DNA from: Elusimicrobiota bacterium
GTDB taxonomy: Bacteria > Elusimicrobiota > Elusimicrobia > Elusimicrobiales > UBA9959
Assembly (NCBI GenBank): GCA_030651035.1
Contig: JAUSCK010000183.1
Location: 1 to 41,203 of the forward strand
Direction of reading: 5' to 3'
DNA length: 41,203 bases
Shown: positions 1 through 41,203 of the stretch, piece by piece
Numbering within the stretch: position 1 is the stretch's first letter
Layout of the letters: each line of letters opens with the position of its first letter
Program-made: the position numbers and the translations under genes
The notes under the pieces: model-generated
What the model was told of the DNA's origin: nothing
The model's input: the letters and a program-made list of their open reading frames with translations, nothing else
The model's database searches: none

Positions 1-39
1 CGGATGCGGACCCGCATGTCCGGTGGTGGGGGAGGGGTA

Positions 40-60
40 CGGCGGTCTTATTGACCGCCG
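40..60 (-). terminator. Hairpin downstream of the beta-propeller gene
   Basis: An 8-bp perfect stem (CGGCGGTC / GACCGCCG) with a 5-nt loop lies 33 bp past the stop of the minus-strand beta-propeller gene. There is no U-tract after it on the minus strand, so it is only a weak candidate for a terminator or mRNA 3'-end stabiliser. Confidence 0.35.
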
Positions 61-93
61 CCCCTATCCCGATTTTTACTGCGCTTGCCGGAT

Positions 94-1845
94 TTAGTTA
101 ATGTCCGGCAGGGGGGCGTTCATGTCGAAGCCCATTATCCATTTCGGGTCGCTTTTGGAGACGTTGACCAGGATGCCGGTCACGGGGTCCACCATGTAGT
201 CGGGGACGCGGCCCTCCACCTGGGCGCCGCGGTCGAGTTCTCCGGTCTTGGTGTTGACCCCGGCGATGACGGCGTTCTTGGACTTGCCGGTCATGGAGTA
301 GTTGTAGCGGCCTTTGGCGTCGGCCAGAGAGACCTGCTTCATCATATTAGCGAAGCCGGCGTCAGTGCTTTCCCATCTCGAGATAGTCTGGTTCTGGTTA
401 ATGACGCCGCCCTGCTTGCCGGCCTCCACGCCTGAGGCGAAAGCCGCCACGGAAGCGAAAGACTGGGCCATTCTCATCGCGAGGTCCATGGTGACGGTCG
501 GAACGACTTTGGACCAGAGGAGCTTGCCGTCCGCCGCGTTGAAGGCGGCGGTCGCCTGGGTGTTAAGCAGAACGACTTTGCCGTCGGCAACCTGTACCAG
601 TTTCGCCTCGTCGCCGTCGGCCGTCTTGCCTATGGAGGTCATCCATTTGTAAGTAAGCGTGGAAAGGTCGAACGCCCTGGCGCCGTTGGAAACGCCGTGG
701 TAGGCGATATTGTTGTCGATCACGAGAGAGGAGGTCATCGCTTTGCCGTTCTTCTTGTCGACCTCCCCGCTCTTCGCGAGCACTTTGCCGGTCCCTTTAT
801 CCAGGACCGCGAGGCCATACGGGAAGAATTCCCTGCATTCCGGCTTGGCCGCCCAGGTGCAGAATACGCCGCCTATCTTGGCCACCAACTTGTCGCCGCT
901 GGCCTGGAACTCGGGGATGGCGCTGTCGAGGTCCGCGCTGGCCCATTTCTTCTGCCCGGTCTTGAGGTCGTAAGCTTCGATGTGCTCCTTTACCACGATG
1001 TAGACGTCGTCGCCGTCTATGACAGGCCCGGCGCTGGTCTTCAGGTAGCGGTAGCGGCTCAGCATGCCGGCCTTAAGCGCCCGCGCGAACTTCACGGAGC
1101 CCAGCGGCTTGCCGTCCACTACGCTGAAGCTGTGCATGCCGAACCAGTCGATAACCCCGGTGTCTCCCGAGACGACCGGAGGAAAGTCGCACACGGTGCT
1201 GTTGTCTATATCTTCACCGGGGAAATAGGCGAAGTTGATCTTCCCGGTCTTCACGTCGTAGCCTGCGATCGCGGTGCCCCTCCTGGCCACCTTTGAGTAG
1301 CCGGCTTTGCCGGCCCAGAGCACGGGCAGCCGGTAGGTGACGATCACCTGGTCGTGGGCGGGATCGAAGATGGGCTGTATCATGGCCGCGCCCCTGAATT
1401 CAGGGGTTTCCTTGAACTTCTTGCCCTCCATGATGAGGTCCAGCTGTGCGGCCGGGATCGTAGTCCCGCCCTCCCAGACTACCTTACCGTCGGCGGCGTT
1501 CACGAGTTTCAGTATCTCCGGCTTGATCATGCCCGCTTTCGTAACGATGAGGATGTAAGGCGTCCCCTCCAGCACGAACGGGGAGCCGGGCGGATCGTCC
1601 GGGGCGGTGATGTTCTTGGCGAGGTCCTCTATCTTATAGAGCTCATTCCCGGTCCTTGGATCCAGCCCGTAGAGCAGTTCGCTGTCAGTGACAGCAAGCA
1701 CTACGCCGGCGCTATGGAACTGCTTCCACAGTATTTTGCCTGATAATTTTTTCTCCCACAGCTTCGCGCCGGCCTGCGCGTTCCCCACCAGCAGGACCGG
1801 GGCGCAGACAGCCAGCAGCAACAGCGGCCATATTATTTTTTTCAT
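94..1845 (-). CDS. Secreted PQQ-like beta-propeller repeat protein
   Basis: 583 aa. The N-terminus is a signal peptide (KK, then a hydrophobic stretch ending near NAQAGA), so the protein is exported. The mature part is a chain of blades with the PQQ/BamB-type signature, each pairing a glycine-rich turn with a 'G..LW' or 'G...W' strand (for example GKVVWEGG, GQKKWASADL, DGKLLWSKVV, and 'LYGLDPRTGNELYK' near residue 58). No quinoprotein dehydrogenase catalytic residues could be assigned, so it is more likely a structural or binding propeller than an enzyme. The start is supported by an AGGGG ribosome site about 8 nt upstream, and a promoter is visible at 1889-1918. It is monocistronic, separated by a hairpin from the gene upstream. 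The specific role is unknown. Confidence 0.8.
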   Translation of the reverse strand: MKKIIWPLLLLAVCAPVLLVGNAQAGAKLWEKKLSGKILWKQFHSAGVVLAVTDSELLYGLDPRTGNELYKIEDLAKNITAPDDPPGSPFVLEGTPYILIVTKAGMIKPEILKLVNAADGKVVWEGGTTIPAAQLDLIMEGKKFKETPEFRGAAMIQPIFDPAHDQVIVTYRLPVLWAGKAGYSKVARRGTAIAGYDVKTGKINFAYFPGEDIDNSTVCDFPPVVSGDTGVIDWFGMHSFSVVDGKPLGSVKFARALKAGMLSRYRYLKTSAGPVIDGDDVYIVVKEHIEAYDLKTGQKKWASADLDSAIPEFQASGDKLVAKIGGVFCTWAAKPECREFFPYGLAVLDKGTGKVLAKSGEVDKKNGKAMTSSLVIDNNIAYHGVSNGARAFDLSTLTYKWMTSIGKTADGDEAKLVQVADGKVVLLNTQATAAFNAADGKLLWSKVVPTVTMDLAMRMAQSFASVAAFASGVEAGKQGGVINQNQTISRWESTDAGFANMMKQVSLADAKGRYNYSMTGKSKNAVIAGVNTKTGELDRGAQVEGRVPDYMVDPVTGILVNVSKSDPKWIMGFDMNAPLPDIN

Positions 1846-1888
1846 TATATCCCCTAATTTAATTCTGAATAGAAAGTCTGACCGGAGA

Positions 1889-1918
1889 ATTTTATCAAAA
1901 CCTCCGCACTAATATCAA
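1889..1918 (-). promoter_or_regulatory. Sigma-70-type promoter for the beta-propeller gene
   Basis: Reading the minus strand, TTGATA (1913-1918) and TAAAAT (1889-1894) are separated by 18 bp and lie about 45 bp upstream of the start codon at 1845. Match to consensus is good but not tested. Confidence 0.5.
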
Positions 1919-1950
1919 TAGAAGGCATGCATAAGGTCAATTAAATAATA

Positions 1951-1977
1951 ACGGGCGGAGCTTTTAGCTCCACCCGT
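1951..1977 (-). terminator. Hairpin terminator after the ADP-ribosylglycohydrolase-like gene
   Basis: A 12-bp stem (ACGGGTGGAGCT / AGCTCCGCCCGT, one G-U pair) with a 3-nt loop is followed on the minus strand by a T/A-rich tract. It lies 23 bp past the stop at 2001 and would insulate this gene from the beta-propeller gene. Confidence 0.7.
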
Positions 1978-2000
1978 TCCTGTTTGTGCGCTTGCAGCTA

Positions 2001-2486
2001 TTAAGCCGGCGTTCCCGATATTTCCTGCACGGCCTGCTTTATCGCGGCCTTGCCGGCACCGCTCCTGGCCATGAAAACGGCCAGAGCGACGGCCTGCGCG
2101 CCTTTAACGCCTTCCGGGTGATTGTGCGTGTACTCGGCGGACATAGCGGCCTGGGCAAGGACCTCTTCCTCGGTATTAAACGCGTAAGCAACCGGGCTCA
2201 CCCGCATCGCCGAACCATTGCCCAGGCTTTTGTAGGGGCGCGCCCCGGGGAGCAGCATCCATTTCAGGAACCCCGGCCCGTAACCGCGGAACAGATAGCT
2301 GCGGGCATAAGAGCGTATACTTTCTCCGTACCCGCGGCTTTTTAGGATGGTGTCAGCCACGGCCACGGTGAGTACTGTATTGTCGGTGAACATAGACAGC
2401 GGAGTAAAAAGCCTGAAATCTTTCCGCTTCGTGTGTAAATTCTCGTAGACGGAACCGATCATATCGCCTGCTATCGCGCCGAGCAT
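2001..2486 (-). CDS. ADP-ribosylglycohydrolase-family protein, C-terminally truncated
   Basis: 161 aa. The N-terminus carries the family opening MLGAIAGDMIGSVYE, and the first metal-site region reads FTDNTVLTVAVAD (residues 33-45), where the family normally has T-D-D-T. Further family-like segments are NGSAMRVSPVA and the helix around YTHNHPEG. DraG-like hydrolases cleave ADP-ribose from proteins or small molecules using two Mg ions bound by this N-terminal motif and by a C-terminal GGD-x-D-T/S motif. Family members are usually about 250-340 aa. This one stops after residue 161, before the second motif, so it is probably inactive or a remnant. It starts 7 bp after the upstream membrane-protein gene, so the two are likely cotranscribed. 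Confidence 0.75.
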   Translation of the reverse strand: MLGAIAGDMIGSVYENLHTKRKDFRLFTPLSMFTDNTVLTVAVADTILKSRGYGESIRSYARSYLFRGYGPGFLKWMLLPGARPYKSLGNGSAMRVSPVAYAFNTEEEVLAQAAMSAEYTHNHPEGVKGAQAVALAVFMARSGAGKAAIKQAVQEISGTPA

Positions 2487-2493
2487 AGACCTC

Positions 2494-3594
2494 CTACCAC
2501 CAGCTTGTGCGCCAGGGCGCAGGGGCGCCCTGTGCGCTCCAGACGATCCCAGATAAAGGAAGCAGCTCGGTCGTTGAACCGTCTGTCTCCTTTGCCTTAA
2601 CCATCAACCCCTGTTCGCTATCAGCCTTCAGCCGGCGCCAGGCCAGGAAATATTTACCAAAGAAGAACGTGCCGGCCAGTCCGGCGCAGACCCAGCCGTA
2701 CCAGCTCAGATCTCCCCCCATTTTCCTGTTTATAAGATCTTCAATAAGCCTGAATGCCAGAGCGGAGAACCAGGTGGCTGTGAGCAAAGACACAAAAGCT
2801 TTCCGGACCATCCGAGAAGAAAGCCGGCTCAGCTCCGCTATTTCCTCTTCGGTTAAATGTCTTTGCAAATAGCCCGCTTCCCCGCCTAAATCCTCAGTCT
2901 TGTGCTGCCAGGGGACATCTATGCTGCCGGCCGGGGCCGCCGCCACCAGAACAAGCCGGCAGATCTCCCAATCCTCCCGCAGTCTGCCGTTGACCCGGTA
3001 GGCGAACCGCGACAAGGGTAGGACCTCCAGGCGCCGCGGGGAAACCCGCTCATCGGAGAATTCGAGTATTTCCGCCGATTCCGCGTCGGCGGCCGCCTGC
3101 TCCAGCACAGGCCCCAGTTTCCTGGCGTTATTCCAGCGGATGAAGAGCATGCTCCAGCCGCCGAAGATCATGGACAAGAAACCTATTGCCTGCAGTGCGT
3201 CGCTCAAACCGCTGTTGCCGCAGCGCGAAGAAAGGAGAACTCCCAGGGCCAGCACGACAAGAACGGCGGCGAAGAGCCGCCGGCTGAGCCTGCTGAACCC
3301 AACAAATATTTCCTGCAGCGTCCCCAATAAGCCGGGACCGAATAAAGCCGCGGCAAAGGTCAGCCCCGAAGCGTCAGGATGCTGTTCCCTTGCGGCAGAT
3401 GCATTTAAAAGTATAAAAAAAGAGAGGCCCAAACCCGCCATGGAAAACCCTAGCCTGCCTATCCACCTGGCCAGCATTAACCTGCGGCCTGTGACGCCGA
3501 CCCGGCGCCGGAGGTCGGCCGCTTCTTTATCGGAAAGCCGCTTTCTCCCGGAAAGAGGCAGCCCTTCGCACCAAAGATCGGACTTTAAATCCAT
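2494..3594 (-). CDS. Hypothetical multi-spanning membrane protein
   Basis: 366 aa; family not recognised. After a charged N-terminal stretch (about 1-45, rich in Arg/Lys) there are hydrophobic segments near residues 48-68, 80-100, 108-124, 133-150, 266-284 and 300-316, leaving a soluble central domain of roughly 115 residues. This suggests an inner-membrane protein with paired helices at both ends. No strong ribosome site precedes the ATG at 3594. It sits 35 bp downstream of the F-family secretion gene and 7 bp upstream of the truncated hydrolase, so it belongs to a minus-strand transcription unit. No function is inferred. Confidence 0.65.
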   Translation of the reverse strand: MDLKSDLWCEGLPLSGRKRLSDKEAADLRRRVGVTGRRLMLARWIGRLGFSMAGLGLSFFILLNASAAREQHPDASGLTFAAALFGPGLLGTLQEIFVGFSRLSRRLFAAVLVVLALGVLLSSRCGNSGLSDALQAIGFLSMIFGGWSMLFIRWNNARKLGPVLEQAAADAESAEILEFSDERVSPRRLEVLPLSRFAYRVNGRLREDWEICRLVLVAAAPAGSIDVPWQHKTEDLGGEAGYLQRHLTEEEIAELSRLSSRMVRKAFVSLLTATWFSALAFRLIEDLINRKMGGDLSWYGWVCAGLAGTFFFGKYFLAWRRLKADSEQGLMVKAKETDGSTTELLPLSGIVWSAQGAPAPWRTSWW

Positions 3595-3629
3595 AAATTA
3601 CCATAACCACTTGATCCGGCGTCCAGCGT

Positions 3630-4652
3630 CTACCCGGCCTGGGGAGGAAGACATGGGCAGGTCATAAATACGCGAATTACAGCTATTCCAATAATGAGTC
3701 CCGCAAATGTAATACCAAAGGGAAGCCACATCGAGGCAACTCCCTTGAGGTAGCGGTCCACCTGCCGGCCGTATAAGTCTTCCACCGCGGAGAGCGCCGC
3801 GCCCAGGACGGATCTTTCCTCCCCTTTCTCCAGGATCGCTACAGCTATTTCAGGAAATACGCCAGTGTCCTTGAGCGAGGCACTTAGGGGCCGGCCCCGG
3901 CCCAGGGCTTCCCCGGAAGACAGCAGCGCCCCGGCGATAATAATATTTCCCGCCGTGTCAGCCGCCGATCCCAAAGCCTCCGCCGCGGACACGCCGGAGT
4001 CGAGCAGCGTACGCAACGAACGCGCGCATCTCAAAACGGCCGCCTGCCTTAACAATTCGCCGAAGACAGGGAGGCGCAGAAATACAGCGTCCGCCAGCCT
4101 GTGCCCCGCTGAAGTGGCATAGGCCAGCCGGAAGAGGAGCTCCGCTCCCATGACCGCGGTGGTAAACACCGCCGTTTGATATGCGGCCTTGCTGGCGAGA
4201 TGGGTAAGGAAGGCTTTTAGCCCGGCAGTGGTATTAGCGTCCAGGAAAGCTTTCAGCCCGGGGATAAATAATGTAAACGCGAGCATAGCGACTAAAGCTG
4301 CCAGGCCGGCCAGCAGGCCGGTGCGCCGCAGTGTCTGCCCGAGCCTCTCTTGCAGCCCGGCATCCTGCTCCAGCGCGGCAGAGAGCCGGTCCAGGCCCGC
4401 GCCCAGATTCCCGCCCTTCTCCCCGGCGCGCACGATTGAAACATAGAATTTGCCGAATACCCGGGGATTCTTCGTCAACAGCTCGGAGAGGGAAGCGTCC
4501 CACACCGAGTCTTCACCGCTTTTCAGAAAAGCCGGGGCATAAGGCTGCCTCTGCAGCATAGTGAAAGCCTCGGGCCCGGGTATGCCGGCTTTCACCAGGC
4601 CGGAGAGCTGGCGCGTAAAATGAGCCAGGGACTTGGAGGAAATATTATTCAT
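3630..4652 (-). CDS. Type II secretion/type IV pilus F-family inner-membrane protein
   Basis: 340 aa with two T2SSF domains. The first (about residues 8-125) has the pattern FTRQLSGLVKAGIPGPEAF...IVRAGEKGGNL; the second (about 205-325) has AAVLRCARSLRTLLDSGVSAAEAL...ILEKGEERSVLGAAL. Membrane segments are near 110-132, 160-178 and at the C-terminus (about 308-330). The GspF/PilC family forms the inner-membrane platform to which the assembly ATPase couples. The protein is somewhat shorter than typical GspF (about 400 aa), mostly at the N-terminus. No ATPase, secretin or pilin genes are nearby, so its machine must be encoded elsewhere or it is an orphan. An AAGGA ribosome site lies about 8 nt upstream of the ATG. 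Confidence 0.85.
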   Translation of the reverse strand: MNNISSKSLAHFTRQLSGLVKAGIPGPEAFTMLQRQPYAPAFLKSGEDSVWDASLSELLTKNPRVFGKFYVSIVRAGEKGGNLGAGLDRLSAALEQDAGLQERLGQTLRRTGLLAGLAALVAMLAFTLFIPGLKAFLDANTTAGLKAFLTHLASKAAYQTAVFTTAVMGAELLFRLAYATSAGHRLADAVFLRLPVFGELLRQAAVLRCARSLRTLLDSGVSAAEALGSAADTAGNIIIAGALLSSGEALGRGRPLSASLKDTGVFPEIAVAILEKGEERSVLGAALSAVEDLYGRQVDRYLKGVASMWLPFGITFAGLIIGIAVIRVFMTCPCLPPQAG

Positions 4653-4675
4653 GGTCAGTCCTTAGTCCGCATCCC

Positions 4676-4706
4676 GAAAAGTCTCCTACCTTTTACCTCG
4701 TTTTAC
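4676..4706. repeat. Dispersed motif, left copy (AAAAGTCTCCT..ACCTTTTAC)
   Basis: This stretch matches the one at 7610-7639: GAAAAGTCTCCT, then (GGT)ACCTTTTACC, then CCGTT. Both copies lie just upstream of a minus-strand start codon (4652 and 7600) and bracket the accessory block that contains the integron cassette and the macrodomain gene. Confidence 0.6.
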
Positions 4707-4762
4707 ACCGCAATTCACCGAAAAAAAAGAAGCAAAAAGTGAGTTGACACTGTCGATAATGG

Positions 4763-4838
4763 GCCTAGCGGTTGGATCAGCCGCCGCCACCACGGAGAGA
4801 CGACCCCGAATGCAGTCGGCTTAATCCGATCGTTAGGC
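4763..4838 (-). other. attC recombination site of the cassette
   Basis: 76 bp. On the minus strand it opens with GCCTAAC (R'', fits RYYYAAC) and ends with GCTAGGC (R', one base off GTTRRRY). The arms GATCGGATTAAGCCG and CGGCTGATCCAACC pair over their length with one extra base in the 5' arm, as expected for the extrahelical bases of a real attC. The middle is non-palindromic. The gene's TAA (4833-4835) lies inside R''. Confidence 0.75.
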
Positions 4839-5273
4839 GTCAAAAATGTGATGCCCACACTTGTCGCACAATCCAGTCTTTGTTACTTGCCGACATTTCC
4901 CACTGCCTTCACAGTTTGTGCACAGGCCAGGGACGTGCGGCCTAAGGTATTCGCCTGTATGGTTATTCAAGATGTGCCCGCATGCTGGGCATTGCATGCC
5001 CGATTCCTTGAGCCAGCGGCGCGAGAAGAAGTACTCCAGAGAATAGATCGTCGCTAACGTGAGCGTACAGAGGCCGACGATGCGGAGCGCTAGGAACTGA
5101 AACGGTTTCCGCTCCGCTGGCATAAGAAGGAATGGTGAGATGCAAAGGAAGACTGTGGCGAAGATGAGAACCAGGATCATTCCGAAGTTTACCGAAAAGT
5201 AGAAACTCCAGAGGATGTTTTCGCTTCGGTGCTCGGCGGCCGACCATTTTGTCGCGAATTCCTCTTTTGTCAT
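4833..5273 (-). CDS. Cassette-encoded two-helix membrane protein with C-terminal zinc ribbons
   Basis: 146 aa; family not recognised. Two hydrophobic helices (about residues 22-50 and 60-82) are followed by a Cys-rich cytosolic tail: C95-P-A-C98, C118-T-N-C121, C127 and C136-D-K-C139-GHH. These pairs should bind one or two zinc ions. The start codon lies 5 nt inside the cassette from the recombination point, and the stop lies within attC, so the gene fills the cassette. Cassettes normally lack their own promoter, so expression may depend on neighbouring transcription; the minus-strand genes upstream run in the same direction. The function is unknown, as for most cassette proteins. Confidence 0.75.
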   Translation of the reverse strand: MTKEEFATKWSAAEHRSENILWSFYFSVNFGMILVLIFATVFLCISPFLLMPAERKPFQFLALRIVGLCTLTLATIYSLEYFFSRRWLKESGMQCPACGHILNNHTGEYLRPHVPGLCTNCEGSGKCRQVTKTGLCDKCGHHIFDA

Positions 5274-5438
5274 TGTACGCCTAACAGATGAATATATAGT
5301 TCAGTATAACACGACTTGCCCAGCCCAGTGGCTACCATTAGGGATTGATACGTAAATGCTCAGGTAATTTAACCATTTCTTGACCGCAGCGGTCTAATTT
5401 TTCGCTTTGCTGCCATCAGATGAAACAATCCCTCGTAA

Positions 5439-5663
5439 TCATAGACGCGCCGGCCCTGTCCCTTTTGATTTTTCAGTGTTCCCTTTGTTCAGAGCTGTAT
5501 AGATGCGCCTGCTGATCAGCGGATAAGTGAGGCCAAAGAGTAAAACGCAAACCACCACGGTAACCTTGCTGCGAAGCAAAGGAACGTGGTTATACAGCAG
5601 CCAGCCAACCATATTTCCCAAAGATGCCATCACAGCGGCCACAAGCATTTCAATAAGAGTCAT
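5439..5663 (-). CDS. Small hypothetical membrane protein
   Basis: 74 aa with two predicted membrane helices (about residues 4-25 and 32-52) and a polar C-terminus. A good ribosome site (AGAGGGAT) stands 5-6 nt upstream of the ATG, which supports translation. The opening MTLIEMLVAAVM superficially resembles a type IV prepilin N-terminus, but the required Gly and leader peptide are absent, so this is probably coincidence. It lies between the integron cassette and a zinc-ribbon membrane protein in a run of small minus-strand membrane proteins. No function assigned. Confidence 0.5.
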   Translation of the reverse strand: MTLIEMLVAAVMASLGNMVGWLLYNHVPLLRSKVTVVVCVLLFGLTYPLISRRIYTALNKGNTEKSKGTGPARL

Positions 5664-5749
5664 CTTTATCCCTCTATGTGAACCAGGGGTCAGTTAGCGG
5701 CATGCGTTTTCAGAGATTGTTTAAAAGCCGTTATTTTTATACGACATTG

Positions 5750-6364
5750 CTAAATTGATTGCAGCGGATTATTGTCCCGTTCCCCCAGCCGGCTTTGAAG
5801 CGCCCTGGCTTCGTGCATAGACCTGTGCGCGATAAGGATATGCAGTCCCGAACGATGGCGCAACCAAACTGCTCCCTTAGACGGAGAATATGTTTGACCT
5901 GTCAAAACAGATTCAATGTCTGAAGCCAGAATCCGGGTGTCTGTGCGCCGCCAGCTCGTGCGCTTAAAAAGCCCCGTGTGCGGCGCGATCTTAAAATGCC
6001 AATAATCCTTCCCGATCCGGATAGTCTCAGGTTCGAGCCAACGAACAAATCCGAGAGCTCCTGAAAACGCCCACAATAAGAACCAGGCAAATCCGATAAT
6101 GATGCAAACTCCCTCCACTAACCCCACGCCACCTGATTTGACAGCCGCATAGGCAGTCACCCCCGCAGCTGACAGGCCAAAAAGGCCCAGTGGCAGAGTA
6201 AGGGCCCAGAGCTTGACCCCTGAGCGGGAGACAGGGATTAATACTAACCTTGGCTCATTCCCCGGCTTACAGGCCACGCAGCCCGGGGCCTGTTCGAACC
6301 AGATAAACCTGCAGGATGGGCAGCACCTTCGATCCAGTTCTAGTTTGCAGAGCGGGCAATCCAT
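5750..6364 (-). CDS. Zinc-ribbon membrane protein with possible PH-like C-terminal domain
   Basis: 204 aa. The N-terminus is a zinc ribbon (C3-x2-C6, C14-C15-x2-C18), followed by a second Cys pair at C29/C32. Two membrane helices follow (about residues 52-75 and 83-108). The last ~90 residues read as a beta-rich domain (ETIRIGKDYWHFKIAP ... DIESVLTG ... AVWLRHRSGLHILIA), resembling the PH-like domains found in small bacterial membrane proteins. That comparison is inference. It is part of the accessory run of minus-strand membrane proteins. Function unknown. Confidence 0.6.
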   Translation of the reverse strand: MDCPLCKLELDRRCCPSCRFIWFEQAPGCVACKPGNEPRLVLIPVSRSGVKLWALTLPLGLFGLSAAGVTAYAAVKSGGVGLVEGVCIIIGFAWFLLWAFSGALGFVRWLEPETIRIGKDYWHFKIAPHTGLFKRTSWRRTDTRILASDIESVLTGQTYSPSKGAVWLRHRSGLHILIAHRSMHEARALQSRLGERDNNPLQSI

Positions 6365-6396
6365 ACGTTTATAAAGGAAAACCGACTAAGCCTGTT

Positions 6397-6747
6397 TTAA
6401 GCCTTTACCAGTCCTCCTATAAACAGATACGGCAGCATCCAGACCCATAGCGCTAGTAAAACCCAGGCGAAGGAAAACAAGTATCCCGCATGCGCGAGGA
6501 TATGGCATGCGAGACCATTTTCTTTCTTCCGATAAAAATGAAAGCCAAAACCCGCGAAGGCGAGCGGGATAACGGGGCCGAAAGGCGCGATGGCTGAAAA
6601 CGCTGCGGTCAGAGCAGGGAGAATTGCCCTCGGATGAGAATAGCCAACGTTATTCAGGTTTACCCAATTGTATGCGAACACAAATACCGTGGAAGCCGCC
6701 AGCGCGATAGCGCCCGAAACAATTTCGACTAGACCTTCCTTATTCAT
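6397..6747 (-). CDS. Hypothetical membrane protein with three or four helices
   Basis: 116 aa, largely hydrophobic, with helices near residues 8-27, 40-68 and 85-112. A purine-rich AGGAGAGATG sequence directly precedes and overlaps the ATG. It starts 145 bp after the macrodomain gene and ends 32 bp before the zinc-ribbon protein. No family recognised; the role is inferred only as a small inner-membrane protein. Confidence 0.55.
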   Translation of the reverse strand: MNKEGLVEIVSGAIALAASTVFVFAYNWVNLNNVGYSHPRAILPALTAAFSAIAPFGPVIPLAFAGFGFHFYRKKENGLACHILAHAGYLFSFAWVLLALWVWMLPYLFIGGLVKA

Positions 6748-6892
6748 TCATCTCTCCTTTTCTTACCCTCCACTGCCAGGCGGAGCCTTCCTCCTGGAAC
6801 GCACTTCTTAAAGCGCATAGCAACGAGGACTTTAAGCACCGCGTCGACAAGGCGCATACCGCCCGCTGCGCCCCCGGCTTTGCCATCAGGCT

Positions 6893-7600
6893 CTATAACA
6901 CATCTAACAGCCAGATAAGAAACACCACTATGAGTGCAATTGCTATGGCGTACCGCTTGAACACCCATCCAACATGGACCTTCCAGCAAGCGTCGCACCA
7001 GACCTGCGTGGCCGGGACCGAAAAGCCATGCCGCAGGTGACCGGGCTTACCGCACTCGTCGCACAACCCGCAATACCCTTTGGGAACACCGTTCTGTTCA
7101 AGAACTCTGGGATCAAGCACGCCGCAATAACACCCGCGCGTGTTTCGCACAACGATGCGCACCTCACCGGTGAAATCCGAAGCAGAGGCTTCCTCGGTCA
7201 TTATCTGCAATACATGCTCTGGCTTCCCACCCCCCGTCCCCGCGCCTATTAGCGGTAAAGCGATGGAGCGGAAACCGTGCTGTTCCGCCAAAGCCAGCGC
7301 ATTGCGTGTTGACGCTCTAATAGATTCCTCGGACGAGCGCCAAAGCATATTTATCCCGGCAACGTGGATGATCGCCTTGAACGGCAGCTTCCCCGGCTTG
7401 GTTAGCACAGCGCCGCCCAAAGGAATAGGCCCAATCCGCCCCAACTCGCGGAATGGTTGATACCCGCCCTGCTTCTTAATAGCGCCGGAAACCCCCTGCG
7501 GCAGTAATAGCCACCAGGGAATAATATTCCTGTTCCAAGCGTTGACGATACAGTCAACCTTCTGCCCCAGCAGGTTCCCCTCAATGATTTCAACCTTCAT
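6893..7600 (-). CDS. Macrodomain fused to a zinc ribbon and C-terminal membrane anchor
   Basis: 235 aa. Residues 1-155 form a macrodomain: IIEGNLLGQKVDCIVNAWN (5-23), the loop QGVSGAIKKQGG (35-46), AIIHVAG (76-82) and SIALPLIGAGTGGG (112-125). These are the ADP-ribose-binding and catalytic loops of Appr-1''-processing enzymes, though the usual N-A-A-N reads N-A-W-N. A zinc ribbon follows (C177, C180, C183 and C202, C205), then one membrane helix at 216-233 ending in LLDVL. The protein would sit on the cytosolic face of the membrane as a tail-anchored ADP-ribose reader or hydrolase. The likely ribosome site AGGAG belongs to the dispersed motif at 7610-7639 and is rather far (about 15 nt) from the ATG. 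Confidence 0.8.
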   Translation of the reverse strand: MKVEIIEGNLLGQKVDCIVNAWNRNIIPWWLLLPQGVSGAIKKQGGYQPFRELGRIGPIPLGGAVLTKPGKLPFKAIIHVAGINMLWRSSEESIRASTRNALALAEQHGFRSIALPLIGAGTGGGKPEHVLQIMTEEASASDFTGEVRIVVRNTRGCYCGVLDPRVLEQNGVPKGYCGLCDECGKPGHLRHGFSVPATQVWCDACWKVHVGWVFKRYAIAIALIVVFLIWLLDVL

Positions 7601-7609
7601 ATAAATCCA

Positions 7610-7639
7610 GAAAAGTCTCCTGGTACCTTTTACCCCGTT
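7610..7639. repeat. Dispersed motif, right copy (AAAAGTCTCCTGGTACCTTTTACC)
   Basis: Second copy of the motif at 4676-4706, in the same orientation. On the minus strand it reads GGTACCAGGAGACTTTTC immediately upstream of the macrodomain gene. Confidence 0.6.
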
Positions 7640-7640
7640 A

Positions 7641-7796
7641 ACCTACTTGGGTCTGCCTGCGGAATTCCCTGAGTTTAGGCCGGCCCCTCAAGCGTCGCTG
7701 TATGACCACGCCTGCGGTCCGCCGGATGAAGACTGCCAGCCGGATCCGAAAGGCGACTTATACGAAGCAATAGAACCTGCCCCGGCTGACGAATAA
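7641..7796 (+). pseudogene. 3' remnant of an unidentified plus-strand gene
   Basis: An open plus-strand reading frame without a start codon encodes a natural-looking acidic C-terminus (LGLPAEFPEFRP ... PDEDCQPDPKGDLYEAIE ... PADE, stop 7794-7796). It is followed 4 bp later by a terminator-like hairpin. The same last codons (IEPAPADE-stop) and the hairpin recur at 8735-8825. This indicates the 3' end of a gene that was copied or left behind by rearrangement. Parent family not recognised. Confidence 0.5.
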
Positions 7797-7975
7797 AACC
7801 ACTCCGGAACTCCCGGTACGACCGCCAACTGCCGGGCGCGGCGGAGTTTTTTTTAATTCCAGGAAACAGCCCCGCTTTTTTTATTATAGATAAAACAAAC
7901 AGCAAGGAGCGATTTTCGCGGATTTTTGCGGCAGGGAAAAGATAGAGGCAGGGGGGGAACTAGCGATAAGAGGCC
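7768..7975. repeat. ~208-bp imperfect direct repeat, copy 1
   Basis: Starts with CAATAGAACCTGCCCCGG and ends near GCGATAAGAGGCC. It matches 8735-8943 almost base for base for the first ~85 bp, then with scattered substitutions. It contains the last codons of the remnant gene, a terminator-like hairpin and ~120 bp of A/T-richer sequence. The two copies flank the lemA-like gene. Confidence 0.85.
7801..7854 (+). terminator. Terminator-like hairpin within repeat copy 1
   Basis: Outer stem ACTCCG (7801-7806) / CGGAGT (7842-7847), inner stem CCCGG (7812-7816) / CCGGG (7832-7836), followed by eight T residues. It lies just past the stop of the plus-strand gene remnant. In copy 2 the equivalent hairpin has lost the long T-run. 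Confidence 0.6.
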
Positions 7976-8005
7976 TTATGTTTCCTACAGGTGCAATTAG
8001 CTGCG

Positions 8006-8647
8006 CTAGCTATTTCCTGCGCCCTCAGAAGAGGTGCCGTAGAACGATGACGGGATACCCGGCATAAGCTCCTCTGTCCGATTCAGACCGAACAGTCTTA
8101 CCAGGATATTCCCAGGGAAGCTTTCGGCGGTATCGTTGTAAGAGTCTGCCGACCGGTTATAAAGTTCTATTACCCACGGGAGGTTATTATTCAGGCGCAT
8201 ATAATTCCCGTTGTCCATAGATCCAAGCAGGGATTCAAGCTTACTTAGCTGGGAGTCAAGTCTTGGCGCGATGGACATCTTCCCCCTTCTGCTCCTTGCT
8301 TCGCCCCATTCGCCCCTCAATAGGATTATTCCAGGAGCCAGGTCCTTGATTTCGGTCTCAAAGGCTGCTTCGGCCTCTGCTAAACTTTTCCTGCCGGGCT
8401 TGCTTGCCGCTGCGCGCACTCCCTCTTCAAGCAGCCTCTTCGTAAGAGAACCGTACTTCCTGTTTTTCAGTTGGGCAAGCAGGTCCGGAATTCGGTCAAA
8501 TCGCGCCTGCAGGTCGGTTTCAACCAGCGCCCAGGCAACAGTTACGGCGTTAGAGGACTTTGCCAGTTTATAATAAGTCAAGCCAGCCCAAAGCATCATC
8601 GCCGCTGCGGCCGTGAGGGCTGGTATAAGTATTTTTTTCATAAGCAT
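8006..8647 (-). CDS. LemA-family membrane-anchored protein
   Basis: 213 aa. An N-terminal membrane helix (about residues 5-26) is followed by the LemA pattern: NAVTVAWALVETDLQARFDRIPDLL near residues 33-57, then helices, and near the C-terminus YNRSADSYND..ESFPGNILVRLFG. LemA proteins are short N-out membrane proteins with a cytosolic or periplasmic helical bundle; their biochemical role is not settled. The length fits the family (about 185-215 aa). The gene stands alone and is bracketed by the two 208-bp direct repeats, so it may have moved or been duplicated with them. The 405-bp stretch downstream (7601-8005) holds only repeats and a gene remnant. Confidence 0.8.
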   Translation of the reverse strand: MLMKKILIPALTAAAAMMLWAGLTYYKLAKSSNAVTVAWALVETDLQARFDRIPDLLAQLKNRKYGSLTKRLLEEGVRAAASKPGRKSLAEAEAAFETEIKDLAPGIILLRGEWGEARSRRGKMSIAPRLDSQLSKLESLLGSMDNGNYMRLNNNLPWVIELYNRSADSYNDTAESFPGNILVRLFGLNRTEELMPGIPSSFYGTSSEGAGNS

Positions 8648-8734
8648 ACGCCGCCTTTCACTGGGACAAGACTACTGCTCCTTTTCCTTTCTAGTTAAAA
8701 GTGTCTGGTATCTATTCCCGAATTCCTTATTTTA

Positions 8735-8943
8735 CAATAGAACCTGCCCCGGCTGACGAATAAAACCACTCCGGAACTCCCAATACGACCGCCAACTGCC
8801 GGGCGCGGAGGAGTTTTCATAAATTCAAGAAAATGGCTGGATTTTTTGTATCATAGAAAAATAGACGGAAGGGAAGCACTTTCTATAATATTTTTAGGCA
8901 GCGGAAAGATAAAGGCAGGGCGGAAACTGGCGATAAACGGCCC
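8735..8943. repeat. ~208-bp imperfect direct repeat, copy 2
   Basis: Second copy of 7768-7975, offset by 967 bp. It also starts with CAATAGAACCTGCCCCGG and ends near GCGATAAACGGCC. Here no coding sequence extends upstream of the repeat, so only the 3' tail of the remnant gene is present. The stretch 8648-8956 contains nothing else I can support. Confidence 0.85.
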
Positions 8944-8956
8944 GCGCTAAGGCCCG

Positions 8957-9121
8957 TTATCTTGCCAGCATCCCCAGCTGCTTCAGGACTCCCGAGTAGT
9001 CGGCGTTGTTCGGCGAGGTTGTGAAAATGAAAAATGCCGCGGGATGGATGAAAATGCGCGGGCCCGGCCAGGCACGGCGCGGGTTTTTGAGGTGTTCCCG
9101 TTTATCTGCCCAAAAGGATAG
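8957..9121 (-). pseudogene. C-terminal fragment of a minus-strand gene
   Basis: About 54 codons, open to the stop at 8957-8959, with natural-looking composition (LSFWADKREHLKNP ... RIFIHPAAFFIFTTSP, then NNADYSGVLKQLGMLAR). There is no start codon. The 5' part is replaced by the 83-bp palindromic element at 9121. The parent family was not recognised. Confidence 0.5.
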
Positions 9122-9203
9122 GGGACGCACATGACTTTATGCCTATTTGTCCACAACACAGTTCGGCTTGTTAGTAATAAGTAATATAGTCATGTACGTC
9201 CCT
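9121..9203. repeat. 83-bp palindromic (MITE/REP-like) element
   Basis: Ends are inverted repeats: GGGGACGCACATGACT (9121-9136) against AGTCATGTACGTCCCT (9188-9203), 14 of 16 pairs. The centre is A/T-rich. It sits exactly where two divergently oriented genes lose their 5' ends. Non-coding; no target duplication visible. Confidence 0.65.
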
Positions 9204-9212
9204 AATGTCTAA

Positions 9213-9431
9213 TGTCGCGTTTTCTCGTTCGACAATGGCCAGGGCCTCAGCGAGCACACGGCGCCGTTCGACGCCATGGTGGAGATACCGGACGGCGCGG
9301 CCGTGATAACCATCTCAGGCAAGCCTAATAAGGTGAAGGCGGGGGAATTCATAATAATGCCCGCCAACAAGCCCCACGCGCTGAAAGCCGTAGAAAAGTT
9401 CAAGATGGCCCTGGTAATGATAAGGTCTTAA
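9213..9431 (+). pseudogene. 5'-truncated cupin-domain protein
   Basis: 73 codons from just after an in-frame stop to TAA at 9429-9431, with no start codon. The translation is a typical small cupin C-terminal half: FSFDNGQGLSEHTAPFDA, MVEIPDGAAVITISGK, VKAGEFIIMPANKPHALKA, ending KMALVMIRS. The metal-site histidine motif (E-H near the start, PHALK near the end) is preserved. About 35-40 N-terminal residues are missing, and the break coincides with the 83-bp element. It is therefore a remnant rather than an active gene. Confidence 0.75.
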
Positions 9432-9497
9432 GCGGGGCGCCTTGCACTAGATCATTCTTATTCGATGGCGGCCTGGCTGTAGGGGAAAGAGGCGCTG

Positions 9498-10910
9498 TCA
9501 GTAACGGTTCCCCGTCCAGTTCCCGCGGGGGATCCAATAGCCGAGAAAATTCTCATCTCTTAACGAAGCGAGCCACACCGCGTCATTCTTTGAGTAAATC
9601 TCGCTTAAGGCGCATTTTGAGACAGCCAGTCCGCCCTTGATCACGCGGTTGCGGATGGCAGCGAGGCTGAGCATACCGCCGCGTATAGATAGCAGCACAG
9701 GGGCTGTCCAGAGAGCCCGCAGGGCCGGGGCATCCGGGGGAAGGGCCGTGTTTTTTTTAAAAGCTCTGCGGCAGGCGTCCTGAAGCCAGATGGTGCGCGA
9801 GGCTATGCCGTAATATCTGTGTCCTTCGGCGGGAACTTCCGACTCGGTGCGACGCTGCTGCGGCCGGTTCAGACAATTGACAAGAGCCGAGAGAGCGGCC
9901 ATAAACGTGGAAGAGGAAACAGCGGTCTGCCAGTCTTCCATGTACCCCAGGCACCCGCGCCAGAGGCCGACATACTTCTTATTTCTCATCTGCCCGCCCA
10001 CTTCCGCCAGGTCGCGCTTATGCACCGCTATTTCCCGTAAAAGCAGGGCTTCAGCCTGCTTCTCCAGAAAGGCGAGCATTTCGGAGAACTTTTCGTCCCG
10101 TACGCACTTCCCGAAAGAGGCATCCAGTGTAAGGCTGTCGTCGTTGATGTCGGCGGACACCGGGACCAAAGGCATCTGCGCGATATAGGTTTCCACATAA
10201 ACGCCCAGGACATAGATGTCGACCTCGGAATTTGCGGCGGGGGGCGGTTCCGTTACCGGCATGGGGAACGCGGGTGTCAGCGGAGAAATGAAACCGTACC
10301 GGCCGCTTTCTTTAAAAACAAGCGAGAGGGAGGTGTCCGCTAATCTGCTGAAGGTCTTGCTGGCGGCACATGCCGACCTCACAGGGATGGGGCAGCATAC
10401 CATAGCCTCATCAGCCTCGGCTGGGTAGCTGAGTATTCTGTCGACCGGCAGTTCCTTTGGCTCCGCCGTCCAGAACGCACGCAAAATGGTACGGGTCCCT
10501 TGCGTAGCGGGGCCCGGCGTATGCTCCAGCATGCCGGTGAGATTAACCGACTCCCCGCCGGAAGAGATAGTTATCAGGACGGGATTTGTTCTGAATAAAG
10601 CCAGGAGGCCGGCGGCAAAGTGCCTGCCGCGGCTGAAGCCGCCGGCAAAAAGAGGAGCGTAGAGGTCCGAGAGCTCCTCTCTCGTGAACGGCTTGCCGTC
10701 AAAACTCAGCTCAAAACCCGGGCCAGGGCCGCCTGAAGCGCGATCCAGCGTCACCTCGGCGGCACCGGAGGCTACCGCGCAGCGTATCCAGGCGCGAAGG
10801 AACATATCAGGGGACTGGAACTGGTAGCGTGAAAGGACCGCCAGCATCCGCTCACTGTCGATCCTGAACGTGCCGGTCTCTACAAGTTCACCTTCCTCAG
10901 GGGAGCCCAT
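9498..10910 (-). CDS. Degenerate GHKL (HSP90-like) ATPase-fold protein, tentative
   Basis: 470 aa. Residues 15-115 align by eye with the N-terminal ATPase fold of HtpG/GHKL proteins: FRIDSERMLAVLSRYQFQ-SPDMFLRAWIRCAVASGA resembles the 'pEiFLRELISNasDA' helix, and DGKPFTREELSDLYAPLF...GGFSRGRHFAAGLLALF resembles the D-G and G-x-G-F lid regions. The catalytic Glu and Mg-binding Asn of the helix are replaced (R-A-W-I-R-C), so ATP hydrolysis is unlikely. The remaining ~350 residues are unfamiliar. Ribosome site CGGAGG precedes the ATG, and a promoter lies at 10998-11026. The gene is monocistronic. The family call is inference; it could be an unrelated hypothetical protein. Confidence 0.45.
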   Translation of the reverse strand: MGSPEEGELVETGTFRIDSERMLAVLSRYQFQSPDMFLRAWIRCAVASGAAEVTLDRASGGPGPGFELSFDGKPFTREELSDLYAPLFAGGFSRGRHFAAGLLALFRTNPVLITISSGGESVNLTGMLEHTPGPATQGTRTILRAFWTAEPKELPVDRILSYPAEADEAMVCCPIPVRSACAASKTFSRLADTSLSLVFKESGRYGFISPLTPAFPMPVTEPPPAANSEVDIYVLGVYVETYIAQMPLVPVSADINDDSLTLDASFGKCVRDEKFSEMLAFLEKQAEALLLREIAVHKRDLAEVGGQMRNKKYVGLWRGCLGYMEDWQTAVSSSTFMAALSALVNCLNRPQQRRTESEVPAEGHRYYGIASRTIWLQDACRRAFKKNTALPPDAPALRALWTAPVLLSIRGGMLSLAAIRNRVIKGGLAVSKCALSEIYSKNDAVWLASLRDENFLGYWIPRGNWTGNRY

Positions 10911-10997
10911 CGGCGGCCTCCGGTGCGGCGGAAAGAATGCGCAAAATCTTTATATTTTGTGGGGATACCTTGATCATAACAAAACCCGGCCTTTGGT

Positions 10998-11026
10998 ATT
11001 ATAGCGGTACTTGTCCGCTTCGTCCA
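10998..11026 (-). promoter_or_regulatory. Promoter for the GHKL-like gene
   Basis: On the minus strand: TGGACG (11021-11026), 17-bp spacer, perfect TATAAT (10998-11003). This is about 90 bp upstream of the start codon. Confidence 0.55.
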
Positions 11027-11147
11027 TGGGATACCTGGTCGTGGCAGCGGTAAAAGGGGGAAGGGGTCAGGTCTTTGTTTTTAGCAGTTACTACAGACAG
11101 AGCCTGTTTTTTATCCCTGTGTCACCGCTCCGGTTAAAAATAAACAG

Positions 11148-11176
11148 TTTTGAGCGGGGGGAAATATAGGTATAAT
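11148..11176 (+). promoter_or_regulatory. Promoter for the amino-acid ABC transporter operon
   Basis: Perfect TATAAT at 11171-11176 with a weak -35 (TTTTGA, 11148-11153) 17 bp upstream. The predicted transcription start (about 11182-11184) is only 3-5 nt from the ATG at 11187, and there is no ribosome site, so the mRNA may be leaderless. Confidence 0.5.
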
Positions 11177-11186
11177 TTCAAATCAC

Positions 11187-12704
11187 ATGAAAGACATGCA
11201 GGTCCGCCGCGGGAAAAAATATAAAAAAATAATTGAAGCGGCGATCCTATTGTCGCCGCTCCTGGCTCTGTTTACCGCCGGGGCCTCGGCTGATACGCTG
11301 GCCGATGTAAAAGCGCGCGGGGTGTTCCGCTGGGGGGCCGATGCGGAAGGCGGGGCGCCCTACGTGTACCAGGACCCGAAAGACCCGGACAAGCTTATCG
11401 GTTTTGAGGTGGACCTGGCGCAGGCGCTGGCCGCCAGGTGGGGAGTCCGGGCCGAGATGGTGCAGAACAACTGGGACGGGCTTATCCCGGCGCTGGGCCG
11501 CGGCAGCTTCGACTTCATCCTGAACGGGCTGGAGATAACCCCGGAGCACCTGAAACAGGTGGCGATGAGCAAGCCCTACTATATCTACAGCCAGCAGATA
11601 GTTACCGCGAAGGATCGCGGCGACATAAAGACGCAGGAGGACCTTAAGGGAAAAAAAGTCGGCGTCCTTTCAGCCAGCATGTCCCAGCGCATCCTTGAAA
11701 AAATGGGCGGCGTCACGATAGTTTCCTATGCCGGCAACTCCGAGCCCTGCCGCGACCTGAGGAACGGGCGGCTGGACGCGTCCCTGATGGATTACCCGAT
11801 AGCGCTGTATTACGCCAAGCCCTACGCCGAGCTTAAATTCTCGGGCAAGCCTTTCGCCTACGGCTATTACGGCATGGGCGTCCTCAAAAAAGACGCGGCG
11901 CTGCTGAATGACATAAACCTCGCGCTGGACGCGCTGCTGGCCGAGGGGAAGCTGAAAGCCATTTATAAAAAATGGGGCATGTGGGAAGAAGACATGGGCT
12001 CCAAAATGAAGCGCTATGGCAAAGAGGACGCCGTGGTGGAGGAAAGCCCGGCAGCGGGCCTGCCCTGGGGGAAATACCTGTGGCTGCTCCTTAAGAGCGC
12101 GGTTGTCACGGTGGAGCTTTCCGTTATTTCCATGGTGCTGGCGGTAGGCCTGGGCCTGGCGCTGGCGCTGGCGAGACTGTACGGCGCCGCCCCTCTGCGC
12201 TGGCTGAGCACGGCTTACGTGGAAGTGGTGCGCGGAACCCCGCTGCTTATACAGCTTTACATACTTTACTACGGCCTGCCGAATATCGGGATAAAGCTGA
12301 CCGCCTTTATTGCGGCGATACTCGGGCTCGGCATGAATTACGCCGCTTACGAGGCAGAGAACTACAGGGCCGGCATACAGGCCATACCGCGCGGCCAGAT
12401 GGAGGCCGCGATGTCCCTCGGCATGACCCGGATGCAGGCCGTGAGGCACGTAATTCTGCCGCAGGCTATGCGGATCGTCATCCCGCCGATCAGCAACGAT
12501 TTTATCGCCCTGTTCAAGGATTCCTCGCTGGTCTCGGTCATCACCATGGTCGAGCTGACAAAGATGTACGGCATGCTCGCCAACGCCACCTACAATTACA
12601 TGGGGCTCGGCCTGCTGACGGCCGCCATCTATTTCGGCCTCAGCTACCCGGCTTCGCTGGCCGCCCGGCACCTGGAGAAAAAACTGGCATATGATCATCG
12701 TTAA
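11187..12704 (+). CDS. Fused amino-acid-binding protein and ABC permease
   Basis: 505 aa. After an N-terminal hydrophobic segment (about residues 14-35, ending GASADT), residues 36-270 form a type II periplasmic binding domain (GVFRWGADAEGGAPYV, FEVDLAQALAARWGV, GSFDFILNGLEITPE, KKVGVLSASMSQRIL). Residues ~285-500 are a GlnP/HisM-type permease: VELSVISMVLAVGLGLALAL, VVRGTPLLIQLYILYYGLP and the ATPase-contact loop EAAMSLGMTRMQAVRHVILPQA. The substrate is probably a polar amino acid. Such fusions are known, for example GlnP of Gram-positive bacteria; two such chains would form the transporter with two ATPases. The downstream ATPase gene overlaps by 14 bp, indicating translational coupling. Confidence 0.9.
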   Translation: MKDMQVRRGKKYKKIIEAAILLSPLLALFTAGASADTLADVKARGVFRWGADAEGGAPYVYQDPKDPDKLIGFEVDLAQALAARWGVRAEMVQNNWDGLIPALGRGSFDFILNGLEITPEHLKQVAMSKPYYIYSQQIVTAKDRGDIKTQEDLKGKKVGVLSASMSQRILEKMGGVTIVSYAGNSEPCRDLRNGRLDASLMDYPIALYYAKPYAELKFSGKPFAYGYYGMGVLKKDAALLNDINLALDALLAEGKLKAIYKKWGMWEEDMGSKMKRYGKEDAVVEESPAAGLPWGKYLWLLLKSAVVTVELSVISMVLAVGLGLALALARLYGAAPLRWLSTAYVEVVRGTPLLIQLYILYYGLPNIGIKLTAFIAAILGLGMNYAAYEAENYRAGIQAIPRGQMEAAMSLGMTRMQAVRHVILPQAMRIVIPPISNDFIALFKDSSLVSVITMVELTKMYGMLANATYNYMGLGLLTAAIYFGLSYPASLAARHLEKKLAYDHR

Positions 12705-13509
12705 AAATCTCGTAAAAGCCTACAAGGGGCACAAGGTGCTGGACGGCATCAGCCTGGGCCAGGCCAAGGGTGAAAAAGTCGTCATCATAGGGCCCAGCGG
12801 CTGCGGCAAGACCACTCTTTTGCGCTGCCTTAACCAGATGGAAGTTTTCGATTCCGGCACGATCAGCGTGGCCGGAGTGACAATTGACGCGGCCCTGGAC
12901 CACTCTTCTAAAGCCTGGAAGCAGAGCCGGCACGAACTGCGGATGCGCGTCGGCATGGTCTTCCAGAGCTTCAACCTTTTTCCGCACATGACGGCGCTGG
13001 AGAATATCACGCTCGCGCCCGTCAGGGTCAAGGGGATGCATGCGGCGCCGGCCCGCAGGCTGGGCGCGGATTTTCTTGAAAAAGTGGGCCTCGGCGAGAA
13101 GGCCGGGTTTTATCCTTCGCAGCTCTCCGGCGGCCAGCAGCAGCGCGTGGCCATAGCGCGTGCGCTCGCCATGAAGCCCGACGTCATGCTTTTCGACGAG
13201 CCGACCAGCGCGCTGGACCCGGAGGTAAAGGAAGATGTCCTGGGCGTGATGAGAAAACTGGCTTACGAAGGGATGACCATGCTGGTCATAACCCATGAAA
13301 TTTCCTTTGCCAGGGATATAGCGGACAGGGTAATTTTCATGGAAGCGGGGAGAGTCGTGGAAACCGGCCCCGCTAAAGAGATATTCCTGCGGCCTAAAGA
13401 GGCCAGGACCATTGAATTTCTGAGCAAGCTCCTGCCAAGGAGCCCGAAGCTGAAAACGGCCGTCCTGGTCCCCGACAACCAGCTGTCGCTTGAAGACTTG
13501 TGGGACTAG
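12691..13509 (+). CDS. glnQ: Amino-acid ABC transporter ATP-binding protein
   Basis: 272 aa. All ABC ATPase motifs are present: Walker A GPSGCGKTTLL (about residue 34), Q-loop VFQSFNLFPHMTALENI, signature LSGGQQQRVAIARAL, Walker B VMLFDEPTSALDPE, and the H-loop VITHEISFARDIADRVIFM. The NLFPHMTALENI stretch is typical of the polar amino-acid (GlnQ/HisP) subfamily. The C-terminal ~25 residues after FLSKLLPR are unusual. The gene overlaps the fused binding/permease gene, with which it forms the complete importer. Its 3' end overlaps the convergent VTC gene by 4 bp. Confidence 0.93.
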   Translation: MIIVKNLVKAYKGHKVLDGISLGQAKGEKVVIIGPSGCGKTTLLRCLNQMEVFDSGTISVAGVTIDAALDHSSKAWKQSRHELRMRVGMVFQSFNLFPHMTALENITLAPVRVKGMHAAPARRLGADFLEKVGLGEKAGFYPSQLSGGQQQRVAIARALAMKPDVMLFDEPTSALDPEVKEDVLGVMRKLAYEGMTMLVITHEISFARDIADRVIFMEAGRVVETGPAKEIFLRPKEARTIEFLSKLLPRSPKLKTAVLVPDNQLSLEDLWD

Positions 13510-14438
13510 TCCAGCGCGGCCGCGAACTGGCCGTCGATCGCTTCCGGTATGGAAGTCCCGGGCCCCGCGGTTTCATTTACCGCCCAGCAGTACTTTGAAA
13601 AGCTCGTATTCTCTATTTCATGCCGCTTAAGGAACGATTCCACCCACTGAGGGATGCGGCCGGTATGGTTGAGTCTCACGACGCAGTGCCTGCCGCTCTC
13701 ATATTCAGAGGCCACCCGCTCCGCCTCGTCCCAAACTTTCCCGGCTATGGCCCGGGTCCCGGCTACTCTGGCGACATCTATGTCCAGCGCGTCTATCTTC
13801 AGGTCGGTATCCATGGTCAGGCGGAAACGGTCGGCTGCCTCGAACGCGAGCCGTCTGTACTGCAGTTTCAGCGCCGGCTTCAGCCTGTGTTCCACTATAA
13901 AGCCGTTTATTGTTATCAGCCAGATCAGGAGATTCTCCCTGTCGGCCTCCGGGTTCAGGGCCAGCAGTTCATCCGTCATCTTCAGGGTTTTCCCGGTCGT
14001 CACGCGCTCATAATTATCCTGTGTCAGGGCAAAGCGCCTTTTTCTGGAAACGCCATTCTCGTCGGATTTGAGTTCGATAACGGGGGCTTCTTCGTTCCAG
14101 GCGCCGTCGGGGGCGTAGCGGTTTATGCGCAATTTGTAGCGCTTCGGCGCCTGCAGGGAATGCTGACGGAAAAATGCCAGTTCAGGGCTGTCGAAGTAGT
14201 GGGACGCTATCAGCGTAAAGAGGGCCCCTTTCTGCAAAGGCGAGGGCTTCATGCAGCGGTTAACTTCCTCCAGCAGGAGGCCGGCCTGCTTCCGGGAAAG
14301 CAGCACCTCATCCTTTATACTTTGGAATTCTTCCTGCACGGCCGGATTTTCCCTGGCCTGCGGTTTAGCGTTGACGGGAAGATCGACGTTCATTCCAAGA
14401 ATTTCCTCAAGGGTCGCTTCGCTGGTCATTGTCTGCAT
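13506..14438 (-). CDS. VTC (polyphosphate polymerase-type) domain protein
   Basis: 310 aa. The central and C-terminal part has the VTC tunnel-domain landmarks: SHYFDSPELAFFRQHSL, then RYKLRINRY (two Arg of the phosphate-binding set), VIELKSDENGVSRKRR (strand pair with Lys and Arg), CVVRLNHTG and FSKYCWAVN near the end (conserved Lys). Proteins of this family in yeast polymerise polyphosphate from ATP. Many bacterial members lack membrane anchors and have unproven or related triphosphate-tunnel functions. The N-terminal ~70 residues are helical and unfamiliar. The ATG is supported by GGGGGAG upstream. It is convergent with glnQ and divergent from the ars operon. Confidence 0.8.
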   Translation of the reverse strand: MQTMTSEATLEEILGMNVDLPVNAKPQARENPAVQEEFQSIKDEVLLSRKQAGLLLEEVNRCMKPSPLQKGALFTLIASHYFDSPELAFFRQHSLQAPKRYKLRINRYAPDGAWNEEAPVIELKSDENGVSRKRRFALTQDNYERVTTGKTLKMTDELLALNPEADRENLLIWLITINGFIVEHRLKPALKLQYRRLAFEAADRFRLTMDTDLKIDALDIDVARVAGTRAIAGKVWDEAERVASEYESGRHCVVRLNHTGRIPQWVESFLKRHEIENTSFSKYCWAVNETAGPGTSIPEAIDGQFAAALD

Positions 14439-14558
14439 GTTTTCTCCCCCTGGCTTTCGCTGCGGCCGTATGCCGCGCCGGCCGTAGCCGATAGTTATAG
14501 TTTTGCATAAAAACCGCGGCCTGTCATAAGGCTATGGACCTACTGACGGAAGAAAAAG

Positions 14559-14580
14559 AGGCCTATACGGCTATAGGCCT
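14559..14580. promoter_or_regulatory. Perfect palindrome upstream of the arsR promoter
   Basis: AGGCCTATA-CGGC-TATAGGCCT, 9-bp perfect arms with a 4-bp centre, ending 2 bp before the -35 hexamer of arsR. It could be a second repressor or activator site, or a small hairpin between the divergent VTC and ars units. Confidence 0.5.
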
Positions 14581-14582
14581 GC

Positions 14583-14615
14583 TTGACATCTATTTGGCGA
14601 TATGGCAAAATAGAT
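14583..14615 (+). promoter_or_regulatory. arsR promoter with overlapping operator
   Basis: TTGACA (14583-14588) with a 17-bp spacer to CAAAAT (14606-14611). An inverted repeat ATCTATTT (14588-14595) / AAATAGAT (14608-14615) covers both hexamers and reaches the first ATG, the expected place for ArsR to repress its own operon. The predicted transcription start falls at about 14618. Confidence 0.7.
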
Positions 14616-14907
14616 GGATATGAAACAGGTCCTTAAAAAGAGTTACGCCGCCCAGGCCTCCGTAATCAAGGCCATGGCCCATCCTACCCGCCTTTTGATA
14701 CTTAATTCCCTTAAAAAAAAGGAAACCTGCGTCTGCGAACTGCGGGACCTGGTGGGGGACGATATTTCCACGGTCTCAAAGCATCTGCTGGTCCTGAAAA
14801 AGGCCGGGCTGGTTGCGGCGCGGCGCGAGGGGAACTGGCTGCATTACCGCCTCACCTGCCCCTGCGTGCTGGAGTTTACTGAGTGTATCAGAGGCCTTAT
14901 AAAATGA
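14614..14907 (+). CDS. arsR: ArsR-family arsenic-responsive repressor
   Basis: 97 aa winged-helix repressor. The alpha-3 metal site is KKKETCVCELRDL with C39-V-C41, the classical As(III)/Sb(III) sensing pair, and the recognition helix is DDISTVSKHLLVLKKAGLV. A second Cys cluster at C82/C84/C91 near the dimer-interface helix may add a ligand. Without arsenite it should sit on the inverted repeat over its own promoter and be released by As(III). The start is at 14614 or at a second ATG six bases later (MKQVLKKS). Neither has a ribosome site, and both are very close to the predicted transcription start. It is the first gene of the ars operon. Confidence 0.9.
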   Translation: MDMKQVLKKSYAAQASVIKAMAHPTRLLILNSLKKKETCVCELRDLVGDDISTVSKHLLVLKKAGLVAARREGNWLHYRLTCPCVLEFTECIRGLIK

Positions 14908-14930
14908 ACCGGGAGGGAGAAACTATTATT

Positions 14931-15217
14931 ATGAAAAGCAAGCACGATTCCGTACGTTCCATGGTTAAGTCCGCTTACGGCAAAGTAGCCAAAAAGTCCT
15001 CCACCTGCTGTTCCTCGTCCTCATGCTGCAGCGCAAGGACTACCTCGCAGCTATAAAAGAAGCCGGCTTCACCGGCATGAAACTGCTCGCCGATAACACT
15101 TACAGTTCCGACGGTTCCGGTTTCGACCCGATAACGTCCAAAGCGGCCAAAGCGCTGGACGGCGCGGCCTCCAGCATAACGGTTTTCGCCTTAAGGGCGA
15201 AAGGAAGGAAGAAATGA
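14931..15217 (+). pseudogene. arsM: arsM remnant (arsenite methyltransferase with internal deletion and frameshift)
   Basis: The first frame (14931-15056, 41 codons) starts MKSKHDSVRSMVKSAYGKVA and continues into a Cys cluster STCCSSSSCCS, matching the N-terminus of bacterial ArsM. It then hits TAA. From about 15030 another frame carries the ArsM C-terminus (KDYLAAIKEAGF, GFDPITSKAAKAL, SSITVFALRAKG), ending at 15217 and overlapping the arsD ATG. The whole SAM-binding methyltransferase core (about 180 residues of a ~270-aa enzyme) is gone, with a frame change at the junction. Arsenite methylation is therefore lost, while operon spacing is kept. Confidence 0.75.
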
Positions 15218-15552
15218 AAGTCCTGATCTACGACCCGGCGCTCTGCTGTTCGACCGGCCTTTGCGGCCCCGAGCCGGACCCCGTGCAGCTGAATGTAAAT
15301 GAAACTATCCTGATGCTCTTGAAGCAGGGAGTCTCAGTCGAGCGCTTCAACCTGGCAAAGCAAATGGGGGAGTTCCTTTCCAACATAGAGGTGTCCGTTC
15401 TCCTGCGCTCCAACGGGAAAGATGTCCTGCCCATAACCATAGTGAACGGAAAAGTTATTAAGACCCGCTCTTACGCTTCATATCAGGAGCTTTGCGCGGC
15501 GCTCGGCCTGAAGCCGCTCAAAGGCACGGTTAAGTTCTTAAAGCAGGACTGA
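15214..15552 (+). CDS. arsD: ArsD arsenic metallochaperone
   Basis: 112 aa. The N-terminus MKVLIYDPALCCSTGLCGP carries the conserved As(III)-binding cysteines C11, C12 and C17 (equivalent to Cys12/13/18 of the plasmid R773 protein). The fold is thioredoxin-like. ArsD collects As(III), from glutathione in well-studied systems, and passes it to ArsA, increasing the efflux rate. It lacks the additional C-terminal vicinal Cys pairs of some ArsD proteins. The start codon overlaps the stop of the arsM remnant (ATGA), and arsA follows two genes later, supporting function in the same pathway. Confidence 0.92.
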   Translation: MKVLIYDPALCCSTGLCGPEPDPVQLNVNETILMLLKQGVSVERFNLAKQMGEFLSNIEVSVLLRSNGKDVLPITIVNGKVIKTRSYASYQELCAALGLKPLKGTVKFLKQD

Positions 15553-15591
15553 CGCCGGCCGGCAGCGGCAAATTCAAAAAGGAGACGAACA

Positions 15592-15885
15592 ATGCTTGAT
15601 ATTAAAGACGCCGCGGTCGTGAAACTGAAAAAGGTGCTGAACGAAGCGGAGAAAGGCTGCTGCCTGCGTATTTTCATGGCCGTGGGGTGCTGCGGTCCCT
15701 CCGTAGCCATGGATATAGCCGCCAAGCCGGACAAAGAGGATGTGGAAATTGAAAAGAGCGGCTTGAAGCTATATCTCAACAAAGAGGCCGAGGCACACCT
15801 GGTTAACGCCACTATCGACTGCGACACCTCCGGCGAAATAGTCATCAAAGGCCTGCCCAAAGCCAAAGGCGGCTGCGGCTGCTGA
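15592..15885 (+). CDS. HesB/IscA-like Cys-rich protein of the ars operon
   Basis: 97 aa. The pattern (DIKDAAVVKLKKVLNEA ... CLRIFMAVGCCGPSVAMDI ... GLKLYLNKEAEAHLVNATIDCD ... GGCGC) is the A-type carrier fold. Seven cysteines are present: C23, C24, C33, C34, C77, C95 and C97, with the usual C-terminal CGC. Canonical IscA proteins carry Fe-S clusters or iron using one internal Cys and the terminal C-x-C. The two extra vicinal pairs suggest a thiol-rich metal or As(III) site. Its place between arsD and arsA, with the ribosome site AAGGAGACGAAC upstream, makes a role in arsenic handling or Fe-S repair under arsenic stress plausible but unproven. Confidence 0.8.
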   Translation: MLDIKDAAVVKLKKVLNEAEKGCCLRIFMAVGCCGPSVAMDIAAKPDKEDVEIEKSGLKLYLNKEAEAHLVNATIDCDTSGEIVIKGLPKAKGGCGC

Positions 15886-15922
15886 ACTTGCGGCTTCGGG
15901 GGGGTCTCAAAGGCGTGCTCCT

Positions 15923-17746
15923 ATGACGAAGTATATATTCTTTTCCGGCAAAGGCGGGGTGGGCAAGACTACAATGTCCTGCGCTACGGCGGTCCACCAC
16001 GCCGGGGCCGGAAGAAAGACCCTTATAGTTACAACGGACCCGGCCTCTAACCTGGCTGATGTTTTCGAGCAGGAAATAGGGCCTAAGGTCACCCCTGTCG
16101 CTAAAGTCCCCGGGCTTTTCGCCATGGAGATAGACCCGGACGAGGCCGCGGCCGAATTCCGGGAGCGGACGCTTGCCCCGTTCAGGGCGGTCATGCCGGC
16201 GGACGTCATGGCCAGCGCCGAGGAGCAGTTGAGCGGCAGCTGCACGCTTGAAGTCGCCGCATTCGATAAGTTCGTCGACTTCATGCTGAACGAGGAATAC
16301 GAGGTAATGATCTTTGACACCGCGCCCACGGGGCATACTATCCGCCTGCTGGAGCTGCCGGTGGACTGGTCCAAAGCGATAGCCCGCTCCGAGGCCGGCA
16401 GTGGGCAGACCTGCCTCGGCCCGGTTTCCGCTATCGCGGAATCCAAAGAGAAATACGATAAAGCCACTGTAATGCTCAGGGATAAGTCAAAAACGCGCTT
16501 TGTGTTCGTTATGAAACCCGAGGAATTATCGCTGTATGAAACCCGCCGCGCCGCGGGCGAACTGGGGGCTTTGGGGATAAAGCCCGCGGAAATAATAGTC
16601 AACGGCGTATTCCCCGTACAGGCCCGCGAGCTCGGTTTCTTCAGGACTAAATTCGAGGCCCAGGAAAAGATAGTCGCCGCGGCGGCTGAAGAGTTCAAGG
16701 TGCCCCTGAAGCAGATGCTTTTAAGGGATGCCGAGGTGAAAGGCGTCGAGGCCCTTGCGGGAGTCGCGGCGGAACTCTTTGACGGGTTGAAAGCGTCCGT
16801 GTCCGGTACAAATACGAATGAAGTCGCGGAGCCGGCGATCTCCCGCCTGGCGCTGCGGGACCTGGTCGGAGCCGCGTCAGGCTTGAAATATGTTTTCTTT
16901 ACGGGAAAGGGCGGGGTGGGGAAAACCACCGTGGCCTGCGCGGCGGCCGTCGGCGCTGCCTCGGCCGGGCGCAAGACGCTGCTGGTCACCACCGACCCGG
17001 CCGGGCATATCGGCAAAGTACTGGGAGTAAAAGTGGAAAACATCCCGGTCAAGGTCAGGGAAAACCTTAGCGCCGTAATGGTGGACCAGGGATCCGCCTT
17101 CATTGAATATAAGGCGAGGATGCTGAAAGAGGCGGCCGGGAAGTATTCAAAAGACGCCCTTATAATGATGGAGGAGGAACTGGATTCCCCCTGCACGGAG
17201 GAAATGGCTGCTTTCGATAAATTTATGCAGTTCCTGGAAAGCCCGGACTACGACTTTATAGTTTTTGATACGGCGCCGACGGGCCATACCCTGCGCCTGC
17301 TGACGCTGCCTTTTGATTATTCAAAACAGGTCGGGCTGCTGGCGGTTCCTTCCGGAGAAAAGCCCGCTCACGCCGCCGGCAAAAACAGATATGATAAAGT
17401 GATTTCCGGCCTGCGCGATAAAACACGGACGGCTTTCGGCTTTGTAATGTATCCGGAGTACACGCCCATAGTGGAGGCCCACCGCGCCATGCAGGACCTG
17501 GAGCGCGCGGGTATCCCCACCGCTTTCGTGGTGGTCAATATGGTCCTGCCGCCGGAGGCGTGCAGCAACGACTTCTTCCGGTCCAGGCGGAACATGCAGA
17601 TGAAGTACCTGGGCGTCCTGGCCGAAAAATTCCGCCGGCCGGTAATGACGCTGCCGCTTATGGCGACGGACATCAAAGGCCTGGCTATGCTTGACGAAGT
17701 AGCCGCGCTGCTCGACGGAGCCGCGCCCGCCGGGAGGAGAATATGA
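15923..17746 (+). CDS. arsA: ArsA arsenite-stimulated ATPase, two-domain
   Basis: 607 aa, two homologous halves. Walker A/P-loop appears twice (FFSGKGGVGKTT at residues 6-17 and FFTGKGGVGKTT near 325), each half with the DTAPTGHT switch motif. As(III)-binding cysteines are in GSCTLEVAAFDKF (about 107), GQTCLGP (about 164) and SPCTEEMAAFDKF (about 424), equivalent to Cys113/172/422 of the R773 enzyme. ArsA takes As(III) from ArsD and energises efflux through the membrane permease. The partner here is Acr3 rather than ArsB, a combination known from other bacteria. The start has only a weak AAAGG ribosome site. The stop overlaps arsC by 4 bp. Confidence 0.95.
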   Translation: MTKYIFFSGKGGVGKTTMSCATAVHHAGAGRKTLIVTTDPASNLADVFEQEIGPKVTPVAKVPGLFAMEIDPDEAAAEFRERTLAPFRAVMPADVMASAEEQLSGSCTLEVAAFDKFVDFMLNEEYEVMIFDTAPTGHTIRLLELPVDWSKAIARSEAGSGQTCLGPVSAIAESKEKYDKATVMLRDKSKTRFVFVMKPEELSLYETRRAAGELGALGIKPAEIIVNGVFPVQARELGFFRTKFEAQEKIVAAAAEEFKVPLKQMLLRDAEVKGVEALAGVAAELFDGLKASVSGTNTNEVAEPAISRLALRDLVGAASGLKYVFFTGKGGVGKTTVACAAAVGAASAGRKTLLVTTDPAGHIGKVLGVKVENIPVKVRENLSAVMVDQGSAFIEYKARMLKEAAGKYSKDALIMMEEELDSPCTEEMAAFDKFMQFLESPDYDFIVFDTAPTGHTLRLLTLPFDYSKQVGLLAVPSGEKPAHAAGKNRYDKVISGLRDKTRTAFGFVMYPEYTPIVEAHRAMQDLERAGIPTAFVVVNMVLPPEACSNDFFRSRRNMQMKYLGVLAEKFRRPVMTLPLMATDIKGLAMLDEVAALLDGAAPAGRRI

Positions 17747-18162
17747 AAGTCCTTTTTTTGTGCACCGGCAATTCCTGCCGCAGCCAGATGGCCGAGGGCT
17801 GGGCGAAAAAGCTGCACCCCGATGATATAGAGGCTTACTCCGCCGGGACAAATCCCGGCAGTGTGGACCCGCGCGCCATAAAAGTAATGGCCGAGGCCGG
17901 GGTGGATATTTCAGGGCATCGTTCCAAGCATGCTTCGGAATTCAAGGAAATAGCGTTTGACCTGATTGTAACGGTCTGTGATAAGGCGAGGGAATCCTGC
18001 CCCGTGTGGTTCGGCAAGGCTGAGAAACTGCATAAAAGTTTTGAAGACCCGCCTTTCCTGGCCAAAGAAACCAGAACCGAAGAGGAGGCGCTGGCCCACT
18101 ACCGCCGCGTTCGCGATAAAGTAAAGGAATTCGTGCTGGGATTGCCGGGAAGTTTTAAGTAA
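17743..18162 (+). CDS. arsC: Arsenate reductase, thioredoxin-coupled
   Basis: 139 aa. The P-loop C7-TGNSC-R13 (C-x5-R) and the acid motif EDPP near residue 101 mark the low-molecular-weight phosphatase fold. C79 and C86 ([16 protein letters not shown]) are the resolving cysteines of the thioredoxin-coupled type (equivalent to Cys82/89 of the S. aureus enzyme). It reduces arsenate to arsenite in the cytoplasm for export by Acr3. The length is normal for the family. The ATG overlaps the arsA stop (ATGA), so translation is coupled. Confidence 0.93.
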
Positions 18163-18182
18163 AATCAGGATCGGGGGACAAC

Positions 18183-19262
18183 ATGCAAGGAATTGCTAAA
18201 AGGCTTTCGTTCCTGGACCGTTATCTGACCTTCTGGATCTTCGCCGCCATGGCCGTGGGCGTGGGTGTCGGCTGGCTGTGGCCTTCCGCTGTAACGCAGT
18301 TTAACGCCGCTTCAAGCGTGGGCACTACTTCCATCCCTATAGCCATCGGCCTTATAATCATGATGTACCCGCCGTTAGCTAAAGTCAAATTCGAGGAACT
18401 GCACCTGGTCTTCTCCAATAAGAAGATCCTGGCGCTTTCGCTGGTGCAGAACTGGTTGGTCGGACCGATACTAATGACAGGGCTTGCCATATTGTTCCTG
18501 CGCGACAAGCCTGAATACATGGCGGGGCTTATCCTTATAGGCCTGGCGCGCTGTATAGCCATGGTTATAGTCTGGAACGACCTGGCCGGGGGAGACACCG
18601 AATACTGCGCGGGACTCGTGGCTTTTAATTCTTTGTTCCAGGTGCTTTTCTTTTCCGCCTATGCTTATTTCTTCATCACGCTCGTGCCGGCCTGGCTTGG
18701 GCTTGAAGGCGCGGTGGTCAATATCACGATGGGGGAAATAGCCAGGAGCGTTTTCATCTACTTGGGCATTCCCTTCATCGCCGGAGTACTTACGCGGTTT
18801 ACCCTTATCAGGGCCAAGGGTAAGGAATGGTACAACACTAAGTTCATCCCCGCCATAAGTCCGCTTACGCTGATAGCACTGCTGTTCACCATTATAGTGA
18901 TGTTCTCCATCAAGGGCGAGAACATAGTGCAGGTGCCTATGGACGTAGTCAGGATAGCCATCCCGCTGCTGGTCTACTTCGTGGTTATGTTCTTCGTCTC
19001 TTTCTGGATGAGCAGGAAGGCCGGCGCGGACTATCCGCGTTCCGCCACGCTTTCTTTTACGGCCTCTTCGAACAATTTTGAACTGGCCATAGCGGTGGCG
19101 GTGGCCACTTTCGGCATCGGGCACGGGGCCGCTTTCGCGGCTGTAATAGGCCCGCTTGTGGAGGTTCCGGTGCTTATAGGCCTTGTGAATGTTTCTCTCT
19201 GGATAGGCCGGCGCTGGTACGGCTCACCAGCCGCCGCCGAGCAGCTGGCCGGGAATACATAG
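18183..19262 (+). CDS. acr3: ACR3-family arsenite efflux permease
   Basis: 359 aa, about ten membrane helices. The signature segment [19 protein letters not shown] contains C124, the conserved Cys needed for As(III) transport in characterised ACR3 proteins. The helix [21 protein letters not shown] and the C-terminal [20 protein letters not shown] are also family hallmarks. It exports As(III) across the inner membrane, driven by proton motive force and here potentially by ArsA. It starts 20 bp after arsC, with the ribosome site AGGATCGGGGGACAAC upstream. Confidence 0.95.
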
Positions 19263-19459
19263 GAAGGTCCGAGGCTATGAAATAATTGCAGGCTAAAGCT
19301 GACACACAAGGGCAGGCTGTTGAAAAACACGTTCTGTTTATGCTAAAAAGTGGGTATGTCAGCCTGGTTAGCTGGCAGGCCGTCCCAAAACCGCCGCCAG
19401 GCCGGCCGCGCAGTAGTTCCGGGGACAGCCGTTTTCAGAGCGTGAGAAAAGGGGGGGAT

Positions 19460-20395
19460 ATGTTCGAAAATAAAAGGGCCGTCAGGCGTAGGGCTGTCTA
19501 TAAAAGCGCGGTTGTCGGCATGCTGGTGGCGCTCGTTTGGGGCGGCTGCTCGCGCAGGGATGAGGCGACGGTCGGAACGCCGGCAAATCCGCTGGTTGTA
19601 GTGTTTTCCCCGGCCCACGCGCCGTCGGCGTCGTCCGGCGCGCTGGCTTTTATAAAAAAACATCTTGAAACCGCCTCCGGCATGTCCGTGGACCTGAGGG
19701 CGGCGGAGTCGCCTGCCGCCGCCATAAAACAGTTCAGCGCGGGACGGGCGGACGCGGGTATTGTCACACTCGAGGAATACCTGGTGGCCAGGGAGGAGTA
19801 CGGCGTGCGCGCGGAACTGCAGGTCCTGCGCGGAGACAAGCTTGCGGAATACGAAGGGGCGATACTGATCCGCTCAGCCGACGGCCCGGGCAGCGCGGCG
19901 GAGCTTGCCGGCAGGAAAGTAGGTTTTGTCGGGCCCTATTCGGTAAGCGGTTTTACGCTGCCCGCTATTTACCTTAAAAAAGCCGGCGTGCCGGTGGCCT
20001 CTGATTTCTCGCCAAGCCACGAAGCCAATCTCAAGAAACTCGTTAACGGCGAAGTTTATGCGGCGGCCACCTACGCCCGCCAGGTCTCGCGGTATCCCGG
20101 CCTTAGAATACTGGCGTTCACCGGGAAGGTCCCCAACGAGCCGGTGATCGTAAGGCGCAGCCTGAGCCCGGAAAAACGCAAAGCGCTGGCGTCAGCGCTC
20201 TTAACTCTAGGCGGCACTCCGGAGGGGCTGCGGGCCCTGGGCGCGGTCGCGGATATCACCGGCTTCCGGCCCGCCGACCAGACAGCGTACAAGCCGCTGC
20301 ACGACCTCATTCTCTCCGAGGGAAAATCCGTTTACGACCTTATTCCCGGCGGCTGGGAGATCTACAGGCTGAACCAGCCGTATTACCCTGACTAA
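19460..20395 (+). CDS. PhnD-type phosphate/phosphonate (oxyanion)-binding lipoprotein
   Basis: 311 aa from the ATG at 19460, which follows a purine-rich ribosome site (AAAAGGGGGGGAT). A longer in-frame start at 19286 would put ~58 unlikely residues ahead of the signal peptide. A lipobox ends LVWGGC with Cys near residue 33. The mature part follows the PhnD binding fold: PLVVVFSPAHAPS, SGMSVDLRAAESPAAAIKQF, GRADAGIVTLEEYLVA, AGRKVGFVGPYSVSGFTLPA. No matching permease or ATPase lies nearby. Arsenite sensors AioX/ArxX share this fold, so with the ars operon 197 bp upstream an arsenic- or phosphate-related role is possible. That is inference. Confidence 0.8.
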   Translation: MFENKRAVRRRAVYKSAVVGMLVALVWGGCSRRDEATVGTPANPLVVVFSPAHAPSASSGALAFIKKHLETASGMSVDLRAAESPAAAIKQFSAGRADAGIVTLEEYLVAREEYGVRAELQVLRGDKLAEYEGAILIRSADGPGSAAELAGRKVGFVGPYSVSGFTLPAIYLKKAGVPVASDFSPSHEANLKKLVNGEVYAAATYARQVSRYPGLRILAFTGKVPNEPVIVRRSLSPEKRKALASALLTLGGTPEGLRALGAVADITGFRPADQTAYKPLHDLILSEGKSVYDLIPGGWEIYRLNQPYYPD

Positions 20396-20450
20396 GCTCC
20401 CCGGAGGGGGAAAAAAGCGGGAGGCCGCGCTGAGCCGCCCGGTACAAAGC

Positions 20451-20482
20451 AAAACCCCGCGCCCATATGGACGCGGGGTTTT
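20451..20482 (+). terminator. Strong bidirectional terminator after the ars region
   Basis: Perfect 11-bp stem AAAACCCCGCG / CGCGGGGTTTT with a 10-nt loop, followed by further T residues. A-run and T-run on opposite sides let it stop both the plus-strand ars-side transcript and the convergent minus-strand WD40 transcript. Confidence 0.9.
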
Positions 20483-20533
20483 TTATCCGCTTGTCCGGCT
20501 CAGCACCGCCGCGGCCGGCCCGGCAGCCGGCCT

Positions 20534-21403
20534 TTACAGGGCCCAGAGCTTTACTGTTTTGTCGTTCGAGGCCGAGGCTATGTATTTCCCGTCCGGCGAC
20601 ACGTCCACGGCGTATATCTCGTCGGTATGGCCCTCGAGGGTTTTCAGGCAGGCGCCGGAAACGGGGTCCCAGATCTTCACGGCCGTCCCGCCGGTCACTA
20701 CCTGTTTACCGTCGGGGGTGAAGGTGACGCAGTTTACCCAGTCCGAATCTTTAATCGAGCCGGCCTCCTCAAGGGTTTCGGCGTTCCAGATCTCAAGGCG
20801 TTTTTCCATGCCCGTAGCGGCCGCCAGCATTTTTCCGTCCGGTGAGAAAGCCAGGTGTTTAACCCCGTAAAGGTAATCGTCGTTGGCCTTGAGCAGTTTG
20901 CCCGAGGCGTCAAGGAACTGCAGCGCCATCCCGCCGGCCGCCAGCATGCCTTTAGGGGAGACCGCGAGGGCCTTAATGTCGCCCATCTCCGGTTTTATAG
21001 TGTCTTTGAGCGAGCCTTGAGGTGAGGAAAAGATCTTTATGGTGGCGTCGTCCGAGCCGGAATAAAGCAGCTTCCCGTCCGCCGAGAAGGCCAGGCAGTT
21101 TACGGCGCCTTCGTGGTTCGAGGCCTCGGCCAGCGTGGCGCAGTCCGAGGTCTGCCAGATCCTTATCGTCTTGTCCCAGGAGGCCGAGGCGAACACGTCG
21201 CCGTCCGGGTCGAAAGCCACGCAGCGGATGTCGCCTTTGTGGCCCTGGATGGTCTGTATCTCTATGCCGTCGGGGCTGTCCCAGAGCCTTATGGTATTGT
21301 CTTCCCCGGCCGTGGCCAGGAATTTCCCGCACGGTGAGAAAGCCAGGGTCAGCACCCCGTCGGTATGGCCCGTTAAAGTTTTGATCAAAGCAGTCTCGTT
21401 CAT
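20534..21403 (-). CDS. WD40 repeat protein, seven blades
   Basis: 289 aa without signal peptide, made almost entirely of seven WD40 repeats of about 40 residues. Most show the GH or H dipeptide and the terminal W-D-type strand: [49 protein letters not shown], and the last [23 protein letters not shown]. The chain would close into one cytosolic beta-propeller, a protein-protein interaction scaffold. No fused kinase, caspase or NTPase domain is present, unlike many bacterial WD40 proteins. Ribosome site AAGGGGG lies upstream of the ATG. Divergent from the MFS pseudogene. Confidence 0.9.
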
Positions 21404-21457
21404 TGCGGCCCCCTTAAATTCCCGAGCAGGTTATAATTTATATAATTTACAGACAAC

Positions 21458-22347
21458 ATGCAAAAGCAGCGCGTAAAAAACAGCGTAAAAGCCTCGATAA
21501 AAGACGGCATTGCCTGGGCGGCGATGAGCGGCTTCGCCGAGCCTTACGCCGTGCCTTTCGCCATGGCGCTCGGCGCCTCGACCATGGGCGTAGGCGTGCT
21601 GCGCTCCATCCCTTCGCTGGCGTCTTCTGACCTCCACCTACCTGGCGGCCCCCTATTTCAGCGTATATTCGTAACTACTCAAGTCTACTCTGTCATCCCC
21701 GCAAGCCGTAGGCGGGGATCCATTAAAGAAACGGGGATTCATGGATTCCTGCCAACGACACGCAGGAATGACATAGGGAGCTGAGTAGTTACGTATATTC
21801 GCTGAAGGAGCTTAAGTGCGATTACCTGCACTACATGGTGCTGATGACCATCGGCCCGCTGATGACCTACCTTTTCATGCAGCGCTGGGGGCAGGCGGCC
21901 GACGCCTGCGGCAGCGTGAAGATCCTTAAAGCCGCCTTCCTGCTTATCCCGACGGTGCCGCTGCTCTGGGCCCTCGGCCGGAATTTTTATTACCTGGCCG
22001 CGGTGGAGATGTATTCGGGAATTATCTGGGGGGCCTATCTTATAGGCATGAACAATTTTATTTACGAGACTATCCCGGCCCATTCGCGCACGGGGTATAA
22101 CGCCTTCTACGGCTTTTTGTGCGGCATAGCCCAGTTCGGCGGGGCGCTTGCGGGCGGCTGGCTTTATGAGCGGCTCCCCCACGTGTGGGGGAGCGCCTTT
22201 ATCTTCCTGCTGCTGATCTCGGCTTTTCTCCGGGCGCTGGCCGTTATCCCGCTGTTCCTGCTGGTGCGCGAAGTGCGCACCGTAAAAGCCACCGGCCCGG
22301 TGGAACTCCTGCTCTTTATCTCCGGCTTTAAGCCGCTTATCCGCTGA
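21458..22347 (+). pseudogene. MFS transporter destroyed by internal deletion and MITE insertion
   Basis: The first part encodes GIAWAAMSGFAEPYAVPFAM and VGVLRSIPSLASS, typical of an MFS N-terminus. Near 21630 the frame shifts, and most of the next helices are missing. The segment STYLAAPYFSVYS continues in another frame, is broken at 21671 by the 122-bp element, and resumes at 21801 (LKELKCDYLHYMVLMTIGP). The C-terminal half (six helices, up to 22347) is intact. A ~400-aa transporter is thus reduced to two pieces and cannot be functional. The upstream sequence has two TATAAT-like boxes near 21430-21445. Confidence 0.8.
21663..21800. mobile_element. 122-bp MITE with 8-bp target duplication
   Basis: Element 21671-21792 has perfect 11-bp terminal inverted repeats GTAACTACTCA / TGAGTAGTTAC. 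It is flanked by the direct repeat GTATATTC (21663-21670 and 21793-21800). Removing element plus one duplication restores the codons FSVYSLKEL of the MFS gene. The interior contains nested palindromes (CCCCGC..GCGGGG near 21698-21717; ATTCCTGC..GCAGGAAT near 21745-21769) and no gene. The GTAA end and 8-bp duplication match the IS66 family, so an IS66-type transposase probably moved it. Confidence 0.85.
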
Positions 22348-22414
22348 GTTTCTACAAAGCCGCAGCTCCGCGGTGCCATTGTGCCCAGCCGGGCTTGGGC
22401 CCCTTGCCTTGACT

Positions 22415-22438
22415 GCGCAAGTACTATAGGTCTTGCGC
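22415..22438. promoter_or_regulatory. Inverted repeat upstream of a secreted-protein gene
   Basis: GCGCAAG (22415-22421) and CTTGCGC (22432-22438) are separated by 10 bp. A TATAAAT box follows at about 22456, and the ribosome site ACAGGAGAG lies just before the ATG at 22500. The repeat is at the place expected for an operator or activator site. Confidence 0.4.
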
Positions 22439-22499
22439 GAAGGCTTTCACTGTGGTATAAATATAGTGACGGTTCAAACAGTTACAGGAGAGCATCAAA

Positions 22500-23402
22500 A
22501 TGAAGAATATCACCAAGGTTGTGGCTGCGGGGCTTTTATCCTTTAATTTTATTTCCTTCGCTTCCGCGGCGGGAGGCGAGGTTCTGAAATCCGCGGGCCT
22601 GGGCGCGGCGGATGTCGCGATGCCGAAAGCGCCGGCCCCTTCAGCCTCGGCGCAGGCTGAAATGCCGGACGTGGATTTTTTCAGCTACTTCGGCTACGGC
22701 GAAAAGCCCAAGGCCGCCCGGTTGCACATGGAAAAGGGCCTGAAGGGCATTGAAAAGGAAAGTCTTTTATCTGTTAAACTGGAGTCGATCAGGAACGCCT
22801 ACCTCAAGCCCGCCATCACTTTCACCACCGGGGCCGGCACAAAAGTGCATATCAGCGGCACCAAGGCCTCCAACTGCCCGGACGGCGGCAACACCTGCGC
22901 CGATAAGGAAAAGTTCTTCCTGGTCCTGACCACCGACAAGAACGAGAGCTACTTCGTGCGGGCCATGGAGATAATCAACTGGGGCATCTTCATGAGCGGC
23001 TCCAAGACCGTGACCATAGACGGCGAAAAATATGTGGTTAAAGTCTACGCCAACGCCTCTACCCCCGAGAACAGCAAACTCGAGGTTAAAGGCCCCCGCG
23101 GCGTGGTGCTGACCTCTTCCCTTAAAGCGGTGGGCGACGGCGTGGCGGCCAAGGGCTTGGACGTTAAGCTGGGCAAGGCTTATAAGCTGGCCTACGGCAA
23201 CGAGATAGTGCAGGGCAAGCAGGGCGCCAAGTTCACCGACAAGATGCTGCTGCTGATGATACCTTTCCCGGTGGTGGACGCGTCTTCCTACTTCATCTTT
23301 AACGCCTCCGACATAAAGGCCACCGGCGTAACCTTCCCGTCGTTCGAGCAGGGCTACGGCTTCAGGCTGGAGAACGGGCTGCTGGATATTTACAGGATAT
23401 AA
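22500..23402 (+). CDS. Secreted hypothetical protein
   Basis: 300 aa. Signal peptide MKNITKVVAAGLLSFNFISFASA ends at about residue 23, so the mature protein is exported. A low-complexity Ala/Pro stretch (about 40-55) follows, then a mostly beta-type domain with one Cys pair (SNCPDGGNTC, around residues 120-130) that could form a disulfide. Family not recognised. It has its own promoter region with an inverted repeat upstream and a strong terminator immediately downstream, so it is a single-gene unit between the MFS pseudogene and convergent argF. Confidence 0.7.
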   Translation: MKNITKVVAAGLLSFNFISFASAAGGEVLKSAGLGAADVAMPKAPAPSASAQAEMPDVDFFSYFGYGEKPKAARLHMEKGLKGIEKESLLSVKLESIRNAYLKPAITFTTGAGTKVHISGTKASNCPDGGNTCADKEKFFLVLTTDKNESYFVRAMEIINWGIFMSGSKTVTIDGEKYVVKVYANASTPENSKLEVKGPRGVVLTSSLKAVGDGVAAKGLDVKLGKAYKLAYGNEIVQGKQGAKFTDKMLLLMIPFPVVDASSYFIFNASDIKATGVTFPSFEQGYGFRLENGLLDIYRI

Positions 23403-23412
23403 GGCCGGGAGC

Positions 23413-23450
23413 AATAAAAAAGGCCGGGAGAATTCCCGGCCTTTTTTATT
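23413..23450 (+). terminator. Bidirectional terminator between the secreted-protein gene and argF
   Basis: The stem AGGCCGGGA / TCCCGGCCT extends through an A-run and T-run (AATAAAAA / TTTTTTATT) with a 4-nt loop. It serves both convergent genes. Confidence 0.9.
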
Positions 23451-23477
23451 GGCGCAGCTTCGCGCCGGTCGATCTTG

Positions 23478-24482
23478 TCAGCCTCCGAGGGTCGCGACCA
23501 TTACGGCTTTGATCGTGTGCATGCGGTTCTCCGCCTGGTCGAAAGCGATGCAGGCTTTCGATTCAAAGACCTCTTCGGTGACTTCGATGCCGTTCTTCAG
23601 CCCGAACTGCTCGGACACCTGTTTGCCCACTTTGGTGTCGGCGTTGTGGAAGGCCGGCAGGCAGTGCATGAACTTGACGTTCGGGTTGCCGGCTCTCTTC
23701 ATGACCGCCGGGTTGACCTGGTAGGGCTTCAGCAGCTTGATCCTCTCCGCCCATACTTCCTTCGGTTCGCCCATGGACACCCAGACGTCGGTGTGTATGA
23801 AGTCCGCGCCCCTGACGGCCTGGTCGACCTTGTCGGTGATGGTTATGCGGGCGCCTGACGCTTTGGCTATTTCTTTGCAGGCCGCCACCAGCTCAGCGTC
23901 GGGCTGCAGGCCCTTCGGGGCGCCGATCCGCACGTCCATGCCCAGAATAGAGCCGACCACCAGGAGGGAGCGGCCCATGTTGAACCTGGCGTCGCCGAGA
24001 TACGCGTAGGAGATCTTCTCCAAGGGCTTGGAGCAGTGCTCCGTCATGGTCAGCACGTCGGCCAGCATCTGGGTCGGGTGCCATTCGTTCGTCAGGCCGT
24101 TCCAGACGGGCACGCCGGCGAACCTGGCCAGCTCTTCGACGATCGTGTGGGCGAAACCGCGGTATTCGATCCCGTCGTACATCCTGCCCAGAACGCGGGC
24201 GGTATCCCTGACCGTTTCCTTGTGTCCCATCTGGCTGCCCGACGGCTCAAGGTAGGTCACATGCGCGCCCTGGTCGTGCGCGGCCACTTCGAAAGCGCAG
24301 CGCGTGCGGGTGGAGGATTTTTCGAAGATCAGGGCTATGTTCTTGCCGGCCAGCCTGGGCTGCTCGGTGCCCGCGTATTTCGCGGCTTTGAGGTCTTTGG
24401 ACAGTTTCAGGAGGAAAACCAGCTCCTGTTTCGTAAAGTCGAGCTCTTTGAGGAAGTGCCTGTTCTTGAGATTGAATCCCAT
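23478..24482 (-). CDS. argF: Ornithine carbamoyltransferase
   Basis: 334 aa. Carbamoyl-phosphate site [10 protein letters not shown] (residues 56-65), the HPTQ motif (135-138) and the ornithine-site HCLPAFH near residue 275 identify the enzyme, which makes citrulline from ornithine and carbamoyl phosphate. Length is normal. The ATG is preceded by AAGGAG. No other arginine genes are adjacent, so it is either the biosynthetic enzyme on its own or the catabolic one; sequence reading cannot decide. It is divergent from cysE, with A/T-rich promoter sequence between. Confidence 0.95.
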
Positions 24483-24573
24483 TATAATTCTCCTTAAGCG
24501 GGTCGTCTAATATAAAAATTATATAATACTTTTGCGCGGGGCGAGAGAAATAAGGGGACATGAAAAGGAAAAA

Positions 24574-25194
24574 ATGAATTTCGCCGAAGATATTAAAACG
24601 GTTTTCGAAAAGGACCCGGCAGCGAGGAGCCTTGCCGAGGTGCTGTCCTGTTATCCCGGCCTGCATGCTGTCTGGTTATACCGCCCCGCCCATTGGCTCT
24701 GGGGGCTTGGGCTGTATTTCCCCGCCCGCCTGCTTTCGCATCTCGCCCGGTTTTTCACGGGGGTCGAGATACACCCCGGGGCGACAATAGGCCGGCGTTT
24801 CTTTATAGACCACGGCATGGGCGTGGTGATAGGCGAGACCGCCGAGATAGGCGACGACGTGCTGATGTACCAGGGCGTGGTCCTGGGCGGAACCTCGCTT
24901 GAGCACAAGAAGCGCCACCCCACGCTCGGCAACGGCGTGGTGGTGGGGTCCGGCGCCACCGTGCTCGGCGCCATTAAGATCGGCGACCGCTCGCGCATCG
25001 GCGCGGGGTCCGTGGTCCTGAAGGAAGTGCCGCCGGACACCACCGTCTTCGGCATACCGGCGCACAGCGCCAGCGGCGGCGCGGAGGGCCGCGCCCAGCT
25101 GGACCATAACAAGCTGCCGGACTATTGCAGCGAGGAGATGCGCCGCGTGCAGGCCCAGCTGGACGAACTGAGAAAAGAACTGATAAAAAAATGA
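24574..25194 (+). CDS. cysE: Serine O-acetyltransferase
   Basis: 206 aa from the ATG at 24574, which has AAGGA upstream; an in-frame start at 24532 would add 14 residues lacking a ribosome site. An N-terminal helical part (1-60) precedes the left-handed beta-helix of hexapeptide repeats ([21 protein letters not shown] onward), with the catalytic region [18 protein letters not shown] and the loop [15 protein letters not shown]. It transfers acetyl from acetyl-CoA to serine, the first step of cysteine synthesis. It lacks the long N-terminal domain of the E. coli enzyme, as in many bacteria. The stop overlaps the anmK ATG. Confidence 0.93.
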
Positions 25195-26345
25195 AAAAAG
25201 CTGATATCCTGGGCCTGATGAGCGGCACCTCGGCCGACGGGCTTTCGATAGCCCTTTGCGAAGCCGCGGGCCGCGCTCTCAGCGTTAAGGCTTTTGGCAA
25301 TTATCCTTACACGGCCGCCCTGCAGGCGCGCATAATAGCCGCCAAGGACCTAAAAGCGCCGGAGCTCTCCGCGCTGAATTTCGAGCTGGGCCGCCTCTGG
25401 GCCGGCATGGTTAAGCGCTTCTGCCGCGCTCATAAAATAGCCTATAAGAATATAGCGGTCATCGGCTCGCACGGCCAGACGGTGTGGCATGCCCCGCACT
25501 TTGGCCGGGCTTTGCCCGGAAAAAGTGCGGGGCACTCCCCGGGAAAACAGGGCCATACCATGCAGATAGGCGAGGCTTCTTTCATCGCCGAAGAAACCGG
25601 CCGCCCGGTGGTGTGCGACTTCCGCCCGGCCGACATGGCCGCCGGCGGCGAGGGCGCCCCGCTCATCCCGTTCCTGGACGAGTACCTTTACGGCGGGGGG
25701 GAGCCTGCGGCGCTGCAGAACATAGGTGGCGTAGGCAACATAGCTTTTGCCGGAAAAGGCGTTAAGACTTCCGGCTTCGACACCGGCCCCGGCAACTCCC
25801 TGATGGACACCGCCGTTCACAGGCTCTCGGGCGGCAGACTTTCTTACGACAAAGGCGGGGCCTGGGCCGCCGCCGGCAGCGCGGATACGGAAAAAGTTCA
25901 CCGCCTGCTGGAAGCGCCTTTTTTCAGCCGCCGGCCCCCCAAGTCGCTTGACCGCAATGAATATTCACTGGGCTACCTGCAAAAACATTTCTCCGGGCGG
26001 CTTAATAAAAAATACGGCCCGGACCTGCTGGCTACCCTTAACCTTTTCACCGCGGCGTCCATAGCGCTGGCTTTCAGGAAATTCGCCCCGCGCGGGACAA
26101 AGGAGCTTATAGTAAGCGGCGGCGGGGCGCTTAATCCCGTGCTGATGGATAACATCGCGGCCCTGCTGCTGCCCTCCGGAGTGCGGGTGCGCTCAACCGC
26201 CGAGCTTGGCCTGCACCCGCTGGCCAAGGAGCCGGCCTGCTTCGCCCTGCTGGCCTGGCTGGCGCTCCGGGGACGTGTAAACCACTGCCCTTCCGCCACC
26301 GGCGCGCGCGGTCCCCGCGTGCTGGGCAAGATCATCGCCCGCTGA
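25191..26345 (+). CDS. anmK: Anhydro-N-acetylmuramic acid kinase
   Basis: 384 aa from the ATG overlapping the cysE stop. The opening [19 protein letters not shown] is the family signature (nucleotide-binding MSGTS.DG). [37 protein letters not shown] and [11 protein letters not shown] follow, and SGGGALNP is near the C-terminus. AnmK phosphorylates and opens 1,6-anhydroMurNAc during recycling of peptidoglycan fragments. Family members usually have a D-G-x-D near residue 15; here the second Asp reads S (ADGLS), a substitution to note because that Asp contributes to the active site in many homologues. Followed 2 bp later by an MFS gene. Confidence 0.92.
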
Positions 26346-26347
26346 CC

Positions 26348-27670
26348 ATGGAGCATCCGGCCGCGCACCGCTCAAAGCTAAGCCTGATGCTGCGGGCTTT
26401 CAAATACCGCAACTACCGGCTTTTTTTTTGCGGGCAGTGTATTTCGCTGATCGGCACCTGGATGCAGAGCGTGGCTCTGAGCTGGCTGGTATACCGCCTT
26501 ACCGGCTCAACTCTCCTGTTGGGGGTAACCGGCTTCGCCTCGCAGGCGCCCAGCCTGCTGCTGGCGCCTTTAACAGGGCCGGCCGCTGACCGCTTCGACC
26601 GCCGCAAAATATTAATATTTACCCAGATCTTGTCCATGCTGCAGGCCATGGCGCTGGCGCTGCTGGTGCTGTCCGGCTCGCCGCAGGTGTGGCAGATAAT
26701 CGCTCTTGCCTCCGCCATCGGCGTTATAAACGCCTTCGATATCCCGGCCAGGCAAGCCTTCATAGTGGAGCTGGTCGAGAAGCGCGAGGACCTGGCCAAC
26801 GCCATCGCGCTTAACTCCTCCATGTTCAACTCCGCCAGGCTTATAGGGCCCGCTATAGCCGGGGTTTGCATAGCCGCGTTCGGGGAAGGGGTCTGCTTCC
26901 TGGCCAACGCTCTTTCCTACACCGCGGTCATCGCCGCCCTGCTGGCTATGCGCCTGCCTCCGGGCCGCACCAGCGGGGGCGGAGGTGAAAAGAGCGGCGG
27001 CTTCAAAGAGGGGCTTAAATACGCTTTCGGTTTCCCGCCGATAAAATATGTGGTGCTGATGCTGGCCGCGGGAAGCCTGTTCGGCATGCCTTACGCCGTG
27101 CTTATGCCGGCCTACATCAGGGAGATCCTGCACGGCGGTCCTAGGACGCTGGGCTTCATAATGGGCTGCTCCGGCGCCGGGGCGCTTTTGGGCGCGCTGC
27201 GGCTGGCCGGGCGGAAGCATCCCGCCGGGCTGGAGCGCGGCATCCCTTTCTTTACAGGGCTTTTCGGACTTGGCCTGCTGGCATTTTCTTTTTCGACAAG
27301 CGTCGCGCTTTCGGCTGTTCTTATCGCTTGCGCCAGCTTCGGCATGATAAGCTTCATGGCCTCCGGCAACACGGTTGTACAGACGCTCGTGGACGACGAT
27401 AAGCGCGGCAGGGTGATGGCCCTTTACTCGGTGGCCTTCATGGGCATGGCGCCGTTCGGCAGCCTGCTGGCCGGCTGGGCTGCCAGCCGCATCGGCGTGG
27501 CGCACACCATGGCGCTCAGCGGTTTATTTGTGCTGGCCGCTACTCTGGCGTTCGTCTCAAAGCTTAAGGAGATCTCCGCCCACGCCGCCCCCGTGTACGG
27601 CCGCCTGGGGCTGGAGGGAATAGCGGCTGAGGGCCTGGCGGAAGCCGAAAGGGCGGAAAGGCCCGTTTAA
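26348..27670 (+). CDS. MFS exporter (MFS_3/EntS-like)
   Basis: 440 aa with twelve predicted helices. The N-terminal FKYRNYRLFFCGQCISLIG and TWMQSVALSWLVYRLTGS are characteristic of the EntS/MFS_3 family, with the loop motif GPAADRFDRRKILI between helices 2 and 3. The helix pattern and internal similarity between halves are intact. Family members export siderophores or drugs; the substrate here is unknown. It starts 2 bp after anmK, so it is in the cysE-anmK operon, and recycling-product export is possible but speculative. An AAGGCAAG-like ribosome site is poor. Confidence 0.88.
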   Translation: MEHPAAHRSKLSLMLRAFKYRNYRLFFCGQCISLIGTWMQSVALSWLVYRLTGSTLLLGVTGFASQAPSLLLAPLTGPAADRFDRRKILIFTQILSMLQAMALALLVLSGSPQVWQIIALASAIGVINAFDIPARQAFIVELVEKREDLANAIALNSSMFNSARLIGPAIAGVCIAAFGEGVCFLANALSYTAVIAALLAMRLPPGRTSGGGGEKSGGFKEGLKYAFGFPPIKYVVLMLAAGSLFGMPYAVLMPAYIREILHGGPRTLGFIMGCSGAGALLGALRLAGRKHPAGLERGIPFFTGLFGLGLLAFSFSTSVALSAVLIACASFGMISFMASGNTVVQTLVDDDKRGRVMALYSVAFMGMAPFGSLLAGWAASRIGVAHTMALSGLFVLAATLAFVSKLKEISAHAAPVYGRLGLEGIAAEGLAEAERAERPV

Positions 27671-27677
27671 GATATCA

Positions 27678-27721
27678 GCCGTCCGAAGCGCATAGCGCCT
27701 GATACGGCACAAACAAAGTTT
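27678..27721 (+). repeat. Dispersed palindromic motif, copy A
   Basis: GCCGTCCGAAGCGCATAGCG followed by CCTGATACGGCACAAACAAAGTTT. It matches copies at 30817-30849 and (inverted) 31161-31205. The core is an imperfect palindrome GCCGT..GCGC-ATA-GCGC..ACGGC. This copy lies immediately upstream of the squalene-synthase-like gene, over its -35 region. Confidence 0.8.
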
Positions 27722-27738
27722 GGTAAAATTTATAGGTA

Positions 27739-28886
27739 ATGGAAAATCAAGAGAAGGCGCATCTTTCCGGCGAGATCAAGACCATACTTAAAAAGGTCTC
27801 GCGCACTCTTTATTTGAGCCTGAACATCCTGCCCGAGCCGGTCAGAAGTTCCATGGGGCTGGGCTACCTGCTGTGCAGGGCGCTGGACACCGTGGTGGAC
27901 ACTCCCGGTGTTCAGGCCGCGGATAAACTTGAGATAATTTTCCTGGCGCGCGGGCTGGACAAGCCGGATAACTCCGCGGCGCTCCTGAAAAAGATCCGCT
28001 CTCTTTCCGCGCTGCCGGCTCCCCAGGGCGAGAGAGAGCTGCTGCTTAAGTTCGGCAAGATACTTTCCATTTACTCGTCTTTCCCGCCGGAGGACAGGGC
28101 GGTCTTCTCCGGGCTGATCCACGGGGTTTCCTCCGGCCTGGAGATGGACGTGCGCACCTTCCCGGGCGGCGGGCCGTCCTCCTTCGCTCCGGTGCTTTCG
28201 CCAGGAGCTTCGGAGGGACGTGGCCCTGCGAAGCTATTGTTAAGCGAAGCAGGCCCGGCGGCCTTTAAGACCGCGCGGGAGCTTGAGCTCTACTGCGCGC
28301 GCACAGGCGGCGCCCCCGGCGTATTCTGGACCCGTCTTTACCGCAAGGCCCTGAGGCGCTCCGGCAGGAGCGGCTCAACTTTCCCGTCCGAGAATGGCGC
28401 CGAGATGATAGGCTCGGCGCTGCAGATGATAAATATACTTAAAGACATGGCCGGCGACCTCAGGCTGGGGCGCTGTTACCTGCCGCAGGAAGACCTGGAT
28501 TCCAGGAACATGAAGCCGGCTGAGCTGCTGCTGCCTTCTAATATGGGCAGGCTGCGGGACATAACCGCCAAGTGGATGTACTGGGCGCTGGACAGGCTGG
28601 ACCTGTGCGAGGCTTTTGTCTCCGCGATCCCCAAGTCCGAGATGGCCATGCGGGCGGCGGTGATCTGGCCCGTTTACTGGGCTATGGACACGCTTGAGGA
28701 AGCCGCGCATTCGAACCTGCTCGACCCGGCCGACAGGCCCCGCGTCAAGCGCAGCCGCATTTATACCACCATAGCCGCCACGCCGCCCCTGCTGCTCAGC
28801 AACACGGCTTTCGCGCGCGGCTACAGGTTCCGCCGGGAGACCCTTATCGGCTCCATTACCGGCGGCAATTACGAGGGGAGGGCTAT

Positions 28887-28890
<4 letters not shown>
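27739..28890 (+). CDS. Squalene/phytoene synthase family protein
   Basis: 383 aa. The SRTLYLSLNILP start and GYLLCRALDTVVDTP (first Asp motif, D50-x3-D54, the usual DDxxD with one Asp replaced by Thr) fit trans-isoprenyl condensing enzymes. The second motif DMAGDLRLGRCYLPQEDL lies near residue 236. The enzymes join two prenyl diphosphates to give squalene or phytoene. No other hopanoid or carotenoid genes are in the window. The Pal gene overlaps its 3' end by 4 bp. TAAAAT (27724-27729) upstream puts the predicted transcription start within a few bases of the ATG, and there is no ribosome site. Confidence 0.85.
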
Positions 28891-30805
<1,915 letters not shown>

Positions 30806-30816
30806 TCACCTTTGTG

Positions 30817-30849
30817 GCCGTCTGATGCGCATAGCGCTTGTTACGGCAC
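30817..30849 (+). repeat. Dispersed palindromic motif, copy B
   Basis: GCCGTCTGATGCGCATAGCG then CTTGTTACGGCAC. It shares all core positions with copies A and C but diverges after GGCAC. Located between rpmA and obg. Confidence 0.75.
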
Positions 30850-30868
30850 TGCCAGAGGCTTTGAAAGG

Positions 30869-31129
30869 TTATTTCGCGACGGGATAAACGCTGATCTGCT
30901 TCTTGTTGCGTTTGGCCCACTCGAACTTAACGACGCCGGTGACTATGCTGAAAAGGGTGTCGTCCGACGCCCGCCTGACGTTCTCTCCGGGGAGGAACTT
31001 GGTGCCGCGCTGGCGGACCAGGACCTCGCCGGCGTTCACGAGCTGGCAGCCGTAGCGCTTGACGCCGAGGCGCTGGCCGTGGCTGTCCCGCCCGTTAGTG
31101 CTTGAACCTTGTGATTTGGTACTCGCCAT
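30869..31129 (-). CDS. rpmA: 50S ribosomal protein L27
   Basis: 86 aa. [30 protein letters not shown] and [19 protein letters not shown] are diagnostic. The N-terminus reaches the peptidyl-transferase centre. There is no cleavable N-terminal extension of the Firmicutes type. The residue after GSS is T-N-G where many L27 proteins have K-N-G, a minor change. Transcribed with rplU upstream. Confidence 0.97.
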
Positions 31130-31160
31130 ATTAAACCTCTATATGTGGATCGTTGGTGAC

Positions 31161-31205
31161 AAAACTATGTTTGTGCCGTATCAGGCGCTATGCGCATCAG
31201 ACGGC
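31161..31205 (-). repeat. Dispersed palindromic motif, copy C
   Basis: Read on the minus strand: GCCGTCTGATGCGCATAGCG, CCTGATACGGCACAAACATAGTTTT. It agrees with copy A over nearly its full length, including the CACAAAC-A-AGTTT extension. Located between rplU and rpmA. Confidence 0.8.
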
Positions 31206-31242
31206 CAAGCCTTGAGGTGCGCCTTCCAACAGGGGCCAAAAA

Positions 31243-31554
31243 CTATGACAACTGGATATCTTTAACTTCTATCTCAGTAAGTTCCTGGCGGTGCCCCGAA
31301 CCTTTTTCATAAGCTTTCTTGGATTTTTTCCTGAAAACTATTAATTTGGGGCCTTTGAGATGCCGGACTATCCGGACCGTTACTTTAGCGGAGGGAGACT
31401 GGGAGACCGGGGCGCTTTTCTCGTCCTGCGAGGCTGACCACAGGGCCTTGAAGGTCACTTCCGCGCCTTTGAGGTCCGTGAGTTTTTCAACCTGCAGGAT
31501 TTCGCCGGGGACTACCCAGTACTGCTTGCCGCCTGTTTCGATTATTGCGTACAT
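31243..31554 (-). CDS. rplU: 50S ribosomal protein L21
   Basis: 103 aa from the ATG at 31554 (MYAIIETGGKQYWVVPGEIL, the standard L21 start). A TTG 18 bp further upstream is in frame but would add residues not found in the family. The KPGSGHRQELTEIEVKDI-like C-terminus reads KGSGHRQELTEIEVKDIQ. Binds 23S rRNA. TATAAT near 31637-31642 on the minus strand is a likely promoter. No clear ribosome site; the leader is A/T-rich. Confidence 0.96.
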   Translation of the reverse strand: MYAIIETGGKQYWVVPGEILQVEKLTDLKGAEVTFKALWSASQDEKSAPVSQSPSAKVTVRIVRHLKGPKLIVFRKKSKKAYEKGSGHRQELTEIEVKDIQLS

Positions 31555-31783
31555 AGTATATATATGATACAAAAAAATATGAAAACAGGCAAATGAAAAA
31601 TAGCGGATGCCGGCAGGGGCGGCGGCGTCAGGATGATCTTATTATACAAGTTACCTTATCCCTGCCGCCAGCTTGCGCGTGGACCATGCGACCTATAACG
31701 TTATAGGCCTTCAGCCACTTACGCGCGGCGCTGTTTTATACGATAATATAGACATGCAATTTGAGTTCGAACCGGAGGCTTCA

Positions 31784-32218
31784 ATGTTCAAGACATACTG
31801 TTTTTTCCTGGCGGCTTCGGCCGTTATTCTTTTTTCAGGCGCCGCGCGCGCCGAAGGAAAGAAGCCGCCGGCGCCCGGTAAGCCGGCAAAGCAGGCCATA
31901 AATGCCATTTCCGCTGAGCTTAAAGTTTCAACCACGGCGCAATTTAAGGCCGACATTCCGGGCTATACGGATTTTGACGCCTTCAGTTCGGTGAACGACC
32001 CCCTTTACCGCGAGGGTTCAAAAGAGCTGCTTAAGCAGGTCATGGAAAATGACGCGGGAAAAAAGGGCGCGGCCAGGGATACTCTGCGCGACGCCCCGAT
32101 CTCAAAAGAGCTGCAGCATGGCGCCGTCCGAGCGGTAAAAGCCAGGCCCTTCATGAAAAAGGCCAGGGCCGGCAAGCCGCTGCATACCGACCCCGTAAAA
32201 GCCAAGAATACTTTTTAA
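31784..32218 (+). CDS. Small secreted hypothetical protein
   Basis: 144 aa from the ATG at 31784, chosen because ACCGGAGG lies 7 bp upstream and the signal peptide (MFKTYCFFLAASAVILFSGA, cleavage after ARA) then begins at once. The mature part is charged and lysine-rich, starting with a Pro/Lys/Ala stretch (KKPPAPGKPAKQA). There is no Cys in the mature protein and no family I recognise. TATACGATAATAT about 40 bp upstream is a probable -10 region. A perfect hairpin terminator follows, so it is a single-gene unit divergent from rplU. Confidence 0.65.
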   Translation: MFKTYCFFLAASAVILFSGAARAEGKKPPAPGKPAKQAINAISAELKVSTTAQFKADIPGYTDFDAFSSVNDPLYREGSKELLKQVMENDAGKKGAARDTLRDAPISKELQHGAVRAVKARPFMKKARAGKPLHTDPVKAKNTF

Positions 32219-32258
32219 GTCCCGGGCGCATGGCCGGTCGAAGCCGGAGGCCTGTCCC

Positions 32259-32283
32259 AAAGAACCCGCTTCGCGGGTTCTTT
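32259..32283 (+). terminator. Hairpin terminator
   Basis: Perfect 11-bp stem AAAGAACCCGC / GCGGGTTCTTT with loop TTC, 40 bp past the stop of the small secreted protein. The T-run is short. Confidence 0.8.
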
Positions 32284-32330
32284 GCTTTCCAGGGTTCATA
32301 AGTAATAGAATAACCTAACGGAGGCGGCCA

Positions 32331-33023
32331 ATGATAAATGTGAACGAAATAATAGAACCTTTTTTTCAGCCCGTCCTTGAATTGTGGGCTAAGTTCTCCG
32401 CCTATGTGCCCAAGCTGGTCGCCGCATTCACCTTTGTCCTTTTCGGTCTTTTCATCGCCCGCGTCGCCAGCTCCCTGCTTGAGCAGCTCCTCCGGAAGAT
32501 AAAGCTGGATTCCTATACCAGCCGGGTCGGCATCAACGAGATCCTTATCCGCTTCGGGCTTGGCAAGTCCCCGACCCAGGCCGTTTCATTCGTGGTTTAC
32601 TGGGCGCTGATAATGGTCTTCCTTGTGACGGCGGCCAATATCCTCAACCTGACGGTCATCTCCGACATCCTGCACCGCTTTGTGGTAGTTTTCCTGCCTA
32701 AAATGGTAGGCGCCATCTTCATAGGGTTCGGCGGCCTGCTGTTCGCCCGCTTCATGGCCGACATCGTCCTCAACTCCGCCATCTCGAATAACCTGCGCGG
32801 CGGCCGCTCGCTGTCTAAGATCGTTCACTTCGTGATAGTGGTCTTCACGCTGATAGCGGCTATCGAGCAGCTGGGGATAGAGATGAAGATGATCCGCAAC
32901 GGCGTGAATATCCTGTTCGCCTCCATGGGCCTGGCCTTCGCCATAGCGGTGGGCCTGGGCGCCAAGGACCTCGCCCACGACGTGCTGAAGAACCTCTTCA
33001 CCGAGAACAAAGAAGAAAAATAA
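32331..33023 (+). CDS. MscS-related membrane protein lacking the cytoplasmic domain
   Basis: 230 aa with about five hydrophobic segments (near residues 28-48, 84-104, 112-145, 160-180 and 193-215). Repeats such as VAAFTFVLFGLFIARVASSL and MVGAIFIGFGGLLFARFMAD fit the conserved TM-helix repeat of small-conductance mechanosensitive channel relatives. The last segment MGLAFAIAVGLGAKDLAHDV resembles the pore-lining TM3 of MscS. The protein stops right after it, without the beta-domain and C-terminal vestibule, so it may be a membrane-tension-related protein rather than a full channel. AACGGAGGCGGCC precedes the ATG. Confidence 0.8.
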   Translation: MINVNEIIEPFFQPVLELWAKFSAYVPKLVAAFTFVLFGLFIARVASSLLEQLLRKIKLDSYTSRVGINEILIRFGLGKSPTQAVSFVVYWALIMVFLVTAANILNLTVISDILHRFVVVFLPKMVGAIFIGFGGLLFARFMADIVLNSAISNNLRGGRSLSKIVHFVIVVFTLIAAIEQLGIEMKMIRNGVNILFASMGLAFAIAVGLGAKDLAHDVLKNLFTENKEEK

Positions 33024-33046
33024 ATCCTTCCTTTTCCCGTAAAAAG

Positions 33047-33073
33047 AAAAGCCCCGGGTTCCCCGGGGCTTTT
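33047..33073 (+). terminator. Bidirectional terminator between the MscS-like gene and rpoD
   Basis: 12-bp perfect stem AAAAGCCCCGGG / CCCGGGGCTTTT with loop TTC. A-run and T-run allow it to act on both convergent transcripts. Confidence 0.9.
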
Positions 33074-33087
33074 TCTTGTTCCCTGAT

Positions 33088-33115
33088 TTTCGATTTTCGA
33101 TCCTCGATCCTCGAT
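33088..33115. repeat. Four tandem heptamers (YYTCGAT)
   Basis: TTTCGAT, TTTCGAT, CCTCGAT, CCTCGAT in a row, just past the rpoD stop. Short microsatellite-like array in the 3' untranslated region. Confidence 0.8.
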
Positions 33116-33120
33116 TTCCC

Positions 33121-34830
<1,710 letters not shown>

Positions 34831-34853
34831 AAGTAATCTCCTAATTCCGCTGT

Positions 34854-36596
34854 CTAAATTTCTTTCACCGTTGATTTCAGCTCGGACATAAGCCTGCTGT
34901 ACTCTTTCAGCTGCTGCGGGTCCATGGGCTCCGCTGCTTTCAGCTCTTTCAGCCGCCTTTCAAGGGAAAAACGCTTCAGCATCTTTATCGCGCCGGCCGC
35001 GTTCTGCGCCCCGAAGGTTTCGCCGCCCAGGTCCGCCACGGCCAGCTCCATTACCAGGGCGGCGTCCTCAGGGAACTGCGCGGCCAGCGCGGTGGGGGCC
35101 TTGGCCCTCTCCGCCGGGGCCAGCGCGCGCATCGCGTTAAAAAGCTGCCGCGCGAGCGGGCTTGAGAAGTCCTCCGGCTCAAGGACCGCCGCCGCTTCTA
35201 TGAGCGAGGGGTCCCTCAGGAGCAGCTGCACGAAGCCGCGCTCTATGGAGGGCATGGCTTTTACGGCCTGAACCGCGCCGCGCCTTACTTCCTTCGGGCC
35301 TGCGCCGGGGGCCTTCCTCAGCTGCCTGATCACCGAGGCTTCCTCCACGCTGAAGCGCGTGGACAGGGACTTCACCCATTCGCTCTTCAGGATCTCGTCG
35401 GGCTGCTTCGCCACGGTTTCAAGAAGCACCGCTATCGCCTGGGCCTTCTCCTGGGAAGTGGGCGGGGTTTTCCTGCCCTTGAAAAAAAGGTTCATCCGGA
35501 AATCCAGCGGGTCGGCGGCTTCGGCCATTTTACCCTCGAACGCCTCGCGGCCGTACTCGTTGAGGAACTCGTCCGGGTCCAGCGTGCAGCCCAGGTCCGC
35601 CAGGCGCACATAGATCCCGGCCTCCATGAAGATCTCCGCGGCCCTTACGGAGGCGGCTATCCCGGCGCGGTCGCCGTCGAACATCACCACGGTGTCCTTC
35701 GCGTAGCGGCCTATCAGCCCGGCGTGCTCGTTGGTAAGGGCGGTCCCGAGGGGGGCCACGGCCCAGTCCACGCCGTGCTGGTGCGCGCCGATCACGTCCA
35801 TGTAGCCCTCCAGCAGCAGCAGCCTGGCCGACTTGCGTATCTGCGGCAGGGCCTCGTGCAGGCCGTAAAGGGTGCGGCGCTTGGAGAATAAAATTGTTTC
35901 CGGGGAGTTCAGGTACTTCGGCTGCGCCTCGGGGTCCAGCACGCGCCCGCCGAAGGCCACGGTGTCGCCAGCCTGGTTGCGTATCGGGAACATGATGCGG
36001 CCGCGGAAGGTGTCGGCCACCAGCCCGCCCTCGCGCTCGGTTATAAGCCCGGCTTTAAGCGCCAGGTCGCGGCTCCAGCCGGCTCTCTTCATCTCGTCCA
36101 TCAGCGCCGAGCCGCCGGCCGGGGCCCAGCCCAGTTCGAAGCGCTCGACGGTGGCCTTGCTCAGCCTTCGCTCTCCCAGGTAAAGGCGGGCCTTCTCGCC
36201 GGCGGGGGAGAAAAGAGTCTTGTGATAGAAGGCCGCCGCCGCGGTCAGGAGCTTTTTTATCTCCAGGCGCTCCCTGTCGGTCTCGGTCATCGCGTGGGAG
36301 CGCTCGTCGCCGTATTCCACGCCGGCCTTGAGGGCCAGCTTGCGCGCCGCCTCGGGGAAGGTGAGGCCCTCTATCTTCATAACGAAAGTGAAGATGTCCC
36401 CGCCCTCGTTGCAGCCGAAGCAGTAGAAGATCTGCTTCTCCGGGCTGACGGTGAAGGAGGGGGATTTCTCGTTGTGGAACGGGCAGTTGGCCTTGTGGTT
36501 GCGGCCGGCCTTCTTCAGGCCGGGCACGTACTCCCTGACGACATCGACGATGTCCAGTTTTTCCCTGATAAGTTCTATGACGGGAGATGAGCTCAT
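34854..36596 (-). CDS. dnaG: DNA primase
   Basis: 580 aa from the ATG at 36596; a TTG 24 bp upstream is possible but less likely. The CHC2 zinc finger is C38-x2-H41...C59-x2-C62. The RNA polymerase-like core and TOPRIM domain include [20 protein letters not shown] and [13 protein letters not shown], followed by the C-terminal DnaB-interaction region. It makes RNA primers for replication. It sits between rpsU and rpoD. The terminator at 36624-36646 lies between it and rpsU, so its level is probably set by read-through. Confidence 0.97.
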
Positions 36597-36623
36597 TATG
36601 TGAACTTGTAAAACAGGCAAAAA

Positions 36624-36646
36624 GCCGTCCGCCTTAGGCGGACGGC
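36624..36646 (-). terminator. Terminator between rpsU and dnaG
   Basis: 10-bp perfect stem GCCGTCCGCC / GGCGGACGGC with a 3-nt loop, followed on the minus strand by TTTTT. In E. coli the same position in the operon holds the partial terminator that sets the high S21 to primase ratio. Confidence 0.85.
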
Positions 36647-36663
36647 CTTTTGTGCGGCATCGT

Positions 36664-36855
36664 TTAGAACGACCTTCTGCCTTTGCGTACCTTGCGGCGG
36701 GCTTCCTGGGACTTCAGCTTGCGCTTCATCACGGGGGTCATATAATGCTCCCGCCGCTTTATTTCCTTGAGGATGCCATTGCGCTCGCAGTCGTGCTTAA
36801 AACGCCTGAGAGCCTCTTCTATGGATTCTTCGTCTCTTACTTTGATATATACCAC
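36664..36855 (-). CDS. rpsU: 30S ribosomal protein S21
   Basis: 63 aa from the GTG at 36855 (M-VYIKVRDEESIEEALRRF, then KHDCER, ending RRKVRKGRRSF). The start is set by AAGGTGGTGAT, one base off the full anti-16S complement AAGGAGGTGAT, ending 4 nt upstream of the GTG. Upstream ATG or GTG candidates have no such site and would add residues foreign to the family. First gene of the rpsU-dnaG-rpoD operon. Confidence 0.93.
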   Translation of the reverse strand: MVYIKVRDEESIEEALRRFKHDCERNGILKEIKRREHYMTPVMKRKLKSQEARRKVRKGRRSF

Positions 36856-36913
36856 GCTAATCACCACCTTTTGGTATGCACATCTTAAAACATGTAAATC
36901 TGTTCCGCGGGTT

Positions 36914-37255
36914 TCAGCCGGGGGGCCAGACAAACTTCCTTCCGCCGAGTAAATGGTAATGCAGGTGGTCCACCGATTGTCCCGCGCCTTTGCCGTTGTT
37001 CGTGACCAGCCTGAAGGCGCCTTCCACCTTGAGAAATTTAGCCGTTCTGGCCGCTGCCAGCTGCAGCTTGCCCAGCAGCTCCGCGTCGCTGTCTTCCGCG
37101 GCGGTCAGGCGGGGTATGTGCCTGCGGGGTATTATCAGCGCGTGCATGGGGGCCTGCGGGTTAAGGTCAAGGAAGGCAAGGGTGTCCGCGTCTTCGTAAA
37201 CAACCCTGGCGTTTATCTCGCCCGAGGCTATCTTGCAGAAAATACAATCCGCCAT
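36914..37255 (-). CDS. HIT-family nucleotide hydrolase/transferase
   Basis: 113 aa. The histidine triad reads H97-L-H99-Y-H101 followed by LLGGR. The N-terminus CIFCKIASGEINARVVYEDA with C4/C7 is typical of the Hint/PKCI subgroup, which hydrolyses AMP-linked phosphoramidates. Normal length. It starts 3 bp after the glycosyltransferase gene and runs toward rpsU, so it may be cotranscribed with either. Confidence 0.94.
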   Translation of the reverse strand: MADCIFCKIASGEINARVVYEDADTLAFLDLNPQAPMHALIIPRRHIPRLTAAEDSDAELLGKLQLAAARTAKFLKVEGAFRLVTNNGKGAGQSVDHLHYHLLGGRKFVWPPG

Positions 37256-37258
37256 TAA

Positions 37259-38974
37259 TTATATTTTATCTTTTATAGAGGGGGAGGGCAATGGGCGGGC
37301 GAAGAAACTCCTGCGCAGCGAGGAGAAAAGCCCGGAGGAGAGCGCCCGCTGGACGCCGGCGGCGCACAGAAGGAAGAAGAACGGGGCGGCATGGAAGAGA
37401 AGGCGCGGCTCCCTGTACTGGTCCTGCAGGGCCGGCAGGGCGCTTAAAAAAAGGAGCGGGAGCCAGAGGAAGGCCCGCCTGCCGGCGTCCGAAAAGAAGA
37501 CCCACAGGCCTAGCCAGAGGAAAGGGAACAGCAGCAGGTTCCAGGCCTTGGCGTAGTGCGAATTCAAAAAGATCCTGTTAAAAGGATTGAAGGGGTTGAG
37601 CAGGATCTGGAAATAGCCGTTAAGCGTTTTTATGGCCAGGCGCGGGAGGGCGTCCCGCGAAAAGAAATATCTGCCGAGGGTCATGTCCGCGGCGCCTTTT
37701 CCGCTCTCGGGGTCGCCGTTCACTTCGGCGGCCGTGTAGTAGCGGGCGGCGTGGTCCAGGTTCCCGGTATAGCTGCCCGTGTTGGCTTTGGCCGCCGCGA
37801 GCAGGATAGCCAGCGCCAGGGACGGCAGGATGAAATAATGCATGGCTTTCCCGGTTGTTCCGCGAAGCCGCCAGGCGGCGATCACCCCCAGCGGAAATAC
37901 CGCCGCCGCCGACTGCAGCCGCGTCAGTATCAGCGCCGCGCCCACGGCGCCGGCCGCGCCGCTGCGGCCGCACAGCCAGAGCGCTGAAAAGCCGAGGATG
38001 AGGAAAGTGAAAAGTTCCAGCTGAAGCCCCTGCGGAGACATGAAAACCGAGAAAGGATTGAATGCCGCCAGTCCCGCCGCCAGGAGGCAGGCCGAGGCTC
38101 CCAGCTGCAGGCGTTTTCCCAGCAGCCAGGTCATAGGGATCACGGAGCAGGAAAAAATGAGGGAAAGGAACCTGGCGCTCCTGTCCGAATCGCCGAACAG
38201 CGCTTTTGCCAGCCACAGCAGCCAGATGAAGACGGGCTCCCTGGTACCGTTCGCGAAAGGGTTAGCCAGTTTCAGGGTATGGGCGAGGCCCCAGTACCCC
38301 GTAGCGTCGCCCTCCAGCGGCACGTTCCAGTAGTTGGAGAGCGCCGTCCACCGGAGGATAAGGCCGGCGGCCGTGATGACGGCCAGGGCCGCGGTGTGGG
38401 TCTCCCTCAGCGCAAGCCCTCTCGCCAGTATGAGCGCCAGGCAGAACAAAGCGAGAAAAAGGCCTTTGCGCGAGATCCCCTGATCCACAGGCTGGTGGAA
38501 CCTGACGCTCGAAAGAACGGCCCCGGTCCCTTCGAACCTTACTGAAAAAGCTTTCAGTCCCCGTACCTTGTCCTGGAAATTAATGGCACGGTGGTGCAGG
38601 GGAAGGTCTTCTATCAGCGGCACGCGCCCGTCCCTTCCGGTCACCAGGTATACGCCGGAGCCGGAGCCCGGGGGGGGGAGAAAGAAGGGTTCTATGGTCG
38701 ACGGAAGCGGGCCCGGGGCCGCAAAGTTCCACTGCCCCCACCCGCGCCCGCCTACGCCGATGACCGTGCCCGCCGCGGAAAGCCCGACGGCGTCGGCCGA
38801 AACGCTGCCGTGAGTCGGACTTTTCATTCCCTGGAGGTCTTCGAAGAGGACCCAGTCGTTCTCGACGGGCCGGAAAAGAGGCCCGGCGGCCAGGTGCTGC
38901 AGCGCCAGAAAAAGCGCCGTCAGCAGGGCGATCGAACTCCATGAAAGGAGAAGCCTTGCCGGAGATCGGGGCAT
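37259..38974 (-). CDS. GT39-like membrane glycosyltransferase
   Basis: 571 aa. One helix at the N-terminus (about 8-30) is followed by a periplasmic beta-type domain (about 35-170), then ten or so helices. The loop YWNVPLEGDATGYWGLAH near residue 215 carries the acidic pair (E-G-D) expected in the first large loop of PMT/ArnT-type GT-C enzymes. REPVFIWLLWLAKALFGDSD fits the second loop. Such enzymes use polyprenyl-phosphate sugars to modify lipids or proteins outside the inner membrane; donor and acceptor are unknown here. The N-terminal extra domain is unusual. It lies 1 bp after the HAD-like gene, clearly in one operon with it. Confidence 0.75.
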   Translation of the reverse strand: MPRSPARLLLSWSSIALLTALFLALQHLAAGPLFRPVENDWVLFEDLQGMKSPTHGSVSADAVGLSAAGTVIGVGGRGWGQWNFAAPGPLPSTIEPFFLPPPGSGSGVYLVTGRDGRVPLIEDLPLHHRAINFQDKVRGLKAFSVRFEGTGAVLSSVRFHQPVDQGISRKGLFLALFCLALILARGLALRETHTAALAVITAAGLILRWTALSNYWNVPLEGDATGYWGLAHTLKLANPFANGTREPVFIWLLWLAKALFGDSDRSARFLSLIFSCSVIPMTWLLGKRLQLGASACLLAAGLAAFNPFSVFMSPQGLQLELFTFLILGFSALWLCGRSGAAGAVGAALILTRLQSAAAVFPLGVIAAWRLRGTTGKAMHYFILPSLALAILLAAAKANTGSYTGNLDHAARYYTAAEVNGDPESGKGAADMTLGRYFFSRDALPRLAIKTLNGYFQILLNPFNPFNRIFLNSHYAKAWNLLLFPFLWLGLWVFFSDAGRRAFLWLPLLFLSALPALQDQYREPRLLFHAAPFFFLLCAAGVQRALSSGLFSSLRRSFFARPLPSPSIKDKI

Positions 38975-38975
38975 G

Positions 38976-39563
38976 CTAAAAATCCGAGAGGGGGAGCGTC
39001 ATTTCTTTAAATTTCCCCGGGTTGCTTTCCAGCGGGTTCGCCGATTTTTTACTTTTTTTTATGCGCAGCGGCGTCACGCCGGCCTTCCTGGCCTGTATTA
39101 TGCCCGAGTCGGAGGGGGCGGCGTAAAGGATGAAACGCCTTTTTTCAAGGATCTTGTATTTTTCGTCTTCGGTCCTGGTGAAGTAAAAATAATCGGCCAG
39201 TTTGCTCCAGGAGGCCTCCAGGCTGTCCCCGCCCTCGCTGCCGCGGTCGCAGAAAAAGGCTATTTTCACGCCCAGCGCTTTCAGCGTCCAGGCTGTCAGC
39301 CAGGGAAAAGGTTTCAGGCGCTCGTAGCTGAAGGAGCGGTTGACCGAGTTCCAGTAATCCGGGCTGCCCTGCGGGGCCTTGTCTTTTTCAGCCGCCTGGA
39401 AAGCCGGCGTAGAGTAGACCAGCCCGTCGTCGTATTCGAAGCCGGCCTGGAAGCCTATCAGGGAATTCACGCTGAAGAGGAAACCCCAGGCCCCGGCCAG
39501 CATTGAAAAAGCCTTGAGCCTGCCGAGCCAGGTGGATAAAAAAGCCGCTATAGCCTGGAACAT
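38976..39563 (-). CDS. HAD-superfamily class-B-acid-phosphatase-like protein, catalytic residues altered
   Basis: 195 aa with an N-terminal hydrophobic segment (about 18-36). The rest follows the AphA-type layout: GFEYDDGLVYSTPAFQ (41-56, motif I position), SPDYWNSVNRSF, LGVKIAFFCDRGSEGG (98-112, motif II), and RFILYAAPSDSGIIQARKAG (143-162, motif III). The nucleophile position of motif I is Glu (F-E-Y-D-D instead of F-D-I-D-D-T), and the motif III Asp pair is changed (Y-A-A-P-S-D). Metal binding and phosphoryl transfer are thus unlikely; it may be a binding protein. Start ATG overlaps the stop of the upstream nucleotidase-like gene by one base. Confidence 0.6.
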   Translation of the reverse strand: MFQAIAAFLSTWLGRLKAFSMLAGAWGFLFSVNSLIGFQAGFEYDDGLVYSTPAFQAAEKDKAPQGSPDYWNSVNRSFSYERLKPFPWLTAWTLKALGVKIAFFCDRGSEGGDSLEASWSKLADYFYFTRTEDEKYKILEKRRFILYAAPSDSGIIQARKAGVTPLRIKKSKKSANPLESNPGKFKEMTLPLSDF

Positions 39564-41035
39564 TATTTGTCACCGGCCTGCACTATCCTGCCTCCGGCGG
39601 GCCTGGAAAAAGATTTCTGCCTTGAGAAACACCAGCCCATGACTTCGCGCAGGTAGCGCCTCGAGTTGGCGAACTCCATCGCGCTTGAGAGCAGCGGGTT
39701 CTCGCGGCCGCTGGCGAGGGAGTCCGGCACGGCCAGCCTGTAGATATGTCCAGGGACCAGCGGCCCGCTGTCGGTTTCCGTGCGCTCGAGCGCCCCGGAC
39801 CGGAGGAAAAGGCGCAGCCCGGAAACGCTTATCTCTCCGGGCTGAAGTCCCGACAGCGCCCGCTCCAGGTCGTCTCCCCGTATCTTCACGAAAACCACGC
39901 TGGAGTCCAGCGGGAAAGAGGCGTAAAGGTCCCCCACTGTCACGGTCCCGCTTGAAAAGCCCGCCGCAGGCTCCTTCAGGCCGATGATAGCGGCGTTGGT
40001 CTTGGCCCAGCGGCGCATGCAGTCCGCGGCAAAATCCGCCGCCGGGGAAACGCCGCCGTCGCTCAGGGGGAGGGCGGCGCTCAGGAAACCGACGCGCCTT
40101 GAAAAATGCGCGGCCGCGGATTTCCTGAAGCCGCCTATGACTTTCAGCATGCCGGGGTCCTCGCCGTATTTAGCGGCGCTGAGCGGGATCTTTTTCCAGG
40201 ACAGGCCGGTCATCTTTCCCGCGCGGTCAAGCCTCAGCCCCAGCCTGGCCGCGCTGGCCATCTCAAGCCCCGCTCCGGCCACCCAGGCGCGGTTTACCCT
40301 GAAAGGCTTTTTAACGGAGGGCTCGTCGGTTATCACCAGGTCTATCCTGGGCAGCTTTGACAGGAGGTCTCGGAAAAAATCCTGAGAAGCTTTTTCCCTG
40401 GGGTTGACGCCCAGCAGCATTACTATCAGCTGCGCGCCTTCGTCCCGGAGCGCCTTTATCGCCCTTTGCGCCTCATATGTTTCCTTCTCCAGTTTGTAGT
40501 TGGGCAGGTATTTAGGCTTGTTGGGGGTAGATGGAGAGTTGATGAGCAGCGAGAAAATTCCCACCTTGCGCCCGCCGGCCTCGACTATGCGCGAGCTGAA
40601 GAGGAAAGGCGGCTTTTTATTGGTCTTCAGGTAAAGATTCGAGGCCAGCAGCGGCATGGCCGAGGACTCCGCCAGCTTCTGCAGTTCCTGGGGGGTGAGC
40701 GCAAGGTCCTCCAGCCCGGGCGCAGCCGCGGTGTAGGGCACCGCGTTAAAGCAGGCCAGGGTTGAGCGGCCCCTCGTCAGCCAGCCCTCGGGCGTGGCTG
40801 AGAACCAGTTGCCGGTATCCACCGCCAGCTTGGGAAGCTTTTCCTGGTCGTAGAGGCTTTTGAAAACGGCGAGCCCGCCGGCCCTTTCGGAGGCGCCGGG
40901 CGCTTCCTCCGCCCACAGGCGGCCCTGGGACCGGCCCGTGGCGAAGATCACGATCTGTTCTTTTTTTGCGCAGGCCCCCGCGCCCAGCAGCAGCAGGGAA
41001 ATTAACGCGCGGGAGAGCGGGCCGCTTTTTTTCAT
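39563..41035 (-). CDS. UshA/5'-nucleotidase-family lipoprotein lacking metal ligands
   Basis: 490 aa. The lipobox LLLGAGAC puts the lipidated Cys near residue 22. The metallophosphatase half is recognisable in outline (GGLAVFKSLYDQ, LAVDTGNWFSATPEGW, MPLLASNLYLKTN, KVGIFSLL), but the D-x-H, G-D and N-H-E residues that hold two metals read ATGRSQGRLW, DTGNW and A-A-P-G-L-E. The C-terminal nucleotide-binding-type domain (about 320-480) is better preserved (DFAADCMRRWAKTNAAIIGL, TVGDLYASFPLDSSVVFVKI). It is probably a non-catalytic relative anchored in the outer or inner membrane. Its ATG overlaps the stop of the upstream nucleotidase gene. Confidence 0.65.
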   Translation of the reverse strand: MKKSGPLSRALISLLLLGAGACAKKEQIVIFATGRSQGRLWAEEAPGASERAGGLAVFKSLYDQEKLPKLAVDTGNWFSATPEGWLTRGRSTLACFNAVPYTAAAPGLEDLALTPQELQKLAESSAMPLLASNLYLKTNKKPPFLFSSRIVEAGGRKVGIFSLLINSPSTPNKPKYLPNYKLEKETYEAQRAIKALRDEGAQLIVMLLGVNPREKASQDFFRDLLSKLPRIDLVITDEPSVKKPFRVNRAWVAGAGLEMASAARLGLRLDRAGKMTGLSWKKIPLSAAKYGEDPGMLKVIGGFRKSAAAHFSRRVGFLSAALPLSDGGVSPAADFAADCMRRWAKTNAAIIGLKEPAAGFSSGTVTVGDLYASFPLDSSVVFVKIRGDDLERALSGLQPGEISVSGLRLFLRSGALERTETDSGPLVPGHIYRLAVPDSLASGRENPLLSSAMEFANSRRYLREVMGWCFSRQKSFSRPAGGRIVQAGDK

Positions 41036-41203
41036 CAGTCGAGGCGTATTATCCTTCCGCGTTCAGGCGCGGACTTTACCGGGTTGGCTTTTATGTCCTT
41101 CAGCAGCAGGTCCCGGATAGGCTGCATGGTGTCTTCCGATTTTTCCGCCTCGCTAAAAACTTTCCCGCCGGTGCCGCCGGTGGTCAGGTAATTGTTGGTA
41201 GCT
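41035..41203 (-). CDS. 5'-nucleotidase family protein, partial (C-terminus only)
   Basis: The last 55 codons of a minus-strand gene that enters from the right edge. ATNNYLTTGGTGGKVFSEAE is the typical UshA C-terminal segment (nYl..GG..g..f), and the protein ends ERGRIIRLD. The TGA overlaps the ATG of the next gene (TGATG), so the two nucleotidase-family genes are translationally coupled. Nothing can be said about its metal site. Confidence 0.7.
   Translation of the reverse strand, partial: ATNNYLTTGGTGGKVFSEAEKSEDTMQPIRDLLLKDIKANPVKSAPERGRIIRLD

Follow-up and report, generated by a model that had tools for sequence, protein, structure and literature searches.

A single open reading frame of 146 codons stands on the minus strand of a 41,203-nucleotide stretch of DNA from an Elusimicrobiota bacterium (the whole of this stretch is called the window below), between a short core sequence upstream and an attC-like site at its 3' end. 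A preliminary description, made from the DNA letters alone, had taken the segment 4763-5285 for an integron gene cassette, and its coordinates and anatomy proved correct throughout. The heptamer GTTAGGC, described as lying five bases before the start codon, is present on the minus strand at 5279-5285, where the spacer GTACA separates it from the ATG at 5273. One ORF follows (5273-4833), in the same orientation as both the 5' core and the attC, and the 76-bp site has the pairing arms, the extra base and the stop codon inside R'' that had been reported. The features are as follows.

4769..5284, minus strand: cassette as it would circularise (516 bp), bounded by the TT in the 5' core and the G in R', with the G|TT crossover rule applied to the junctions
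5279..5285, minus strand: 5' core GTTAGGC, of which G is target-derived and TTAGGC cassette-derived; exact complement of R''
4833..5273, minus strand: cassette ORF (146 aa), with helices predicted at residues 3-50 and 58-91, then a Cys-rich C-terminus
4763..4838, minus strand: attC (76 bp), covariance model 34.6 bits, E=2.2e-6; bottom-strand pfold 0.70
4832..4838, minus strand: R'' GCCTAAC, with the stop codon TAA inside
about 4817..4826, minus strand: L'' GATTAAGCCG, with one extrahelical base (T, about 4823), by alignment to the covariance model
about 4775..4783, minus strand: L' CGGCTGATC, by alignment to the covariance model
4763..4769, minus strand: R' GCTAGGC, of which G 4769 is cassette-derived and CTAGGC (4763-4768) is expected to be target-derived
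5286..5315, minus strand: left junction flank, attI-like, GTCGTGTTATACTGAACTATATATTCATCT before G|TT; 20/28 identity to the flank of the lone cassette in genome G336
5303-5311, minus strand: TGTTATACT, possible extended -10, within the left junction flank

The attC assignment was examined with a purpose-built covariance model, derived from 29 attC sites of same-phylum and class 1 integrons with the window site left out and pairing imposed on the R and L arms. The score of 34.6 bits (E=2.2e-6) was obtained on the minus strand in the 41-kb window; the plus-strand score of the same site was 15.3 bits, and the next unrelated match in the window reached 8.4. The site was the only model match on the contig. 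A 65-bp upstream candidate at 5279-5343, already considered unconvincing in the preliminary description, gave no match to the model and was rejected as an attC. The 31 other genomes of the genus served as an empirical control (about 2.8 Mb per genome, the full model being run on the 136 highest-ranked prefilter candidates of each), and in these nothing scored above 21 bits. The family RF01725 was rejected as a model of attC, being SAM-I-IV.

The exact 76-base bottom strand was folded as a single strand, with the R arms both forced to pair and left unforced. It formed the attC hairpin with a pfold of 0.70, a value within the range of known sites and towards the better end of the 25 that were compared. 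Its central spacer is able to pair fully; the spacer of a classical attC is unpaired. Across 66 distinct attC sites, in an alignment that had been fitted to the covariance model, 11 of 15 arm pairs were changed on both sides and the covariation score was reached by none of 500 shuffles. A crude palindrome-plus-core scan was not significant by itself, since 6 of 40 shuffled windows scored as high, and the attC claim therefore rests on sequence, structure and anatomy together; the weight is carried by the sequence of the L boxes, by a 5' core that complements R'' exactly and by the placement of the ORF. The shuffled windows are what speaks for a chance inverted repeat behind an ordinary gene. 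That reading is most improbable, and it is already strongly contradicted by the model score with the genus as control, by L boxes that match those of the phylum attC, by the exactly complementary 5' core and by the canonical bottom-strand fold. The lone sequence at 4763-5285 is a genuine integron gene cassette.

The preliminary description had given the cargo two helices and Cys4-type zinc ribbons, with no known function, and the protein proved to be without relatives: none turned up in searches of 295 genomes of the phylum, of plasmids, of viral contigs and of genome contigs, the sole viral-contig match being 12 residues long and taken as chance. There was no significant family or PDB match, and the zinc-ribbon matches were weak. 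On sequence comparison, the product is an ORFan. An AlphaFold model of the 146-residue protein (mean pLDDT 64, low confidence) shows a pair of long helices followed by a C-terminal part that is loose; as judged from its sequence, the cargo is most likely a small membrane protein of two helices whose tail lies in the cytosol and binds zinc. Loci with weak matches to the protein (L012-L022) were set aside, as no attC is present there and the one inspected, L018, spans unrelated genes. Elsewhere in the window, among the genes without family matches, 6893-7600 encodes a protein that has a macro domain, a segment rich in Cys and, at the C-terminus, a hydrophobic stretch.

R' GCTAGGC departs from GTTRRRY by one mismatch. 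The mismatch had been recorded in the preliminary description and stands, but the suggestion made there that the site may be decaying does not follow. The integron crossover is G|TT and the junction requirement has been reported as GNT (PMC10127599), with which the GCT of the window R' is compatible. Because the outer six bases of R' come from the neighbour or target, GCTAGGC need not mean decay; a later T-to-C mutation is also possible, and in the recombining bottom strand such a change amounts to a G-T wobble only. The origin of these bases, and the finding that only 40 of 72 array R' match GTTRRRY strictly, are the reasons for which this match was not treated as a strict defining feature. 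T occupies position 2 of R' in 65 of 66 array rows, which is the reason for allowing such a mutation, and GCT is found at one other lone site, L172. Lone R' of the phylum fit GTTRRRY less often than array R' do (3/14 vs 40/72, p=0.04). In most of the phylum cassettes checked, the 5' core is the exact complement of the cassette's own R''; several lone sites yielded no such core. Three lone cassettes illustrate the rule: L158 (R'' CGCTAAC, 5' core GTTAGCG, R' GTTAACA), L175 (R'' GCCGAAC, 5' core GTTCGGC, R' GTTACGC) and L174 (R'' GCCTAAC, 5' core GTTAGGC, R' GTTATGA).

The region had been described as lacking an integrase, and this extends to the genome: no intI lies near the cassette, and a search of the genome for intI returned only Xer-like matches, the best at 101 bits against a cut-off of 265 (TIGR02249). 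The assembly comprises 320 contigs and is 96% complete, so an intI may have been missed. The best of these matches, a tyrosine recombinase on contig C237, was rejected as an IntI, being far below the cut-off and showing common integrase domains only in Pfam; the ORF beside it resembles an IS91-type transposase. At L009:451-1374, on the edge of a short contig, an XerC-like recombinase was observed beside an IS91-type-transposase-like ORF. Within the genus, all 32 genomes lack an intI that passes the cut-off. In the phylum, an integron integrase exceeds the NCBIfam cut-off in 30 of 341 genomes, one of them (G109) in the same family as the window genome, and integrons that look functional, with intI and arrays, are present. 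Sites of attC type were found in 46 of the 341 genomes, of which 25 have no IntI over the cut-off, many of the assemblies being incomplete.

The cassette had also been called isolated. This holds for the contig, where its attC is the only one, but not for the genome, where a second attC was found, nor for the phylum at large. The signature RYCTAACNATYSGATTNWGCCGAC, spanning R'' to L'', was found in eight stretches among all contigs of 84,980 species genomes, and all eight are from Elusimicrobiota, so this attC type belongs to that phylum; as the signature was drawn from the window site and its nearest attC, the result measures lineage restriction and not discovery. A literature search found no paper on integrons in Elusimicrobiota.

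The second attC of the genome lies at C295:27647-27711 (L116:9648-9712) and scored 36.7 bits with the covariance model. It has an imperfect R'' and folds less well (pfold 0.055). The genes on either side, for an amidohydrolase and an aminotransferase, are 10 bp apart in the relative G281 but are separated here by about 2.6 kb of extra DNA, within which the site is placed. Its R' is GTTAGGG, and ten bases further on is the ATG of a 385-residue ORF that has no family match and no attC of its own.

The sequence to the left of the window cassette resembles an attI site. The 28 bases next to the junction are identical at 20 positions to the flank of the lone cassette in G336, which is the best value of a similarity that is moderate. 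Sixteen attI and lone-cassette flanks were taken as a panel, against which the window junction ranked first of 1493 GTT sites in sampled DNA of its own genome. With the G336 flank removed from the panel, three GTT sites reached its value, and with the ten intI-adjacent attI alone, 2 of the 1493 did so, the window junction included (18/28, to the attI of G210). A profile of attI alone placed the junction 22nd of 879. Since the flank comparison was made after the likeness had been noticed, and given the profile rank, the junction is described as attI-like and not as attI; almost no other GTT in the DNA sampled from its genome appears as close to such flanks. The flank probably supplies a promoter reading into the cassette gene, for which TGTTATACT is the candidate element, although a consensus promoter scan in which a -35 was required did not list it.

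An empty version of the site was sought by synteny, and none was found. The flanks have no counterpart in the 31 congeners, in which the intergenic DNA is absent, and the nearest T2SSF homologue is 35% identical. Within the 2-11 kb around the cassette, few genes have relatives in the genus, and the GC content of the flank is 44% against 58% for the window.

Arrangements of this kind have been named before. A single attC site lacking an integron integrase is termed a SALIN (PMC12690207), and single-attC CALIN form a category of IntegronFinder 2 (PMC9024848). The window has the sole attC of its 41-kb contig in a genome with no IntI over the cut-off, and in having one attC, one cassette and an intI that is neither nearby nor detectable in the genome it is like these elements. 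A complete integron, with intI, attI and array, was found neither in the window nor in the genome. SALIN are already a known kind; what is new is the host lineage, from a phylum for which no integron paper was found, the attI-like left junction, which is outside the SALIN definition, and the occurrence in relatives of attI-plus-promoter sites without a detected intI. The chromosomal integrons of Elusimicrobiota (for example CP096137.1 in G292, L087, L090, L100-L102, L105 and L110) share with the window an attC family with L'' GATT..GCCGAC and L' GGCGGCTGATC, the 5' core rule and a stop codon that is often in R'', but they have intI and arrays, and the window has neither. The attC of class 1 integrons (aadA1 and its neighbours, NC_004998.1, L111) have the same RYYYAAC/GTTRRRY cores, extra L'' base and bottom-strand fold; the L boxes and cargo of the window differ from theirs, and there is no resistance gene in the window.

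The best explanation for these observations is that the window holds a lone SALIN cassette that was inserted, most likely, at an attI-like chromosomal site by an IntI that is now absent. An IntI no longer in the genome would have recombined the folded bottom-strand attC with the chromosomal site, the crossover in the target falling at G|TT (or G|CT), and the uninterrupted target would have read TTCATCTG|CTAGGCCC. Such an insertion would account for a 5' core that matches R'' exactly and for an outer half of R' that is target sequence. The cassette itself consists of one promoterless gene and one attC. As the attC hairpin still looks foldable, excision by an IntI provided in trans is conceivable in principle, perhaps with lower efficiency owing to the GCT. 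From the features described we infer insertion by IntI, expression and remobilisation alike.

Three other histories were considered. The cassette could be what is left of a larger integron, with attI and one cassette surviving the deletion of intI and the other cassettes. The attI-like left flank, the frequency in the phylum of attC without intI (25 of the 46 attC-bearing genomes) and the second attC on C295, which precedes the start of an ORF that has no attC, are all in keeping with this. No fragment of intI and no other attC was found near the site, however, and with intI in 0 of the 32 genus genomes and an attC above 21 bits in 0 of the 31 others, the genus gives no sign of an ancestral integron; a remnant is a possible but doubtful source. 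The second alternative is an insertion at a random secondary site, attG-like and needing only GNT, in place of an attI-like one. Cassettes are reported to enter non-attI sites in experiments and plasmids (Loot 2024 and Recchia and Hall 1995, cited in PMC12901181, PMC12444791 and PMC10127599), and such cases have features in common with the window: a non-integron locus, a GNT junction and an outer R' half taken from the target. The GCT of R' and the poorer fit of lone R' to GTTRRRY agree with this. Compared with those cases, the window differs in a target whose left side resembles attI and in a host without intI, and the left flank of the cassette is nearer to known attI and lone-cassette flanks than are nearly all sampled GTT sites of its own genome, so that a random site is unlikely.

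The third history, in which attI and cassette arrived together on one block of DNA from an integron host by other means (transformation or illegitimate recombination), is improbable. It would fit the scarcity, in the surrounding 2-11 kb, of genes with relatives in the genus and the lower GC content of the flank, but no boundaries of a foreign block were found and the contig bears housekeeping genes. Insertion by an IntI now absent is the reading retained here, and cassettes with intact-looking attC persist in a lineage without a detectable integrase.

Comparable lone cassettes are present in other genomes of the phylum. In that of G306 (L174:4178-4808), the attC overlaps an rRNA methyltransferase-like gene at the gene's 3' end, and the left flank is 90% identical over 40 nt to the intI-adjacent attI of the same genome. 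In family f7, each of seven genomes has one site of the form GGTCAGYCTAATN4-5GTT (L203-L209, L158, L164, L169, L175). The pattern was found nowhere else among 235 genomes of the class, and the reversed pattern used as control gave one match. These sites have about 78 bp in common, including a TACAAT-like -10 hexamer near -55, and no intI is adjacent to those inspected. Between loci, no homology was found among the upstream proteins. An attC follows within 1.5 kb downstream in five of the seven, and further on in a sixth (G240); at L204, possibly an empty site, there is no attC over the same 1.5 kb.

The seven single-copy f7 sites with their common 78 bp, and the G306 flank that copies its own attI, are the basis for a tentative wider reading. 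Elusimicrobiota may have attI-like, promoter-bearing landing sites without an adjacent intI. Each genome would hold a single such site, at a locus unrelated to those in other genomes, and the site would capture one cassette or a few through an integrase supplied in trans; the window would then be a diverged case in a genome without intI. If such sites are real platforms, landing pads and integrase would be separable and the integron would not necessarily be one linked unit, and the way in which integron distribution is counted would change.

A further lone cassette is found in G109, the same-family genome that has an integrase (L173:3745-4254). Its ORF is nucleotidyltransferase-like, no clear 5' core was found, and the sec operon genes on either side of it are tgt and yajC. 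The tgt-yajC gap is 831 bp in G109, against 41-368 bp in 10 of the 11 other family genomes in which both genes were found and 607 bp in the eleventh. A CALIN adjoining secD/secF has been reported in Xanthomonas (PMC12444791).
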